The notes under the pieces were generated by a model, which saw nothing but the letters and a program-made list of their open reading frames with translations, was not told the origin of the DNA and did not search any database. From Synergistaceae bacterium (GTDB lineage: Bacteria > Synergistota > Synergistia > Synergistales > Aminobacteriaceae): DNA of 64,000 nt. The DNA lies in NCBI GenBank assembly GCA_017405525.1, contig JAFRAH010000002.1, positions 1-64,000 of the forward strand, read 5' to 3'. Both the position numbers and the translations under genes were made by a program. Below, piece after piece: positions 1-64,000 of this stretch. Each line of letters opens with the position of its first letter. The stretch's first letter is position 1.

Positions 1-75
1 CTGTATCGTGGTAAGAATTTTATCCATGTGGATTGTGGAGGGAAGAGGAGGGTGAAGTATGAAGAGAGGAATTGA
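1..75 (+). CDS. possible C-terminal end of a gene entering from the left
   Basis: Frame 1 is open from the window edge and encodes 24 residues containing FIHVDCGGK, ending at TGA 73-75. A terminator-like hairpin follows at 107-149, which supports a rightward gene ending here. The fragment is too short to name a family. The dCG-type ending resembles the tail of some calcineurin-like phosphoesterases, but that is only an impression. Confidence 0.35.
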   Translation: MYRGKNFIHVDCGGKRRVKYEERN

Positions 76-99
76 CAGGGGAGAAAATTAATATAGAAT
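72..99 (+). promoter_or_regulatory. sigma70-like promoter match just before a terminator
   Basis: TTGACA (72-77) and TAGAAT (94-99) are separated by 16 bases. This is the best -35/-10 pair noticed in the window. It points right, straight into the hairpin at 107-149, with no gene behind it. The TTGACA overlaps the stop codon of the fragment at the left edge, so it may be chance. Confidence 0.3.
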
Positions 100-106
100 A
101 GTTAAG

Positions 107-149
107 TGAGGAAAGGGAGCGGTTTTTCTTCCCTCCCTCATTTTTTTTT
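107..149 (+). terminator. rho-independent terminator
   Basis: TGAGG (107-111) pairs with CCTCA (136-140) and GGGA (115-118) with TCCC (130-133). A run of nine T follows at 141-149. The T run is on the plus strand and reaches the stop codon of the convergent DUF2400 gene. Confidence 0.55.
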
Positions 150-933
150 ACCTCAGCAATTCAGACAGCTCATCAACATTCATTCCTGACCTTATCCCGA
201 AACGTGTCAAAACAAAATCATACTTCGCTGGATCTTCTGGACATATCTCACGGAAACCCTCCGTAATCTCAACCGCAGTCCTCAAATCCCCGCTCTTCCT
301 CATCGTAAATCCCAGCTTCTGCCCTATCTTGTGCATGTGCGTGTCTGTCGGAACTATTAGCTCACTAGGGCTCAATACCTCCCAGCCCCCAGGGTCAACA
401 TCATCACACCTCACAAGCCACTTCAGGAACAGGAACAGACGCTTGCACGCACTCCCATCACTTGGAGCAGTTACCAGCGGAAATGACCCCTCCTTCCTTC
501 CACGCGACAACCTCCCGGAAAACTCATCAAGCCCCGAAAATATATTGCCCCCCGAAACTTTCAGGCATTCCCCCAAAAATCCCTCAAGGCTCCCGTATTC
601 CCTCAATACCTCCCGAATGTTCACTAGCAGGTTGTTCATGTCTTCCCCTGTCGTGAACCGGTGCTTGAATCTAGGCGGCACTATGCTGGCTGTCTCAGTG
701 TCCATCAAGAACTTGTGAGGCTCATCACCCAAGCACGACAATACAGCCTCAACACTCTTCATGATTTGCCCTACCCGGCCATATGCTAGCGATGAGGCAA
801 CAAGCCCTACAATCTCAATGTCTCTTATGTCGTGGTATTCGTACAGGAAGTGCAAAGGGTCGGGGTTAATCAGTTCGCGCCGCTGGTAGACGTAGTAGAG
901 TCCTTCGAGAAAGGATTTCAGCCTTGTGTTCAT
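148..933 (-). CDS. DUF2400 / TIGR02757 family protein
   Basis: This is a 261-residue soluble protein of unknown function in the DUF2400 (TIGR02757) family. The family signature is visible near residues 168-200: a KWLVR-DDVDPGGW segment followed by IVPTDTHMHKIGQKLG. An early region with LVASSLAYGRV is also typical. The length is normal for the family and the ATG start has a GGAGAG ribosome binding site. It is last in a minus-strand group behind dfx and ferritin, but the terminator at 944-979 separates it from ferritin, so expression may be partly independent. The domain is sometimes compared with helix-hairpin-helix DNA glycosylases. No role can be read from the sequence. Confidence 0.85.
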   Translation of the reverse strand: MNTRLKSFLEGLYYVYQRRELINPDPLHFLYEYHDIRDIEIVGLVASSLAYGRVGQIMKSVEAVLSCLGDEPHKFLMDTETASIVPPRFKHRFTTGEDMNNLLVNIREVLREYGSLEGFLGECLKVSGGNIFSGLDEFSGRLSRGRKEGSFPLVTAPSDGSACKRLFLFLKWLVRCDDVDPGGWEVLSPSELIVPTDTHMHKIGQKLGFTMRKSGDLRTAVEITEGFREICPEDPAKYDFVLTRFGIRSGMNVDELSELLR

Positions 934-943
934 GTCTCACTCT

Positions 944-979
944 CCACAAAAAAACAAGGGAGCTCCGAAAAACTCCCCT
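944..979 (-). terminator. terminator after ferritin
   Basis: Read on the minus strand, AGGGGAG (979-973) pairs with CTCCCTT (962-956) over seven base pairs with one G-T, followed by TTGTTTTTTTG. It lies between the ferritin stop and the DUF2400 start. Confidence 0.6.
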
Positions 980-995
980 GCCTTCCTTAATGTCT

Positions 996-1484
996 TTATC
1001 TTGCCGAAAGCTCCCGGTCAACAACATAAACCCCGTGCTTGTCCCCGCCAAAAAATTCCAGCTTCGAGACTATTCCGCCGGTATTGTCCTCTTCCTCCGT
1101 CTGCTCGTCAACAAACCACTGCAACATTGACTGAGTGGCATAATCCTTTTCAGCGGCGGCCATGTCAACCAGCTTATAGATTCGGGAAGTTATGTACTGT
1201 TCATGTGCGTATGCCGTCCTGAAAACTTCGAGGGCATCCGTATAGTTCTCCCTGGGCCTCGCTATCTCAGGGATAATCACACGTGCACCCCTGCGGTAAA
1301 GGTAGCTGATGAACTTTTCCGCGTGCTCTATCTCCTCTTTGTGCTGCTTTGTCATCCAGTGAGACATTCCCGAAAGACCTTCAGCCTCAAAGTATGCCGA
1401 CATCGCAAGATAGATATATGCCGAGTCAAATTCCGCCTTTATCTGGTCGTTGATGGCCGAAACCATCGCGTCGGAAATCTTCAA
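996..1484 (-). CDS. ftnA: ferritin (non-heme, FtnA type)
   Basis: Ferritin oxidises ferrous iron and stores it as a mineral inside a 24-subunit cytoplasmic shell. The 162-residue protein has the four-helix ferritin pattern with ferroxidase ligands E18, E51 and H54 and a second acidic cluster at DEQTEEE near residue 130. There is no heme-ligating methionine arrangement typical of bacterioferritin. It lies 15 bases downstream of the superoxide reductase gene. This pairing makes sense: superoxide reductase yields peroxide, and ferritin withholds the iron that would react with it. The length is close to the family norm. Confidence 0.93.
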   Translation of the reverse strand: MKISDAMVSAINDQIKAEFDSAYIYLAMSAYFEAEGLSGMSHWMTKQHKEEIEHAEKFISYLYRRGARVIIPEIARPRENYTDALEVFRTAYAHEQYITSRIYKLVDMAAAEKDYATQSMLQWFVDEQTEEEDNTGGIVSKLEFFGGDKHGVYVVDRELSAR

Positions 1485-1499
1485 GTCCTGATGCTCCCT

Positions 1500-1865
1500 C
1501 TACATTTCAGCCTTCCACAGGCCGTGCTTGTTGCAGAACTCCCTCATCGTTACGCCCTTCTCCGCGCACTCAAAGCCTGCCTCTGGTGCTTCGCCGGGGT
1601 TCAGGAACTGACGGCATACCCTCTCGCCCTTGATGATCTCGACCCACTCGATATAGTGATCGTCCTGCATGGGGTGGGCAACGCTTCCGACCTTGACCTT
1701 TCCGGCCTCATAGACGGGAACGTGTTTTTCCTGAGCGGCATCGGTGGTGTTGGCCTTGAGCTCCTTCATGGGCTCGCCACAGCATACGAGAGTACCACCG
1801 CCGACATGCATAACTTCAACGACATTGCCACACTTTGCGCACTTGTAGACGCTTAACTTCTCCAT
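1500..1865 (-). CDS. dfx: desulfoferrodoxin / superoxide reductase
   Basis: This 121-residue protein reduces superoxide to hydrogen peroxide without making oxygen, the usual defence of strict anaerobes. The N-terminal desulforedoxin-like iron site has C9, C12, C28 and C29. The catalytic iron site has H48, H64, H70, C111 and H114. The active-site EKHVP motif (E46, K47) is intact, so this is the two-iron 2Fe-SOR class. The ATG start at 1865 is preceded by an AGGGGGT ribosome binding site. It heads the unit dfx-ftnA and is divergent from the pilin-like gene at 1962. Confidence 0.96.
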
Positions 1866-1889
1866 TATGATTTACCCCCTGAAATTTTT

Positions 1890-1898
1890 TGCTAGAAT
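1890..1898 (+). promoter_or_regulatory. extended -10 promoter TGCTAGAAT
   Basis: TGCTAGAAT lies 63 bases before the pilin-like ATG, with a weak TTTACC 16 bases upstream of the hexamer. It matches the extended -10 motif seen before other genes in this window. Confidence 0.5.
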
Positions 1899-1961
1899 AA
1901 TAATATCCTGTAACAATTTTTCAGGCAAGAAAAAAATTACTCAAAAGGTGCATGAACAAAA

Positions 1962-2978
1962 ATGAGACGTTCAAGAGCTTTCGTTCTGACTGAAATTCTG
2001 ATGACACTGATGCTTCAGGCAGGGTTTGTTCTTGTCCTTTGCTCGGCGTTCTATGTGATGGTGTCGTTCTACACAAAGACTCAGCAGGTTATGACGGCAA
2101 GAAACCATGCAGAGAGAGTAATAGCCTTCTTTGACGACAAGATAAGGAATGCAGGGCTTGGATTGTGGGTATGCGACAACTCGGAGGAACTGAGGGGAAC
2201 GCTGGGGAGTCTTACGTCTGACCCGAAGCCGTTACATGGCCGGAGCCTCCCGGTATCCCTGACCGTCGACCAAACCACAAAGGCATCACAAACCAAGTCA
2301 GGCAACGTACACTATGGAGGAGTGATAACCCTTCTCTATGCCCAAAGGGATTTTTCTACTGGGAATGATCAGAATATTCTTCTAGTCAAGGGAAGCACCG
2401 ACATTCAGGCAACTGGGAGCACTATAACCCTTCTTGACCCCAAAGCAAGCAACTACACAAACTCAGAGTTCAACTCAGGCCCTACAGATACAACCAATAT
2501 CAAGAACTGGGCAGTAATGGAGGCTGTTGGAGTTCCTTTCTGCATTCCCAACCACAACGTGAGCATAACCCACGACATAAGAGGCTACGGCAAAGCAAGA
2601 GGCAAGACAATACCACAGGGGGGCGAACTGATGTACCTTCGGTGTATGCAGATGTTCGTTCAGGACACTTCAGAGGGAAGGAGCTTAGCTATCTGTGAGC
2701 TCAACGACACCGCCACAAACTGGGGCACTGTTTACAACTGGGAAAAAGGAATACTTGAGATATACATGGAGCTTGACACTTCAACACGGATATTCACGCT
2801 CTGGGTTCTGGCATCTGGAGGGACTGACAGCACGCTCAACAACCCAAGACCTAGCGACTGGCCTTCAGACGCAGCCCCTGCAACATGGAGCGGTTCAGGC
2901 TACGAACAGCACATAGTCTACGTATCCCGTGCCTCGTGGAAACTCAACAACATACCCCCAAATTTCACGTGGAACTGA
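1962..2978 (+). CDS. PilW/GspJ-like pseudopilin, orphan
   Basis: The protein has 338 residues. The N-terminus is a short basic leader (MRRSRA) followed by FVLTE and a hydrophobic helix to about residue 32. That is a prepilin peptidase site with Glu at +5, although the residue before the cut is Ala instead of Gly. Downstream, DDKIRNAGLGLW resembles the dxxR-AG segment of PilW/GspJ minor pilins. The remaining 280 residues are Thr/Asn/Ser-rich and look extracellular. No other pilus gene is near, so the assembly machinery must be elsewhere. The 3' end overlaps radA by 14 bases on the opposite strand. The specific function is unknown. Confidence 0.7.
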   Translation: MRRSRAFVLTEILMTLMLQAGFVLVLCSAFYVMVSFYTKTQQVMTARNHAERVIAFFDDKIRNAGLGLWVCDNSEELRGTLGSLTSDPKPLHGRSLPVSLTVDQTTKASQTKSGNVHYGGVITLLYAQRDFSTGNDQNILLVKGSTDIQATGSTITLLDPKASNYTNSEFNSGPTDTTNIKNWAVMEAVGVPFCIPNHNVSITHDIRGYGKARGKTIPQGGELMYLRCMQMFVQDTSEGRSLAICELNDTATNWGTVYNWEKGILEIYMELDTSTRIFTLWVLASGGTDSTLNNPRPSDWPSDAAPATWSGSGYEQHIVYVSRASWKLNNIPPNFTWN

Positions 2979-4320
2979 TGAGCCCCCTCAATGCCGCGTC
3001 AATGTGGGTTACCCTGACTGTCTTTATGCCCTCGAACTTCACCTGTTCCCTTGAGCTGACTACAGCCGTGTGAAACCCAAGCCTTGCCGCCTCCCTAAGA
3101 CGCAGGTCTATCCGTGTTACTGGCCTGATTTCTCCCGCTAATCCCACCTCACCAAGCCAGCAAGTCCCGGCCTGAAGTGGAACGTTCCGAAGGGCTGAGG
3201 CAATCGCGGCACATGCAGGCAAATCTGCGCTGGGATCCTGAAGGCTCAACCCCCCTGCAACGTTGATATACAGGTCGTGGCTGTTGGTGGCAATGCTGCA
3301 TCTCCTGTCGATTACGGCGGTCAATAGCTGGAACCTGTTGAGCTCAATTCCCCGTGAAGTCCTCCGTGGATACGGGAACACAGTACGTGCCGCCAATGTC
3401 TGGATCTCCGCCGCAAGTGGTGTACTGCCCTCAAGTGCTATCGTCATGGCCACGCCCGGAACTGATACGTCGTCCCTGTTCCAGTAGAGACCGCTCTTAT
3501 CCGACACAGGGAACAGGCCATCACCGCGCATCTCGAACACTCCCAGCTCGTCAGTGCTCCCGTAACGGTTCTTCACCGCCCGCAGCATCCTGTAGGACGA
3601 ATAGCCCTCACCCGAAAAGCTCAGGACAGTATCAACCATGTGTTCGAGCACCATAGGCCCTGCGATTTTCCCGTCCTTCGTGATGTGCCCGATAACTACG
3701 GCGGGGATATTGTGTTCACGCGCTGTGTCTACCACTCGTTGAGCCACTGCACGAACCTGAGTTACTGTTCCCGGCCAGCCTGAGTCGCTCTCTGTCGTCA
3801 TGGCTTGGACGCTGTCGAGGACGATAAACGCAAAGTTATTCCCCTCAAGGTTGCGCAGTGCATCGTCAATGTTCGAGCCCGAATACAGGTAGAGTTTTTC
3901 GGAGGCTGTGTTAATCCTTGATGCCCTGAGTGAGATCTGGGCGTCTGACTCCTCGCCTGAGATATAGAGCACGGGAGAATCATAGCTTTTTGCCACGCTA
4001 CCGGCCGCCTGAAGGAGCAGTGTGGATTTCCCGATTCCCGGCTGTCCTCCTATGAGCACCACACCCCCAGGAACAAGACCGCCCCCAAGCACGCGGTCAA
4101 GCTCGTCAATTCCTGTAGCTATTCTTGCGGGTGGCTTAACGTCAACGGCACTTATCACCTTAATGTGCGGGATGGTGTCCTGTGTCGTTGCTTCGGGTTT
4201 GGCCTCGTGAACTGCCTCGAACGTCCCCCATGAATTGCACGAGGGGCATTTTCCCGTCTTTGTGGTGGTAGTGTAGCCACACTCGGAGCATACATAGCGT
4301 GTTATTTTTGCGGGAGGCAT
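2965..4320 (-). CDS. radA: DNA repair protein RadA
   Basis: RadA is a RecA-like, DnaB-related motor that extends branches during recombinational repair. Numbered from the ATG at 4320, it has a four-cysteine zinc finger (C11, C14, C25, C28), Walker A at 91-100 (GGQPGIGKST), the RadA-specific KNRYGS motif at 250-255 and a C-terminal Lon-like domain. The reading frame continues to a TTG at 4326, but GGAG lies 9 bases from the ATG and only 3 from the TTG, so the ATG is chosen (451 residues). It directly follows the GntR regulator gene and is probably cotranscribed with it. Confidence 0.97.
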   Translation of the reverse strand: MPPAKITRYVCSECGYTTTTKTGKCPSCNSWGTFEAVHEAKPEATTQDTIPHIKVISAVDVKPPARIATGIDELDRVLGGGLVPGGVVLIGGQPGIGKSTLLLQAAGSVAKSYDSPVLYISGEESDAQISLRASRINTASEKLYLYSGSNIDDALRNLEGNNFAFIVLDSVQAMTTESDSGWPGTVTQVRAVAQRVVDTAREHNIPAVVIGHITKDGKIAGPMVLEHMVDTVLSFSGEGYSSYRMLRAVKNRYGSTDELGVFEMRGDGLFPVSDKSGLYWNRDDVSVPGVAMTIALEGSTPLAAEIQTLAARTVFPYPRRTSRGIELNRFQLLTAVIDRRCSIATNSHDLYINVAGGLSLQDPSADLPACAAIASALRNVPLQAGTCWLGEVGLAGEIRPVTRIDLRLREAARLGFHTAVVSSREQVKFEGIKTVRVTHIDAALRGLISST

Positions 4321-4326
4321 GGGCAA

Positions 4327-4971
4327 TCACTCCGGGTATTTCGCGAGGATGTTGTGCATACTCCGGGTAATATGCCCGGTCATGGCCTGCCTTGCTCGTT
4401 CGGGGGAACTGTCCCGGATTGCCTCAAGTATGGCTATGTGCTCATGCGTCGAGAGTATATAGTGCTGTGAGGACTCGGCCATGCTGTGGCCAGTGCTTGG
4501 GCCGTTCCAGAGCTCCATGAGGTAGCGTTTGAGCTTCATGTTCCCTGCTGCGTCCCAGATGCGCATGTGAATATCCTCGTTCAGGCTCTCGTAGTGTTCG
4601 CGGGAAATTCTTCCGGGGCTCTCACTCATTGCCTCAAGTTCGGGAAGAATGTCATCGGTCTTCATTCCGTTCACTGCGGCGCGTCCTGCTGCTTCGGTCT
4701 CAAGGAGTATGCGCATCTCGAAACAGTCCCGGATAAATTTCCTGTCTATGCTGTTCACGACTGCCCCCCGGTTCATGCGGAGGGTAATCAGTCCCTCTTC
4801 TGCCAGTGCCTGGAACGCCTCACGTACTGGTGTCCTGCTCACTCCCAGCATTGAGGCTACATCCGTAAGGCTGAGCTCATCGCCGGAGTCATATTCGCGC
4901 GAGTATATGGCCTTCCTGAGACGTGATGCTATCTCTATCCTGATGGGAAGTGCCTTCTTTATCTGTTCCAT
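4327..4971 (-). CDS. GntR-family regulator, FadR/FCD subfamily
   Basis: This is a 214-residue one-component transcription factor. The N-terminal winged helix (about residues 10-75) contains the GntR signature LTDVASMLGVSRTPVREAF. The C-terminal all-helical FCD domain carries the likely metal/ligand residues: Asp and His in NEDIHMRIWDAAG, then His residues in STHEHIAIL and GHITRSM. FCD regulators usually bind carboxylic acids. It is divergent from the leuCD-like genes with 145 bases between the proposed starts, so it probably regulates them and itself. TATACGA repeats lie in the interval. The ATG start has AGGAG upstream. Confidence 0.9.
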   Translation of the reverse strand: MEQIKKALPIRIEIASRLRKAIYSREYDSGDELSLTDVASMLGVSRTPVREAFQALAEEGLITLRMNRGAVVNSIDRKFIRDCFEMRILLETEAAGRAAVNGMKTDDILPELEAMSESPGRISREHYESLNEDIHMRIWDAAGNMKLKRYLMELWNGPSTGHSMAESSQHYILSTHEHIAILEAIRDSSPERARQAMTGHITRSMHNILAKYPE

Positions 4972-5000
4972 GAATGAATTACCTGCTCTCCTGTTTTCTG

Positions 5001-5088
5001 TATACGATATTCGCTATTATACTTGCAATTTTCCTGAGAGTGTGATATTTTCTGACCACTCCAAAAACTGAATGCAATATACGAAATA
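5001..5088. promoter_or_regulatory. candidate GntR operator repeats and leuC-like promoter
   Basis: TATACGATAT (5001-5010) and TATACGAAAT (5079-5088) are near-identical direct repeats on the plus strand. Between them lie TTGCAA (5023-5028) and an extended -10 TGTGATATT (5041-5049). The second repeat would sit just after the transcription start, a position suited to repression. Assignment to the adjacent GntR protein is inferred from position only. Confidence 0.35.
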
Positions 5089-5116
5089 CAATTATTCTCA
5101 CGAGGGGGAAAACATA

Positions 5117-6379
5117 TTGCACGCAATCGAGAAAATCCTCATGAAGAACAGCGGCAAATCAACCATCCAGACTGGCGAGATAGTCAACGCAAAAATAGAC
5201 TTCGCCGAAATCAATGACCTCTACCTTCAGACGGTCTACTCATTCTACGAGATGGGCGGCAAAAAGGTCTGGGACAACACAAGATGCGCATTCGTCTTTG
5301 ACCACTACGCACCCTGCCCCGATATAAAGAGTGCCGAAAACCACAAGGCTATGCGTGAATTTGCCCTCAAGAACAACCTGAAGTACCACTTCGACACGAA
5401 CACGGGAGTATGTCATCAGGTACTTGCTGAGGCAGGGCTGATTTACCCCGGCATGATCGTTGTTGAGACCGACAGCCACACCACAACACAGGGAGCTTTC
5501 GGCGCAATGGGCACAGGCTGCGGGGCTACAGACATGGCTACAATCCTCATGACCGGCGAATTATGGTTCAGGGTTCCCGAAATCATCGAGGTCAGGCTTG
5601 AGGGCGAGGCACCCAAAGGAGTTTACCCGAAGGACGTAATCCTTGCTGTACTGGGACGGGTCAGGGCTGACGGCGCGGTCTACAAGGCTATAGACTTCAC
5701 GGGAAGCTATGTTGACGCTTTGGGGGTTGCCGGGAGAATGACCATCTGCAACATGGCCGTAGAGATGGGCGCGAAAACTGCCTACATGCAGCCGAATGAC
5801 GCAGTCCTTGAGTTCGTGGAGAAGAGGGCAGTCCGTCCGTATGAAGTCCAGTTCACCGACAAGGGCTACAGGTATTCGGAGTCCTACGTGTTCGATGTCT
5901 CACAGCTTGAGCCTGAGCTTGCATGTCCCAGCAGTGTCGAGAACGTCCACACACTGAGGAGCGTAATTGCACAGGGTGATGTGAAGCTCAACCAGGGATA
6001 TATAGGTTCATGCACCGGCGGAAGGGTTGAGGACATTGCGGAGGCGGCAAAAATCCTGAAGGGCAGGCACATTCCCGAATACACGAGGCTTGTAGTGATA
6101 CCGGCATCACGTGAGGTAATGCTTGAGTGCATAACTAGGGGCTACATTACTGACCTCATGAACGCGGGCGCAACTATATCGACTCCCGGATGCGGGGCAT
6201 GTCTCGGAGCTCACGAGGGTATCCTTGCCCCCGGTGAGGTCTGCATCACCAGCACCAACAGGAACTTTCCCGGAAGGATGGGCTCTACTGAGGCGTTGAT
6301 GTACCTTGCGAGCCCTGCAACAGTTGCCGCAAGCATGGTGTACGGGAAAATCACAGACCCGCGCGAGTTCTTGGACTAG
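5117..6379 (+). CDS. leuC: 3-isopropylmalate dehydratase-type large subunit (aconitase family)
   Basis: This is the catalytic subunit of a two-subunit aconitase-family hydro-lyase holding a 4Fe-4S cluster. It is about 420 residues, the size of the short archaeal/bacterial LeuC2/HacA/DmdA type. Visible motifs are DHYAPCPD, ETDSHTTTQGAFGAMGTGCGATD, the first cluster cysteine in GSCTGGR and the last two in TPGCGACLG. The frame extends upstream to ATG 5072, but GAGGGGG lies 8 bases before TTG 5117, so TTG is preferred. The usual leucine genes leuA and leuB are absent nearby and an FCD regulator is next door. The substrate may therefore be isopropylmalate, citramalate, homoaconitate or 2,3-dimethylmalate. 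Confidence 0.88.
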   Translation: MHAIEKILMKNSGKSTIQTGEIVNAKIDFAEINDLYLQTVYSFYEMGGKKVWDNTRCAFVFDHYAPCPDIKSAENHKAMREFALKNNLKYHFDTNTGVCHQVLAEAGLIYPGMIVVETDSHTTTQGAFGAMGTGCGATDMATILMTGELWFRVPEIIEVRLEGEAPKGVYPKDVILAVLGRVRADGAVYKAIDFTGSYVDALGVAGRMTICNMAVEMGAKTAYMQPNDAVLEFVEKRAVRPYEVQFTDKGYRYSESYVFDVSQLEPELACPSSVENVHTLRSVIAQGDVKLNQGYIGSCTGGRVEDIAEAAKILKGRHIPEYTRLVVIPASREVMLECITRGYITDLMNAGATISTPGCGACLGAHEGILAPGEVCITSTNRNFPGRMGSTEALMYLASPATVAASMVYGKITDPREFLD

Positions 6380-6394
6380 GGAGGAATGATGACA

Positions 6395-6898
6395 ATGCAG
6401 AAAGTTTTGACGGGGAAATGCATAGTGATAGGCGACAACATCGACACTGACCAGATTTATCCGGGCCGTTTCCTGGCAATCACTGACCCGAAGGAAATCG
6501 GCTCTCACTGTCTCTGCGGAGTAGATGAGAATATTGCAGGTACTTTTCCGGGGGGTGGCTTTGTTGTGGCAGGAAGGAATTTCGGCTGTGGTTCTAGCCG
6601 TGAACATGCGCCCATTGCCCTGCTCAACATGGGGGCTGTGGCAGTCTTGGCGGACTCGTTCGCGCGAATATTCTTCAGGAACGCCGTAAACCTCGGACTT
6701 CTGCCCATAATCTGCAAGGGCATCAACCAGCACGTGAAGGCAGGTCAGACCTTGACGCTCGACATTGACGCCGGGACAGTGAAGGTTGAGGAGACCGGGG
6801 AAGTCTACCAGTGCGAGAAACTCGGAGACCAAGCCATGAAGATACTTGAGGCCGGAGGGATTAAGCCGCTGATGAGAGCGAGATATTCAGGGCAGTAG
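6395..6898 (+). CDS. leuD: 3-isopropylmalate dehydratase-type small subunit
   Basis: This small swivelling subunit closes the active site over the iron-sulfur cluster of the preceding gene product. The motifs GDNIDTDQIYPGR near the N-terminus and GRNFGCGSSREHAP in the middle are diagnostic, and the length (167 residues) fits the short LeuD2 class. In-frame ATGs lie at 6386, 6389 and 6395. The GGAGG at 6380-6384 is 10 bases from 6395 but only 1 and 4 from the others, so 6395 is chosen. It follows the large subunit by 15 bases and the two form one operon. Confidence 0.9.
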   Translation: MQKVLTGKCIVIGDNIDTDQIYPGRFLAITDPKEIGSHCLCGVDENIAGTFPGGGFVVAGRNFGCGSSREHAPIALLNMGAVAVLADSFARIFFRNAVNLGLLPIICKGINQHVKAGQTLTLDIDAGTVKVEETGEVYQCEKLGDQAMKILEAGGIKPLMRARYSGQ

Positions 6899-6948
6899 TG
6901 AGTGTGTGAAGTTCTGCCTTCCAGAATTTCCGGGGGGCAGAGCCTCAC
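6898..6948. terminator. possible bidirectional terminator between leuD and tamB-like genes
   Basis: TCTGCC (6913-6918) pairs with GGCAGA (6936-6941), flanked by GTGAG and CTCAC that can extend the stem. There is no clear T run on either side, so the call is weak. Confidence 0.35.
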
Positions 6949-6954
6949 TTAATG

Positions 6955-9900
6955 TTACAGCCCAATGTTGAACAGGTTGTCGATTAGTTGCTGCTTGAAC
7001 TGGTCGCCGGGACTCTCCTCCTCAACGCTTGGGTCTCCTTTACCCGTCGGTATCTTGAGTCTCAAACTGAACTGAGTATCATCACGTTGTTTCTCCTCGT
7101 CCCTGTTCAGTACGTCAATCGGAAGTATATCCTCGATGGGCTTGGTGATCTTCAGGTTCAGGAGCTGGAGCTTGTCCCATGAGTTCGCGAGGGTGAACGA
7201 GACATTCTGGAAGTCCCGACGCTTCACACCCAGTACACGCCCGGCAGCATCACGGAGAACATTTCTTGCGAGGCTTCCCGTCATGTACTGGAAGACACCC
7301 TTCATTGCCCCAAGCAGCTGGTCAAGTATCTTCAGGTCAAAGCATCCATCACATAGCAGCTTCAAGCCCTTGCCCTGTATTCCAGTTGAGCCGTTTATTG
7401 TGAAGTACCTGTAGAGCGGCTCATCATTACCGGCCCTTGCTCCTGTTCCGGGATTCAGGAAGAGGTCTTTACCGTCCCAGAAGAACGAGCCGTTAATCTT
7501 CTCGAAACTTATCCTTTTCGTGGGAGTAACCCTGTCGAGTATTGCCATCTTGTGGAGATAGCCCGGCCCTGTGGAAAATTTCCCGTCCGCAAAACTCAAG
7601 GTGATGTACTGCGTTGATGTCCCCTTCATGCTAACCTGTGCATCAGCCACGCCTACAAGCTCACCTTCAGGAAGGAACGGTGCCGCAAGTTTCCCGAAGT
7701 CGAGATGAGCGACCTTCACATTACCGCGCCATTCGGTGGCCTTGCTCCCAAGATCAGCAGTGAATGCAGACGTTATAGCCCCGCCGCTGAGAGCTGCTGT
7801 GCCGTTCTTCATCTCTATCTTGCTCCGGGAAGTCATGTAGGTTACTGGCAGTGATATATTCTGTATCTTTATCTTGTCGAGTATGGTTATTTCCTTTGCC
7901 CTTGCCTGAATGCCTATGTCAGTTCCCGGCTTGGTGCTCCCCTGAACGTGAACAGTCGCGTAACCTTTGGCGATACCTGCGAGCGTTGGCATCTGTGTCT
8001 CTATTGCGCTGTCTATGTCGAGCGGCTTGGTGTCAACCTGATACGCAACTACTCCGCCGTTCAGCTTGAGGTCTATATCTGCTTCGGGCTTGAAGTTCCC
8101 GACACGTGCCCTTGCGTTTATCCTGTAGTTGTTGGGTCGTGGGGATCTCACTTTTGCGGCGATGTCGTTGATCTCGGTCTTCCCATAAAATACCGGCCTC
8201 GTCAGCTCAAAATCAGCATAGGGCTGTGAGATTGTCCCCCTAATGCCTGCCTTAGCGTCAATCACTCCTTCAACCGGGGGCTTGTCCATGAAGTTCCGCA
8301 AGAGTGCCTTGAGGTTGAGGTGCCTTAGTGCCGCGTCAATGTTGAGACGGCTGGCCGTTATGTCCCTCATGTTCGGGAGAATGTCGCCTTTTCCCTTGAT
8401 CTCTGAACCGTTGAACTTTGCCTCCAGCTTCTTGATGTTGACCCTCCTCATGTTCCCGTCAGCAACTACTACAGCACTCGGAACGTCCACGAAACCGACA
8501 GCCTTGATACCGCTGGCCTCGACCCTTGCGCTGAATGATGGCGAGCTTGCACTGCCCTTCACTGTGGCACTGCCCTTGACGTTCCCGGTAACTGGTACTC
8601 CGCTGACCTTAAGACCCTTCAGGAGCTGGGGAATGTTTATGCCGCCTGTCGATGCCGTGAGGTCAAGCACCGGGTTGTTCATGTTCCTGATGTTCGCCGT
8701 ACCTTTGAGGTTGAGAGTTCCGCCGGGAAGTGAGGCTCTTGCACCCTGAACGTTCACGATGCCGTTGCGGAAGGTAAGGGGCACTTCAGCGTTCCCGAAA
8801 GACATTCCAGAATAGCCCATGTTCCTCCCGGTCAACGTTGCGTTTGCGGTTATTGCGTTGGGGTCGGTGTATCGTCCTGAAGCGTCCGCCCTCAGCGAAT
8901 ACCTGCCTGATAGCTGCCTCAATGCCGGGATGAATCTCAGGTCTAAGTTCCTCACGTCAGCATCTGCCCTGAATGTCGAGTCGTTCACGTTCACTGTAGC
9001 GTTGAGGTTTGCCGAGCCATCAGGGAGGGTTACCCTTGCGTTCTGGACAGTTAGGATGCCATGACTGAACTTTGCGGGTATCTCAGCATTTCCGAGCTTT
9101 ATTCCGTTGTAACCAGAGTTCCGGGCTGTGAGGAATGCATCTGCCGTTATGGCCTTGAGGTCGCTGAATTTCCCGGATGCCTCAGCTTTCAGTGAGTACG
9201 TCCCTGTGAGCTGTCTTAGTGCCGGGATAAATCGGAGGTCTAAGTTCCTTGCGTCGGCATTGAGGGTGAATGTCTCATCGTTGAGGTTTGCCTGCCCGTT
9301 GAGTTTTGCGGAGCTCCCCGGAAAAGTTATTGTTGCGTCCGGGATTTTCACGAGGCCGTTCCTCAGCGTTACGGGAATGTTTATGCTACCTCTGGTTATC
9401 CCTGCATAGCCTGCGTTCGTGCCGGCAAGGAGTGCCTCAGCAATGATGCCCTTGATGTCGTTCATGTTCCCGGATGCCGAAGCCTTGAGGTTATACGTCC
9501 CTAAGATCTCACGGAGCTGTGGGATGTTCCGGGGCTCTATGTTGTTCGCGTCAGCCTTGACGTTGAAGCCGCCGCCTGAGATGTCCGCCCTGCCTGATGC
9601 AGTAATCCTTCCGCGCCCGAAATTCGCCGTGAAACCCTCAAGCTCTGCCGTCATGTTCTGGAGGCCAGCATTCACGGACGCATCAAGCCCTGTCAGTATT
9701 ACCCCGAACGCTCCCAGCCTGTCAGAATTTACCCTTGCGTTCACGTCGAGAGCCTCCGAAATTTTCGCACGTACTGAGATTTTCCCCACCGGGTTCTGAA
9801 TTGCCCCCGAAAGCTGAGGAATTGCCCTCACCATTGCCGGAATATCTATGTTGACCGCCGAGACTACCACACCATCAGGCTTAAGGCCACCGTTCCCGTC

Positions 9901-11217
9901 AGGTACAGCCTCACCACGCGCAAAGAGTTTTCCCCCGAATGCCCGGCCGTTCACGTCCAGTCTTGGGGCATGGCCGGGTCTCAGGTTCACGTCAGCCTTG
10001 AGGTTCTCGACTGCGTTGATGCCCATCGCTGAAATTCCGGGAATGTCAGCGTTTATGTCGGCAGTCGTCCGCTTGAGGAGTGCCTGCATTATGTCCCCGC
10101 TAAGCTCAGTGTCAACGTTGAACTTCAGCCAGCCTCCCTCACCCAGTAACTTCACGTCAGGTGCAAGAATTTTCCCCAGTTCAGTGAGTGAGATGTTCCT
10201 TCCCTCGCCGTCAGCATAGAACTTCATGGCCGGAATGTCCCCCGATGCAGTGAGTGTGAAACTTGCGGCCTTAGTGTTCAGCGTCGCATCAGTGAGGGAA
10301 AATGTGTTGTTGCCATTCCACATGAACGGAAGCCTGAAGTTCAGGGGTATCCTCATGACCTCAGCGCGTGGCATTGAGACGACACCATAGGCCGAAATTA
10401 CCCCGCCCCTGTCAGCGGCAAATATCCTCCCGTCAATCCGTCCTGTTGCGTCCATGCTCAAGGGTGCAAACGCCATCAGCTCCTCAAGTGATATTGCAGT
10501 GAGGTAGAGCCCGGCATTAAGCGGCTCAATTGTGCCGGTGAGTTTTGCCGTTCCCTTTGTCCCTATCTTCATATCAGACGAGACGACTTCAAGCGGTGAA
10601 AGGTTAAGCCTTGCGTCAGCCTTAAGGGGCAATGACTTTTCGCCGGAAGTAACCAGTGCATCAAGCAATAACCTTCCCGACTCGTCAAGCGTCAGGGCAT
10701 CAAGCGACAAATTAGCGTAGGGTGTCCCGAAAAATACATCATTGACCGCTATATTTGTTGGGTTGAATTTCAGGGGGAAGTGTGAAGTTTCTGTGCGTTC
10801 CTTCTGTTCGGTGTCTGCGAAATGAGCGGCTATAGTCATCACACTATCGAGGTCTGAGCTTACCCCCCTGACTTTCAGCGACTTGATGAACGGGAGGCCG
10901 TCCATTCCTGAGAGCACTAGATCCCAATCGGGACTAACTGACGCATGATTGAGGGTGAACATCTCACGGTCGCCTGATATGAGCCTCAAGCCATCGAGTG
11001 AGTAGCCGTTCCTGAGTGAGCCGTTAATGTCCCGGATTTCGAGCCTCATGGGTGAGAGGAAGAAGCCGCCTGCACTTTCAGCGAGGGGTTTGACGAGCCA
11101 AGAGCCCGTGTCGAACCAGAACAGGGCTGCTCCTGCCGCAATGAATATGACCGCGATATATGCCAGGTACTTTATGAGTGAGCCGATAAAGCGCACAGTA
11201 AAATTCACTTCCCGCAA
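6955..11217 (-). CDS. tamB: TamB-like giant envelope protein (DUF490), with internal repeats
   Basis: This 1,420-residue protein has an N-terminal membrane helix (about residues 10-32) followed by a very long, Asn/Gly/Ala-rich beta structure and a conserved C-terminal TamB/DUF490-like part. Such proteins span the periplasm as grooved beta rods and are thought to move lipids or help insert outer membrane proteins. The middle holds three tandem 99-residue units beginning NIEPRN or NLDLRF (DNA 9543-8653). The start is uncertain: TTG 11217 has no ribosome binding site, and GTG 11208 or 11196 are alternatives behind a TATAAT (11234-11229). It is one of two giants of this class in the window and is transcribed alone. 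Confidence 0.88.
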   Translation of the reverse strand: MREVNFTVRFIGSLIKYLAYIAVIFIAAGAALFWFDTGSWLVKPLAESAGGFFLSPMRLEIRDINGSLRNGYSLDGLRLISGDREMFTLNHASVSPDWDLVLSGMDGLPFIKSLKVRGVSSDLDSVMTIAAHFADTEQKERTETSHFPLKFNPTNIAVNDVFFGTPYANLSLDALTLDESGRLLLDALVTSGEKSLPLKADARLNLSPLEVVSSDMKIGTKGTAKLTGTIEPLNAGLYLTAISLEELMAFAPLSMDATGRIDGRIFAADRGGVISAYGVVSMPRAEVMRIPLNFRLPFMWNGNNTFSLTDATLNTKAASFTLTASGDIPAMKFYADGEGRNISLTELGKILAPDVKLLGEGGWLKFNVDTELSGDIMQALLKRTTADINADIPGISAMGINAVENLKADVNLRPGHAPRLDVNGRAFGGKLFARGEAVPDGNGGLKPDGVVVSAVNIDIPAMVRAIPQLSGAIQNPVGKISVRAKISEALDVNARVNSDRLGAFGVILTGLDASVNAGLQNMTAELEGFTANFGRGRITASGRADISGGGFNVKADANNIEPRNIPQLREILGTYNLKASASGNMNDIKGIIAEALLAGTNAGYAGITRGSINIPVTLRNGLVKIPDATITFPGSSAKLNGQANLNDETFTLNADARNLDLRFIPALRQLTGTYSLKAEASGKFSDLKAITADAFLTARNSGYNGIKLGNAEIPAKFSHGILTVQNARVTLPDGSANLNATVNVNDSTFRADADVRNLDLRFIPALRQLSGRYSLRADASGRYTDPNAITANATLTGRNMGYSGMSFGNAEVPLTFRNGIVNVQGARASLPGGTLNLKGTANIRNMNNPVLDLTASTGGINIPQLLKGLKVSGVPVTGNVKGSATVKGSASSPSFSARVEASGIKAVGFVDVPSAVVVADGNMRRVNIKKLEAKFNGSEIKGKGDILPNMRDITASRLNIDAALRHLNLKALLRNFMDKPPVEGVIDAKAGIRGTISQPYADFELTRPVFYGKTEINDIAAKVRSPRPNNYRINARARVGNFKPEADIDLKLNGGVVAYQVDTKPLDIDSAIETQMPTLAGIAKGYATVHVQGSTKPGTDIGIQARAKEITILDKIKIQNISLPVTYMTSRSKIEMKNGTAALSGGAITSAFTADLGSKATEWRGNVKVAHLDFGKLAAPFLPEGELVGVADAQVSMKGTSTQYITLSFADGKFSTGPGYLHKMAILDRVTPTKRISFEKINGSFFWDGKDLFLNPGTGARAGNDEPLYRYFTINGSTGIQGKGLKLLCDGCFDLKILDQLLGAMKGVFQYMTGSLARNVLRDAAGRVLGVKRRDFQNVSFTLANSWDKLQLLNLKITKPIEDILPIDVLNRDEEKQRDDTQFSLRLKIPTGKGDPSVEEESPGDQFKQQLIDNLFNIGL
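8653..9543 (-). repeat. three tandem 297-bp repeats inside the tamB-like gene
   Basis: The copies span 9543-9247, 9246-8950 and 8949-8653. Each encodes exactly 99 residues with a shared pattern of NLDLRFIPALRQL, a YSLKAEASG-like stretch, RN-GY-G and GNAEVP. The second and third copies are clearly similar at DNA level too, for example around GTCTAAGTTCCT at 9239-9250 and 8941-8952. Confidence 0.85.
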
Positions 11218-11246
11218 AAATTTCGTTAATTATATTCTAAAATTTG

Positions 11247-11255
11247 TGATATAAA
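11247..11255 (+). promoter_or_regulatory. topA extended -10 candidate TGATATAAA
   Basis: TGATATAAA ends seven bases before TTG 11262, so transcription would start near there. That favours ATG 11280 or 11286 over the TTG as the topA start. A TATAAT for the divergent tamB-like gene lies at 11229-11234 on the other strand. Confidence 0.35.
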
Positions 11256-11279
11256 TTAGCGTTGCCAAAAGAAAATATT

Positions 11280-13607
11280 ATGTTTATGGGGGTAATCAAG
11301 ATTTCACCTGTAAGAAAAACTGTGCCCGACATTACCGACGGCACAAAGGAAAAGAAAACTGCAAAGAAGGCAGGAACATCAAGGACAACTAAGACCACTA
11401 AGACAGCAACGAAAGCATCAGCCACCAAGAAGACCACTAAGACAACTGCCCCAAAGAAAGCCGCCCCCTCAAAGCCACAAGCAAAATCCCCGGCCGCCAC
11501 AACCGGGAAGGGCCGCATACTGGTCATCGTCGAATCACCGTCAAAGGCCGCCACACTCTCAGGAATGCTCGGAAAAGGCTACCTAGTCCGCTCAAGCAAG
11601 GGGCACATGAAGGACCTCCCAAAAAGCAGGATGGCCATCGATATTGAACATGACTTCACGCCTGAATATATACTCGTCAAAGGAAAAGCTGCCCTCAAGA
11701 ATGAGCTCCTCAAACTTGCACAGGACGCAAAGAACATACTTCTTGCCTCAGACCCCGACCGTGAAGGTGAAGCTATAGCCTGGCACTTGGCCGATATATT
11801 GGGAGTGAGCTTGTCCGAAAAGTGCCGCGTAAGATTCTACGAGATCACCGAAAATGCCGTAAGGGCCGCCGTGAAGAACCCCGACTATATCGACATCAAC
11901 AAGGTAGATGCACAGCAGGCAAGGAGAATATTAGACCGACTAGTTGGCTACACGTTGAGCCCCCTGCTCTGGAAGAAGATACGTTACGGGCTTTCTGCCG
12001 GTCGTGTCCAGTCCGTGGCGTTGAACATAATCTGCGAACGTGAACGGGAGATACAAGCCTTCATTCCTGACCCCTATTATGTCATCACGGCAATAGCTGA
12101 GAATGACGGAAGGCACTACGAGCTCAGGGCCTACAAGCTCGACGGAAAGACACTCATGAAGAACAGCCTCCCCCTCCTCATCAACACAAAGGAGAAAGCC
12201 CAAGAGATCATAGCGGAGATTAAGGCCAACGAAATAATCATCAAGGAGTTCAAGTCAAAGGACAGCGTTCACTCAGCACCCGCACCGTTCAGGACAAGCA
12301 CCCTCCAGCAGGAAGCATCACGGAAACTCAGCCTCATACCCGCCCACACAATGCGTATCGCTCAGGCACTCTATGAGGGCGTGAACGTTCCAGGAAGGGG
12401 GCACATTGGCCTCATCACCTACATGCGGACCGACAGCCTCAGAATTTCCGACGAGGCAATAACGACATGCAGAGCCTTCATCACCGCCAACTACAGACCC
12501 GAATACCTCCCTGAAAAACCCAACGTCTACGCCCCGGCAAGCAAGGCAAAAATCCAGGATGCTCACGAAGCAATCAGACCGACCGACATAACCCTAACCC
12601 CCGAATCACTCAAGGATGCATTAACCCCGGAACAGTACAAGCTATATTCGCTCATCTGGAGGAGGTACACAGCAAGCCAGATGTCCCCGGCAGTAACGGC
12701 AAAATCAACCGTTAAAGCAGAAGCCGGGCGCGTAAGCCTCAAGCAGGAAGGTGAGACGCTGATATTTGACGGGTGGAGCATTCTTTGGCCGCTTGACCTG
12801 AAAGGCTCTGAGCTCCCCAAAATCTCAGAAGGTGAGAGCTTGGAGCTCCTTGACGTTCAGAGCGAGAAGAAATACACGAAGCCACCAGCAAGATATTCTG
12901 AGGCAGGCTTAATCCGAACACTTGAGGAAAACGGGGTAGGAAGGCCGTCAACTTATGCCACAATTGCAGGTACTCTTGAGGGGAGGGGCTACATTGAGAA
13001 GAATGAGGAAAAACGGTTTTTCCCTACCGCACTAGGAATGACAGTTGATGAGTTCCTTGCACGATACTTCAACCGTAAAGACCTGTCATCAATCGTTGAT
13101 GCCGGATTCACCGCACAGATGGAGAAGGAGCTTGACGAGATAGAGGAGGCTCAAAGGAAGTGGCTCGATGTAGTCGGCGAATTTTGGGGCGAGTTCTCGA
13201 ACACACTCGAAGAAGCCGGGAATGCCCCACATGTTCCGCTGCCTGAACCTGAACCAATAGGCGAGGCTTGCCCGGAATGCGGCCATGACCTCGTGAAGAA
13301 GCGCGGGAGATTTGGCGAGTTCATTGCGTGCTCGAACTACCCGGAATGCAAGTACACCCGCCCGATACTCAGTACCATAGGCGTGAAGTGCCCGAAGTGC
13401 GGGGAAGGCGACATAGTCAGGCGAAAGAGCAAGAAAGGCCGGACGTTCTACGGTTGTTCGCGCTATCCTGAGTGTGATTATGTTGCGTGGAACAGACCTG
13501 CAGGGGAGAAATGCCCGGAATGCGGCGAAGAACTCTTCAGGAGAGGGCAGATGATATTCTGCGCTAAGTGCAAGTACAAGGCTGAGAGCGATAACCCTGA
13601 TGAATGA
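11280..13607 (+). CDS. topA: DNA topoisomerase I
   Basis: This type IA topoisomerase relaxes negative supercoils. After a Lys/Thr/Ala-rich tail of about 75 residues, resembling histone H1-like tails, comes the Toprim domain (VIVESPSKA, then DPDREGEAIAWHL). The active-site Tyr is at about residue 381 in GLITYMRTDS, followed by the remaining catalytic lobes. Three C-terminal zinc ribbons follow: CPECG...CSNYPEC, CPKCG...CSRYPEC and CPECG...CAKC. The frame is open from TTG 11262, and ATGs at 11280 and 11286 are in frame. No strong ribosome binding site decides between them. The methyltransferase gene overlaps its end by 8 bases. In many genomes topA is followed directly by trmFO. Confidence 0.97.
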   Translation: MFMGVIKISPVRKTVPDITDGTKEKKTAKKAGTSRTTKTTKTATKASATKKTTKTTAPKKAAPSKPQAKSPAATTGKGRILVIVESPSKAATLSGMLGKGYLVRSSKGHMKDLPKSRMAIDIEHDFTPEYILVKGKAALKNELLKLAQDAKNILLASDPDREGEAIAWHLADILGVSLSEKCRVRFYEITENAVRAAVKNPDYIDINKVDAQQARRILDRLVGYTLSPLLWKKIRYGLSAGRVQSVALNIICEREREIQAFIPDPYYVITAIAENDGRHYELRAYKLDGKTLMKNSLPLLINTKEKAQEIIAEIKANEIIIKEFKSKDSVHSAPAPFRTSTLQQEASRKLSLIPAHTMRIAQALYEGVNVPGRGHIGLITYMRTDSLRISDEAITTCRAFITANYRPEYLPEKPNVYAPASKAKIQDAHEAIRPTDITLTPESLKDALTPEQYKLYSLIWRRYTASQMSPAVTAKSTVKAEAGRVSLKQEGETLIFDGWSILWPLDLKGSELPKISEGESLELLDVQSEKKYTKPPARYSEAGLIRTLEENGVGRPSTYATIAGTLEGRGYIEKNEEKRFFPTALGMTVDEFLARYFNRKDLSSIVDAGFTAQMEKELDEIEEAQRKWLDVVGEFWGEFSNTLEEAGNAPHVPLPEPEPIGEACPECGHDLVKKRGRFGEFIACSNYPECKYTRPILSTIGVKCPKCGEGDIVRRKSKKGRTFYGCSRYPECDYVAWNRPAGEKCPECGEELFRRGQMIFCAKCKYKAESDNPDE

Positions 13608-14538
13608 GCTGACCTGTGTTGAGATATGCGCCGGAGCTGGAGGCCAGGCACTGGGGCTTGAGCGTGCAGGTTTCCGTCATTCCGCACTTGTCGAGTATGA
13701 GCCGGAATACTGCGAGGTTCTCAGGCTTAACCGTCCTGTGTGGAACATAATCTGCCATGATGTGAGGGACTTTGACGGCAGAAAGTATCATGGGGCGGAT
13801 CTCCTAGCGGGTGGCGTGCCCTGTCCTCCGTTCTCGATAGCAGGCAAAGGCTTAGGACAGTATGACGAGCGTGATTTGTTCTCAGAGGCTGTCAGGCTTA
13901 TACGCGAGATTAACCCCAAGGCAGTCATGATTGAGAACGTAAGGGGATTTTTGTCCGGCAGGTTCAGTGATTACAGGCGTGAAATCCTAAGCGGCATAGA
14001 GGCGCAGGGCTATACGGTCTTCATAAAGCTGGTGAATGCATCATGCTTCGGTGTCCCGCAGTCAAGGCAGCGTGCCGTTATCGTAGGAATACGCAATGAC
14101 CAGAACACACTATTCACATATCCTGAAGGCGATTGCGGCCATATAGTTACTGTAGGTGAAGCACTGTACGACCTTGCAGCATCGGACGGCTGGGAAGGTG
14201 CGGAATATTGGGCGGCTCATGCAGACAAGCCTGCCCCGTCAATTGTGGGCGGATCAAAGAAGCATGGAGGCCCGGACCTAGGACCTGTGAGGGCAAGGCA
14301 GGAATGGGCATCGATGGGAGTTGACGGCGGCAGTATCGCGGATAAAGCTCCATGCCCCGGACATGAAGGGATGATACGGCTGACACCGAGGATGATTGCG
14401 AGGCTTCAGGGATTTCCTGACACTTGGGAGTTCACGGGAAAAAAGACAGCAGTATGCCGGATGATAGGGAATGCTTTTCCCCCTCCTGTTGCTGAGGCTG
14501 TAGGCAGGAAAATAAAGGAGTGCTTAATTCATGAGTGA
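13600..14538 (+). CDS. dcm: DNA (cytosine-5-)-methyltransferase
   Basis: This 312-residue C5 methyltransferase has motif I CAGAGGQALGL (10-20), motif IV GGVPCPP with catalytic Cys75, motif VI ENV (112-114) and motif VIII QSRQR (154-158). A target recognition region lies at about 170-270 and a C-terminal motif X (MIGNAFPPPVAEAVG). It overlaps topA by 8 bases and the endonuclease gene by 8 bases, so all three are probably translationally coupled. From the partner nuclease it should protect GCCGGC, but this is inferred. It is likely acquired horizontally, because it separates topA from trmFO. Confidence 0.95.
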   Translation: MNELTCVEICAGAGGQALGLERAGFRHSALVEYEPEYCEVLRLNRPVWNIICHDVRDFDGRKYHGADLLAGGVPCPPFSIAGKGLGQYDERDLFSEAVRLIREINPKAVMIENVRGFLSGRFSDYRREILSGIEAQGYTVFIKLVNASCFGVPQSRQRAVIVGIRNDQNTLFTYPEGDCGHIVTVGEALYDLAASDGWEGAEYWAAHADKPAPSIVGGSKKHGGPDLGPVRARQEWASMGVDGGSIADKAPCPGHEGMIRLTPRMIARLQGFPDTWEFTGKKTAVCRMIGNAFPPPVAEAVGRKIKECLIHE

Positions 14539-15403
14539 GGCTCTAATATCAAAAGCAAGGAAAATCTTTCACAGGCATATGCTCGAAACCAACATACTAA
14601 CTGTCAGCCATGAAGGCATTGTATCGAACGCGGATTCATCAAGCACATCATCGAAAGCTGTTGCACTGAGGACAGCAGAAATCATCTCCGGCAAATGCGG
14701 TACGGGCATCAACATAATGAACAAGACAGCAGGCCAGATATTAGGCAGGCAATTTGAAGTCCTAGTGTCAGAATTTCTGCAGGATACGTTCCTTAAACTG
14801 GATGATATACGTCCCGGAAAATGGATAATAACGCGTGCAGGTTCAGGGATAAAGACAAGCAATTTTGCCCAGTATGAACATCTTGAACTTCTCAACAGGC
14901 TGGTTAGTGAAAATCCTAAACTTGCGGCCTCTATAGGAAACGACTACATAATAATTCCTGACATTGTAATTTACAGGGAGCTTTACGGGGATGATGAAAT
15001 AAACCTGCACACAAATATAGTTGAAGGCAATACTTCACTTTATGCTGACATAAGGAAGTCAAACGGAGGAAAGCCCTTACTCCATGCCAGCATTTCGGCA
15101 AAGTACACAATCAGGAGCGACAGGGCTCAGAACAGCAGGACGGAAGCACTTAACCTTATACGTAACAGGAAGGGTCATCTCCCGCACATTGTTGTGGTTA
15201 CAGCAGAACCAATGCCGGGAAGGCTTGCATCTCTTGCACTTGGTACAGGGGATATAGATTGCGTATACCACTTTGCACTGTACGAACTGGCCGAAGCAGT
15301 AAAGGAATTTGGCTCTGATGACTCATCTGAAATTCTGGACACTCTCATTAACGGGAAAAGGCTCAAGGATATATCTGACCTTCCCTTAGACTTAGCAGTA
15401 TAG
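14531..15403 (+). CDS. NgoMIV-family type II restriction endonuclease
   Basis: The 290-residue protein carries the NgoMIV signature YTIRSDRAQNSRTEAL-LIRNRKG followed by HIVVVTAEP and ALGTGDIDCVYH. The catalytic residues keep NgoMIV spacing exactly: Pro143-Asp144, Lys191 (46 residues between Asp and Lys, as D140/K187 in NgoMIV) and Glu205 (as E201). The NgoMIV SCK triplet is SAK here. NgoMIV is a tetramer cutting GCCGGC at two sites at once. The gene looks intact and is coupled to the methyltransferase by an 8-base overlap. Its codons are AT-richer than those of neighbouring housekeeping genes. Specificity for GCCGGC is inferred from family membership. Confidence 0.9.
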   Translation: MSEALISKARKIFHRHMLETNILTVSHEGIVSNADSSSTSSKAVALRTAEIISGKCGTGINIMNKTAGQILGRQFEVLVSEFLQDTFLKLDDIRPGKWIITRAGSGIKTSNFAQYEHLELLNRLVSENPKLAASIGNDYIIIPDIVIYRELYGDDEINLHTNIVEGNTSLYADIRKSNGGKPLLHASISAKYTIRSDRAQNSRTEALNLIRNRKGHLPHIVVVTAEPMPGRLASLALGTGDIDCVYHFALYELAEAVKEFGSDDSSEILDTLINGKRLKDISDLPLDLAV

Positions 15404-15416
15404 GAACAATCAAAAG

Positions 15417-16721
15417 ATGACAGACATAATCATAATAGGTGCAGGACTAGCAGGCTCTGAGGCGGCATATCAGATTGCCCAACGTGGCCACAAAGTCATG
15501 CTCTACGAGATGCGCCCCAACCTCCTGACACCAGCACACAAAACCGGCCTCCTCGCTGAGATCGTCTGCAGCAACTCTCTGGGCTCAGAGAACAAGGACG
15601 GCAGAATATCAGCGGCAGGCATCCTCAAGGAAGAACTGGCACTCATGAACTCCCTGATACTTTCCTGCGCAATTACCTCACGTGTCCCTGCAGGAGGTGC
15701 TCTTGCTGTTGACCGGGGGAAATTCGCCGGGCTCGTAACCCACCGCATAACCTCACACCCGAACATTACCCTGATACGTGAAGAATGCTCCCAAATTCCC
15801 GACACACTAGCCATAATCGCATCAGGCCCCCTAACGTCTGACAGTCTCGCAGGAAAACTCAAGGACATTGCCGGGGAACGTATATATTTCTATGACGCAG
15901 TTGCTCCAGTGATAATGCGTGAAAGTATCGACATGGAGAAGGCGTTTATTTCCGGGCGTTACGGTCGGGGCAATGACTACATAAACTGCCCGATGAACAG
16001 GGAGGAATATTCACGTTTCTATGACGAGCTGGTACATGCCGAACGAAACCTCCCCCATGACTTCGAGAAGGGACAATATTTCGAGGGATGTATGCCTGTT
16101 GAGGCACTCGCTGAACGTGGCTATGACACCCTGAGATTTGGCCCGATGAAGCCCAGGGGCCTCGTTGACCCCAAAACTGGACGTGAGCCGTATGCTGCAG
16201 TACAGCTCAGGCAGGACAACTCTGAAGGGACACTCTATAACCTTGTTGGATTCCAGACGGGGCTGAAATGGCCGGAACAAAAACGCGTCTTCTCCATGAT
16301 TCCGGGACTTGAACATGCCGAGTTCGTCAGGCTGGGGGTAATGCACCGTAACACCTCAGTGAATGCACCGGCAGTTCTTGATGAGTGGCTGAGGCTCAAA
16401 GGACGGGAGAACGTCTTTCTTGCCGGGCAGATTACCGGGGTTGAGGGCTACATGGAGAGCACAGCAATGGGACTTGCAGTGGGCATCAACGCCTCAATGA
16501 TACTTGAGGGGAAATCTCTTCCGTCATGGCCGCGTGATAGTGCCTTGGGCTCACTCATGAACTACCTGAAGACAGCTGAGCCTTCACACTTCCAGCCCAT
16601 GAACATGAACTTGGGGCTCTTCCCTGAGTGCAAGATACGGGGCAAAAAGGAACGTGCCGAATTTCACAGGAATAGGGCACTTGAAGCAATAAAGGAATTT
16701 TCAGAAAGGAGCAGTGAGTAA
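15417..16721 (+). CDS. trmFO: tRNA m5U54 methyltransferase, folate-dependent
   Basis: TrmFO is a flavoprotein that methylates U54 in the T-loop of tRNA using methylene-tetrahydrofolate. The FAD-binding IIIIGAGLAGSEAA motif opens the protein. The two functional cysteines are present at C51 (EIVCSNSLGSE) and C225 (YFEGCMPVEALAERG). The length of 434 residues is normal. It starts 13 bases after the endonuclease gene and ends in TAATG, shared with the start of the broken SGNH-type gene. Its usual partner topA is displaced by the restriction-modification pair. Confidence 0.96.
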   Translation: MTDIIIIGAGLAGSEAAYQIAQRGHKVMLYEMRPNLLTPAHKTGLLAEIVCSNSLGSENKDGRISAAGILKEELALMNSLILSCAITSRVPAGGALAVDRGKFAGLVTHRITSHPNITLIREECSQIPDTLAIIASGPLTSDSLAGKLKDIAGERIYFYDAVAPVIMRESIDMEKAFISGRYGRGNDYINCPMNREEYSRFYDELVHAERNLPHDFEKGQYFEGCMPVEALAERGYDTLRFGPMKPRGLVDPKTGREPYAAVQLRQDNSEGTLYNLVGFQTGLKWPEQKRVFSMIPGLEHAEFVRLGVMHRNTSVNAPAVLDEWLRLKGRENVFLAGQITGVEGYMESTAMGLAVGINASMILEGKSLPSWPRDSALGSLMNYLKTAEPSHFQPMNMNLGLFPECKIRGKKERAEFHRNRALEAIKEFSERSSE

Positions 16722-17540
16722 TGCCTGTGAGAAAGATAGCAGTCATTGGTGATTCTCATGTAAACTTTTTCGGAGGGCATGAATACCTGACATTTACACC
16801 ATATTTGCGTAAAACACGTACGGTGGGGTATAAATACTTATCCTAGCTTGGTTAAGAATTTCTCGATATATCACCTTGGCCCGGCACTCGCTTATAACCT
16901 GAACAAATAAGGTACTTCCACACAAGCCCGCGAAAAGGCAGAATTTCTCCTGAAACACAGGGTAATAGCCAGAGGTCAGCCCGTGATGTGTGTATTCGGC
17001 GAAATAGACTGCAGGGTTCACGTCCTCCGGCAGGCTGAAAAATACGGAGGGGACTTCAGGCCGGTAATCGATGGCATAACGTCAAACTACCTCGAATTTC
17101 TGCAGTACGTTTCGCGCGAAAATCCCGTTTATGTTTGGGGGCCGGTTGCCTCACAGAATGACAGCGTGGAAATTGACACAACCTATCCACGTTACGGGGC
17201 TGAGGTAGAGCGCAACAAAGCAACTGAATACTTCAACGACAGAATGAAGGAAATTTGCCGGGAACATGGCTTTAAGTTCTTTTCCATTTTCAGCAGCCTC
17301 ATTGACAGCAATTACAGGACAAAGTATGAATATATAGCTGACACCTGTCATCTTTCACAAAGAGCATGGGAATTTGTCACGGAAGAGTTCAGGAAACAGG
17401 GAATTGATATAGCGTTCATGCCAGAAGATAAAAGGCCAAGCCCCAATAAATCCGGCCGGGGGTTATGGCGGCGGATACGTGGCAGGCTGTCATCATACAA
17501 GCCTGTTTTGCGGTACTATTTCAGGAAATTATTATGTTAG
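16721..17540 (+). pseudogene. broken SGNH-type hydrolase/acyltransferase gene
   Basis: The start codon overlaps the trmFO stop. The first frame gives VRKIAVIGDSHVNFFGGHEYLTF, with the GDSH block of SGNH enzymes, and ends at TAG 16844. Another frame resumes with INTYPSLVKNFSIYHLGPALAYNLNK, stops at TAA 16908, then continues unbroken from ARGQPVMCVFGEIDCR to residue 185 of the open frame. One frameshift (about 16800-16840) and one nonsense codon therefore separate three matching pieces of a single ancestral protein of about 270 residues. Related intact genes usually sit in surface polysaccharide loci. The open part from 16983 could still be translated but lacks the catalytic Ser block. Confidence 0.8.
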
Positions 17541-17558
17541 GGAGCGTGTCATGCTTTA

Positions 17559-18284
17559 ATGATTTACGTTGTAGGCATCGGGCCCGGCAGTCCCGAAGAA
17601 ATTACCCCGGAAGCCTTGAGCATCATGCAGTCCTGCGACATCATTGCAGGCTACACAAAATATATTGACCTTGTGCGTGATTTGGTGCCGGGAAAAATCC
17701 TGTTCTCCTCCGGGATGGGTCAGGAGCTCGACAGGTGCAACATGGCCTTGCTGTTCGTCCGTGAGTTCGGGAAGTCCGTTGCGTTAATCTCAAGCGGTGA
17801 TGCCGGGGTCTACGGGATGGCGGGCTTAATGCTTGAGGCTGCGGCAGGCTCAGGTGTTGACGTTGAGATTGTGCCGGGGATAACGGCGGCTACTTCATGC
17901 GCGGCAATACTGGGTGCCCCACTCATGAACGACTACGCCACTATCAGCCTCAGCGACTACCTCACTGAATGGGGAACGATAGAGCGGCGGTTAAAGGCGG
18001 CATGTTCCGGGGATTTCGTGATCTGCATCTACAACCCTTCAAGCTCAAAACGTCCCGAACACTTCAGGCGGGCTTGTGATATTGTCCTGAAGTACTACCC
18101 TCCTGAGACACCAGCAGGCTACGTACGGAATGCAGGACGTGAAGGGAGCTCCCACGAAATTATGACGCTCGCGAAAATTAGGGAATGCCCGAAAATTGAC
18201 ATGCTATGCACTGTGATTATAGGGAACTCGAAGACATACATACTTGACGGGAAGATGATTACACGGCGGGGCTACAGGCTATGA
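17559..18284 (+). CDS. cobJ: precorrin-3B C17-methyltransferase
   Basis: This 241-residue SAM-dependent tetrapyrrole methylase carries out the ring contraction step of cobalamin synthesis, as CbiH in the anaerobic cobalt-early route. The N-terminal VVGIGPGSPEEITPEA, the SSGDAGVYGMAG stretch, EIVPGITAATSCAAILGAP and CIYNPSSSKRP are characteristic. No other cobalamin gene is adjacent. The window also has a B12-dependent methionine synthase (56152-58557). It follows the broken SGNH-type gene by 18 bases and overlaps convergent yraN by 6 bases. Confidence 0.92.
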   Translation: MIYVVGIGPGSPEEITPEALSIMQSCDIIAGYTKYIDLVRDLVPGKILFSSGMGQELDRCNMALLFVREFGKSVALISSGDAGVYGMAGLMLEAAAGSGVDVEIVPGITAATSCAAILGAPLMNDYATISLSDYLTEWGTIERRLKAACSGDFVICIYNPSSSKRPEHFRRACDIVLKYYPPETPAGYVRNAGREGSSHEIMTLAKIRECPKIDMLCTVIIGNSKTYILDGKMITRRGYRL

Positions 18285-18674
18285 TGACACGTTCATTCCG
18301 GCGGTTATGTCCCTGATGTGCTCAAGCTCCCAATCCTGAGCGTCATTCCTGCCTTTGAGGGTGATAGCCACAACGTCAATCCTCCAGAAACCCGGCCAGC
18401 CTATATTTTCCACATACTCCATTGATGACCTGATGAGTGCCCGAAGTTTCCGGGAGCCGATAGAGTCTAATGCACCCTGAGTTTTCCCGATTGTCCGGCA
18501 TCTGACCTCAACGATAACCAGCTCTTCAGGGATTGCCTTTGTGTCGGCCGCTATGATGTCAAGCTCCCCGTAATGGTTGCGGTGGTTTCGTTCGAGGACC
18601 TTCCAGCCAATGGACAGGAGATATTCGGCGGCTGTGTCCTCCGCGAATTTTCCGAGCTCCTGTGATTCTGTCAT
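18279..18674 (-). CDS. yraN: YraN / UPF0102 family nuclease-like protein
   Basis: This is a small UPF0102 protein with a predicted endonuclease-like fold. The sequence shows GKFAEDTAAEYLLSIGWKVLERNHR, then the family's acidic GELDIIA and VIVEVRCRT motifs. The frame is open upstream to 18725, but the family N-terminus fits ATG 18674, giving 131 residues with a 4-base overlap with ylqH. The function is unknown. It is commonly found next to rnhB in bacteria, as here apart from the inserted glycosyltransferase. Confidence 0.9.
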   Translation of the reverse strand: MTESQELGKFAEDTAAEYLLSIGWKVLERNHRNHYGELDIIAADTKAIPEELVIVEVRCRTIGKTQGALDSIGSRKLRALIRSSMEYVENIGWPGFWRIDVVAITLKGRNDAQDWELEHIRDITAGMNVSS

Positions 18675-18964
18675 GGCCGCATCTTTGGGGGGGCTGATGA
18701 TTCCTTGTCGAGCTTGTAGACCCACGCCAATACCCGCGCAACTACCTCATAGAGCTCCGAAGGGATCTCCTCGCCGAGCTCAAGGGAGATTAACGCCGAG
18801 ACGAGTGCGGCATCCTCAACGATGGGAACGTCAGCCTCTATTGCACGTTCAACGATCTTGCGCGCAATGAAGCCCTCACCTTTGGCCACTACTTGGGGGG
18901 CTCTCATGCTCTGGTTGTCGTATTTGACCGCTACGGCCTTGTCTGGTTTGTTGTTGTCTGCCAT
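18671..18964 (-). CDS. FlhB C-terminal-like protein (YlqH type)
   Basis: This 97-residue protein resembles the cytoplasmic tail of FlhB/YscU export switch proteins: AVKYD, then a PQVVAKGEGFIARKIVERAIEADVPIVED segment. It lacks the membrane part, and the NPTH cleavage site is not seen. It matches the stand-alone YlqH proteins next to rnhB in Bacillus. ATG 18964 is the natural start. The upstream frame to 19063 is non-conserved. No Shine-Dalgarno is visible, and a TATAAT lies only 9 bases away (18979-18974), so the mRNA may be nearly leaderless. No flagellar genes are nearby and the role is unknown. Confidence 0.85.
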   Translation of the reverse strand: MADNNKPDKAVAVKYDNQSMRAPQVVAKGEGFIARKIVERAIEADVPIVEDAALVSALISLELGEEIPSELYEVVARVLAWVYKLDKESSAPPKMRP

Positions 18965-19000
18965 GATGGAGCTATTATACTTCATGGGGGCTAAAACTTG

Positions 19001-19009
19001 TGCTAGAAT
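19001..19009 (+). promoter_or_regulatory. extended -10 promoter TGCTAGAAT for the GT61 gene
   Basis: TGCTAGAAT sits 37 bases before ATG 19047 and is preceded by TTG. The divergent ylqH TATAAT (18974-18979) lies 21 bases away, so the two promoters probably compete. Confidence 0.5.
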
Positions 19010-19046
19010 ATTTCTGCTTAAAATCCAAAGAAAGGAGCTTGACAAA

Positions 19047-20399
19047 ATGAAAAATGGCATCATAATTGACCAGACCAGACCAGACCAGACTAATTATGAC
19101 TTTTTGTACGATAAGGAATACTACATCAAAAATATTCACACAGAAAGTTTAATAAACAAAAAGCTCAGTTATCGCGTAGTTGAGAACTGCACCGTACTGC
19201 CCTATATTGAAGGTGTAAACGAAGGCGGATTGTTCGACAGTAATGGTAATTACATCATAGGAAGCAGTTTCAGGGATGGGGGAGTGTGGGACATTGATGC
19301 TGGGAACACTATATGCACTAAACTGTCTTGCGTGGCAGAAAATATAGGCTTCAGCCTTGAAGACATACCTTTCAGGAATGAGACAGTAATACACACAGGA
19401 GTTCTTATGGGAGTATGGGGTCACTTTATCACTGACAGCCTCAGGTTGCTATGGTTTCTAAATACGCTTGATTATCGTGAGAAATTTTCACAATGTCAGC
19501 TTATATGCCTTCAAGGTTCAAGTTTTGCCGCTAGGTACAGCGAAAATCACAGGAGACTGCTCGAAATACTTGGAGTCAACACCTTAATGCTCGTTCAAAT
19601 TACTGAGCCCACAAAATATGAAAGGGTTATACTGCCTGATGAATGCTTCTTTATGTCAAAAAATAGAAAATATGCTACAGCAACACAGAGAAAACATTTC
19701 TTCACATCCGAATATGTGGGCATTATCGATTCTGTCAGGGCTTTTGCCGGAAGAAATACCGAAAATTTTACTCCAGAAAGGATTTATTACTCTTACTCAT
19801 CATACGCAGGAGGCAAAACATTTGGCGAGGACAAGCTGGAAAGATATTTTGCGTCCAAAGGCTACGAGATAGTTCATCCTGAGAGTCTATCGATTGATGA
19901 GCAATTAATAATGTTGGCAGGATGCAGGAGCTTTGCCTCGACGATAGGGTCATGCTCACACAATATTATTTTCCTCCCTGACAATGCAGAAGCCATACTT
20001 ATCCCACGCTCGTATTACCTGAACGGATATCAGTCTGCACTAGATCAAGTCCATAATCTGAATATAACGTATATTGACTCATCATTATCTATATTTGCAG
20101 GAGCAAAACTTTATGCAGGACCGCACCTTTATTACATCAGCAAGAATCTCAGGAAATACTTTCACGATGAGGACACTTCACCCATGATTGACGCATCTGA
20201 CTTCATGAAGTACATGAACGCATTTCCACCTGCTGACAGCCCCGAGGCCTACATGTACTACTGCCCGGTAGCAGCAGAATACTTCAGCCATCTCTTCCAC
20301 ATCATGAAGGAACGAAGCATCAGGGAAAAGCTCAAGGGAATACCCATGCTCAGGGCAGCAGTGCGGGCAGTGAAGAAGATGCTCAGGCTCATACGGTAA
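19047..20399 (+). CDS. glycosyltransferase family 61 protein, probably phase-variable
   Basis: This 450-residue cytoplasmic transferase probably builds surface polysaccharide. GT61-type features are GVWGHFITDSLRLLWFL near residue 120, RIYYSYSSYAGGKTFGEDKLERYF, GYEIVHPESLSIDEQL and a GSCSHNIIFLPDNAE block. AAAGGAG lies 8 bases before ATG 19047. The longer frame from 18822 runs over the ylqH gene and is not credible. Codons 8-15 consist of a CAGAC pentanucleotide run, so slippage would switch the gene off. It is AT-richer than its neighbours and lies opposite to the operon it interrupts, overlapping the ylqG end by 11 bases. Acceptor and donor sugars cannot be told. Confidence 0.88.
   Translation: MKNGIIIDQTRPDQTNYDFLYDKEYYIKNIHTESLINKKLSYRVVENCTVLPYIEGVNEGGLFDSNGNYIIGSSFRDGGVWDIDAGNTICTKLSCVAENIGFSLEDIPFRNETVIHTGVLMGVWGHFITDSLRLLWFLNTLDYREKFSQCQLICLQGSSFAARYSENHRRLLEILGVNTLMLVQITEPTKYERVILPDECFFMSKNRKYATATQRKHFFTSEYVGIIDSVRAFAGRNTENFTPERIYYSYSSYAGGKTFGEDKLERYFASKGYEIVHPESLSIDEQLIMLAGCRSFASTIGSCSHNIIFLPDNAEAILIPRSYYLNGYQSALDQVHNLNITYIDSSLSIFAGAKLYAGPHLYYISKNLRKYFHDEDTSPMIDASDFMKYMNAFPPADSPEAYMYYCPVAAEYFSHLFHIMKERSIREKLKGIPMLRAAVRAVKKMLRLIR
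19068..19090 (+). repeat. pentanucleotide simple repeat (GACCA, 4.6 copies)
   Basis: The 23 bases are four GACCA units plus GAC, at codons 8-15 of the GT61 gene. Five is not a multiple of three, so gain or loss of a unit shifts the frame. This is the layout of contingency loci. Confidence 0.95.
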
Positions 20400-21507
20400 T
20401 ATCCAGTCCGCGCCCGGCAAGGAGCGCATCACGTTCGACCTCCGGGGACTTCAACGCTATACCGATGAACGTTACAGGGATCGCCACACCCTGAAGTTCC
20501 CGCCGGAGTTCACGCCGCCTCTTCTCGATGAGCCTGCACGTTGAGGCTTTCTCTGCATTGAGGGTGAGGTTGCAGCTCTTCCCGTCGCTCTCGACAAGCC
20601 CCCCTACTTCCCCCAATGATGAGCCGGTAATCCCAAAACCTACCTGCCAATATTTTTGACCGTCATTGTCCGAGGCTGAGCGTCCTACGTAGACTTTTGC
20701 CGTCAAGTTCTGCTGTGTGTTGTCCATCAATGGCCAGAATGGTGCCGCCAGCAACGAAGGGTTGACTTCATTACGCGGGGACTTCATGAGGATAGATTGT
20801 GCCTGAAGGAACTTGGCGATGTCATCACTGCCCTCCTTCATGGACTTCAACACCTTCACAGGGTCTTCACCTGACTTTGTGCGCTCCTTGAGTTCCTTGC
20901 GTATCCTGTTCCACATTTCGGTAGCCTCTGCCCCGTTCATGGCCGCATACTGTGAGAGCAACGATGCGTTCTCCAGCGTCATGGGAACATCACGAGCCCA
21001 GAGCTCAATGAATGATGAGAGTTTCCCGCCCTCACTGCCTGACTTCCTCCATGCGTCCTTTATCGCCGTCAGCACCTCATCACTCAGTGGCAGGCCGCGC
21101 GCAAGAAGTGCAGTAGCAAGCTCCCTGTCTCTTGCCGGAATCTGCGACAAGAACGACAATTCACCCTGTGAGAGCCTCAGCACAGGGACCCCGTCAGGCC
21201 CTGAAGCATCCCAGACAGCCCGGAAGTGTTCGCCCGGTATAAGCGAGACCGTAGCCTTTGCACGGAGCTCTTGAGGTACACCGTTCACGTCAACACGAAC
21301 TAAGTATGTCCCATCCTGAGCCTGAGACAAAACGCTGCCCTCGACTACCTGACCTGTCCTTACTCCGGCTAATCTTGCGGCAATCTGGGCAGGTGATTGT
21401 ATCTGTGGCTGTGTCGAGATTTGGCCTTGCCGTGCGTTTGTGCTTATTCCCTGCTGGCTGTAGCTGTTGCTATATCCTTGGTCTACCTGAACGTTTATCG
21501 GCGGCAT
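20389..21507 (-). CDS. FliK/YlqG-like protein
   Basis: This 372-residue hydrophilic protein has a Gln/Ser-rich N-terminus (first 45 residues). A small beta domain at about 50-105 (GQVVEGSVLSQAQDGTYLVRVDVNGV...LIPGEHFRAVW) is typical of FliK-like hook-length proteins, followed by helices and a C-terminal hook-control-like domain. Its position after rnhB matches ylqG of Bacillus subtilis. With YlqH (a FlhB tail homologue) it recreates the FliK/FlhB pair without a flagellum, but the inserted GT61 gene now separates them. The role is unknown. Confidence 0.65.
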   Translation of the reverse strand: MPPINVQVDQGYSNSYSQQGISTNARQGQISTQPQIQSPAQIAARLAGVRTGQVVEGSVLSQAQDGTYLVRVDVNGVPQELRAKATVSLIPGEHFRAVWDASGPDGVPVLRLSQGELSFLSQIPARDRELATALLARGLPLSDEVLTAIKDAWRKSGSEGGKLSSFIELWARDVPMTLENASLLSQYAAMNGAEATEMWNRIRKELKERTKSGEDPVKVLKSMKEGSDDIAKFLQAQSILMKSPRNEVNPSLLAAPFWPLMDNTQQNLTAKVYVGRSASDNDGQKYWQVGFGITGSSLGEVGGLVESDGKSCNLTLNAEKASTCRLIEKRRRELRRELQGVAIPVTFIGIALKSPEVERDALLAGRGLDITV

Positions 21508-21509
21508 TG

Positions 21510-22202
21510 CTATTTTTCCCTCCCATGAAGAATTTTACGGCAGAATGTCCGCCTGTGTATCTCTGTCATTCCCATAACCCTCACTGCCTCCATATGCTGC
21601 CTCGTAGGGTAGCCCTTATTCCTTTCGAGACCGTAGCCGGGGTATCTCTCACTCATCTTGAGCATCAGCCTGTCCCTCATGACTTTGGCCACGACTGAGG
21701 CCGCCGAAACTGAAGGAATGAGATTGTCGGCACGTATCAGCGTCCATTGCGGAACGTCAAGCCCCGGTATCCTCTCCGTACCGTCAACGATGACGCAGGC
21801 AGGCTTTGACGGCAGGCACTGTGTCAGGAGCTCAACGGAACGCCCCATTGTCCACAGTGAGGCTTGAAGGACGTTATCCCTGTCAATCCTCCCAACGTCC
21901 CCGAAAAATACACGCCACATTACGCCCATCTCGTTCATGGCCGAAAAGAGCTTCTCCCGTCCCAATGCTGTAATCTTCTTTGAGTCCCTGAGCTTCAAGG
22001 CGGTTAATCTCTCTTCCTGTTCGGGAGTAAGGTACACGGATGCGGCGGCAACAGGCCCGGCCAATGCTCCCCTTCCTGCCTCATCGGTGCCAATGACACA
22101 GCCCCTTCTTGCGAGTTCATGGAGGAGTTCGCGAGCCTCTTCGGGTTCGGAGCGCGGGGGAAGGATGAGATCCCTAAACAACGTAAGCTGCCTCGTCGTC
22201 AT
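21510..22202 (-). CDS. rnhB: ribonuclease HII
   Basis: RNase HII cuts RNA in RNA-DNA hybrids and removes single misincorporated ribonucleotides. Catalytic acids are visible at D40 and E41 (GTDEAGRGALAGP), D140 (VIVDG) and D177 (ASVVAKVMRDRLM). The 230-residue protein has a 30-residue extension ahead of the core. It starts 29 bases inside the rbgA 3' end and stops 2 bases before ylqG, so the genes are tightly coupled. Confidence 0.97.
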   Translation of the reverse strand: MTTRQLTLFRDLILPPRSEPEEARELLHELARRGCVIGTDEAGRGALAGPVAAASVYLTPEQEERLTALKLRDSKKITALGREKLFSAMNEMGVMWRVFFGDVGRIDRDNVLQASLWTMGRSVELLTQCLPSKPACVIVDGTERIPGLDVPQWTLIRADNLIPSVSAASVVAKVMRDRLMLKMSERYPGYGLERNKGYPTRQHMEAVRVMGMTEIHRRTFCRKILHGREK

Positions 22203-23013
22203 CGTGGAAGTCTATTGCCCTTTCACCGCTAGGAACTTCAAGGCAGATTTTCCCAAGCCTCCCGGAACTGAAAGCCTCGATGAATTTCTGCCCGGCAAGC
22301 TCCATGTTCACCCTTCCGCCAGAGATGAGACAGCCATACTTGCGGCCTATGAGCTCAAGAGTGATTGCGGGGATGTCGTCAGGCTCAACAGGTATCAGCC
22401 CGGCCATGTCGTTACAGGTCAGGAACTTCACGAGGGATATTGCGGCATTCTCCCAGCCACCGACTACCTCAGCCTTCGAGCACCCGAGCCACGACAAGAT
22501 CATGTGAGCTCCCGGTTCAGAGTGGGGGTCAAGTATTCCGGGACTGTCGACGATCAGCATTCCCTCATTCTTGTACCAGTTCACGGACTTTGTGATGCCG
22601 GGGATATTTCCGACTGATGCGCCGGATTTGCCGATTAGCGAGTTGAGCAGCAAGGACTTTCCCACGTTCGGAATGCCTATTACCGCAAGCCTGACTTCAC
22701 GGTGCGGGGGCTTGAAGTTCATTATTGCCCTGCGGATATTCTGGAGACCTTCACGTTTTCGGAGGTCGGCGGAATATGTATGCTTGAGTGAGTTCATCCA
22801 TACTGCCAGCTTCTCACTGTCGGCTAAATCACGGCGTGAGAGTACATGTATTACGGGCTTGATTTTTGCGAGTGAGTTAATCAGCGGTGAAGATGTCGAG
22901 GCAGGAGCCCGTGAATCCCTGACCTCAACGATAACGTCAAGTTTGTCGGCAAGTTCCCGGAGCTTCCGGCTTCCTTTGGCCATGTGCCCCGGATACCATA
23001 CAGTTCGCGGCAA
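22174..23013 (-). CDS. rbgA: ribosome biogenesis GTPase RbgA (YlqF)
   Basis: This circularly permuted GTPase acts in late assembly of the 50S subunit. The conserved N-terminal WYPGHMAKGSRKL is followed by G5/G4 elements, then G1 GIPNVGKSLLLNSL, G2 NIPGIT and G3 DSPG. The G4 position reads SRRD in place of the usual NKxD. The start is TTG 23013 with AGGA upstream. The conserved N-terminus begins only seven residues later, so a later start is unlikely. It is second in the lepB-rbgA-rnhB-ylqG operon. Confidence 0.95.
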   Translation of the reverse strand: MPRTVWYPGHMAKGSRKLRELADKLDVIVEVRDSRAPASTSSPLINSLAKIKPVIHVLSRRDLADSEKLAVWMNSLKHTYSADLRKREGLQNIRRAIMNFKPPHREVRLAVIGIPNVGKSLLLNSLIGKSGASVGNIPGITKSVNWYKNEGMLIVDSPGILDPHSEPGAHMILSWLGCSKAEVVGGWENAAISLVKFLTCNDMAGLIPVEPDDIPAITLELIGRKYGCLISGGRVNMELAGQKFIEAFSSGRLGKICLEVPSGERAIDFHDDDEAAYVV

Positions 23014-23025
23014 TTCCTGAGTCCT

Positions 23026-23571
23026 CTATCTTGGGATGCCTATTCGGTTCAGCGGCCAGTATCGCAGGAACACAGGCCCTCTCATGTCGCTAATGTCGGC
23101 AAATCCCCAATATCGGCTGTCCTGTGAGTTGCTTCTGTTGTCGCCAAGCATGAAGTATTTTCCTTCAGGGACGGTGAACGGGACTTCAGGGAAAAGATTT
23201 GAGCGTCTCAGGGTATAACGATCATGGTTCTTCACGTAGGGTTCTTCGGTTGGCTTGCCGTTGATGTACACTGTTCCGTTCTGAATGTCCACAACGTCGC
23301 CCGGTATGGCAATGACCCTCTTCACGAAATCCCTTTCACGGTCAACGGGATACCTGAAGACATAGAGCGAGCCTCTTGACGGTGGGAAAAACCAGTTCCA
23401 GAATTTTGCGACTAGTACCCTGTCGTTAATCTCAAGTGTCGGGATCATTGAGCCGCTTGGAATCCAGAATGCCTGAATGATGAACGTCCGTATAATCATC
23501 GCAAGGACAAACGCCCAGACGATTGTTTCTATTGTCTCGCGCCACCAGGGCTTTACTGCCTCTGCTGCCAT
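23026..23571 (-). CDS. lepB: signal peptidase I
   Basis: This membrane serine protease removes signal peptides from exported proteins. One N-terminal membrane helix (about 13-35) precedes IPSGSMIPTL with catalytic Ser41. The general base Lys84 lies in DFVKRVIAIPGD, and the conserved GDNRSNSQDSRYWG is near the end. Two ATGs compete: 23577 is 2 bases from AGGAG and 23571 is 8 bases away. The second is chosen, giving 181 residues. It heads the operon that continues with rbgA. Confidence 0.96.
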   Translation of the reverse strand: MAAEAVKPWWRETIETIVWAFVLAMIIRTFIIQAFWIPSGSMIPTLEINDRVLVAKFWNWFFPPSRGSLYVFRYPVDRERDFVKRVIAIPGDVVDIQNGTVYINGKPTEEPYVKNHDRYTLRRSNLFPEVPFTVPEGKYFMLGDNRSNSQDSRYWGFADISDMRGPVFLRYWPLNRIGIPR

Positions 23572-23646
23572 GTACATAGCTCCTCTGTAATAGTTTATGC
23601 TGAAATTTTACGGATAAATGATAACGCCTTGAAGTTTAACGCGCAA

Positions 23647-23686
23647 GAAAAAACAGCAGGCCCCACTAATCACGTGAAACCTGCCG
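23647..23686 (-). terminator. terminator of the yugP-rodZ operon
   Basis: On the minus strand CGGCAGG (23686-23680) pairs with CCTGCTG (23660-23654) with one G-T, followed by TTTTTTC. It lies just after the rodZ-like stop codon and before lepB. Confidence 0.75.
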
Positions 23687-23703
23687 TCTGTCTTCCTGAT
23701 AGG

Positions 23704-24603
23704 CTACCTTGATGTGCTTCGTCTCTGTACGGTGCTATATGTCCCGTCAGGATTGTAGATGTATGTCTCCGAACGTTTGGCCGTTGGGTTGGCGATGCCT
23801 AAGTCCCTGCCGTTGAGGATGATTTGCGCCGCTGTTGGCCGTCCTATCACCACACGTGCCGGGGCGGTCAGGTCCCAGCGTACTACGTCGCCACGTTTTA
23901 CCGTCCTTCTGAGTACGGGCTGTGAGTTCCCTCCGAGGGTAACGCTGAGCCATACGTCATTGACTGCGTGGATTTCGAGGTAGGGGGTGATTTCGGGTTC
24001 TGGTTCAGCCGAGACTGCCTCATCGACCGAGACAGGTATACCAGCAATATCACCCGACAGGCTTGCGGAAATGTCGGGCGAGAGATTTTCCGTGAGGGGT
24101 ATTGATGCTCCGTTGCCTCCAAAGTTGAAGAGCTTGAGATTCCGCAGGTCTAACCCTCCGTAGCTCACTGCATACCAGACATAAGCCCCCGTACCCACAA
24201 GTGCAAGGACAAGCACCAGGAACAACCAGAAATGACTTGCGGGCTTGAATCCTTTGGGAGCTGACGAGCCGTTGCTGAGAATGCTGCTCATGTTCTTTTG
24301 CTGGCGGGCTTCCTGCTGCTTCCTGTGGGTTGAGCCCTGCTGTGGGTTCTGTGTCCTGTCGAGCTGAGCCATGAAGTCATCTTGCAGGTCTTCAGCACCG
24401 ATTAGCTTCAGGTATGTCCGCACAAATCCCTTAATGTACACGACTTCGGGAAAGCCCTTATAGTCTCCCTCCTCGATGCCGCGCAGGTATTCAGGCCGTA
24501 TCTTGGTGCGGTCAAATACTGTCTCAAGAGTCATGCCGATAGCTTCACGCCGTTCCGTTATCATGTGCCCAAGCTCAACAAGGGCATCATTCCGTTCATT
24601 CAA
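23704..24603 (-). CDS. rodZ: RodZ-like helix-turn-helix membrane protein
   Basis: This 299-residue protein has an N-terminal Cro/C1-type helix-turn-helix (residues 10-75, RREAIGMTLETVFDRTKIRPEYLRGIEEGDY), a linker and one membrane helix at about 125-147. The C-terminal extracytoplasmic DUF4115 domain contains VWLSVTLGG and RAVIG-like beta strands. This is the RodZ layout, where the N-terminus binds MreB and helps set rod shape. The start overlaps the rpe end by 8 bases. It is the last gene of its operon. Confidence 0.85.
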   Translation of the reverse strand: MNERNDALVELGHMITERREAIGMTLETVFDRTKIRPEYLRGIEEGDYKGFPEVVYIKGFVRTYLKLIGAEDLQDDFMAQLDRTQNPQQGSTHRKQQEARQQKNMSSILSNGSSAPKGFKPASHFWLFLVLVLALVGTGAYVWYAVSYGGLDLRNLKLFNFGGNGASIPLTENLSPDISASLSGDIAGIPVSVDEAVSAEPEPEITPYLEIHAVNDVWLSVTLGGNSQPVLRRTVKRGDVVRWDLTAPARVVIGRPTAAQIILNGRDLGIANPTAKRSETYIYNPDGTYSTVQRRSTSR

Positions 24604-25279
24604 GGTTATTCATTGCCTCCTTTATCTTCACGCGCAGACCTTCAAGCCATAAGCCGGGGTTGTCGTTCCTGAACAATGCACTGCCCATAACGACAGCATC
24701 ACAGCCTGCAAGTACTGCACGGGTTATATTATCCTCATTTATTCCGCCGTCAATCTCAATCAGGTAATTATATTTCCCGGCCTCCCTAATGCTCACTAAC
24801 TCCCTGACTTTTTCGAGCGACCTCTCAATGAACTTCTGCCCGCCAAATCCAGGAGTTACCGACATAACCAGCACCAAATCAGCAAGCCCTAATACTGCCT
24901 CAATGCTGGCTAGGTTCGTGGGAGGACATAACGCAATCCCTGCCTTTATCCCGGCTTCATGTATGGCTGTCAGTGTGGCATGTAGGAGGTGGGGTTCTGC
25001 CTCAGCATGAACGGTGATTGATGACGCTCCGGCCTTCAGGAACAGGGGCAGTATAGTTTCGAGCCTGTCAGTCATGAGGTGGGCGTCAATGAATGAATCC
25101 GGGTATCTCTTCCTCAGCGAACGTGAGAACTCCGGGCCAAAGGACAAGTTCCGCACAAAATGGCCGTCCATAATGTCGAGGTGCAACCAGTCATAATTAC
25201 CGTTGAGGCTCCCGATACTCCCTGAAATGTCGAGGGGGTCAGCTCCCAATAGTGAGGGGGCAAAAATCACTTCACGCAA
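24596..25279 (-). CDS. rpe: ribulose-phosphate 3-epimerase
   Basis: Rpe interconverts ribulose 5-phosphate and xylulose 5-phosphate in the pentose phosphate pathway. The TIM-barrel signatures are present: APSLLGADP, LHLDIMDGHFVRNLSFGP with the metal-binding His/Asp, VMSVTPGFGGQKF, and EIDGGINEDN near the end. The length of 227 residues is standard. The start is TTG 25279 with GAGGTGA 8 bases upstream. It lies behind the PASTA gene, as rpe lies behind prkC-rsgA in Firmicutes. Confidence 0.97.
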   Translation of the reverse strand: MREVIFAPSLLGADPLDISGSIGSLNGNYDWLHLDIMDGHFVRNLSFGPEFSRSLRKRYPDSFIDAHLMTDRLETILPLFLKAGASSITVHAEAEPHLLHATLTAIHEAGIKAGIALCPPTNLASIEAVLGLADLVLVMSVTPGFGGQKFIERSLEKVRELVSIREAGKYNYLIEIDGGINEDNITRAVLAGCDAVVMGSALFRNDNPGLWLEGLRVKIKEAMNNLE

Positions 25280-25285
25280 GATGAA

Positions 25286-26521
25286 TCACCTCTGCTTTTC
25301 CTGCCATACGAAGTCGCCGCCCAAGTATATAGTGATTACGCATTCCTGAGTGTAGCTAGCTGTGGTGTTGATGCTTTCGCCGCTCCTGACTTGACGGTTC
25401 ATTACGTCGCGTTTGCCTGAAGGGTCAGTAACCTCAATCCGCAGGTTCATGGGTCTTGTTATTGGCGGGACAACATAACGTATTCTTGCTGTCTTGTTCC
25501 TTCCTGACGATGCGGGCGTTGATGCTTGAGCTGGCGGCTGGGCTGGGGTTGAGGCTCTCTGCTGGGGTTGCTGGGAAGTTGCTGGCCTTGAGGGTGTCCG
25601 TGCGTAGTCGTCGCCGGTGAACTCTTCCTGCTGTTGTGCCGGAGGTGATGCGGGCGTTGAGGGTGTGGTTGCGGTCTGGGGTTTGGGCTGTGATTGCGGG
25701 GTTGACGTGTTCGCGTCGGGCTGACTGGTTACGCGGCGGGCTGTACCTCCTGCCGTTGAGGTTGATGATGCGTTTGCGTCCATGAATCCGGCAGGTCTCC
25801 TTTGGGTTGCGAGCTTGAGGATTACCCCCTGCCCGGATCTTACTGTGCTACCTGCTGCTGGTCTGGTCTCAATCGCGAGCCCTTCAGGGAGCAAGGGGCT
25901 GTATACCCTGTCAGTGCCCTGAACTTTGAGCCCTGCCGCAGTGAGTACGTCGCGGGCTTCCTTCTCGGTCATCCTGTTCACGTCCGGGACAGTGAGGACA
26001 CCGCTGGAGCTTCCTCCGTCCTGAACGAGGAGGTCAATCTTCCGTCCTGCCGCAACGTTTGCAGGTGCCGCCGGGCTCTGGGCTATGACTGTTCCGGCCT
26101 GAGTATTGGGTTCTCGTATCCTCACAACATCACCGAGTGCGAAACCTTGAGCCTTGATCTCAGTCTGGGCATCTGCCAGCGTCCTTCCTTTAACGTCCGG
26201 GACTGCGTGGAGCTCGCCGCCTTTGCTGACCTGCAACACTATAACCTGACCTTTTCGGAGCTCACTTCCTGCCTCCGGGGACTGGGCTAAAACCCTTCCT
26301 TCAGGGAGTGTTGAGGCGACCTGTTCAAGCTGAACGACGAGGCCAAGACTTTCGGCCATAGCTACAGCGTCAATAGTAGGCTTGTCCCTGAGCTCTGGGA
26401 CTTGGGATTTTGTTTCTGGCTTCATGAAGACGGTATAGACAGCGATTGCACCAGACGCAAAAATTATCGCTACCACTATGAAAAGTGTTGTTAGTACTAT
26501 TCCTCCGTTGTTCTTCCTCAA
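25286..26521 (-). CDS. membrane-anchored PASTA-domain protein without kinase
   Basis: This 411-residue protein has an N-terminal membrane helix (8-32) and three PASTA domains: VPELRDKPTIDAVAMAESLG (about 41), VPDVKGRTLADAQTEIKAQG (about 108) and VPDVNRMTEKEARDVLTAAG (about 178). A Pro/Gln/Thr/Ser-rich spacer (250-345) and a C-terminal beta-rich domain of about 65 residues follow. PASTA repeats usually sense muropeptides or lipid II. The position between rsmB and rpe is where Firmicutes carry the PASTA kinase prkC, but no kinase domain is present. TTG 26521 has GGAGG 7 bases upstream and overlaps the ankyrin gene stop. Confidence 0.9.
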   Translation of the reverse strand: MRKNNGGIVLTTLFIVVAIIFASGAIAVYTVFMKPETKSQVPELRDKPTIDAVAMAESLGLVVQLEQVASTLPEGRVLAQSPEAGSELRKGQVIVLQVSKGGELHAVPDVKGRTLADAQTEIKAQGFALGDVVRIREPNTQAGTVIAQSPAAPANVAAGRKIDLLVQDGGSSSGVLTVPDVNRMTEKEARDVLTAAGLKVQGTDRVYSPLLPEGLAIETRPAAGSTVRSGQGVILKLATQRRPAGFMDANASSTSTAGGTARRVTSQPDANTSTPQSQPKPQTATTPSTPASPPAQQQEEFTGDDYARTPSRPATSQQPQQRASTPAQPPAQASTPASSGRNKTARIRYVVPPITRPMNLRIEVTDPSGKRDVMNRQVRSGESINTTASYTQECVITIYLGGDFVWQEKQR

Positions 26522-27243
26522 ATTTTTACCTCCATGCTGAGACGTTCAAGCCTTCGTAATGCATCAGTCCCTTTAAGTTTGTCATTCTCGCGGGCATGAT
26601 CGAGTGCAGTTTTCCCGTCCTTGTCGACAGGTTTCGTGTCAGCTCCCGCGTCAATGAGGGCATTCACGACTTCGGGGGTGTTCATCATGGCCGCAAGTAT
26701 GAGCGCGGTTCTTCCGTTTTTGTTCACGGTGTCATCAGAGCCTGCCTCTATGAGTGCGTTGCAGATTTCGGGGTCAGGGTTGTTCATTGCCGCGTGATGG
26801 AGGGCGGTCATTCCTATGCTGTCCCTTGCGTGAACGTCAGCCCCGGCCTTCAGGAGGAGCTTGACGACCTCTAGGGTATTCTTCTTTGCGGCACCCATGA
26901 GGGGGGTCAGTCCGTCATACCGTGCGGCATTCACGTCGGCCCCGGCCCTAAGGAGAACGTCAACCACTTCTGCGGTGTTGTCTGAGGCTGTCCACATGAG
27001 GGCAGTGTTGCCGTCATAAGCTCTGTAGTTCACGTCTGCCCCGGAGTCTATGAGGAGCTGGACGACTTCGGGGGTATTCTCACGTCCGGCCATGAACAGC
27101 GGAGTAGAGCCGAACTCATTTGCGGCATTGACGAAAGCGTTGACATCAACCCCTGAACTCAGGGCCTGCTTTATTTCCTGAAGGCTTCCGTCCGCGCAAA
27201 GCTCGATAAAATTTTGTTCCTTCACTTTCTGGAATGTTGCCAA
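26518..27243 (-). CDS. ankyrin-repeat protein 1
   Basis: This 241-residue protein is made almost entirely of about six ankyrin repeats, for example GSTPLFMAGRENTPEVVQLLIDSGADVN and GMTALHHAAMNNPDPEICNALIEAG. It has no signal peptide or membrane helix, so it is probably a cytoplasmic binding protein. The first 12 residues (MATFQKVKEQNF) and the repeat order match the gene upstream, so the two arose by duplication. The start is TTG 27243. It sits between rsmB and the PASTA gene inside a housekeeping operon. The partner is unknown. Confidence 0.9.
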   Translation of the reverse strand: MATFQKVKEQNFIELCADGSLQEIKQALSSGVDVNAFVNAANEFGSTPLFMAGRENTPEVVQLLIDSGADVNYRAYDGNTALMWTASDNTAEVVDVLLRAGADVNAARYDGLTPLMGAAKKNTLEVVKLLLKAGADVHARDSIGMTALHHAAMNNPDPEICNALIEAGSDDTVNKNGRTALILAAMMNTPEVVNALIDAGADTKPVDKDGKTALDHARENDKLKGTDALRRLERLSMEVKI

Positions 27244-27275
27244 TGTAATTTATCTCTCCTGTCTTTCTGAACGTA

Positions 27276-28082
27276 TTACCTGCTTAATTCTTCAAGCCTT
27301 CCGAGTATTTCCGTTCCTTTGAGCCTGTCATTCTCCCTTGCGTTGTCGAGTGCTGTTCTTCCGTCATTGTCCCTAATGTGAACGTCCGAGCCTGCCTCAA
27401 TGAGCAAGCCTAAAATTTCGGGAGTGTTCATCATGGCCGCAAGGATCAGGGAAGTCCTTCCGTTTTTGTCGAGTGTGTCCCAAGCTCCGGCCTCTATGAG
27501 CATCCTGACGATTTCGGGATTATGGGTGTTCATAGCGGCGTGATGGAGTGCTGACATTCCGTTTGTGTCGGTTGAGTTCACGACTGTCCCGGCATCGAGT
27601 AACAGGCTGACGATTTCGGGGGTATCTCTCTTTGAGGCAGCCATAAGCGAGGTAAGTCCGTCATAGCGTGTTGCGTTGACATCAGCCCCGGACTTGATGA
27701 GTGCCCTGACAATATCGGGGTCATTTCCAGATGAGGCAAGCATCAGTGCAGTAGTTCCGTCATATGCCCTAACGTCCGTCAATAGTCCGTACTCCATGAG
27801 GAGCGCGATTACTTCATGTGATGGCGGGTTCTTCCTCGTGAAGGCTATAAGCTCTGTGTAGCTTCTCTCCTCCAGCTTCATCCTTGCCCCGGAATCTATG
27901 AGTGCCTTTACTGCCCCGGCGTTCTTGTTGAAGATTACCGCAAGTCCGAGCGGTTTTACTCCCCGTTCATCTTCAGCGTTGACATCTGCACCGTTGCGTA
28001 TTGCGTCAAGGATTTCGTCAGCAGTACCGTTTTTGCAGAGCTCAAAGAAATTATTGCCTTTAACTTCCTGGAATGTTGCCAA
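27276..28082 (-). CDS. ankyrin-repeat protein 2
   Basis: This 268-residue paralogue of the next gene (26518-27243) opens MATFQEVKGNNFFELC and has one more repeat-length segment near its N-terminus, where the ankyrin pattern is poorer (residues 60-100, RSYTELIAFTRKNPPSHEVIALL). Later repeats are regular: GTTALMLASSGNDPDIVRALIKSG and GMSALHHAAMNTHNPEIVRMLIEAG. It is predicted to be cytoplasmic. The start is TTG 28082 with GAGGT upstream, 15 bases after rsmB. Confidence 0.9.
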   Translation of the reverse strand: MATFQEVKGNNFFELCKNGTADEILDAIRNGADVNAEDERGVKPLGLAVIFNKNAGAVKALIDSGARMKLEERSYTELIAFTRKNPPSHEVIALLMEYGLLTDVRAYDGTTALMLASSGNDPDIVRALIKSGADVNATRYDGLTSLMAASKRDTPEIVSLLLDAGTVVNSTDTNGMSALHHAAMNTHNPEIVRMLIEAGAWDTLDKNGRTSLILAAMMNTPEILGLLIEAGSDVHIRDNDGRTALDNARENDRLKGTEILGRLEELSR

Positions 28083-28097
28083 GTTTTATGACCTCTC

Positions 28098-29420
28098 TCA
28101 CCTTTTGAGTATCAACGAGCAATAGAAACCGTCAAGCCACGCCTCACACGGCCATATATAGACACCGTAGGGCTTCCCCTTGTGGAACGCACTGCCCTTC
28201 CAGTCAATGAGCCCTGAGACTTCCGCGCATTCAGGACATGACGCAAGGACTTCGGCGATTACGTTCTCGTTCTCCTGTTTCAGCAGTGAGCACGTAATGT
28301 AGAGCACATACCCTCCCGGAACACACAGCTTCACGGCGCGTTCAAGGAGCTTCTTCTGCGTCATCACGAGGGCATCGAGTTTCTTCCAGTCGAGCCGCCA
28401 TTTTGATTCGGGCTTCCTGTTCCACGTCCCGGAGCCTGAGCACGGGGCATCAAGCACCACAAACCCCGGAACACCATCCGGCTCAAGTGATAGAGCATTG
28501 CCGACTTTGAGGGTTGAACGTTCCGAGACACCTAGACGTTCGAGTTCACGGCCTGCACTCTTTGAGCGACCTTCCGAGATCTCCCAGCATTCAGCGTGTG
28601 AACCGGGGCATTCCTGGAGTACCTGCCCTGCCTTAACCCCACGGCCTGAGCACATGTCGAGGACTAGGCCGCCGCTGTAGAACTTCCCGACGATTGAGGC
28701 CGCAAGTATTGAGCCCTCACCCTGAACCGTGCAGAGTCCCTCAGAGAACCCCGGAACGTTCGCGGGCAATATGCTGCCTTCAAGCCTGAGTGCCCCCGAT
28801 ATGCCGGAAGGTGTGTAGCGTATCTCCCTAGCGTCTAGTAGCTGTGATAGTTCCGTGAGTTTTCCCGGCGTTACCCTGAGTGTCGAGTATGAGGGTAGGG
28901 CTGTAAGCTCAAAGAGCCCGTAGAGTTCCTGCCTGTTCCATGTCTTCAGCCACGCGGGCAATGACCACACGGGAAACCCTGCCCACATTGCCCGGCCTTC
29001 AACCGTCGGGGACTTCCTGAACTTCTCCAGCGTATCGCTCCCGGCATCTATGACCTTGTGGAGGACGGCATTAACCAGCCCGGAATATTTCGCGGTGTTC
29101 CTGTCGTGCTTGAGGCAGGAGATTATCCCGTTGACGAGGACACCCCCGGAGAACCTTCGGAGTTCGAGGAGTCCTCCAGTGCCCATGATTACGGCCATGT
29201 TCACGGCAGGAGGGAGCTTGTCCTTTGAGCGTATGTAGTCAGATGAGATTTTCTCCCAGAGTTCGCGCCGCCTCATTGTGATATAGACCAGCGACGAGGC
29301 AAGGGAAATGTCAGGTGCCTTCATGTGTTCACGGTCTGCTAGTATCCTCAGAGACTCGGACGAAAATTTGCCCCCGTTATCTGACGTTAGGACAGTTAGG
29401 GCAGCTTCAATTCCGCGCAA
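28098..29420 (-). CDS. rsmB: 16S rRNA (cytosine-967-C5)-methyltransferase
   Basis: RsmB methylates C967 of 16S rRNA. The N-terminal 140 residues form a NusB-like RNA-binding domain. The SAM domain has LVLDMCSGRGVKAGQ, and the two catalytic cysteines are C327 (DAPCSGSGTW) and C377 (YITCSLLKQEN), close to C325 and C375 of the E. coli enzyme. The length of 440 residues is usual. The start is TTG 29420, 4 bases after the yugP stop. Ankyrin genes follow in place of the usual phosphatase/kinase genes. Confidence 0.95.
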   Translation of the reverse strand: MRGIEAALTVLTSDNGGKFSSESLRILADREHMKAPDISLASSLVYITMRRRELWEKISSDYIRSKDKLPPAVNMAVIMGTGGLLELRRFSGGVLVNGIISCLKHDRNTAKYSGLVNAVLHKVIDAGSDTLEKFRKSPTVEGRAMWAGFPVWSLPAWLKTWNRQELYGLFELTALPSYSTLRVTPGKLTELSQLLDAREIRYTPSGISGALRLEGSILPANVPGFSEGLCTVQGEGSILAASIVGKFYSGGLVLDMCSGRGVKAGQVLQECPGSHAECWEISEGRSKSAGRELERLGVSERSTLKVGNALSLEPDGVPGFVVLDAPCSGSGTWNRKPESKWRLDWKKLDALVMTQKKLLERAVKLCVPGGYVLYITCSLLKQENENVIAEVLASCPECAEVSGLIDWKGSAFHKGKPYGVYIWPCEAWLDGFYCSLILKR

Positions 29421-29424
29421 CTCT

Positions 29425-30117
29425 TTAACTCCTTCTCCTTGACCTGCTTATGAGGATTAACCTGACCAGTTGGAGCAATGACATCAACGCTGCCGCAATA
29501 TATGTCCAGGCCGCCGCATTGAGTACCTTCTTTGCCCCGGCGAGCTCATCAGGTGCTAGGGTATGTGTCTGTTCTAGGAGGGTTAATGCCCTTGAGCTTG
29601 CGTTAATCTCAACTGGCAGGGTAACCAGATGGAACACCAAAGCTCCCGTGAAAAGCATGATGCCAATGTTCACGAGCATGAAGTTGCCGACAACGAGGCC
29701 AATAATGAACAGTGGCATTGACGCGCTCGAACATATATTGACGACCGGGACAATAGTATTCCTGAATATCAGCGGTGAATATGACTCGTGATGCTGTATT
29801 GCATGGCCGACCTCATGAGCCGCCACACCGATTGATGCGATGCTCCTGCTCCCGTAAACACTGTCCGAAAGGTTGAGGGTCTTGTTTCGTGGGTCGTAAT
29901 GGTCTGTGAGGCTTCCTGATACGTGGTTGATGGGCATGTTCGCCATACCGTAGAGTGTCAGGAGCATACGTGCAACGCTGTCGGCTGTAACGTTCCCCCT
30001 TGCGGCTATCTGGCTGTACTGGTTGAACGTTGACTGAACGCGGGACTGTGCCCACATGGAAAGAAGCAGCGCGGGGATAACTACGATTATTGTCGGGTCT
30101 AATCCGTAACCTAACAT
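29425..30117 (-). CDS. yugP: zinc metallopeptidase, YugP family
   Basis: This 230-residue membrane protein has a zinc-protease motif HEVGH (H101, E102, H105) in AAHEVGHAIQHH. One membrane helix precedes it (9-24) and helices at about 125-170 and near the C-terminus follow. It belongs to the neutral zinc metallopeptidase family (DUF2265). Its substrate is unknown. ATG 30117 has GAGGAGG upstream. It is the first gene of the operon that runs through rsmB to rodZ. Confidence 0.92.
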   Translation of the reverse strand: MLGYGLDPTIIVVIPALLLSMWAQSRVQSTFNQYSQIAARGNVTADSVARMLLTLYGMANMPINHVSGSLTDHYDPRNKTLNLSDSVYGSRSIASIGVAAHEVGHAIQHHESYSPLIFRNTIVPVVNICSSASMPLFIIGLVVGNFMLVNIGIMLFTGALVFHLVTLPVEINASSRALTLLEQTHTLAPDELAGAKKVLNAAAWTYIAAALMSLLQLVRLILISRSRRRS

Positions 30118-30157
30118 GAATAATTTTCCTCCTCTTGAAGTAAACTCCGTGAAATCC

Positions 30158-30166
30158 AGTATAGCA
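30158..30166 (-). promoter_or_regulatory. extended -10 promoter TGCTATACT for yugP
   Basis: The minus strand reads TGCTATACT here, 40 bases before the yugP ATG. It matches the TGCTAnAAT motif seen elsewhere except for one base. Confidence 0.45.
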
Positions 30167-30178
30167 TAGTGCCTTGTA

Positions 30179-30775
30179 CTACTGAGACCATACCCCTAAC
30201 CTCGCGCTCTTTGCCTCTTCCTGGAACTTCTTGAAGAGTTCCTCGTAGCGTTTATTGGGCTTTATGATCATGACCTTGCCATAACCCCCAAGCAGCAATC
30301 TGGCGTTGAACATTCCTTCACGTATTGATGCCTCGTTGATTGTCCCCGGATTCTTGAGCCACACATAAGCCAAGTGCCGGTTGTACCTGTCCTGCGGGTT
30401 CTGGTCGTACTCAAGCCATACCTGCCTGCCATTGAGGGCTTCCTTCGTGAAGTTGCTGGCCTCTTTCCCGTAGAACTGCACGGGCTTGTTCGGGTGCACA
30501 GTCTCCGGGGTATCAACCCCAAGCATACGCACGCGCCTGTCCTGGCCGTCAACCCGTACCACTGCAGTATCACCGTCAACGACCCGGACGACTACACCAG
30601 CCACTATGTCCGGGTTGGTGCTGACGTTGCCGGGGGTGTCCTGAGTGATGGGGAGGTTGCCGCCGCCAAATAGCCACACTATAGCCGCAACTACTAGTAC
30701 TATTGCCGCCTTCAACGGGCCTAACTTCATGAGCTGCTGGATTACCGCCTCGTTTGAGTTTTTCTTTCCGGCCAT
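30179..30775 (-). CDS. membrane-anchored thermonuclease (SNase family)
   Basis: This 198-residue staphylococcal-nuclease homologue is anchored by an N-terminal helix (21-38). Catalytic and calcium ligands are intact: D69 (DGDT), R83 (VRMLG), D88 and E91 (GVDTPE) and R133 (YNRHLAYV). It probably degrades nucleic acid outside the cytoplasmic membrane, for nutrition or against incoming DNA. It starts 4 bases after the C69 peptidase gene and the two form an operon of exported hydrolases. Confidence 0.93.
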   Translation of the reverse strand: MAGKKNSNEAVIQQLMKLGPLKAAIVLVVAAIVWLFGGGNLPITQDTPGNVSTNPDIVAGVVVRVVDGDTAVVRVDGQDRRVRMLGVDTPETVHPNKPVQFYGKEASNFTKEALNGRQVWLEYDQNPQDRYNRHLAYVWLKNPGTINEASIREGMFNARLLLGGYGKVMIIKPNKRYEELFKKFQEEAKSARLGVWSQ

Positions 30776-30779
30776 GACA

Positions 30780-32549
30780 TCAACCCCTCACCTTCATTTT
30801 TACGCTGCCTGCACGTTTCTTCCCGGACTTCTCTGGAATCAGCATGTAGAGATCCATCAAGCAAGGCACTGCATCGTTGAGCCAACCGCCGCCAGTGAAC
30901 TCAAGGACAAGGCCGCCCCCGTCATTCTTTGCGCCCGAACAGCTCGACCACCTGCCATAGTCAGCATACGAGGGCCCGCACTTTATGCCCGCAACGTCAA
31001 GCTCAGGGACATAGCCGGGTATCATCACCCTGAAAGTCCCGCCCTTCACTGCCTCATCAAGAGCCTCAGCCTTTATGATTCTGAGCTCCTTCCTCATGAC
31101 CTCAGTGAATGCCTCGATCTCCTCTGACCAGTTCATCACAGCACCCTCCATCATTGCGCGCGCTATGTCTGGCCTGTTCCGTATCCTGAGCTCAAGCTGT
31201 GAGTCAATCTCCTTAAGCCGTCGTTCCTGCTCCTCCTCAAAGTTATGTATCCTTGCGCGTATGTCCCTAGCTTTCTCCGAGTAGAGTATGTCGCTTGCCG
31301 CCTGTATCTCCATTGCCCTGAACCACGCATTAGCCTTGAAGTCCATATCTTCCGGGGTTGTCTTGAAGTGTTCGGCGAGTGAGGTTTCGGGGTCTTTGTC
31401 CTCGTAGCCTTCAGGGTCAGCGAGTATTCCGAAGTACCACGCGAGATATGGCGAGAAACATGGCCTGCCCAGTGCCTTGCGTATGATTATCCTGTCGGGG
31501 TTGTGGCGTACCTGGACTATCGTGCTCTCCAGTGTGTCAATGTTGCAGACGGTAAGGGGCTTCTGGAAGTGTGGCGAGTTATCCCCCGCTGTGAATGATG
31601 CCGTATCCTCGAAGTGAGTCCGCAAAATCTTCTTGAGCGTCTCAATCTTCACGGGGTGAGCCGACTTAATCGAGAACGGGAGGGGTTCCCACTTCTTTTT
31701 TTCCTCAAGGAGGGCGGACAAATCGATGTCAAGGAGAATCTGCAACGCCCTCACATGCCGGTGAGTGTTCTTCTCCTCAGCATATGACCCTTCAGACTGG
31801 TATACCTTCTTGAAGTCAAACGCCCCGTCCTCTGGCTTGTACCATCCCCGGCTTGTCGCGTACTCTATGAGCTTCTTGTAGCCCGGAGCCTTCTTGTCGG
31901 GTTCGTGAATGGTGTAGTGGTTAGGGATTACTGCAACCTCATCATCAGGGACGCGCTGGATTGCGTAGTGCTTCCCGTGAACTACCTGCATCACGTAAAT
32001 TTCTTCCTTGTCGGCAAAAGCATAGCTCCTTCCGCTCGATGCATAGCCGTACTCATCAACGAGGTGTGCGGCAATCTCTACGGCTTCCCTCGACGTGTGG
32101 GCACTCTCAGCGACAATACGCCTCAGACCGTAGCCGATCCCCCCGTCAGTGAGCTCCGGGCTGTCCTCCCTGGACTCCGCGCAGTTGTTCGAGCATATCA
32201 CCACACCATAGCCGTTAATGTACATGTCGCAGAATGACGGGCCGGGTGTCTCCGGGTCATAGGTCTTTGCCTCGGACCAGAAGAGGCTCGTTCGGTTGGA
32301 GGGCAGTTCGAGTTCGGCAGTCCATGGCTCAAAGCGTGCCTTAGTGCCGGGGTGCCTCCTGAGCTTGCGCACTAGGTGGGTCTGCATGATGTAGCGTCCC
32401 GGTGCGTCCTCATTGTGGGCAACAAGAACTTCACCGGTTGATGATGCGTTCTTGCCTACAAGTACGGTCATGCAGGCATGAGATGATGAGGCCCTCAAGA
32501 AAAACGATAGGCTTAACGTGAATATTAACGCCGGAAAAATAAATGACAT
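30780..32549 (-). CDS. secreted C69-family dipeptidase
   Basis: This 589-residue Ntn-hydrolase of the PepD family carries an N-terminal signal-like segment (1-25) ending in HAC. Cys26 would become the catalytic N-terminal nucleophile after cleavage. Other family features are LVAHNEDAPGR and a CNNCAESRED-like block near residue 120. Some C69 members hydrolyse dipeptides and others are proposed amidases. It suits a peptide-using anaerobe. It is divergent from the large gene at 32671. Confidence 0.9.
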   Translation of the reverse strand: MSFIFPALIFTLSLSFFLRASSSHACMTVLVGKNASSTGEVLVAHNEDAPGRYIMQTHLVRKLRRHPGTKARFEPWTAELELPSNRTSLFWSEAKTYDPETPGPSFCDMYINGYGVVICSNNCAESREDSPELTDGGIGYGLRRIVAESAHTSREAVEIAAHLVDEYGYASSGRSYAFADKEEIYVMQVVHGKHYAIQRVPDDEVAVIPNHYTIHEPDKKAPGYKKLIEYATSRGWYKPEDGAFDFKKVYQSEGSYAEEKNTHRHVRALQILLDIDLSALLEEKKKWEPLPFSIKSAHPVKIETLKKILRTHFEDTASFTAGDNSPHFQKPLTVCNIDTLESTIVQVRHNPDRIIIRKALGRPCFSPYLAWYFGILADPEGYEDKDPETSLAEHFKTTPEDMDFKANAWFRAMEIQAASDILYSEKARDIRARIHNFEEEQERRLKEIDSQLELRIRNRPDIARAMMEGAVMNWSEEIEAFTEVMRKELRIIKAEALDEAVKGGTFRVMIPGYVPELDVAGIKCGPSYADYGRWSSCSGAKNDGGGLVLEFTGGGWLNDAVPCLMDLYMLIPEKSGKKRAGSVKMKVRG

Positions 32550-32599
32550 GTAAAGTTCTTTCTCCTGTTAGAATTTTTGCTGTTGTTCCGCAAGCTGTA

Positions 32600-32608
32600 A
32601 CTATATCA
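32600..32608 (-). promoter_or_regulatory. extended -10 candidate TGATATAGT for the C69 gene
   Basis: The minus strand reads TGATATAGT, 51 bases before the C69 ATG. A plus-strand TATAAT for the divergent gene lies at 32621-32626. Confidence 0.35.
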
Positions 32609-32670
32609 TGTTTTATGCCTTATAATTACGCGCAAAGTCATTCACAACAAAAAAAGGAGCGTTGATCTTA

Positions 32671-35600
32671 TTGGTGGCAGATGACATCCTTATACCTCAA
32701 ATGGGAAAACGAAGAAGAAGGAAAGCTGCCCGCAGAAGGTTCAAGCGACGGGCCGGAGGGTTCATGAAATTCTTGTTCCTCTTGTTCCTTGTCCTTATTG
32801 TGGCGGGAGTGCTGTTCTCATTCGCAGACATCGGAGGAAACATAGCTATTAGCCTCGCAAAGGACTACCTCGCCAAAAACTACAGTCTTGAACTCACAGC
32901 CGAAAAAATCACAGGCAACCCCATAAAAGGCTATACCCTCCATAATTTTGCCTTCAAGGACGGAAGGAACAATCAGGAAATTTTCTCGGCAGGCTTCCTT
33001 TCCGGGAGGCTCAACATCCCGGCAATCCTCGCAGGAAACCCAAGGCTCGCGGAAATCTCAATCGGCGGGATCAGCGCGGACATCAACCAGCTCATCACTA
33101 CCGTCCAGAACTTCCAGCTGTCCCCCACAGTCTCAGCCTCACAGTCAGTCTCATTCACAGCAACCCCGGCATTCGCGGACGAGGCTGACCCGATGCCTGA
33201 AATACCGATAGACCGTTTCAGCATACTGGACAGCAATTTTTCCTCACAGTTCGGAGCTCTTAGGGTGAACGAAATCGGCGCAACATTCCCGGCATTCGAC
33301 ATTGACATTGACGGGAGCATTAACGGCCTCCCATTACGCGGAAATATCGACATGGGCGAGTCTGCAGGGCTCACGGCGGCGAACAGGGCAGAGCTTTATC
33401 TTGGTGCGGGGAAAATTCTTGCGACCGGCGGCATGATTGGAGGGAGGCTCGACTTCCACGCTTCAGGTGAGAGCTTTGACCTCATGGAGATTACTGCGAT
33501 TTACCCGGAAATTCTGAGCTCACGGGATTTTGTCGGAAGAGCTGACTTCACCGCTGACGTTACGGGCGAGACCAGCAACCCGAAATTCTCTGGCTCAGTC
33601 GACTACAAGGGCTCAAAGATTTACGGCTACCCTGTCGAGCGTGCAAGCGCAAACCTTGCGTACTCTGGTTACCGCGTCTCAGTCAGCAACCTTCAGGCGA
33701 GCGCGTTCAACGTCCCATTGCAGGGGGAACTTGCGGCGGCATTCAGACCTAATCAGCCCGTCTCTGTGATGGTGAAACTTGACGGGAGTGAGGCAAACCT
33801 TCAAGGTCTCGATAAAATCCTAGACATCCCGGAACTCAAGGCACTTAGCGGCAAAGTATCGGCCTTCAACGCAAACATCAGCGGCCCGGTAAATGCATTA
33901 AGCGGTCTGGTGAACTTCACCGCCCCAAGAATAGCCTATGACGGAAAGACTCTCACAGACATACGCGCACAGATGAAACTAGCTCACAGCGACACGGCCA
34001 ACGTTGACGGAAAATTCACGTTCGAGGGAGCAAGCGGCTACATCAACGGGAGCATAGCCTCAGTACTGACTGCCCCCAAGATGGACATAACCGCCAAGAT
34101 TGCCGGGCTGGACATTAAGCGTGTGGAGAACATGATACCTGACGCACCGAGCTACAAGCTGGCCGGGGTAATCACTGCCTCAGTTACGGTGAAGGGTACA
34201 ACGTCAGACCCAAGCGTTACTGGTTCACTCACAAGCCCGGAATTTTCGGGATGGGAGCAGAAAATCACCAAGCCGTCAATAAACTTTGCGTTCTCAGACA
34301 AGACACTGACCATCAGCAAATCAGAAGGAACTCTAAACGGAATGCCCATAAACCTGAGCGGAACTATAGGGCCTCTTCCGTCGGGAAATCCAAGCCTCAA
34401 CATTAGCGCAACTATCAGGATGACCCCGGAGGCACTGAAAGCCTACGTCCCGGACATCGCGCAATACTCACTCAAGGGAACGGTGAATGCAGGGCTGAAA
34501 GTCCAGGGCACTGCAGACAGCCCGGCAGTGAATCTTCTTGTGTCATCGCCGAACATTCAGGCAATGGACATGATCACAGCAAGGGATATAGAGCTCACTA
34601 CTGCCCTGAATGGCGACCTGACGAAACTTGAGCACATAAGCATCAACGCGGCGGCAAAATCCATCACTGCCAGCGGTATAACTTTCTCCGGGGTCAGCGC
34701 AGTACTCAGCAAGAACGGCGACAACCTCATGCTTGGGGGCTTCAACGCAAAGAGCGGCCCGGGGACAATCACAGGTGCAGGGACGGCCACAGTGTCAGGA
34801 AAATCACCGCTGGACTTCAACTTCAGGTTTACGGATCTTGCACTTTCACCGCTTGCCTCAGCTTCAGGTGTTGACCTCAAGGGCAGCCTCACAGGAACGC
34901 TCAAGGTTGCAGGCCCGAACACCAACCCTTCCGTGAATTTCAGCGCGAGTGTCCCGGAACTTGAGGCTATGGGCTTCACTCTGGGCAACGTTATTGCTGA
35001 GGTTGCCGGGAACATGAACAGCATCAATCTCAACAAGGTACGTGCTGAGGTCGAGGGTGCCGAGCTCATGGCTAAGGGTACTGTCCAGATAATGCCAGCC
35101 TTGAAGATGAACATTGCCATCACCGGGAGCAGTATAAAGCTCGAACGTCTCATGAAGGACGGCGGCCTAACCGGGACTGCAGGGCTGACGTTCAACCTTA
35201 CAGGGACGGACAAGGCCATAACCGGGACGGGCTCACTCACTGCCCCGGCACTCAGTGCTTACGGGATAAAGCTCTCAGGAGTGAACTTGCCTCTGTCGTA
35301 TTCTGGGGCAAAGAACGTTTTTTCGTCCAACGGAGGAACGGCCAAGCTCTATGGCGGGACGCTGAAGAACTCCCTCACGTTCGACATCAATACCATGAAG
35401 TTCACTGACAGCATCGAGGCTTCAGGGTTTGACGTGAACGCGCTGGTACAGGATGCTTCAGGCGGACTTGACGGGAAAATCACAGGGACGGGAAAACTCA
35501 CCTTCAGGCTCAACGGGAGCACTAAGGACAAGGTAACGTATTCAGGCACCGGGAATTTCTCGGTTGGTCCGGGCGGAATAACAGGCTTCAAGTGGCTTGA

Positions 35601-36378
35601 CATTGTCGCGAAAGTCCACAGGGCCAACGGGGTCATGTATTCCAGCGTCAACGCACCCCTGACCCTCCAGACCGGCAGGCTGATACTGAAGGCCGGGACA
35701 ATCATGAACGCCAACAAGAACGATGCTATGTACAGGTACATCAAGCTGAGCCAGAACGGCACGGTAGATTTTGGCGGCCATGACGTAACGTTGAGCCTCA
35801 TGACCGAGAGCAGCATAAACTACCAGCTCATCAACGCGATACAGGGCGGCAGTAAGGGAGGGTTTGAGGCACTCTTCAAGGGTGGAATCTCGAACTTTTC
35901 GGACGGGTTAAAGGCATTCCTCACGGGCGGGCTCAAGCAGGCCAAGCAGTCAGCTTCAACGGGAGACTTCAGGACTGTAACGCTCAAAGTGTCGGGAAAA
36001 GCAGCCTCCCCATCATTCTCCAGCCTCAAGATAGGGCCGTCAACTCTGAGGGCACAAACACAGCCCCAGACTCAGAGCAGGGATGCCCAAGCCGTCCAGC
36101 AGGTACAGCAGCAAGTTCAGCAGAAGGCTCAGCAGAAGAAGGCAGAGCTTGAGAGGAAGGCCGCCGAGAAACTCAGGGAGTCAGTCCCCGAACAGCTCAG
36201 GAGGAAGGTCGAGACAGTAACGAGGCAAGCACCACAGACCCAGCAGGCTCCGCAGACCCAGGCCGTACAGCAGAGGGTGCAGGAGAAGAAAAAGCAGGTT
36301 GAGACCAGAGTGCGCGAGGAAGTCCAGAAGGGCATCAAGAAAGGACTGGACAGGTTAGGAGGATTTTTAGGGAGATGA
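32671..36378 (+). CDS. AsmA/TamB-like giant envelope protein
   Basis: This protein of about 1,235 residues has a strongly basic N-terminus (KRRRRKAARRRFKRR), one membrane helix (about 32-52) and a long, Gly/Asn/Ser-rich periplasmic beta rod. Near the end an AsmA-type block appears (MYRYIKLSQNGTVDFGGHDVTL...). A Gln/Lys-rich coiled-coil tail of about 100 residues closes it. Such proteins are modelled as lipid bridges between inner and outer membrane. AAGGAG (32654-32659) is 2 bases from TTG 32662 and 11 from TTG 32671, and the latter is preferred. It overlaps the M50 protease gene by 4 bases. It resembles the 6955-11217 product in layout but not in its ends. Confidence 0.85.
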   Translation: MVADDILIPQMGKRRRRKAARRRFKRRAGGFMKFLFLLFLVLIVAGVLFSFADIGGNIAISLAKDYLAKNYSLELTAEKITGNPIKGYTLHNFAFKDGRNNQEIFSAGFLSGRLNIPAILAGNPRLAEISIGGISADINQLITTVQNFQLSPTVSASQSVSFTATPAFADEADPMPEIPIDRFSILDSNFSSQFGALRVNEIGATFPAFDIDIDGSINGLPLRGNIDMGESAGLTAANRAELYLGAGKILATGGMIGGRLDFHASGESFDLMEITAIYPEILSSRDFVGRADFTADVTGETSNPKFSGSVDYKGSKIYGYPVERASANLAYSGYRVSVSNLQASAFNVPLQGELAAAFRPNQPVSVMVKLDGSEANLQGLDKILDIPELKALSGKVSAFNANISGPVNALSGLVNFTAPRIAYDGKTLTDIRAQMKLAHSDTANVDGKFTFEGASGYINGSIASVLTAPKMDITAKIAGLDIKRVENMIPDAPSYKLAGVITASVTVKGTTSDPSVTGSLTSPEFSGWEQKITKPSINFAFSDKTLTISKSEGTLNGMPINLSGTIGPLPSGNPSLNISATIRMTPEALKAYVPDIAQYSLKGTVNAGLKVQGTADSPAVNLLVSSPNIQAMDMITARDIELTTALNGDLTKLEHISINAAAKSITASGITFSGVSAVLSKNGDNLMLGGFNAKSGPGTITGAGTATVSGKSPLDFNFRFTDLALSPLASASGVDLKGSLTGTLKVAGPNTNPSVNFSASVPELEAMGFTLGNVIAEVAGNMNSINLNKVRAEVEGAELMAKGTVQIMPALKMNIAITGSSIKLERLMKDGGLTGTAGLTFNLTGTDKAITGTGSLTAPALSAYGIKLSGVNLPLSYSGAKNVFSSNGGTAKLYGGTLKNSLTFDINTMKFTDSIEASGFDVNALVQDASGGLDGKITGTGKLTFRLNGSTKDKVTYSGTGNFSVGPGGITGFKWLDIVAKVHRANGVMYSSVNAPLTLQTGRLILKAGTIMNANKNDAMYRYIKLSQNGTVDFGGHDVTLSLMTESSINYQLINAIQGGSKGGFEALFKGGISNFSDGLKAFLTGGLKQAKQSASTGDFRTVTLKVSGKAASPSFSSLKIGPSTLRAQTQPQTQSRDAQAVQQVQQQVQQKAQQKKAELERKAAEKLRESVPEQLRRKVETVTRQAPQTQQAPQTQAVQQRVQEKKKQVETRVREEVQKGIKKGLDRLGGFLGR

Positions 36379-36989
36379 GACTGCTTCATGATCCTGTGAG
36401 GTTGCTGCTGACAATTCCGGCGTTAATATGGGCGTTGTCGTTCCATGAGTTCTGCCACGGATTGGCCGCAAGAATCGTAGGAGACCCGACGGCTCAGCGT
36501 TATGGGAGATTGACGCTTAACCCCTTCGCTCATTTTGACCTTGTGGGAACGTTGATGCTCCTTTTCGTGGGGTTTGGTTGGGCTAAGCCTGTACCCATCA
36601 ACACGAGGTACTTCAGGCACCCCAGACGTGATTTAGTGATTGTGTCGCTTGCCGGTGTTGCGGGTAATATCTTGACGGCGGTGCTTACGGTGTTGTTCTT
36701 CAGGTTCTTCGGTGCAAGGTGGTATTCCCTCACTGGAAGGGCGGGCCTTGAGTTCCTCGGCATAATGGTGAACATCAACATGGGGCTTGCGGCCTTCAAC
36801 CTGATACCAATTCCGCCGCTTGACGGTTCAAGAGTACTAGAGGCGTTCCTGCCCTATAAGTACATGGAATATTACTACTGGCTTGAACGTTACGGGATGA
36901 TAATACTTCTTGCGTTGCTCTTGACCGGGGTAATAAACATATTCTTTGACCCGATCATAAATTTATTGTGGAGCTTGCTGCCATACTGA
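36375..36989 (+). CDS. site-2 protease family (M50) membrane metalloprotease
   Basis: This 204-residue integral membrane protein has an intramembrane zinc site H24-E25-x-x-H28 (SFHEFCHGLAA) and the second ligand D150 in NLIPIPPLDGSRV. It matches the short YwhC/S2P-like group that lacks a PDZ domain. Substrates are unknown. It is translationally coupled to the preceding AsmA/TamB-like gene, so it may process an envelope protein. It ends before a strong terminator. Confidence 0.93.
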   Translation: MRLLHDPVRLLLTIPALIWALSFHEFCHGLAARIVGDPTAQRYGRLTLNPFAHFDLVGTLMLLFVGFGWAKPVPINTRYFRHPRRDLVIVSLAGVAGNILTAVLTVLFFRFFGARWYSLTGRAGLEFLGIMVNINMGLAAFNLIPIPPLDGSRVLEAFLPYKYMEYYYWLERYGMIILLALLLTGVINIFFDPIINLLWSLLPY

Positions 36990-37003
36990 CAAGAGAGAAA
37001 ATG

Positions 37004-37036
37004 CCCCCCTTTGAGATTTGAGGGGGGTATATTTTT
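37004..37036. terminator. terminator between M50 protease and dehydratase genes
   Basis: CCCCCCT (37004-37010) pairs with AGGGGGG (37021-37027), followed by TATATTTTT. The stem serves the plus-strand gene and may also act for the convergent minus-strand gene. Confidence 0.8.
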
Positions 37037-37041
37037 GTGTC

Positions 37042-38874
37042 CTATTCGTGCGTGAACTCAGGGACTAATTTTTTGAGGATGCCCAATGCCTCGCCGGGGT
37101 ATCTTAATGCGTACTCAAGGTTTGCGTCAATGTCCGGGGAATTTTCCGGGTTTCCTGACTTTATACGGCTCACGAAAATTTTCGGGTGCAATGTCCCGTG
37201 CACTGAGTTTTCGTCGTAGAACAGCTCCTCATAGAGCTTCTCACCCGGTCGCATTCCCGTGTAGGTTATGTTTATGTCCCTGTAGGGCTCGTAACCTGAG
37301 AGACGGATCAGGAGCTCGGCCATCTCCCGGATGATTACAGGCTCTCCCATGTCAAGCACGAAGAGTTCCCCGCCATGTCCCAATGCCCCGGCCTGAATGA
37401 CCAGGCTAACGGCTTCAGGTATCAGCATAAAGTAACGCTTCATGTCAGGGTGAGTAACTGTTACCGGCCCTCCTGATGCTATCTGCTCCTCGAACTTTGG
37501 GATGACGCTCCCCCTGCTCCCTAAGACATTCCCGAAACGTACGGCCATGTATTTCGTCTCAGGGTAACTTGCCTGCTCATGCTCAAGGATTTTCTCCGCA
37601 AGCCTCTTTGTCGCCCCCATGATGCTCGAAGGGTTCACGGCCTTATCGGTGGAGATCATCACCATACGTTCAGCGTTGTACTTCCCTGAACAGCGGGCAA
37701 TAGTCCGGGTTCCGAGGTCATTTACGCGCATTGCCTCCCTTGGGCAGTACTCCATCAACGGAACATGCTTGTGTGCCGCCGCGTGAAAGACCACCTGAAT
37801 CTTCCCGGCCTCAAAGAGTGAGTTCATGGCCGTATCGTCAGCAACGTCAGCAATCACCGGGTGAACTGGGACATCAACGCCTTGACGGTTCAGTGCCTCC
37901 ATGAGCAAATATATCGACTGCTCGCCATGACCTAATGCGAAAATCTCGGACGGCCTGTTGTGTATCACCTGCCGGACTATCTCGCTCCCAATTGAGCCGC
38001 CCGCTCCGGTAATCAGGACACGCTTGCCCTGAATGTAGTTCACTGACGGGTCAAGGCTTATTCTCACGGGTTCACGCCCCAGCAAATCTTCAAGCCTCAC
38101 TTTTCGGACACCTGAGACTGAAATTTTGCCGTCTGCAATTTCCCGGAGGCTTGGCAGTATCCTGACCTGTATATTCATGGGGGCTAATGTGTCGTATATT
38201 TCCCGTATCTTCCGGCCGTTCGCTGACGGTATCGCTATGAGGACTACATGAATGTTCTCACGTTCCACGATTTCCCGGAGCTCTGAGGTGTTCCCGAAGA
38301 CCTTTAGACCTGATACCTGCCTTCCACGTTTTGCCTCGTCGTCGTCAATGAAGCCTGCCGGTGATAGTTCGCCCTCGTTCCGCATCAAGTCCCTCGCCAG
38401 GAATGAACCTGCCTCGCCAGCACCGACAATGAGAGTCCGAAGGCGTTCGGTTTTTGGGGTGGAGTGGATTGACTTTGCCATGAGCCACGAAAAACGAAGC
38501 CCCCCGCAAAGGAAGAGCCCGGCAAAAAATGATATAGCGAACGACGTACGGGGGAATACTGCAAGCCTCAAGATGCTGTTGACGAGCAGGAAGGCCAGGA
38601 CTGAGACGATATAGAGCCACAAGAACCGGCTGTAGTCCTCAGTGCCAGCGTGCTGCCAGATTGTGCGGTACTGACCTGAGAGCCAGAACACAAGAGCGCA
38701 CATCAAGGGGAGAGTGAAGCCGACCTTCAGCCAGTCATCTATATACTTGGGAATGAGAATGCCGAGACGTATCGCGTAGCCCAGGTAAACAGCCAGTGAG
38801 AGCAGGAAAAAATCAAGAAGGGCAATGACATAACCCTTCCCTGAAATTTTCCGCCAGTTATCTTTTAGGGGCAT
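37042..38874 (-). CDS. membrane nucleotide-sugar 4,6-dehydratase (CapD/PglF/FlaA1 type)
   Basis: This 610-residue protein has four or five N-terminal membrane helices (to about 130), a CoA-binding-like domain with IVGAGEAGS, and a C-terminal short-chain dehydrogenase domain. That domain has GAGGSIGSE (about 289-297) and a catalytic set S408, M419, K423 (STDKAV...SIMGATKR). Met in place of Tyr is typical of the large membrane dehydratases that make UDP-4-keto-6-deoxy sugars from UDP-GlcNAc. It would supply rare sugars for surface glycans. Its start is 3 bases after the small unknown gene. Confidence 0.92.
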   Translation of the reverse strand: MPLKDNWRKISGKGYVIALLDFFLLSLAVYLGYAIRLGILIPKYIDDWLKVGFTLPLMCALVFWLSGQYRTIWQHAGTEDYSRFLWLYIVSVLAFLLVNSILRLAVFPRTSFAISFFAGLFLCGGLRFSWLMAKSIHSTPKTERLRTLIVGAGEAGSFLARDLMRNEGELSPAGFIDDDEAKRGRQVSGLKVFGNTSELREIVERENIHVVLIAIPSANGRKIREIYDTLAPMNIQVRILPSLREIADGKISVSGVRKVRLEDLLGREPVRISLDPSVNYIQGKRVLITGAGGSIGSEIVRQVIHNRPSEIFALGHGEQSIYLLMEALNRQGVDVPVHPVIADVADDTAMNSLFEAGKIQVVFHAAAHKHVPLMEYCPREAMRVNDLGTRTIARCSGKYNAERMVMISTDKAVNPSSIMGATKRLAEKILEHEQASYPETKYMAVRFGNVLGSRGSVIPKFEEQIASGGPVTVTHPDMKRYFMLIPEAVSLVIQAGALGHGGELFVLDMGEPVIIREMAELLIRLSGYEPYRDINITYTGMRPGEKLYEELFYDENSVHGTLHPKIFVSRIKSGNPENSPDIDANLEYALRYPGEALGILKKLVPEFTHE

Positions 38875-38877
38875 CTA

Positions 38878-39300
38878 CTAGATGATGAGTTTCTTCCCGC
38901 CGCCGCCAAGACGGTCAAGCTCATTCAGGACGTTTGCCGACGCTGTCTCTATCCGGGGCTTGTTCTGTTTCTCTGCAGCCTCCTGAAGTCTCTTCTGGAG
39001 CTCCTCGATTGATGCCTTGATCTCCTTTGCGTCCCCACGTATCCAGAGCATGAGGTTGTCAGCCGCTGCCTTTATGGTCTTCTCGTCGGGCATGGCCTTA
39101 ATCATTCCGAGCTCAAGAAGTATTTTGTTCTCCTCACGGATTGCGTCAATTGCATCTTTCTCGTCAAAGAGCCCTTTCCTGTAGAGCATCCTGAACATGA
39201 TGTTGAAGCGGCTCTTCTGATTCTCACTGTCAAGGCTCATCTCCTCAACGCGCGAAACTAACATGCCTAATAGCTCGTCAAGACCTATCTGCATTGGCAT
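38878..39300 (-). CDS. small helical protein of unknown function
   Basis: I do not recognise this 140-residue protein. It is soluble and charged, with a helix at 35-75 (RFNIMFRMLYRKGLFDEKDAIDAI) and a likely coiled coil at about 95-115 (KEIKASIEELQKRLQEAAEKQ), and ends in a GGGGKKLII tail. AAAGGAG lies 12 bases before ATG 39300, and an in-frame ATG at 39294 is also possible. It is cotranscribed with the dehydratase, under an extended -10 at 39347-39355. Confidence 0.8.
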   Translation of the reverse strand: MPMQIGLDELLGMLVSRVEEMSLDSENQKSRFNIMFRMLYRKGLFDEKDAIDAIREENKILLELGMIKAMPDEKTIKAAADNLMLWIRGDAKEIKASIEELQKRLQEAAEKQNKPRIETASANVLNELDRLGGGGKKLII

Positions 39301-39346
39301 AATGTGAACTAGCTCCTTTGTGTGGAAAAATTTTAGTGATGCCGAA

Positions 39347-39355
39347 ATTCTAGCA
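39347..39355 (-). promoter_or_regulatory. extended -10 promoter TGCTAGAAT
   Basis: The minus strand reads GTGCTAGAAT, 46 bases before ATG 39300. On the plus strand a TTGAAG (39358-39363) and TAAAGT 18 bases later could serve dnaX. Confidence 0.5.
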
Positions 39356-39426
39356 CATTGAAGAAATTTCGCATTCCGTGATAAAGTTTAGGGCAATCTC
39401 AAATTTTGACTGGAGGACGTTATCAG

Positions 39427-41121
39427 TTGAGCGTATCGCTTTACAGGAAGTACCGCCCGCAGGATTTCGCCAGCATTGTAGGCCAGAAGGCAGCAGTTGA
39501 CGTTCTCACCAACTCAATCATGAAGGACAGGGTTGGACATGCCTACCTCTTTTCGGGGTCGAGGGGTTGCGGGAAAACCTCAGCGGCCCGGATATTCGCG
39601 AAGGCACTGAACTGCACGGACAGGCAGGGTTTCGAGCCATGCGGGAAATGCCGGAACTGCCTCGACATAACAGCAGGCGGCTCGCTCGATGTCATAGAGA
39701 TAGACGGAGCCTCAAACAACGGAGTAGAGAACATTCGGGGTCTCAAGGAGAACGTAACGTTAGCCCCGTTCAACTCACGCTACAAGATATACATTATTGA
39801 CGAGGTACACATGCTATCACAGGGAGCATTCAACGCCCTCTTGAAGACTCTTGAGGAGCCACCTGAACACGTAATCTTCATCATGGCCACGACAGAACCC
39901 CAGAAAGTCCCGGTAACGATACGTTCAAGATGCCAGCATATACCGTTCCACAGCATAACGCCCGGAGATATTTTCGCCCGTCTTGAGCACGTCTGCAGGA
40001 ACGAGGCCATAGCCTATGAGCCCGATGCATTGCGTGAGATTTCCCGGCAGGCTGACGGTGCATTGCGTGATGCCTTGTCCCTCCTTGAGCAGGCGGCAGG
40101 GGCAGGTGATGTTACCCTCGCGAACGTTGAGGCGGTCTTTGGGGCTGGAAGTCGTCCGGCATTCGAGCGGGTCATGTCGTCATTGCGTGAGAACCCTCAA
40201 GAGGCATATGAAGCCCTAAGGGAAATGTTTGGGGCTGGTGCGTCAGGTGTTCGGGTGTTCGAGGAGATATTCTCGCTCGTCAGGGACGTATGGCTTGCCT
40301 CAAAGTGGAAGGATATTTCCGGGAGCTTGGGTATTTCCGGGCCAGAAAGAACGTTCATTGAGAGTGAGGCCAAAAAGTGGAAGCCCGGCCAACTTCACAC
40401 ACTCCTTAACGTCTCGCTTAAGGTGCTTACGGAGGCACGTTCAGGTGTCAGGAACGATATATTGCTTGGTATGTTCATGCTCTACCTTGAGGGAAGCCCT
40501 GAGCCATCGCCTCCAGTTGTTCCCAGACTGATGGAAGAGCCCAAGCCTGAGCCTCCCGAACCTGAAGCCGTAATTGTCCCTCCTGAGCCGGTGAAGGAAG
40601 ACCCCGGACTCAAAGCAAGCCTCCTTGATGCCGCCCATGATGTGAACTTCCTGATATGGTGCGGACTTCATGACGCGAGACCCTACATGAGGGGTAATGA
40701 TTTGGTGCTCGACATGTCGCACAAGTACTGCTACGAGGTCTTGAGGGTGGACAGGACAGCGGCGGAAATCCGGGAGATTTTCGGGGAGTATTCCGGGGTT
40801 GTCCTTCGGTACATGGCCGCAGAGTACACCTGCCCGATGTTCACGAGAGAGCCAGCCCATGAGGTACCCCAAGAAGTCCCGGACGTTCCCGAAACTGTGG
40901 AGCCTCCCATAATTGAGGAGATGCCCGAAATCTTAGGGGACATTGAGCCTTCAGAGCCTCCCGAAAAGAACGAGCCTTCACCATTCAGGAGGATCATTCA
41001 GGAACTCACACACTACCAGATGAAGCCGGAAGTAGTACTCACACGGAAGAACGAGGCAAAAGATGACGACACTGAAAATTCAGAGACAGAGACAGAAACG
41101 GAGGAAGAGACTGACGAATGA
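39427..41121 (+). CDS. dnaX: DNA polymerase III gamma/tau subunit
   Basis: DnaX is the clamp-loader ATPase of the replicase. Numbered from TTG 39427 it has Walker A GSRGCGKTS at 44-52, zinc-binding cysteines C63, C72, C75 and C78, the IIDEVHMLS Walker B and the SRC motif (TIRSRCQHI). After about residue 360 comes a Pro/Glu-rich linker, a tau-like domain and an acidic tail. GGAGG is 10 bases before TTG 39427. The frame is open to TTG 39406 but the conserved SLYRKYRP start supports 39427. I saw no A-rich slippery site for a gamma form. Its stop overlaps the dnaE start (ATGA). Confidence 0.95.
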   Translation: MSVSLYRKYRPQDFASIVGQKAAVDVLTNSIMKDRVGHAYLFSGSRGCGKTSAARIFAKALNCTDRQGFEPCGKCRNCLDITAGGSLDVIEIDGASNNGVENIRGLKENVTLAPFNSRYKIYIIDEVHMLSQGAFNALLKTLEEPPEHVIFIMATTEPQKVPVTIRSRCQHIPFHSITPGDIFARLEHVCRNEAIAYEPDALREISRQADGALRDALSLLEQAAGAGDVTLANVEAVFGAGSRPAFERVMSSLRENPQEAYEALREMFGAGASGVRVFEEIFSLVRDVWLASKWKDISGSLGISGPERTFIESEAKKWKPGQLHTLLNVSLKVLTEARSGVRNDILLGMFMLYLEGSPEPSPPVVPRLMEEPKPEPPEPEAVIVPPEPVKEDPGLKASLLDAAHDVNFLIWCGLHDARPYMRGNDLVLDMSHKYCYEVLRVDRTAAEIREIFGEYSGVVLRYMAAEYTCPMFTREPAHEVPQEVPDVPETVEPPIIEEMPEILGDIEPSEPPEKNEPSPFRRIIQELTHYQMKPEVVLTRKNEAKDDDTENSETETETEEETDE

Positions 41122-44100
41122 GCGTTGATTTTGTTCACCTTCATGTTCACACGGAATACAGCCTTCTTGACGGGGCAATAAGGACTAAGGACTTAGCCCG
41201 TAAAGTCTCAGGATGGGAGCACAAGGCCGTAGCAATGACTGATCACGGGGTAATGTATGGGGCTGTGGAGTTCTACGAGAACTGCAACGCACAAGGGGTA
41301 AAGCCAATTCTTGGGTGTGAAGCCTATGTTTCGCCTTCAGGGATAACCTCAAGGGAGGACAAACGAGCCAATCACCTCCTGCTGCTTGCGGAGAACGATA
41401 CGGGCTGGCATAACCTCATCAGGCTAATATCAATCGCTAACACTAAAGGGTTCTACTACAAGCCGAGGATAGACCACGAACTTTTAGAGCAGTACCACGA
41501 GGGAATAATAGCAAGTTCTGCATGTCTTGCCGGTGAAATTCCCCAGCTCATACTTTCCGGGAATATTGACGGGGCAACTGAGCTCGCGAAATATTACAGC
41601 GGCGTTATGGGGGCAAGGAACTTCTACCTTGAGGTCATGCCCAACACCCTGCCCCAGCAAAAGGAAGTGAACCGGGCAATAATCGCTATTTCCCGGAAGA
41701 CTGGTATACCCATGATAGCAACCGGGGATGCCCACTACTTGGAGGCCAAAGATTACGACTGGCACAAGATACTCCTCAAGATCAACACCCACGCGGACGT
41801 GAACGATGACGCATTCGGTTTTGACCGCAACGAGTTCTACCTGATGGAGCCCGAAGAGATGTATGACCGTCTGGGCAGTGAAGTACCCGAAGCCCTCACG
41901 AACACGGTGGAGATTGCCGAACGCTGCAACGTCAAGCTAGCCCTGAAACCCAAAGAGTACATTCTGCCGCACCTTGACCTTCAGGAGGGGATGACGGCCG
42001 ACGATGATTTGAGGGTTAAGGCACGTGAAGGTCTGAAGCTGAGGTTTGAGGCTCGCGGGACGGAGATACCTGACGAATACGCTAAACGTCTTGAGTATGA
42101 GCTAGGGGTAATCACGCAGATGGGGTTCTCTGATTACTTCCTCATAGTGTCCGGGATAATAAAGGCCGCAAAAAGCAAGAACATTCCCATTGGGCCGGGA
42201 CGTGGCTCAGCGGCTGGAAGTCTCGTTGCCTGGTCGCTCAGAATTACGGAGCTTGACCCCCTGCGCTATAACTTGCTGTTTGAACGTTTCCTTAACCCTG
42301 AGAGAATATCAATGCCCGATATTGACACGGACGTTAGCGACAAGGGACGTGATGAGCTCCTCAAGTACATATCAGACCGTTACGGGAGCGACCATGTTGC
42401 GCAGATTATCACGTTCGGACGGATGAAGGGCAGGCAGTCGGTGAAGGACGTAGGGAGAGTCTTAGGGGTTGACTATTCATTGATGGACAAGACCGCCAAG
42501 CTCATCCCGGCCATGTGCAAGAGCCTAGAAGCAGCGTTGCAGGATACCCCGGAACTCAAGGCAGTCTATGATGAGGACCCGGCAAAGCGTAACATAATCG
42601 ACAAGGCCATGAACATAGAGGGACTAGCCCGCCACACCTCACAACATGCCGCAGGTGTCGTGATTGCCCCCGTGCCGATTACTGACGTTGTCCCGGTAAA
42701 GCGTCTCAGTACGGACAAAGAGGAGGGAGATACCGGGCAGGTTGTTACTCAGTTCACGATGGAGCCGGTGGAGAAATTGGGACTGGTCAAGATGGACTTC
42801 TTGGGGTTAAGCACACTGTCAATAATCGAGGAAGCCCTCCAGAACATCAGGAACAACGGAAAAATTCCCCCCGACATGAACAAGGTCAACGACGAGATGA
42901 ACGACCCTGCGACTTTCAGGATACTTCAGGAGGCCGACACTATGGGGGTGTTTCAGCTTGAGTCTGACGGAATACGTGCAATGCTCCGAAAACTCAAGAT
43001 TGACCGTTTCGAGGACTTGATCGCCGCCCTCGCAATGTACCGGCCCGGCCCGCTTGATTCAGGGATGGTTGACCAGTACATCAACTGCAAGCACGGAAGG
43101 GCAGTGCCTCATTACCCGCACCCATGGCTTGAGGATACCTTGAAGGAGACCTACGGGGTCATACTCTATCAGGAACAGGTGATGCAGTGTGCCTCAAGAC
43201 TTGCGGGGTACACATTAGGGGAGGCTGACTTGTTGCGGCGTGCAATGGGCAAAAAGAAGGTCGAGGTAATGCAGGAACAGCGGGCAAAATTCCTTGAGGG
43301 TGCGGAGAAGAACGGGATTGCCCCCAGTATTGCCGGGCCGATATTCGACAACATAGAGAAGTTTGCGGGCTATGGGTTCAACAAGTCCCACAGTGCCGCC
43401 TATGCGCTGATCTCGTATGACACGGCGTGGCTCAAGGCGAATTATACCCCTGAGTTCATGGCCGCCTACCTGTCCAGCCAGATGAAGGCAAAGCGTGAAG
43501 TTCTTGGGCACTACGTCCTTGAGGTCAAACGGAGCGGTATAAAGGTGCTGCCTCCCGACATAAACAGCTCAATGGAGAATTTCGCGGCAGTAGGCGACGT
43601 AATACGTTTCGGGCTCGGAGCAGTCTCAAGGATGGGGCACAACACCGTGATGATGATACTGAACGAACGCCGGAAGAACGGGCCTTTCTCCTCATTGTGG
43701 GACTTCATGAAGCGTGTTGATATGAGCCTGATGAACAAGACAGTGTTCGAGAACCTCATAAAGGCCGGAGCATTCGATGAGCTCCAGAAGAACCGGGCAA
43801 TGCTCCTAAACGCCCTCCCTAAATTTCTTGAGGCAGCCCAGAAGGTCAAGGCCATGAAGAAGACCCCTCAGCTCTCACTATTCGACATGGACGGCAATGA
43901 CGACAATGATGACGAGGCAATCAGCGGAGAACCAGAGATGCCCACTGTCCCGGATTTCGACGAGCATACGAGGCTGAACTACGAGAAGGAAGTTACCGGG
44001 CTCTACATGTCCGGCCATCCCTACGAGTCGTATCAGGAAGATATAGCCCCGTTCACGAATTGCGCAATCTCTGACCTCCAGGAATGGGACAGCTCAGCAC

Positions 44101-44603
44101 TGCGGCCATGTGTCGGGGGAATTGTAGCCTCACTGTCCGAGAAGGCCACCAAGAAGGGCGGGACTATGTGCATTCTCCAGCTTGAGGACACTGAGGAAGG
44201 AATAGGTGTTGTGCTTTTCCCGAAGATGTGGCAGGAACTCAAAGGTACAGTAAATCCCGGTGATGCCCTCGTGGTTGAAGGGAGGATGGACGACCGGGGG
44301 CAGCTCTTGCCTGACAGGATACTCAGGCCGGAAGAACTTGATGGTGCCGCGCAGAAATATGCTACATTGAGGCTGAATGTCTCCTCACTTTCCGGGGCTG
44401 ACATGAAGTCATTTGCCCGTGCGCTGAACTCATGCCGTGGGAAGTCGCGGCTGATACTTGAGGTTTCCGGGGATGATGAGATGTGCCGGGTGTACTTGGG
44501 GGGCTGCAGTGTTTCGCCGGAGAAGCTGGGTGATTCACTTTCGGGGGTAATATCTTCCGGGGAGTTCACCGTGTTTCAGGGTGGCGGAAATTTCGCGGCA
44601 TGA
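41118..44603 (+). CDS. dnaE: DNA polymerase III alpha subunit
   Basis: This is the 1,161-residue replicative polymerase of the DnaE1 class. It opens with the PHP domain (HLHVHTEYSLLDGA), has the polymerase carboxylates D401, D403 and D405 in MPDIDTDV, the RGSAAGSLVAW palm motif, a helix-hairpin-helix region and an OB-fold near the C-terminus. It is translationally coupled to dnaX by ATGA, so clamp loader and polymerase are made together. A strong terminator follows at 44615. Confidence 0.98.
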   Translation: MSVDFVHLHVHTEYSLLDGAIRTKDLARKVSGWEHKAVAMTDHGVMYGAVEFYENCNAQGVKPILGCEAYVSPSGITSREDKRANHLLLLAENDTGWHNLIRLISIANTKGFYYKPRIDHELLEQYHEGIIASSACLAGEIPQLILSGNIDGATELAKYYSGVMGARNFYLEVMPNTLPQQKEVNRAIIAISRKTGIPMIATGDAHYLEAKDYDWHKILLKINTHADVNDDAFGFDRNEFYLMEPEEMYDRLGSEVPEALTNTVEIAERCNVKLALKPKEYILPHLDLQEGMTADDDLRVKAREGLKLRFEARGTEIPDEYAKRLEYELGVITQMGFSDYFLIVSGIIKAAKSKNIPIGPGRGSAAGSLVAWSLRITELDPLRYNLLFERFLNPERISMPDIDTDVSDKGRDELLKYISDRYGSDHVAQIITFGRMKGRQSVKDVGRVLGVDYSLMDKTAKLIPAMCKSLEAALQDTPELKAVYDEDPAKRNIIDKAMNIEGLARHTSQHAAGVVIAPVPITDVVPVKRLSTDKEEGDTGQVVTQFTMEPVEKLGLVKMDFLGLSTLSIIEEALQNIRNNGKIPPDMNKVNDEMNDPATFRILQEADTMGVFQLESDGIRAMLRKLKIDRFEDLIAALAMYRPGPLDSGMVDQYINCKHGRAVPHYPHPWLEDTLKETYGVILYQEQVMQCASRLAGYTLGEADLLRRAMGKKKVEVMQEQRAKFLEGAEKNGIAPSIAGPIFDNIEKFAGYGFNKSHSAAYALISYDTAWLKANYTPEFMAAYLSSQMKAKREVLGHYVLEVKRSGIKVLPPDINSSMENFAAVGDVIRFGLGAVSRMGHNTVMMILNERRKNGPFSSLWDFMKRVDMSLMNKTVFENLIKAGAFDELQKNRAMLLNALPKFLEAAQKVKAMKKTPQLSLFDMDGNDDNDDEAISGEPEMPTVPDFDEHTRLNYEKEVTGLYMSGHPYESYQEDIAPFTNCAISDLQEWDSSALRPCVGGIVASLSEKATKKGGTMCILQLEDTEEGIGVVLFPKMWQELKGTVNPGDALVVEGRMDDRGQLLPDRILRPEELDGAAQKYATLRLNVSSLSGADMKSFARALNSCRGKSRLILEVSGDDEMCRVYLGGCSVSPEKLGDSLSGVISSGEFTVFQGGGNFAA

Positions 44604-44614
44604 AGGAAGTTTTT

Positions 44615-44653
44615 TCCCTCCTCCTGAATTTTTGGGGGAGGGATTTTTTTTTT
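44615..44653 (+). terminator. terminator after dnaE
   Basis: TCCCTCCTCC (44615-44624) pairs with GGGGGAGGGA (44634-44643) with one G-T, followed by ten T. Confidence 0.9.
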
Positions 44654-44678
44654 GCCCGCCTGAATATGAATTGCCCTG

Positions 44679-44684
44679 TATAAT
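44679..44684 (+). promoter_or_regulatory. pyk -10 box TATAAT
   Basis: CCCTGTATAAT precedes pyk by 43 bases. No good -35 lies at 16-18 bases, so recognition may depend on the bases just upstream of the -10. GAGGGAGG is the ribosome binding site. Confidence 0.5.
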
Positions 44685-44726
44685 TCAGTCATCACGCAAA
44701 AATCAAGAGGGAGGCAAAACATAACC

Positions 44727-46496
44727 ATGTTCGTGAAAATTGTATGCACCATAGGCCCGGCAAGCGACAACTACGAGACGCTGAAAGCCATGGCCGAAGC
44801 AGGAATGAATGTAGCCCGCCTGAATTTCTCGCACGGGGACTATGACGGCCACGAAAAGAAGCTCAAGCTCATACGCCGGGTTGAACGCGCAGTGAAGAAG
44901 CCCATAGCCGCACTTCTCGACACGAAGGGCCCGGAGATCCGCACAGGACACATGAAGGACGGGGAGATCACCCTCACGCAGGGGTCAAAGGTCATAATCT
45001 CGTCATGTGATGAGGCATTCGAGGGAACAGCGGAGAAATTCTGGGTGAACTACAAGCTCTTAGCCCATGAAGTTACGCCGGGGCAGAATATCTACATTGA
45101 CGACGGGGCACTGAACCTTGAGGTCTTGAGCGTTGAAGGCGATGAAGTAACCTGCAAGGTCATAGTTGGCGGACCTCTCAGGAACACGAAGGGCATCAAC
45201 CTTCCCGGAGCAGACATAACCCTTCCGGCACTGAGCGACAAGGACAAACAGGACATAGCATGGGGCATTCAGCACGGAATGGAGTACCTTGCTGTCTCGT
45301 TCGTGAAGACCAGGCAGGACATAGTGGAGGTCAGGCGGCTCATCCAGGAATACGGCTCAGGGATGAAGATACTCGCAAAGATTGAGACCAGTCAAGCAGT
45401 CAACAACATAGCAGAGATCGTTGACGTTGTTGATGGTGTCATGGTTGCACGTGGTGATCTGGGAGTCGAGATAGCCACTGAAGATGTGCCATTAGTGCAG
45501 AAACGCATCATAGAGATGTGCCGTGTCAGGGGCAAGGCCGTAATAGTCGCAACACAGATGCTAGACTCGATGATACGCAACCCCCGCCCAACTCGTGCGG
45601 AAGCCTCGGACGTGAGCAATGCCGTTCTTGACGGGACGGACGCAGTGATGCTCTCAGGTGAGACGGCATCAGGAAGCTACCCCGTCCAGGCAGTGGCAAC
45701 AATGAGGAGGATTGTAGACCGTGCGGAAAAAGAGCTCGGACTTTGGGGCAACCACAAGAACAACGAGCAGAACCCCCTTGAGCTTGAAGGTATCCCCGTA
45801 CCTGATGCAGTGTCAGGCGCGGCAGTCCTAATCGCAAAACAGGTCAAAGCCCCCGCAATAATCTCACTCTCACGCTCAGGTCTCACAGCAAAAATGATCA
45901 GCAAGCACCGTCCCGAATGCCCGATACTCGGACTCACTCCATCACAGCAGACTTGGAGGGAGTTAGCCCTTTGGTGGGGAGTACAGCCCGTGAGGTTGTC
46001 GGAGATGAGCGACATCAACGTTGCGGCACGTGAGGCAGTAACTACATGCGTCCGTGAAAAGCTCCTCCCTGAAGGTGAGCTTGTCGTCATTACCGCCGGT
46101 GTACCAGTTGGCCGCCCGGGGTCAACGAACGTCGTCGAGGTCCTCACTACCGGGACAATCCTGCTCTCAGGAACTCCACTATCACACAAAAACGCCGTCG
46201 GGAAGGTCTGCATTGCCCGGACACCACAGGAGGCAATCGACAAGGCAACTCCCGGATGCATTCTCGTTGTCCGTCAGTTGAGCGAGGAATACCGGCCTGT
46301 ACTCGACAAGGTAGGGGCTGTTCTGTTCGAGAGCGGCCTGCTCTTCAGCGAGGGCAATTCTTTGGCGATGGACTATAACCTTCCGTGCATTGTCGGGGTT
46401 GCTGATGCTTTCTCGACGTTGATGGATGATGACACTGTTTCGATTGACGGGACGCGCGGGCTAGTATATCGCGGGGTTGTGAGGCTGGTTGTGTAA
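44727..46496 (+). CDS. pyk: pyruvate kinase with C-terminal PEP-utilizer-like domain
   Basis: Pyruvate kinase makes ATP and pyruvate from phosphoenolpyruvate. The opening KIVCTIGPASDNYETL, the LDTKGPEIRTG segment, the ILAKIETSQAVNNI catalytic Lys region and the VARGDLGVE motif are intact. The 589-residue length includes an extra C-terminal domain of about 110 residues, as in Bacillus enzymes. Where the related phosphohistidine domain has a TSHAA sequence, this one reads FSEGNSLAMDYNLPC, so the His is absent and the domain is structural. It is the first gene of pyk-cdaA-ybbR. Confidence 0.97.
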   Translation: MFVKIVCTIGPASDNYETLKAMAEAGMNVARLNFSHGDYDGHEKKLKLIRRVERAVKKPIAALLDTKGPEIRTGHMKDGEITLTQGSKVIISSCDEAFEGTAEKFWVNYKLLAHEVTPGQNIYIDDGALNLEVLSVEGDEVTCKVIVGGPLRNTKGINLPGADITLPALSDKDKQDIAWGIQHGMEYLAVSFVKTRQDIVEVRRLIQEYGSGMKILAKIETSQAVNNIAEIVDVVDGVMVARGDLGVEIATEDVPLVQKRIIEMCRVRGKAVIVATQMLDSMIRNPRPTRAEASDVSNAVLDGTDAVMLSGETASGSYPVQAVATMRRIVDRAEKELGLWGNHKNNEQNPLELEGIPVPDAVSGAAVLIAKQVKAPAIISLSRSGLTAKMISKHRPECPILGLTPSQQTWRELALWWGVQPVRLSEMSDINVAAREAVTTCVREKLLPEGELVVITAGVPVGRPGSTNVVEVLTTGTILLSGTPLSHKNAVGKVCIARTPQEAIDKATPGCILVVRQLSEEYRPVLDKVGAVLFESGLLFSEGNSLAMDYNLPCIVGVADAFSTLMDDDTVSIDGTRGLVYRGVVRLVV

Positions 46497-47348
46497 ATGC
46501 TCGTGAACCTAGCCAACTTCAGGAGTCTCATAGACATTGCCATAGTCTCGTTCATCATATACAGGATACTGGTCCTTCTTGTGGGAACCCGTGCCGTCCA
46601 GCTCCTGAAGGGAGTATTCTTCATGTTCATCATGCTGGCTGTTGCGTCGTTCCTACGTTTCAGGCTGCTCACGTGGTTTCTCCAGACCTCACTGTTAGCC
46701 CTGAGCCTTGCAGTCCCGATAGTGTTTCAGCCCGAACTCAGGAAGATGCTTGAGGAGCTCGGACGTGGGCAGTTCTACATGCTGAAGCGTCATATGTCGG
46801 AAGATGAGGCGGAAGTCAGGGTGAAGCAGATTGCCGGGGCACTGAGCTACCTTAAGGCTCACAAGATCGGGGCACTCTTAGTGTTTCAGCAGGAGGTAGG
46901 GCTTGGGGACTACACGCAGACGGCAATACCCCTGAACTCGAAGATAACTCAGGAGCTCATAATCTCGATATTCTGGAAGGACAACCCCCTTCATGACGGA
47001 GCGGTAATACTCGACAAGTACAAGCTCATAGCCGGAGGGTGTTACCTGCCGCTTGCTGATGCCCCGGAAATTTCCCGGTGGTACGGAACCAGGCACAGGG
47101 CAGCACTGGGCATCTCTGAGGTCTCTGACGCAATAGTGCTCATCGTCTCAGAAGAACGCGGGGATATATCTCTTGCTGTGAAGGGCAAGCTCTCGAAGAA
47201 CATCAAAGATTTTCAGGTTGAACGCCTCCTGATGCACTATTTCGCCGGTGAACAGGTAGTAACGGGCTGGAAGGCATTCACCAAAGCACTGGGTAATATA
47301 TTCTGGGTCAAGAAGATCGAGAAGGATGCAGGAGGGCTCGTGAAATGA
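46497..47348 (+). CDS. cdaA: diadenylate cyclase CdaA
   Basis: CdaA makes cyclic di-AMP from two ATP. The 283-residue protein has three N-terminal membrane helices (about 10-90) and a DAC domain with the catalytic DGA (NPLHDGAVIL) and RHR (GTRHRAALGISE) motifs. It starts immediately after the pyk stop and overlaps ybbR by 4 bases. The usual third gene glmM is not found after ybbR. Confidence 0.96.
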   Translation: MLVNLANFRSLIDIAIVSFIIYRILVLLVGTRAVQLLKGVFFMFIMLAVASFLRFRLLTWFLQTSLLALSLAVPIVFQPELRKMLEELGRGQFYMLKRHMSEDEAEVRVKQIAGALSYLKAHKIGALLVFQQEVGLGDYTQTAIPLNSKITQELIISIFWKDNPLHDGAVILDKYKLIAGGCYLPLADAPEISRWYGTRHRAALGISEVSDAIVLIVSEERGDISLAVKGKLSKNIKDFQVERLLMHYFAGEQVVTGWKAFTKALGNIFWVKKIEKDAGGLVK

Positions 47349-48586
47349 CGAAACCGAAAACTTTGGACCTCAACGAAATATTAACGTCCCCTTGGGCATT
47401 GTGGCTCATCTCGATAGCCTCAGCAGTAACTATGTGGCTCTACGTTACGGGCATGGACGAGAGCGCATACGTTACCCGGAAGTTCTCGTGTCCCCTTGAG
47501 TACCGGGGGCTTGATTCTCAGAGCTTGTTACGTGGGAGGCTCTCTGAGGTTGACGTTGAGGTGCGCGGCCCGGAGGAGGCAATAATGCGGCTCGATTACA
47601 GCTCAGTGAATGCCTATGTTGACGCGCGGAACTTGCTGCCCGGAAAGAAATATACCCTGAACATTAACGTAGAGTATCCCGGAACGTTAACGCTGGTTTC
47701 ATGTTTCCCGACACAGGCAGTGCTTGACATAGTGAGGCAGGTTTCAGTCCGTATGTCTGTAGCTACCGAGCTGCCCCAGAACATCCCCGAAGGGCACTAC
47801 ATAGAGGGTGTAGAAATAATCCCCCGTGAAGTCGGCGTTAGGGGTGCTGAGGATGACGTGGCAAAAGTCGGGAGCGTCCGTATAACTCCCAGCCTTGAGG
47901 AGCTGCAGTCAGGCGGGGAAAAATTACTGCCGGTGAAGTTCTCGCAGTCAGAGCCGTTTGAGGGGGCTGTAACTCTTGAGCCCGCACAGGTGAGATTTCG
48001 CGGGAGTCTTGTCCGCGGCCTTCCGAGAAAGAGAGTTCCCGTGAACGTCAGATTTTCGGGACACCTTGACCCGGATTATGAGGTGCGTTCAACCACAACC
48101 GACCCTTCAGAAATTCAGATAGAGGGAAATGCTGAGGACATCGCCAAAGTTGATAGGGTTGATACTGAGATGATAGACATCTCGACGATTAACGGGGACA
48201 GCGTGATAGTCTCGCCATTAAGACAGCCTGAAGTTGAGGGTGTCTCGATGGTTAATGCCTCGTCCGTGAAGGTGAGTATATATCTCAGTGAGGCACGTGC
48301 TGAGAAGATGATAGCGAACGTTCCCGTAGAGATCCGAGGAACTGAACAGCCTCAGAACTGGGTATGCAGTCCGGCGGCAGTCTCAGTTACGGTTGAGGGG
48401 AGGCCCTCACTCGTTGAGAGCTTTGACGTTGAGGCCGTGAGACTGAAGGCATTTGCTGACATGTCGAACATCTTCATGACCCCTGTAACTCTTCCTGTGA
48501 GGACTGAGATACTTTCAGGGGACAGCTTCAGGGTTGTGAGGGTAGAGCCGCCCAACGTAACGGTGAACAGTCTGGAAACAAGATAA
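47345..48586 (+). CDS. ybbR: YbbR/CdaR-like regulator of diadenylate cyclase
   Basis: This 413-residue extracytoplasmic protein is anchored by one N-terminal helix (about 16-34) and carries four YbbR-type beta domains, visible as repeated VEVRG, VGVRG, VRFRG and IQIEG strands about 80 residues apart. CdaR proteins bind CdaA and modulate its activity. The 4-base overlap with cdaA fits a complex. A strong terminator follows. Confidence 0.9.
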   Translation: MTKPKTLDLNEILTSPWALWLISIASAVTMWLYVTGMDESAYVTRKFSCPLEYRGLDSQSLLRGRLSEVDVEVRGPEEAIMRLDYSSVNAYVDARNLLPGKKYTLNINVEYPGTLTLVSCFPTQAVLDIVRQVSVRMSVATELPQNIPEGHYIEGVEIIPREVGVRGAEDDVAKVGSVRITPSLEELQSGGEKLLPVKFSQSEPFEGAVTLEPAQVRFRGSLVRGLPRKRVPVNVRFSGHLDPDYEVRSTTTDPSEIQIEGNAEDIAKVDRVDTEMIDISTINGDSVIVSPLRQPEVEGVSMVNASSVKVSIYLSEARAEKMIANVPVEIRGTEQPQNWVCSPAAVSVTVEGRPSLVESFDVEAVRLKAFADMSNIFMTPVTLPVRTEILSGDSFRVVRVEPPNVTVNSLETR

Positions 48587-48591
48587 AATTT

Positions 48592-48630
48592 TTCCCCCTT
48601 GCGAGAAAATCACGAGGGGGAATTTTTTTT
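48592..48630. terminator. bidirectional terminator after ybbR
   Basis: TTCCCCC (48592-48598) pairs with GGGGGAA (48616-48622), followed by eight T. On the minus strand the stem is followed by AAAATTTT, so it may also end the antiporter-like transcript. Confidence 0.85.
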
Positions 48631-48639
48631 GCAGTCTAA

Positions 48640-50625
48640 CTAGAGCATCAGGAAAGCAATCACGAAAAGAAGGCCAACCGCAAACGTCATCAGTCCATAA
48701 GCTAGGCTTGAGGGAAGGAGGCTGCCTATAGTTTCGCTCTTTGCCTCGTCCTGGTAGAACCCGAAGTCAGTATCTTCCGGCGGACGAATGAACTTTACCC
48801 TTGAGGCATGGGACAGCAATAACGTTACGGGCCCGGCAGTAATGAGGTCTACAGTCTTGGCGAAGAATGCTCCCATGAACGGAAGGATACCCCCGATTAC
48901 CGGGCGGAACAATGCATTCTCGATATTCAGCCATGAAGGCCAGAGGTCAAGGTACGAGACTTCACCCTTAACCCGCTCAGCCTGAAGTACCCTGCGTATG
49001 AACAGGAAGTACACCGCAACACCTATAGTGATGGAGATTGCCGAGCCTTCAAGGTTGTCGACGGAGAAATACTGCACGACGTGGTGATGTTCCGGGCCAT
49101 TCATGAAGGGTGATGCGAGGATGGCTATCTTGTCGCCGAGTTCGTTGGGCATGAAGCCGATTAACGGGAGGATTGCCGCCGAGAACGTGAGAATTATCGC
49201 ATTCGGCCATGAAATATATTGCTCCTTCTCGTGCATGTCAGGGGCAGGCTTGGCGATGAAGAGGGCGTAAAATAACTTGAGGACGTATGCAGTGGTCAGC
49301 CCTCCAGAGATCAGGAAGAGCCATTCACACACGGAGAACATGAGCTTTTCCCCGCCCGCAGTCATGAACGGGAGCGTACCTGTTCCACCCCTTGCGACAT
49401 GGCCGAGAGCGTGAATGTGCTCAACGATTGCCTCATGTATCAGCGTCTTGCCCAAGTAGCCATTCCACAGCGGAGCCCCCATCAGTCCCAGACCTCCCAT
49501 GACGAACGCAAACATCAGAGCCTTTTTGCCGCGCCCGAAGCCCCGTATGTCGTTCAGGTTGAGCTTGTGGGTGTTCATGTGTACTACACCAGCACATAGG
49601 AACAATACCAGCTTGATTAGCGAGTGCCCGACCATGTAGAGGACTGTACCCCTAACTGCAAGGTCGTTGTCCTTCCCCAAGAAGCACTGCATTGCTATTC
49701 CCGTCAGGATGAAGCCGAGCTGAGACATTGAGGAACATGCTAACGTCCGCTTAATGTTCACGGAGAAGACAGCAAGGACTGCCCCTAACACCATAGTGAT
49801 TATTGCGAGAACCAGGAGCATGAAGCCCCAGCGTGGATCATGGAGGAATGCCCCGGAACTCAGGACGAGAATCCCGAAGAGCCCCGACTTCGTGAGCAGG
49901 CCTGAGAGCAATGCGCTTGACGGTGCAGGAGCGGCAGTGTGAGCTGTGGGAAGCCAGATGTGCGAGGGGAATATAGCCGCCTTTGCCGCAAACCCAAAGA
50001 ACACCAAGAAGCCCGGAATATAGAGCGGTGATTTGTCGTGAAGTTTTAGCGTTGAGAGTGCCGCAATGTCTAGCGTCCCTGTGTAGTTGTAGAGGAGGAT
50101 TAGCCCTGTGAGTGTCGCAAGCCCCCCGATTATCGCTATGGCTAGGTAGGTCTGAGCTGCCCTGAGTGCGTCGGGTGTCTCGTCCTGTACCACCATGACA
50201 TACGAGAACAAGGACATCATCTCGAAGAATATGAACGTGGTATACAGGTCGCCGGACAAGAACACTCCCATGATGCTGCCGAGAGTCATTAGGACGTAGA
50301 GGTAGTACCTGTTGCGGTTGCGGTGATGCCGGAGGTATTCGCGGGAGAATATCGTAGTTACTGCCCACATGAACGCGATTATCACGGCATAGATGAACCT
50401 GAAGCCGTCGAGAATGAACTTGAGCCCCAGCCCGCAGACTCCGGGGATAACGAGTTCAGAGCCCATGAAGCCCCAGCATGAGAGCGTAACAGCAAGCTCA
50501 ATGACACACACGGCATCAGCGGCATAATCACGTGCCAGCCTGCTCTTCTTCCCGATGTAATACGACAGAGCCCCGCCGAACATTGGCCAGACAACAAGAA
50601 ACAGTAACGCCAGATTTCCCTTCAT
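48640..50625 (-). CDS. proton-conducting membrane transporter (MrpD/NuoL-type), orphan
   Basis: This 661-residue polytopic protein belongs to the complex I antiporter-like subunit family (Proton_antipo_M). The conserved core has LYTTFIFFEMMSLFSYVMV with its Glu, KAAIFPSHIWLPTAHTAAPAPSSALLSG with the key Lys, and GHSLIKLVLFLCAG. The C-terminal part has further helices and a soluble stretch. Such subunits move H+ or Na+, normally with partner subunits of Mrp, complex I or hydrogenase complexes. None is present here, and the gene has its own promoter and terminators. The partner complex, if any, is elsewhere. Confidence 0.88.
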   Translation of the reverse strand: MKGNLALLFLVVWPMFGGALSYYIGKKSRLARDYAADAVCVIELAVTLSCWGFMGSELVIPGVCGLGLKFILDGFRFIYAVIIAFMWAVTTIFSREYLRHHRNRNRYYLYVLMTLGSIMGVFLSGDLYTTFIFFEMMSLFSYVMVVQDETPDALRAAQTYLAIAIIGGLATLTGLILLYNYTGTLDIAALSTLKLHDKSPLYIPGFLVFFGFAAKAAIFPSHIWLPTAHTAAPAPSSALLSGLLTKSGLFGILVLSSGAFLHDPRWGFMLLVLAIITMVLGAVLAVFSVNIKRTLACSSMSQLGFILTGIAMQCFLGKDNDLAVRGTVLYMVGHSLIKLVLFLCAGVVHMNTHKLNLNDIRGFGRGKKALMFAFVMGGLGLMGAPLWNGYLGKTLIHEAIVEHIHALGHVARGGTGTLPFMTAGGEKLMFSVCEWLFLISGGLTTAYVLKLFYALFIAKPAPDMHEKEQYISWPNAIILTFSAAILPLIGFMPNELGDKIAILASPFMNGPEHHHVVQYFSVDNLEGSAISITIGVAVYFLFIRRVLQAERVKGEVSYLDLWPSWLNIENALFRPVIGGILPFMGAFFAKTVDLITAGPVTLLLSHASRVKFIRPPEDTDFGFYQDEAKSETIGSLLPSSLAYGLMTFAVGLLFVIAFLML

Positions 50626-50671
50626 GGTCTGAGATCAACTCCTGAATGTGATTGTTATTGTGGATAGGGCT

Positions 50672-50680
50672 ATTATATCA
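50672..50680 (-). promoter_or_regulatory. extended -10 promoter TGATATAAT for the antiporter-like gene
   Basis: The minus strand reads CCCTGATATAAT, 47 bases before the start codon and just downstream of the tctA terminator. Confidence 0.5.
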
Positions 50681-50685
50681 GGGCA

Positions 50686-50721
50686 AGAAAAAATCCCCCG
50701 GCCATGTTCAAGCCAGAGGAT
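50686..50721 (-). terminator. terminator after tctA
   Basis: On the minus strand ATCCTCTGGC (50721-50712) pairs with GCCGGGGGAT (50702-50693) with two G-T pairs, followed by TTTTTTC. Confidence 0.8.
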
Positions 50722-50745
50722 TTAGTGTGAGTCTCAGAGATTGAG

Positions 50746-52248
50746 TTAGTTACCTTCCCTGCGTTTTGCCTGCCAGTGCTTGTAGGTCTCCGTCTGTGTA
50801 ACGAACAGTACAACCAGCAACACGAACAGCGCGATTGATATGTAGCTCGTGAAGATACTCCCCAGCATTCCCATCACTGAGCCGCCCTGAAGCATTACTC
50901 CCCTGCGGTAATTCTCCTCGCAAAGCCTCGTCAGTATCACTCCGAGAACTATCGGTGCTATTGGGTAGTTGAACCGCTTGAGGAAGTAGCCTATTATTCC
51001 GAAACCGAACATCCAGAGAATATCATAGACGCTGTTACGTATCGCATAAGCACCTATAACCGAGAGTATCAGTATCGTGGGCATGAGTATACCCTTCGGG
51101 ACTTCAACAATCTTCGTGAACGCCTTAATGCCCGTAAGTCCGAACACAAGCAGGAAGAATGACGCAACCAGCAAGCTCGCCACAATGAGCCAGAACAGAT
51201 CCGGGGTCTGGGCTATGAGGTTGGGGCCCGGCCTGAGTCCCTGAATGGTCAGTGCACTGATGAGGACCGCCGTAACAGCATCACCGGGGATTCCCAGTGT
51301 CAGCATTGGGATGAACGCCCCGCCTATTGCCGCATTGTTCGCGCTCTCTGGTGCTATGATGCCCTCAACTGCTCCCTTCCCGAAAGGTGCTGAAGGATTG
51401 CGCACGCTCCTCTTGGCCTGGTCATAGCTCAGGAGTGCCGCAATATCCCCGCCTGCTCCGGGTAAAGCTCCCACTAACACGCCGATGATTGAGGACTTTA
51501 TCGTTAGCCCCAAGTACTTCAGAGACTCAGCCCATGAGGGAAGTATCTTGTCGACTTTCTGCTTTACGGGAGTTGCCTTCATGTCGGTAATCTGACTCAG
51601 TGCCTCAGATGCCCCGAACAGTCCTATCATTGCCACAACGTAATCTACTCCGCTGTTCAGGTACACAATGTTGAACGTGAAACGCTTTATCGCCGTCTGA
51701 CCATCAACACCGACACAGCCCAGGAATATACCGATACACCCGGCAATCAGTCCGAACCTCACCGACCTTCCCGACAATGAGCCGACCATCATCAAGCCCA
51801 TCAACGAGAGCATCAAGTAGTCGATTGAGTGGAAGTTACGTGCAATGCTAGCCACCAATGGAGCGCAGGTAGCCAGTGCCAAGACACCGAGCAATGTCCC
51901 GATGACTGACTGAGACGTTGCCAGACCCATAGCCTCACCAGCCCGTCCCTGTTTCGCCAGAGCATAGCCGTCAAGCGCAGTAGCCACTGCCGCAGGAGCA
52001 CCGGGGATGTTGAGGAGGATTGCCGACCTTGAGCCGCCGAAGACTGAGCCGACATACACGCCGACCATCACGGCAAGTGCTGAATGCTGCTCCCACCCGA
52101 ACGTGAACGAGACCAGCAGTGAGACCGCCATAGTCCCTGAGAGTCCGGGGATTGCCCCGACGTATACCCCCGCGCATGTTCCGGCAGCAACAAGGGCTAT
52201 AAGCCACGGTTCACGCAGCATAACTGACATGTAGGATAGTGCTTCCAT
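50746..52248 (-). CDS. tctA: tripartite tricarboxylate transporter permease TctA
   Basis: This is the large 500-residue permease of a TTT-family importer, with about twelve membrane helices. Family motifs include GAIPGLSGTMAVSLL, GGSRSAILLNIPGAPAAVATALDGY and the repeated GALPGAGGDIAALLSYDQAKR. It works with TctB and the binding protein TctC, whose genes lie directly upstream. The driving ion gradient is usually H+ or Na+. Confidence 0.95.
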   Translation of the reverse strand: MEALSYMSVMLREPWLIALVAAGTCAGVYVGAIPGLSGTMAVSLLVSFTFGWEQHSALAVMVGVYVGSVFGGSRSAILLNIPGAPAAVATALDGYALAKQGRAGEAMGLATSQSVIGTLLGVLALATCAPLVASIARNFHSIDYLMLSLMGLMMVGSLSGRSVRFGLIAGCIGIFLGCVGVDGQTAIKRFTFNIVYLNSGVDYVVAMIGLFGASEALSQITDMKATPVKQKVDKILPSWAESLKYLGLTIKSSIIGVLVGALPGAGGDIAALLSYDQAKRSVRNPSAPFGKGAVEGIIAPESANNAAIGGAFIPMLTLGIPGDAVTAVLISALTIQGLRPGPNLIAQTPDLFWLIVASLLVASFFLLVFGLTGIKAFTKIVEVPKGILMPTILILSVIGAYAIRNSVYDILWMFGFGIIGYFLKRFNYPIAPIVLGVILTRLCEENYRRGVMLQGGSVMGMLGSIFTSYISIALFVLLVVLFVTQTETYKHWQAKRREGN

Positions 52249-52266
52249 GATCTTAACCCCCTCCCT

Positions 52267-52833
52267 TTACGGAAATACGACGCTGAACAATACCCTGAAG
52301 ACCAGAACAATGAACGCCATCACTATGGCCGTCCACAGGATATTCTTCACGAAGTCCTTGCGCATCAGGTAGCACATTGAGATATACAGGAACGCCGGTG
52401 TAGCAATGTAGAAACTCACTCCCTCAACGAGTGCCACGCAATAGGCCACAATGAGGGCAAGCATGATGATCACGTTCAGGGGGAGGGCATAGGCCAGTGC
52501 CTTAGCGATTTTCTCGCCCATTCCCTTGACGCGGGACAGGGGGGTCGTCAGCTTGAAGTTCTCGATGACCGTCCACAGGGACATGATTACCCACAGAGCC
52601 GACACGAATACAGGGACAGCCGCCGCAGATGCAATTCTTGGGCCCCTCCTGAGTGAGATGCTGAACCAGAGATCTACCGAGAGTTTCAGCGCGACCATTC
52701 CCAGAATGAGGACAATGAACGAGAACACTTTTTCGCCAGCCTCAAGGGGATGCTCCTTAACCACGATTAGGTCATCAGTATTGACTTCAAGGTCAGGGTT
52801 AAGGTCCGGGTATTCTTCATTTACGTCTGCCAT
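52267..52833 (-). CDS. tctB: tripartite tricarboxylate transporter small subunit TctB
   Basis: This 188-residue membrane protein has four or five helices and a hydrophilic acidic N-terminus of about 30 residues. It matches the poorly conserved TctB family by size, topology and position between tctC and tctA. It lies 18 bases before tctA. Confidence 0.85.
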   Translation of the reverse strand: MADVNEEYPDLNPDLEVNTDDLIVVKEHPLEAGEKVFSFIVLILGMVALKLSVDLWFSISLRRGPRIASAAAVPVFVSALWVIMSLWTVIENFKLTTPLSRVKGMGEKIAKALAYALPLNVIIMLALIVAYCVALVEGVSFYIATPAFLYISMCYLMRKDFVKNILWTAIVMAFIVLVFRVLFSVVFP

Positions 52834-52864
52834 GAAATTTTTTCACCTCTTCAGAAAAACTTAA

Positions 52865-52893
52865 TCCCCCGACAAAATCACAAGGTCAGGGGA
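52865..52893 (-). terminator. intercistronic hairpin between tctC and tctB
   Basis: On the minus strand TCCCCTGAC (52893-52885) pairs with GTCGGGGGA (52873-52865) with one G-T, then TTAAGTTTTTC. It is probably a partial terminator or 3' stabiliser that lets the binding protein be made in excess of the permease. Confidence 0.65.
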
Positions 52894-52905
52894 TGGTTTA
52901 GTGCC

Positions 52906-53862
52906 TTACTCCAATGCGCCGGAGTTCTTGAGTGCGTTGACGGTGTTCTCACGCCATGAGGAGATATACTTTGCGGCCTCCTCACCTGAATAACCCAAGA
53001 AGTTGATGTTGAAGTTCGCGAGGACTTTCTGGTAGCTCTCCTGCGGTCCGGCTTTCGTGAACGCTTCCGAGAGCTTGGCGATTACTCCCGCGTCAGTACC
53101 CTTCTTCACGAACACGCCATAGAACGGCCCCCAAGGAAGATATTTCGCGAAGTCAGGATATTCTGCCGTTACCAGCGGCACGTCGGGCATAACGTCAACC
53201 TTCTTTGTGGAGAGGAGGCAAAGGAACTTGAGATCCCCGGCCTTCCAGTCCTCAATGCCTGACTGTATCTTGCAGACCGTGAAATCACATTCGCCGTTCA
53301 TGACCGCAGTCTTTGCGCTTGCGTCGCTGTCATAGGGTATCTGAAGGAACATTGCCCCGGTTATGTCGGTGATGAATGCCCCGACCTCCCAAGGAAGTCC
53401 GCCGGTTCCTGTCGTTGAGATTTTGAGCGTCCAGGGAGCTTTTTTCGCCGCGTCAATAATCTCGGTGAATGACTTGTAGGGTGAGTTCTTGCCGACTACT
53501 ATACCCACGACCTCATCACCGATCAGATATACACAGTCAAAGTTGCTGTAGGTGAGCTCTGAGATTTCGAGGATGTCATAGAGTGCGGGGTTCTCTGCGC
53601 CCATGAGGAGGGTATAGCCGTCAGTCGGGGCATCATAGACGTACTGGGTAGCGATTGAGCCGGTTGCGCCGGTCATGTTCTGGATGATGATGGATTTTCC
53701 GAGGGACTGCTCAGCGAGTGCCGAGAGGGGGCGCATGAGTGAGTCAGTTCCGCCGCCTGCTCCCCACTGAACTACGCCGGTGATGTTCTGTGCGGGGTAA
53801 TCTGCCGCAACTGCCGGGAAAGCGAACAAGACAACGAGAAACAATGCGAGAATTTTTCTCAT
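52906..53862 (-). CDS. tctC: tripartite tricarboxylate transporter substrate-binding protein TctC
   Basis: This 318-residue exported binding protein has a clear signal peptide (MRKILALFLVVLFAFPAVAA) and the TctC pattern: VQWGAGGGTDSLMRP near the N-terminus, NMTGATGSIATQYV, and ISTTGTGGLPWEVGAF in the middle. It captures a carboxylic acid outside the membrane. The precise ligand cannot be read. It is the first gene of tctC-tctB-tctA, under the extended -10 at 53943-53951. Confidence 0.93.
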   Translation of the reverse strand: MRKILALFLVVLFAFPAVAADYPAQNITGVVQWGAGGGTDSLMRPLSALAEQSLGKSIIIQNMTGATGSIATQYVYDAPTDGYTLLMGAENPALYDILEISELTYSNFDCVYLIGDEVVGIVVGKNSPYKSFTEIIDAAKKAPWTLKISTTGTGGLPWEVGAFITDITGAMFLQIPYDSDASAKTAVMNGECDFTVCKIQSGIEDWKAGDLKFLCLLSTKKVDVMPDVPLVTAEYPDFAKYLPWGPFYGVFVKKGTDAGVIAKLSEAFTKAGPQESYQKVLANFNINFLGYSGEEAAKYISSWRENTVNALKNSGALE

Positions 53863-53942
53863 GGTGAAACAATACCTCCTGAATAAATTAGATTGGGTGT
53901 GAATGAATTTGAATGTGTGTGATAAATCTTGAACTTGTGGAA

Positions 53943-53951
53943 ATTATAGCA
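53943..53951 (-). promoter_or_regulatory. extended -10 promoter TGCTATAAT for tctC
   Basis: The minus strand reads GCGTGCTATAAT, 80 bases before the tctC start. No -35 match is visible. Confidence 0.55.
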
Positions 53952-53975
53952 CGCAGTATAAATTTTTTCCCGCCT

Positions 53976-54632
53976 TCACTCCTTCATCAGCCTCACGTGA
54001 AGCATCATCCTCTCGTGAACGTCGCCCCTCCTGTAGGAACAGCAACGCTCATCCTCCAGGGTATCTATTCCCGAAAGAGTGATATTGTCCTCCACAAGTC
54101 CGCAGTCCCTCAACTGTGCGTGTATCTCACCTGCAAGGTCAAAATATACGCGTTCACCGTCAACGTCGTAATTCTCCCGGTGGAAGGCATTAACCCCCCT
54201 CACTGTCCATTCCTCGCCTGACTTCCTGAAGTACTCCCGCCCAATACATGGCCCTACCCACGCATGAGCACCGTTCACCTCGTCATGGCCGAAAAGTCCC
54301 CTGATGAGTCCGAGCCCTTCACTGGAGATGTTGAGGACAGTACCCTTGTAGCCTGAATGAAGTATCATGACCCACGAGCTACCCCATAGCATTACCGGGG
54401 TACAGTCGGCAAATCTCAGTGATGCCCCGGCTCTTGAGGTGGTGAGCAGCACACCGTCAGCTTCAGGACGTGAAGGCAGGATGTATTCCGGGAAGTTGGC
54501 GGCGTTGATGGTGATGATGTTTTTTCCGTGAACCTGTGAGGGCATGACGTGAGGAAGGGCGTTAATCCCTTGCGTCTCTTCACTCTTCATGAAGAAATTT
54601 GCGGCTACATGGCCGGGTGTTGGTATTCTCAT
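53976..54632 (-). CDS. pgeF: laccase-domain protein, PgeF/YfiH family
   Basis: This 218-residue protein is of the multicopper-like PgeF family (DUF152), proposed to edit peptidoglycan precursors or act on purine nucleosides. Visible motifs are [14 protein letters not shown], the metal Cys in [20 protein letters not shown] (HAGWRGT in most members) and GPCIGREYF. It is slightly short at the N-terminus compared with the usual 240-260 residues. The start overlaps the macro-domain gene stop by 4 bases. Confidence 0.9.
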
Positions 54633-55135
54633 GAGACAAGCTCCGGGAAATTTTCGCGGGCAATCCTGAGCAGCTCATCGTCAAGAACAGCTATAGTGAT
54701 GTCCATCTCGTTACCTGTCAGGAAAGAAAGTATCTCGTTCACTGCCACAGTAAGAGCTTCAGCCTTTGGGTAGCCGTAAATTCCAGCGGAGATTAACGGG
54801 AAAGCGAGGGACTTGCAGTTTTTCTCTTTCGCCAGACGCAGAGCATTAACGTAGCACGAGGTGAGTAGTCCCCTTTCCCCCTTCATGCCTCCCTGCCATC
54901 TTGGACCGACTGCATGGATCACGAACTTTGCCGGAAGATTGTAGCCCCCGGTGATTTTCGCCTGCCCCGTATGACAGCCTCCCAGTGTCCTGCACTCATT
55001 GAGGAGCTCCTTCCCTGCTGCACGGTGTATTGCCCCGTCAACCCCACCGCCTCCAAGAAGTGAAGAGTTAGCGGCGTTCACTATTGCGTCAACTTTCAGC
55101 GTGGTAATGTCAGCCTTGATTATCCTTAGTGGCAT
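54629..55135 (-). CDS. macro-domain protein (O-acetyl-ADP-ribose deacetylase type)
   Basis: This 168-residue stand-alone macro domain binds or hydrolyses ADP-ribose derivatives. The family motifs [46 protein letters not shown] and [12 protein letters not shown] are complete. It is cotranscribed with pgeF and divergent from the AEC carrier. Confidence 0.95.
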
Positions 55136-55152
55136 TTTGTATCCTCCTTGTG

Positions 55153-55161
55153 TGCTACAAT
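55153..55161 (+). promoter_or_regulatory. extended -10 promoter TGCTACAAT
   Basis: GTGTGCTACAAT lies 31 bases before the AEC carrier start and would also drive metH. Confidence 0.5.
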
Positions 55162-55192
55162 CCTTGAAATTCTGTGATGGGGGAAATTTTAC

Positions 55193-56137
55193 ATGAACTT
55201 AGACTTTTTCGCAGTACTCTCAAACCTCATAAGCCTCTTTGCGTTAATTGCAGTAGGATACATAGCGGCACGTTCGGGAGTCGTCAAGCCTGAAGCAACC
55301 GCCGCATTCTCCGCGCTCCTCATGAAGGTAACTCTTCCCTGCACCATCTTCATATCACTCGTACAGCGCGAATATGACCCGGCATTCATTCAAGACAGCC
55401 TGACGATAATTTTTGCGGGGCTTGTGGTGTTTCCGGCCATGACGTACATTGCCCGGTACATTGCCGTTATTCTTGGAGTCCCGAAGAATTGCCGGGGGGT
55501 ATGGGCGTTTCTTTGTGCGTTCACGAATTCGGGGTTTATGGGTTTCCCGATAGCCTACTCACTTTTTGGTGCTGAAGGTCTGGCACTGTCGGTGATGCTG
55601 AACATTGCCTTCAACATGACGATATTCACTGTCGGAGCACTGGAGATCAGCCGGGACAACCCGGAGCATGAAGGTGAGGGGCTCAACGTCAAATCAATCA
55701 TCTTCAGCGGCATCAATGCGGCTACACTCTTGAGCCTTGTGTTCTATTTCGGGGGGATAAAGCTCCCTCAGACTGTGGCAACTCCCATCACTATGATTTC
55801 AGGGATAACTACACCGCTCTCAATGATGATTGTAGGGATGACACTTGAACACTCGAAGGCATCCGACATACTCAAGGACATTCACGCGTGGACTTGTACG
55901 GCTATGAGGCTGTTCGTTTTCCCGATAGCTTTGTGCCTCCTCCTGAAGGTTCTGCCCATAAGCTCAAACCCTCTGGTAGGTGCTGTACTGGTTATTGTTG
56001 TGGCGATGCCGGGGGCTAGTATCACCGTCCCGTTGTGTGAGACGTATCACGGGAACATAGACTTTGCGGCTGAGGCAATGTTCATCCAGAATATACTGTG
56101 TATGCTGAGCATCCCTGTAGTATGCATGATGCTCTAA
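55193..56137 (+). CDS. AEC-family transporter (auxin efflux carrier fold)
   Basis: This 314-residue protein has ten predicted membrane helices. It begins [28 protein letters not shown] and contains a middle [18 protein letters not shown], both typical of AEC carriers, which export or take up organic acids such as malate or malonate. The start is ATG 55193. It lies 14 bases before metH, probably in one unit. Confidence 0.92.
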
Positions 56138-56151
56138 AAGGAGGAGTTACT

Positions 56152-58557
56152 ATGTTCAAGTTCAACCCGGAAAAAATATACTTCTTTGACGGCGCAATGG
56201 GTACGATGCTCCAGTCTAGGGGGCTCAAGCTCCGGGAGATCCCCGAAATCCTCAACCTCACCAGCCCTGAGCTCATAGGCTCAATTCACCGTGAATATGT
56301 CTCTTCAGGCTCAGACTTCATCACGGCAAACACATTCGGAGCAAACAGGTTCAAGCTCAGCAAGTCAGGCCACACAGTCCAGGAAGTCATCACTGCTGGG
56401 CTCAATATAGCGCGTGAGGTTACGGCGGGAAGTGGTGCACTCGTTGCGCTGGATATTGGGGCAACAGGTCGGGTTATGTCCCCGGCAGGTGATGCATCGT
56501 TCAGCGAGGTCTATGATGCAGTCGCTGAGATGGTCATTGCCGGGAAAAATCTGTGTGATGTGATACTCCTTGAGACATTCACGGACTTGTACGAGCTCAA
56601 GGCGGCGGTACTTGCGGCACGTGAGAACTCAGACCTTCCCATTTTCGCCACAATGAGCTTTGAGGAGTCAGGCCGTACGTTCTTCGGGGCAAGCATCGAG
56701 GCCATGACCGCAACACTTGAGGGCTTGGGGCTGACTGCTCTTGGGGTCAACTGCTCACTTGGGCCTTCACAGCTTGTGCCGCTGGTTGAGCGTCTGTGCA
56801 GGTGCTCACACATTCCCGTGATGGTTCAGCCAAACGCCGGCCTGCCGGTAATGCGGGACGGTACAGCACACTATGACGTTACGCCCGGTGAGTTCGCTGA
56901 GGTCTCGTGCAAGTTCGCGGAGATGGGAGCGTCAATACTCGGAGGCTGTTGCGGAACTACCCCGGAACATATCGCCATGATGAAGAGTGCCGTAATCTCC
57001 CGGACTTCAGGCCATGCAGTGAGTCGTGATGTCCCGGAAGATACATGCGTTTGTTCGCCGTCAAAGGTCGTAACGTTCGGGCGGAAGTTCGTAGTTATTG
57101 GCGAGCGTCTCAACCCCACAGGAAAGAAGATGCTACAGAAGGCATTACGTGAGGGCAATATAGACTATCTCCTTAAGGAGGCCGTGAAACAGCAGGAACA
57201 GGGCGCGGATATACTCGACCTTAACGCCGGACTTCCTGACATTGACGAACCCGAAGTGCTGACACACTCACTGACGGAAATCCAGGGCATCGTGAACCTT
57301 CCCATACAGATAGACAGCTCAGACCATAACGCCCTGGAAGCCGCCGCAAGACTCTACAACGGAAAGCCGCTCTTGAACTCGGTGAACGGTAAAGCCTCAA
57401 GCCTTGAACACGTCCTGCCTGTCGCGAAGAAGTACGGTGCCTGCGTGCTGGGTCTCACTCTCGACGATGGGGGAATACCTGAGACAGCAGAGGCCAGGTT
57501 TGAGGTTGCCCGCCGGATTGTCGACATGGCCGAAGCTCTGGGCATCCCCCGCCGTAACATCCTGATAGACTGCCTCACTCTCACAGCATCAGCTCAGCAG
57601 AAGCTAGTACCTGAGACACTGAAGGCTATTCGCATGGTCAAGGAAGAATTAGGCGTGCGTACTATCTTGGGCTTGAGCAACGTATCATTCGGGTTGCCAC
57701 GTAGGCCGCTCGTGAACCGTACAATGATGATGGCGGCGATAATGCAGGGACTTGACGGTGCAATCATCAACCCAGGAGATACTGACCTAAAAGAGACGTT
57801 ATGCGCGTGGAACTTGCTTTCAGGCGGTGAACAGGAGATGCAGGACTACATAGCCTACTGTGAGAAGCACCCCGCAGCTACAGCCACAGCATCATCATCA
57901 ACCCACTCAACCACTGCCGCAACTCCCAGTGATGCCCCCGGAGGACTGAACTCGGCAATCATGAAGGGGCTCAAGGACGAAGCCGCTAACATGACCCGCG
58001 AGATGCTCAAGGACAAGAAGCCCCTAGACATTATCGAGGGTAATATAGTCCCTGCACTCGACAATGTGGGAAAAGAATACGAGGCAGGCAGGCTCTTCCT
58101 CCCACAGCTCATAAAGTCAGCGGAGGCCGCAAAGTCAGCGTTTGAGGTCTTGTCGCTCAACATGGAGAAGTCAGGCGGCACAGGAAAGGCTAAGGGCCCG
58201 GTAATTCTTGCGACGGTTTACGGGGACGTTCACGACATCGGGAAAAATATAGTCCGTACGATTTTCGAGAACTACAACTTTGACGTTATAGACCTCGGAA
58301 AAGACGTTCCACCTGAAAAAATAGTCGAAGCCGTAAAAAGCAGGGGGGTTAATGTCGTCGGACTTAGTGCCCTGATGACCACAACAGTAGCGAGCATGAA
58401 GGAGACCATCACGAGGCTGAAGGAGTCCTGTCCTGACGTTAAGGTTATTGCCGGTGGTGCTGTCCTTACGCCTGAACTTGCAGGTTATGCCGGGGCTGAC
58501 TACTATGCACGGGACGCAATGGAAGGTGTCAGGATAATATCAGGGCTCATTGAGTGA
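56152..58557 (+). CDS. metH: B12-dependent methionine synthase, short form
   Basis: MetH transfers a methyl group from methyltetrahydrofolate through cobalamin to homocysteine. The 801-residue protein has a homocysteine domain with zinc ligands C201 and C266-C267 (GGCCGTT), a pterin-binding domain (about 315-560), a Thr/Ser/Ala-rich linker and a cobalamin domain with D692-x-H694-x-x-G697. The SAM-dependent reactivation domain is missing, as in many anaerobes. The frame is open from 56098, but AGGAGG 7 bases before ATG 56152 fixes the start. Confidence 0.96.
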   Translation: MFKFNPEKIYFFDGAMGTMLQSRGLKLREIPEILNLTSPELIGSIHREYVSSGSDFITANTFGANRFKLSKSGHTVQEVITAGLNIAREVTAGSGALVALDIGATGRVMSPAGDASFSEVYDAVAEMVIAGKNLCDVILLETFTDLYELKAAVLAARENSDLPIFATMSFEESGRTFFGASIEAMTATLEGLGLTALGVNCSLGPSQLVPLVERLCRCSHIPVMVQPNAGLPVMRDGTAHYDVTPGEFAEVSCKFAEMGASILGGCCGTTPEHIAMMKSAVISRTSGHAVSRDVPEDTCVCSPSKVVTFGRKFVVIGERLNPTGKKMLQKALREGNIDYLLKEAVKQQEQGADILDLNAGLPDIDEPEVLTHSLTEIQGIVNLPIQIDSSDHNALEAAARLYNGKPLLNSVNGKASSLEHVLPVAKKYGACVLGLTLDDGGIPETAEARFEVARRIVDMAEALGIPRRNILIDCLTLTASAQQKLVPETLKAIRMVKEELGVRTILGLSNVSFGLPRRPLVNRTMMMAAIMQGLDGAIINPGDTDLKETLCAWNLLSGGEQEMQDYIAYCEKHPAATATASSSTHSTTAATPSDAPGGLNSAIMKGLKDEAANMTREMLKDKKPLDIIEGNIVPALDNVGKEYEAGRLFLPQLIKSAEAAKSAFEVLSLNMEKSGGTGKAKGPVILATVYGDVHDIGKNIVRTIFENYNFDVIDLGKDVPPEKIVEAVKSRGVNVVGLSALMTTTVASMKETITRLKESCPDVKVIAGGAVLTPELAGYAGADYYARDAMEGVRIISGLIE

Positions 58558-58590
58558 GTGAAAGGGCAAAAGGCAAAAGCAAAAAGAAAA

Positions 58591-58628
58591 CCCTCCGGTC
58601 TTTGAGGCCAGAGGGCAATTTTTTTTTT
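58591..58628 (+). terminator. terminator after metH
   Basis: CCCTCCGGTC (58591-58600) pairs with GGCCAGAGGG (58606-58615) with one mismatch and one G-T, followed by a run of T to 58628. Confidence 0.8.
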
Positions 58629-58644
58629 CGGCCATGAAACTCAT

Positions 58645-59022
58645 CTAGTCCCACGTCGCGTAGAAGTCGGAGTCAACCCAGAACTGAGTGATCCGGGAAA
58701 GGTCAATGTCCCTCCACTGATGCCAGCTGTCATCGCCATAGTATACCCGGATGTCCCACTTCCTAGTGCCGGTGTTGTTGCGCATACGGCGTGAGTTGCT
58801 GGTGTCTATCCTGATGTTGTAGCCACTCCTTAGGGGACGGACGTTTACCCTGTCAGTGTTGCCGTTCCACTTGCTTGCACCGTGAGGGCTGACCCATATC
58901 TGCTTGAACGTCCAGCCGCTCTCGTTGTAGATCGTGAAGTTGAGGTTGTAGGCTGAAGCTGCCCCTGCCATTACTGCCGCAAGAAGCATTGCGAGGATAA
59001 AGCTCTTCATCATCTTCATCAT
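58645..59022 (-). CDS. small secreted protein of unknown function
   Basis: This 125-residue protein has a classic signal peptide (MMKMMKSFILAMLLAAVMAGAASA) and a mature part of about 100 residues. It is rich in Trp, Tyr, Arg and Asn, with a likely beta structure (NFTIYNESGWTFKQIWVSP, WDIRVYYGDDSW). I do not recognise a family. The ribosome binding site AAGGAGGTGA is perfect and sits 8 bases before the ATG, so high expression is likely. It is a single-gene unit under the TGCTATAAT at 59132-59140. Confidence 0.88.
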   Translation of the reverse strand: MMKMMKSFILAMLLAAVMAGAASAYNLNFTIYNESGWTFKQIWVSPHGASKWNGNTDRVNVRPLRSGYNIRIDTSNSRRMRNNTGTRKWDIRVYYGDDSWHQWRDIDLSRITQFWVDSDFYATWD

Positions 59023-59344
59023 TGTATGTTCACCTCCTTATCTTGAGGTTGTGTTGCCTGCCGGAGTTGCTTTTCCCTTAACGCCTGTATGTTTGAGTTA
59101 GTGCCTGAAATTTTATGTCGGTATGGCCGGTATTATAGCACTTACTATTTTTTTTGCCCGCCTGTCATTTTTTCAGTGTGGCTGAATTATATAATGCTAG
59201 GAATGAAATAAATTGCCTTCTTGTCAGTCAGCCATGAAAAACACCGCTGTATAATTCCCAATTCGTGCGGAAGTTTAGCGGCGGGTTGTATAATGTCCCC
59301 ATCATTCACCAAAAATTTCACACCCAAAAAAGGAGATGCTCGAC
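59023..59344. promoter_or_regulatory. 322-bp divergent promoter region without genes
   Basis: On the minus strand TGCTATAAT (59140-59132) serves the gene at 58645-59022. On the plus strand there are three TATAAT boxes at 59190-59195, 59250-59255 and 59289-59294, any of which may drive the gene at 59345. The last two have the form TGTATAAT, as before pyk and nadE. I see no conserved RNA structure or small gene here. Confidence 0.55.
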
Positions 59345-60250
59345 ATGAAATTTTCCCGTACCTTCCTGATTGCCTCTGTCCTAATTTTCCTCATGGCCGC
59401 AACGTCAGCATTCGGGGCCTCAAGAAAACCGTCAAGACCTTCAAGGCCAGCCCCTGCAAGACACAGCACCCTTGAAGACTGGAGGCTTGATGACAGGTTC
59501 AGGCCCTCAGTAACTCTCAGGCTCAACAACGGAAGAAGGGTTACCCTGGTTTTCGACCGGGACGGTAGCAGGCTCATACTCCAAGACAAACAGGAGCCTA
59601 TCCCCGAAGGAACTCGTTTCACCGTCCCGCAAAACTACATGGCCTACTGCAACTACTACCACACCGAGCTAGTCAGCGGCCGGGCCTCACGAGTTGAGGA
59701 CGGCAACGGGGTCTTGATGACACAGTACGAGCAGGGTTCAACGGTGTCATACATACGGCCTTCCGGGCTCATCATGGTGAGTTACGCGGACATAGCGGCA
59801 AGCAACTTCAGAGCCTCGACAGTCCCAGAGGAGACCTTCACGGGCGAAAAGGAAGGCGAGGGAAAACACGACGATAATGACGACGATGACGATGACGATG
59901 ACCGCTACAGGCCGGACCCTCACGATTTCGAGAACAGGTCAGTGAAGCCGGAGGACGTGGTGAAGAAGTATGACCTCCCCGATGACGTGAAGGCATCAAT
60001 AATTCACCGGCACAAGGAAGCACAGAAGCTCCTCAGCAGGAAGGAAAGGCTTGAAGTCTATTCCCGGATATTCAGGGATCACAGGGAAGATTACCTTGCG
60101 GCATATTATGCGGCACTTGCTGAGTTCGAGATGGGACACGGGCCGCGTTCAATGGAATGGTGCGACAGGGCACTTGAGATAAACCCGCTCTATCTTCCGG
60201 CAAAACAACTAAGGAAACGCGCGGAAGGTCTCACGAAAAAAGTGGGCTAA
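59345..60250 (+). CDS. exported acidic protein with TPR-like C-terminus
   Basis: This 301-residue protein has a signal peptide (cut near residue 25, SAFGA), a Pro/Arg-rich stretch and a beta-rich domain (50-160). An acidic segment at 175-186 (HDDN followed by eight Asp) comes next, then a helical C-terminus whose last 45 residues resemble one TPR unit (AAYYAALAEFEMG...ALEINPLYLPA). AAAGGAG touches ATG 59336 but is 9 bases from ATG 59345, so the latter is chosen. The Asp run may bind calcium. I recognise no family. Confidence 0.82.
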   Translation: MKFSRTFLIASVLIFLMAATSAFGASRKPSRPSRPAPARHSTLEDWRLDDRFRPSVTLRLNNGRRVTLVFDRDGSRLILQDKQEPIPEGTRFTVPQNYMAYCNYYHTELVSGRASRVEDGNGVLMTQYEQGSTVSYIRPSGLIMVSYADIAASNFRASTVPEETFTGEKEGEGKHDDNDDDDDDDDRYRPDPHDFENRSVKPEDVVKKYDLPDDVKASIIHRHKEAQKLLSRKERLEVYSRIFRDHREDYLAAYYAALAEFEMGHGPRSMEWCDRALEINPLYLPAKQLRKRAEGLTKKVG

Positions 60251-60263
60251 TTAGAATTAGGCG

Positions 60264-60296
60264 GCCTCCCAAATTAACGGGGGGCTGATTTTTTTT
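60264..60296 (+). terminator. terminator after the TPR-like gene
   Basis: GCCTCCC (60264-60270) pairs with GGGGGGC (60279-60285) with one G-T, then TGATTTTTTTT. Confidence 0.8.
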
Positions 60297-60305
60297 GCGT
60301 GAGTG

Positions 60306-60311
60306 TATAAT
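60306..60311 (+). promoter_or_regulatory. nadE -10 box TATAAT
   Basis: GTGTATAAT lies 49 bases before the nadE TTG, just after the upstream terminator. No convincing -35 is present. Confidence 0.45.
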
Positions 60312-60359
60312 ACTGACTGAATATTTATCCACCACAAACAAGAGAGGAATCACAAAGAC

Positions 60360-61073
60360 TTGCGGAATACTATCATTCAGTGTGAACAATGGCTGTGTGA
60401 TGAAGTGAAGAAGGCCGGTTCTTCCGGGATAATCTTGGGACTTTCGGGCGGCATTGACTCGTCAGTACTTGCGGCACTGGGTCGTGAGGCACTGGGACAT
60501 GACGGGGTGCTTGGGGTGATCATGCCCTGCCACAGTAACCCGGATGATGAGTCTGATGCTAGGCTGCTTGCCGGGACGCTTGATGTCGGGTTCGTTCGTG
60601 TTGACCTGTCCGGGACGTTCGATGCACTTTGCGGGGAACTTGGCGGTGAATTGAGCTCCCTCGTTCAGTCCAACATGAAGGCACGCCTGCGGATGGTTAC
60701 GCTCTATGCACTGGGGCAGTCTAGGGGGCTCTTGGTCTGCGGGACGAGCAACCGTTCAGAATACGAGACGGGATACTTCACGAAGTACGGCGACTCAGGC
60801 TCTGACTTGATGCCCTTGGTGAGCTTCCTGAAACGCGACATCCGGGAAATGGCGAGGCTCTTGGGAGTTCCCGAACGAATCATCAGCAAGGCACCGAGTG
60901 CAGGACTTTACGCCGGGCAGACCGACGAGGGGGATATGGGGTTCACGTATGACGTTCTCGATGAGTATTTAGCGACCGGGAAAATCTCTGACCCTTCAGC
61001 ACGTGAGAGGATTGACGTGATGCGCCGGAGAAGTGAGCACAAACGCAAGCCGATTCCAATCTTCAGACCATAA
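60360..61073 (+). CDS. nadE: NAD synthetase, ammonia-dependent
   Basis: NadE amidates deamido-NAD to NAD using ATP and ammonia. The ATP-pyrophosphatase loop LSGGIDSS is at 28-35, with the family blocks VCGTSNRSEYETGYFTKYGD and KAPSAGL. At 237 residues it is the short form without a glutaminase domain. The start is TTG 60360, with GAGG 12 bases upstream. It heads nadE-yebC-ruvC-spoIID-queA. Confidence 0.95.
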   Translation: MRNTIIQCEQWLCDEVKKAGSSGIILGLSGGIDSSVLAALGREALGHDGVLGVIMPCHSNPDDESDARLLAGTLDVGFVRVDLSGTFDALCGELGGELSSLVQSNMKARLRMVTLYALGQSRGLLVCGTSNRSEYETGYFTKYGDSGSDLMPLVSFLKRDIREMARLLGVPERIISKAPSAGLYAGQTDEGDMGFTYDVLDEYLATGKISDPSARERIDVMRRRSEHKRKPIPIFRP

Positions 61074-61094
61074 TACTTTTTCAGGAGTGATAAC

Positions 61095-61850
61095 ATGTCA
61101 GGACATTCAAAGTGGGCAAACATTAAGCACAGGAAAGCAGCACAGGACGCAAAACGCGGAAACCTCTTCCAGAAGTTAGTCAGGGCAATCATCATTGCGG
61201 CAAAGGACGGCGGAGGAGACCCGGCCATGAACATGCGCCTGAAGACAGCCATAGAGCGCGCAAAAGCTGTAAGTGTCCCCAACGACAACATAACCCGTGC
61301 CATCAAGCGTGGAACCGGGGAACTCGGCGACATATCCTATGACGAGCTCACCTACGAGGTCATAGGCCCGTCAGGTATCGCAGTCCTCGTGAACGTCATG
61401 ACCGACAACAGGAACAGGACTACCCCCGAAATCCGGGCGTTGCTTGCACGTAACGGCGGGCAGATGGGCTCTGAAGGCTCAGTAGCATGGATGTTTGACC
61501 GCAAGGGAGTTATTGAGGTCAAGGGCGATGGTCTCGATGAGGACGCATTGATGACGTTGGGACTCGATGCCGGTATGTCGGACATGGAGGCCAGCGATGA
61601 GGGGTTCACGCTCTACTGTGAGCCGTCAGACCTCGATACCCTACAGAAGGCACTTGAGGACGCAAAATATGTTGTCGACAATGCCGAAGTCTCAATGGTC
61701 GCGAAAACTCCCGTTGAGGTTAATGATCCTGAAGCGGCAAAGAAAGTATTGCGCCTTGTTGATGCCCTCGAAGAACACGACGACGTTCAGAATGTCTACT
61801 CCAACTTTGACATTCCTGACGAGATAGCCTCAAAGATTGAGGACGACTAG
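61095..61850 (+). CDS. yebC: YebC/PmpR-family transcription and translation factor
   Basis: This 251-residue protein begins MSGHSKWANIKHRKAAQDAKRG, the family hallmark, and keeps the NMRLKTAIERAKAVSVPNDNI and NVMTDNRNRT segments. YebC proteins act as regulators and have been linked to helping ribosomes through proline runs. It lies 21 bases after nadE and 3 bases before ruvC, a conserved pairing. Confidence 0.97.
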   Translation: MSGHSKWANIKHRKAAQDAKRGNLFQKLVRAIIIAAKDGGGDPAMNMRLKTAIERAKAVSVPNDNITRAIKRGTGELGDISYDELTYEVIGPSGIAVLVNVMTDNRNRTTPEIRALLARNGGQMGSEGSVAWMFDRKGVIEVKGDGLDEDALMTLGLDAGMSDMEASDEGFTLYCEPSDLDTLQKALEDAKYVVDNAEVSMVAKTPVEVNDPEAAKKVLRLVDALEEHDDVQNVYSNFDIPDEIASKIEDD

Positions 61851-61853
61851 TTA

Positions 61854-62336
61854 TTGTGCCTCGTATGTCTGGGAATAGACCCCGGCCTTGCACGCGTGGG
61901 TTATGGCGCGGTCATGAAGTCGGGGGCTGAACTCAGGGCAATGAATTACGGCTGTATAGAGACAACCCCGGCAATGTCCTTCACTGAACGCCTGCTGAAA
62001 ATCTACACAGACCTTCAGGAACAGATAGGCGTCTGCGCTCCTGATTTCGTCTCGGTTGAACGCCTCTTCTTTGGGAGGAACACAACCACAGCCGAATACG
62101 TCTACCAGGCAAGGGGAGTGATAATGCTCCTTGCGGCACAAAACAACCTTCCTGTGTTTGAGCCTGCACCCAACCACATAAAACTTTCACTCTGCGGGAA
62201 CGGACGGGCAGACAAACACACGGTACAGGAGACAATACGGGAAGTTCTTTCGCTCGATGAAATTCCGAGACCTGACGACACGGCTGATGCTTTGGCGGCT
62301 GCTGTTGCGGGTCTCTCACACTATGAAGGGGGATGA
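61854..62336 (+). CDS. ruvC: Holliday junction resolvase RuvC
   Basis: RuvC cuts Holliday junctions at the end of recombination. The acidic residues are visible in LGIDPGLARVGYG (D9), SVERLFFGRN (Glu) and PDDTADALAAAV (two Asp). The 160-residue length is normal. The start is TTG 61854, just after the yebC stop. ruvA and ruvB, often next in this cluster, are missing and spoIID follows with a 4-base overlap. Confidence 0.96.
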   Translation: MCLVCLGIDPGLARVGYGAVMKSGAELRAMNYGCIETTPAMSFTERLLKIYTDLQEQIGVCAPDFVSVERLFFGRNTTTAEYVYQARGVIMLLAAQNNLPVFEPAPNHIKLSLCGNGRADKHTVQETIREVLSLDEIPRPDDTADALAAAVAGLSHYEGG

Positions 62337-63712
62337 TTCACATTTTTTGCCGGAAAGCCGGAATATCCGCACTCGTCATGATTATGCTTTCGTTTTCCTG
62401 TTCGGCAGATGCCCGTGATGTCTATGTGAGGCTCGCAAATGCAGGGAGCTATTCAGTCGGAATAACACAAGGTATGCTTACGATGACGGACGCAGAAGGA
62501 AGGCTCGTTAATCTTGGCGACAGTTCGAGCATCTCAGTAAATGGCGGCTATGCTGTGATTGCGGGCAACTCGTTTCCCCTCCCTGTCAGGCTCACAGGGC
62601 CGGGCTTCCTCCAGTTCAAGGGCAGGACATACCGCGGGGCATTCCTCATCACACAGAGGGGCGGCCTCCTGAATGTCCTTGACGTTGAGCAGTACCTTTG
62701 CGGGGTATTGCCTGCAGAGGTTGGGGCGAACTGGCACATTCAAGCACTCAGGGCTCAGGCAATCTGCGCACGTACCTACGTCCTCAAGCAGAGCATGAAC
62801 AGGGCGGACAAGGGCTATGATGTTGTCGATACTGACTCGGACCAGGTCTACAAGGGCGCGGGGGTTGAGACTGCGAAGACTAATCAGGCGGTTTCAGGGA
62901 CTGCCGGGGAAGTCCTCACCTATGGCAAGGAGCTTGCGTTCACATACTTTCATTCAGACAGCGGAGGGCACACTGCGAACATTGCGGACGTTTGGGGTCA
63001 GAGCATCCCCTATCTTGTGGGAGTTCCTGAAGTCGTGAACTACAAATCCCCTGTCTCAGTCTGGAACGCGAAGATACCCGCCTCAAAAATTCAGGCCGCC
63101 ATAAAGAAGGTAACCGGCAGCGACATAGGGACAATCACAGAAATTCAGGTGTCTGAAGTTGACGAGGGAGGACGTGCAAACAAGATGACGTTCATCGGTA
63201 CAAACGGCACCAAGACGATACGGGCCAGCCAGTTCCGTCTTGCGGTTGACCCCAGAACGCTGAAGAGCACCATGTTCACGCCGTCAGGAGGAGCTTTCAG
63301 GGTGGACAACACTACGACACCGAGCGGGCTGGTTTCGGCGAGAGGGTCTCAGGCTGAGTCTTCAGGTCTGACGTTCGAGGAAGAGCAGGGAATAGCCCGG
63401 ATGACGGCAGAAGGCATCTTCACGACCACTGAATTAATCGACATGCTCACGAACCCGGCCAAGAAGAAGGAATACTACAGGACAGGGCTTAATCGTGGCG
63501 GCAAGAAGGCATCAGTACCAGCTAAGCCAAAGAGCAAGTACGGCTACTCCATCGAGAAATCAGGGAGCGACTTCATATTTTACGGCAGGGGCTGGGGGCA
63601 TGGAGTGGGTTTGTGCCAGTGGGGAGCTATGGCAATGGCCGAACATGGCTACACTGCAGAGAAGATACTTGAGCACTACTACCCCGGTACATCGGTGAGA
63701 AAGATAAAGTGA
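62333..63712 (+). CDS. SpoIID/LytB-domain protein
   Basis: This 459-residue exported protein has a signal-like segment (about 8-25). The SpoIID domain includes [29 protein letters not shown] with the likely catalytic Glu, and [17 protein letters not shown]. The family ending [16 protein letters not shown] is present. An insertion of about 90 residues (330-420) precedes that ending. SpoIID enzymes are lytic transglycosylases acting on denuded glycan. In a non-sporulating diderm it probably serves wall remodelling. It starts inside the ruvC stop and ends inside the queA start. Confidence 0.9.
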
Positions 63713-64000
63713 AGAAATTTATACCCCGTGAGAAACTCTATGATCTCTCATCGTATGATTATGACCTTCCGCCGGAGAACATCGCCCAGTTTCCTGCAGA
63801 CCCAAGAGATTCATCACGCCTCCTCGTCTGGAACGTCAGGGAGGACATGACCACCTCACGGCACTTCAGGGACATCACGGACTACTTGAGGCCGGGGGAT
63901 CTTCTGGTGCTCAACGACACTAAGGTTATACCCGCGAGGCTCAACGGTTCCCGGAAGAACGGCGGGAAGTGTGAGCTCTTCCTCCTGCGGAACATTACGG
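63709..64000 (+). CDS. queA: QueA, tRNA epoxyqueuosine-precursor synthase, partial
   Basis: The frame opens with GTG 63709, overlapping the spoIID stop by 4 bases, and runs off the right edge after 97 codons. The translation shows [24 protein letters not shown] and [19 protein letters not shown], which are diagnostic of S-adenosylmethionine:tRNA ribosyltransferase-isomerase. The enzyme adds the ribosyl part of SAM to preQ1 in tRNA. Confidence 0.95.

Follow-up and report, generated by a model that had tools for sequence, protein, structure and literature searches.

The GT61 glycosyltransferase gene examined here is very probably a translational contingency locus, one member of a genus-wide phasome that would amount to about 20 switches in this genome; switching itself has not been demonstrated. 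The gene lies in the window, by which we mean the whole stretch of 64,000 nucleotides of DNA from an uncultured gut Synergistaceae bacterium that was analysed, and carries a short tract of GACCA units close to its start codon (Table 1). An earlier note on this DNA had proposed the gene as a candidate for phase variation, and the proposal is supported by the many further tracts, the near absence of frame-neutral units, the randomised frames and the differences in copy number between close relatives. Not foreseen in the note are the promoter-like element that overlaps the start codon and forms a composite module with the tract, and the large number of other repeat units in use.

Table 1. Features of the GT61 locus, with positions counted along the window
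Feature	Position	Strand	Description	Basis
GACCA simple-sequence tract	19068..19090	+	perfect, 23 bp, 4.6 units, codons 8-15	read directly
GT61 glycosyltransferase gene	19047..20399	+	450 aa, in frame (ON) in the assembly	ORF and Pfam PF04577
ATG of the GT61 gene	19047..19049	+	within the P2 spacer	read directly; tract-less homologues start at the equivalent codon
Shine-Dalgarno sequence AAAGGAG of the GT61 gene	19031..19037	+		read directly
P1, extended -10 (TGC TAGAAT)	19001..19009	+	likely promoter of the full-length message	read directly
P2, TTGACA-N16-CATAAT	19039..19066	+	near-consensus sigma-70-like; overlaps the ATG and ends 1 nt before the tract	

The position of the ATG places the tract within the 450-residue frame at the codons where the earlier note had seen four GACCA units followed by GAC. 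Other in-frame ATGs occur farther upstream (the first listed at 18822), and the start adopted here is favoured by the Shine-Dalgarno sequence and by homology. The product matches the Pfam family Glyco_transf_61 (PF04577) with an E-value of 1.8e-11 and 44.9 bits against a curated cut-off of 27. Reading of the three downstream frames bore out the expectation that slippage by one unit would end translation early, as one added unit leads to a stop 19 codons past the tract and one lost unit to a stop immediately after it; at the present four units the frame reads through, which agrees with the claim that the assembled copy is ON. Two of the features expected of translational phase variation by simple sequence repeats (SSRs), namely a unit length not divisible by three in or ahead of an open reading frame and an upstream start that is open through the tract, are present; on the other side, many known contingency loci have tracts longer than the four to five units seen here. 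The tract is not a chance repeat, given that a 464-kb sample (the window plus 400 kb from arbitrary places of its own genome) holds only three perfect arrays of at least three copies and at least 17 bp, which are the window tract and two arrays with 6-bp units. The 15-bp run of three GACCA units did not occur in any of 100 shuffles of the window.

Nor is the tract an isolated curiosity, for there are many such tracts in the genome and the genus. The genome to which the window belongs holds about 20 short tandem tracts with units of 5, 7, 8 or 13 bp. GACCA accounts for four of these, at the GT61 gene, at an Acyl_transf_3 gene, at a GT2 gene and at a gene without a Pfam match, whose product is, on our own reading, possibly a fucosyltransferase-like enzyme. 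A search for the shared leader brought out tracts with other units in this genome, namely CCACG, GGCTCAC, CGGCTGT, CAAGCCT, GCTCACA, CGCACAT, CGCCCAA, CGAGCCA, GGTATCG and GACTCAG, an 8-mer (GGCTTCAG) and one 13-mer. Across the genus, which comprises ruminant and gut Synergistaceae assemblies, 46 GACCA tracts of 3 to 15 units were found in 15 of 37 genomes, and none was found in 24 genomes from other families of the order; the reversed-pattern control in these searches was uninformative because reversed GACCA is a rotation of itself. The leader motif GAAAGGANTTGACA is present in 31 of 43 genus genomes, and at most of the sites read it is followed by a tract, with up to about 14 units of TCACA. 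More than 100 tracts were counted in the DNA of the genus that was read, and their architecture is common to 15 species. The periods at P2 sites are 5 (58 tracts), 7 (42), 8 (1) and 13 (1), so that the only unit lengths divisible by three are those of three 6-mers, at which P2 matches weakly; arrays away from P2 in the genus DNA are mostly 6-mers.

Several observations indicate that translation is set to begin before the tract and to run through it. A Shine-Dalgarno-like core lies within 14 nt before the TTGACA hexamer of P2 in 37 of 39 GACCA loci (shuffle mean 13, maximum 23), an ATG is found in 29 of 38 distinct spacers of the GACCA set (shuffle mean 10.6, maximum 19), and of the 74 spacer ATGs in the whole set, 69 head a frame that stays open across the tract. 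Conserved protein starts, for example RNSSLELLR, stand directly 3' of the tract, and no start codon separates the two. The reading frames of relatives that lack a tract begin at the corresponding codon (MQNRNVRDSSLELL in L403, MQKSTVRDSSLELL in L395 and MQNSAITDQAVSVRDSSLEL in L402); these three are acyltransferases at the same kind of leader, and they rule out a translation start after the tract for this family. A further tract-less locus, L200, encodes a GT61 enzyme that likewise starts at the equivalent codon. Sense stop codons are absent from 37 of 38 unit types (antisense stops occur in 11 of the 38), the sole exception being L280, in which the 13-bp unit contains a stop codon, there is no upstream start and the gene has its own Shine-Dalgarno sequence downstream.

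The tract, the register of the start codon, the frame states, the unit lengths, the length differences between relatives and, by family, the gene functions can all be read from the DNA. A gene of at least 100 codons is present at 58 of 102 loci, in frame at 17 and out of frame at 41, an in-frame share close to one third, and all 41 out-of-frame genes keep full open frames; for this count the start codon was picked automatically, and some loci have more than one candidate. The comparison of unit counts in related genomes that the earlier note had proposed gave orthologous GT61 genes with about 3, 4, 5 and 15 units. In the closely related genomes G012 and G035, the shared GT61 locus has 3.0 and 15.6 units, respectively, with an upstream flank that is 94% identical and a gap of exactly 12 units, and another locus has 6.1 and 4.6 units with flanks of 96% and 93% identity and a gap of 14 nt. 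Paralogues in the window's own genome carry 5.6 and 8.6 units. Variation in unit number between conserved flanks is hence established between species only. The unit itself is replaced at one orthologous locus (CCACG, CATCT, TCACA and ATCAC) and at another (three 7-mers), and at some loci the gene has been swapped behind a matching upstream flank. Such swaps suggest that genes may have recombined at the tract or leader. Species differ in the gene after the tract behind the upstream flanks of L009, L041, L055 and L065, and also of L281 and L336; in L055, the upstream flank of L009 is joined to an L011-like gene.

A family scan of 60 downstream proteins identified nine GT2 and nine Acyl_transf_3 proteins, six GT61 enzymes, five methyltransferases, four pyruvyltransferases, four GT1-type glycosyltransferases and one each of a sulfatase, a UDP-sugar dehydrogenase and a sugar transferase. 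The loci fall into two classes, in which the tract lies either inside the enzyme gene or in a short leader ORF coupled to the gene. In the leader class, one frame ends between -4 and +12 nt from the next start in 19 of 22 loci (24% in shuffles), with exact ATGA overlaps in 8 of 22 (12% in shuffles); the overlap of leader stop and next start is present in most loci, and hairpins with T-runs in some only. Outside the genus, locus L355 (G084:C20, genus g18 of the same family) has a leader of this kind with a tetranucleotide tract (ACAG) after it, followed in turn by a hairpin with a T-run and then by a gene whose product has a signal-peptide-like start.

In the module, P1 often comes first; then follow the Shine-Dalgarno sequence, TTGACA, a spacer of 16-18 nt in which the start codon usually lies, a TAnnnT-like hexamer and, after a gap of 0-3 nt, the tract and the gene. 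An extended -10 equivalent to P1 is present upstream in 64 of 99 loci, as against 9% of shuffles. P2 (TTGACA-N16/17-TAnnnT) ends 0-3 nt before almost every tract, its spacer measures 16-18 nt in nearly all of the 99 loci and, judged on sequence alone, it satisfies the definition of a sigma-70 promoter (TTGACA, 16-18 nt and a TATAAT-like hexamer with A2 and T6 kept). Among the 128 perfect arrays of the genus DNA that was retrieved, 105 lie directly behind P2. This set was partly selected by P2 itself and therefore two less biased sets weigh more, viz., the GACCA loci, chosen by tract only, where P2 is found in nearly every complete leader, and the loci found by protein homology only, where it is mostly present, with variants such as L394, L391 and L397. 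One tract, L392, apparently lacks TTGACA. Among the six tract-less relatives checked, none has P2 above background, the element being degraded. In L046, L064 and L070 the start signals have moved into the spacer and TTGACA still stands 16-17 nt from the -10 hexamer; P2 therefore goes with the tract rather than with the ribosome-binding region, and these loci rule out that TTGACA is a part of that region rather than a -35 element. The quality of the P2 match does not correlate with unit number (Spearman 0.05), which rules out P2 strength as the driver of tract length. RNA started at P2 would begin inside the tract, and that message would therefore lack the start codon. The putative promoter against each tract is a real conserved feature whose role is unknown and which simple translational switching does not explain.

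It is conceivable, though doubtful at present, that P2 is a dedicated mutability element, at which RNA polymerase, by binding or by starting transcription, would make slippage more frequent through opening or blocking the DNA exactly where the tract lies. Promoter and tract together would then form a transcription-driven switch generator, a suggestion that is just as tentative. Such a role would explain why P2 stays fixed to the tract as start signals move, why units are replaced and P2 remains, and why P2 is degraded in tract-less relatives; the lack of correlation between match quality and unit number lends it no support. P2 could instead be a working promoter for transcriptional control, with the tract as the 5' end of the message and the unit number tuning initiation or leader length and not the frame. 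The near-consensus hexamers and the 16-18-nt spacer are compatible with this, as are loci such as L011, where a terminator just upstream leaves no room for P1, and the layout of L280 described above. We nevertheless consider transcriptional control improbable, since units with a length divisible by three are avoided, since no start codon stands between the tract and the conserved protein starts next to it, and since a Shine-Dalgarno sequence and ATG precede the point at which P2 would start RNA.

The 41 of 58 genes that are out of frame in the assemblies could also be taken as pseudogenes, with the tracts as stable coding repeats incidental to decay. This is very unlikely in view of the full open frames retained by the out-of-frame genes, the whole-unit length differences between close relatives with near-identical flanks, and the near absence of frame-shifting tracts elsewhere in the genome sample. 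It is harder still to believe that metagenome assembly produced wrong unit numbers throughout. Several tracts do lie at contig ends (the end of G000:C26, the start of G000:C4 and several in G029, G032, G005 and G027), and the GGTATCG unit at the end of G000:C26 is found nowhere else in that genome, so that this contig end may have arisen from reads with differing numbers of units. However, the 23-bp window tract sits inside a long contig, the architecture recurs in 15 species, and genuine heterogeneity could just as well be what breaks contigs at tracts.

Returning to the contingency-locus reading, we hypothesize that the number of 5-bp units in codons 8-15 of the GT61 gene changes through replication slippage, and that the resulting frame shift toggles between the full-length enzyme (ON, with four units) and OFF states that yield only peptides of about 13-35 residues. 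The phasome would randomise surface-polysaccharide enzymes across the genus, in one class through a tract inside the enzyme gene itself and in the other through a leader ORF that, read in frame, ends in a stop overlapping the start of the following gene, sometimes with a hairpin between. That slippage is the mechanism, that switching takes place and that the cell surface is affected are all inferred, as read-level, within-species and expression data are lacking.

By analogy, the design of this putative Synergistota phasome, with its unexplained promoter-tract module, corresponds to that of SSR contingency loci and of neuO; the leader class alone resembles the Pil1 switch. With the SSR contingency loci of Haemophilus and Neisseria (surface glycosylation genes and opa), it shares a short repeat near the start of a surface-glycan gene, a unit not divisible by three and random frame states, but it belongs to another phylum, uses many unit sequences at orthologous positions and has a promoter-like element fixed against the tract. 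To our knowledge, such a fixed element adjacent to the tract is known in no contingency locus of the Haemophilus/Neisseria type. Haemophilus hmwA, which has a 7-bp tract close to the transcription start, as the present 7-bp loci would have if P2 is active, differs in that its heptanucleotide promoter repeats reportedly exert a graded effect on transcription and do not switch a frame. The neuO gene of the E. coli K1 phage CUS-3 carries an AAGACTC heptanucleotide tract in the 5' coding region of an enzyme that modifies a surface sugar, and is out of frame in most genomes (65.6%; PMC13001214). The Synergistota loci share with it the 5' coding heptanucleotide tract, the surface-sugar enzyme and the mostly out-of-frame state, whereas neuO is a single prophage gene for which that study describes no tract-adjacent promoter element. 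In the Pil1/Pil3 system of Streptococcus gallolyticus, a frame-shifting GCAGA tract in a leader ORF is followed by a hairpin and the target gene (PMC3894217). This resembles the leader class in having a frame-shifting leader tract ahead of the target, but the targets are pilus operons of a Firmicute, whereas in the present loci leader stop and next start overlap, and the targets mostly serve polysaccharide synthesis.

A literature search limited to open-licence papers found no earlier description of such tracts in Synergistota, in line with the earlier note, which knew of none. The present loci would place large SSR phasomes in a further phylum, one of poorly cultured commensals from the rumen and gut, and random switching of surface sugars would therefore not be a trait of well-studied pathogens only. 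The conserved promoter-like element at each tract also offers a case in which one can test whether a genetic element governs how mutable a contingency locus is.

A few further observations were made. In genome G033, the tract behind the leaders of L076 and L077 (contigs C35 and C38) is (TGGTC)7, which is GACCA, the unit at other loci of that genome, read on the opposite strand; base pairing of the complementary tract RNAs was considered and set aside, there being only two TGGTC loci. The CTCTC tract of locus L350 (G000:C10, around position 1475) follows an ordinary promoter, a Shine-Dalgarno sequence and ATGACAGAGATC; it has no P2 beside it and corresponds to the classical layout of a contingency locus. 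At 13600-15403, the window contains a DNA cytosine methyltransferase-like gene followed by an apparent restriction partner, both recognised by eye without a family search. The window tract is flanked by an 8-bp inverted repeat (TCATAATT at 19060-19067 and AATTATGA at 19092-19099), and AATTATG-like sequences resembling this repeat lie 3' of many tracts.
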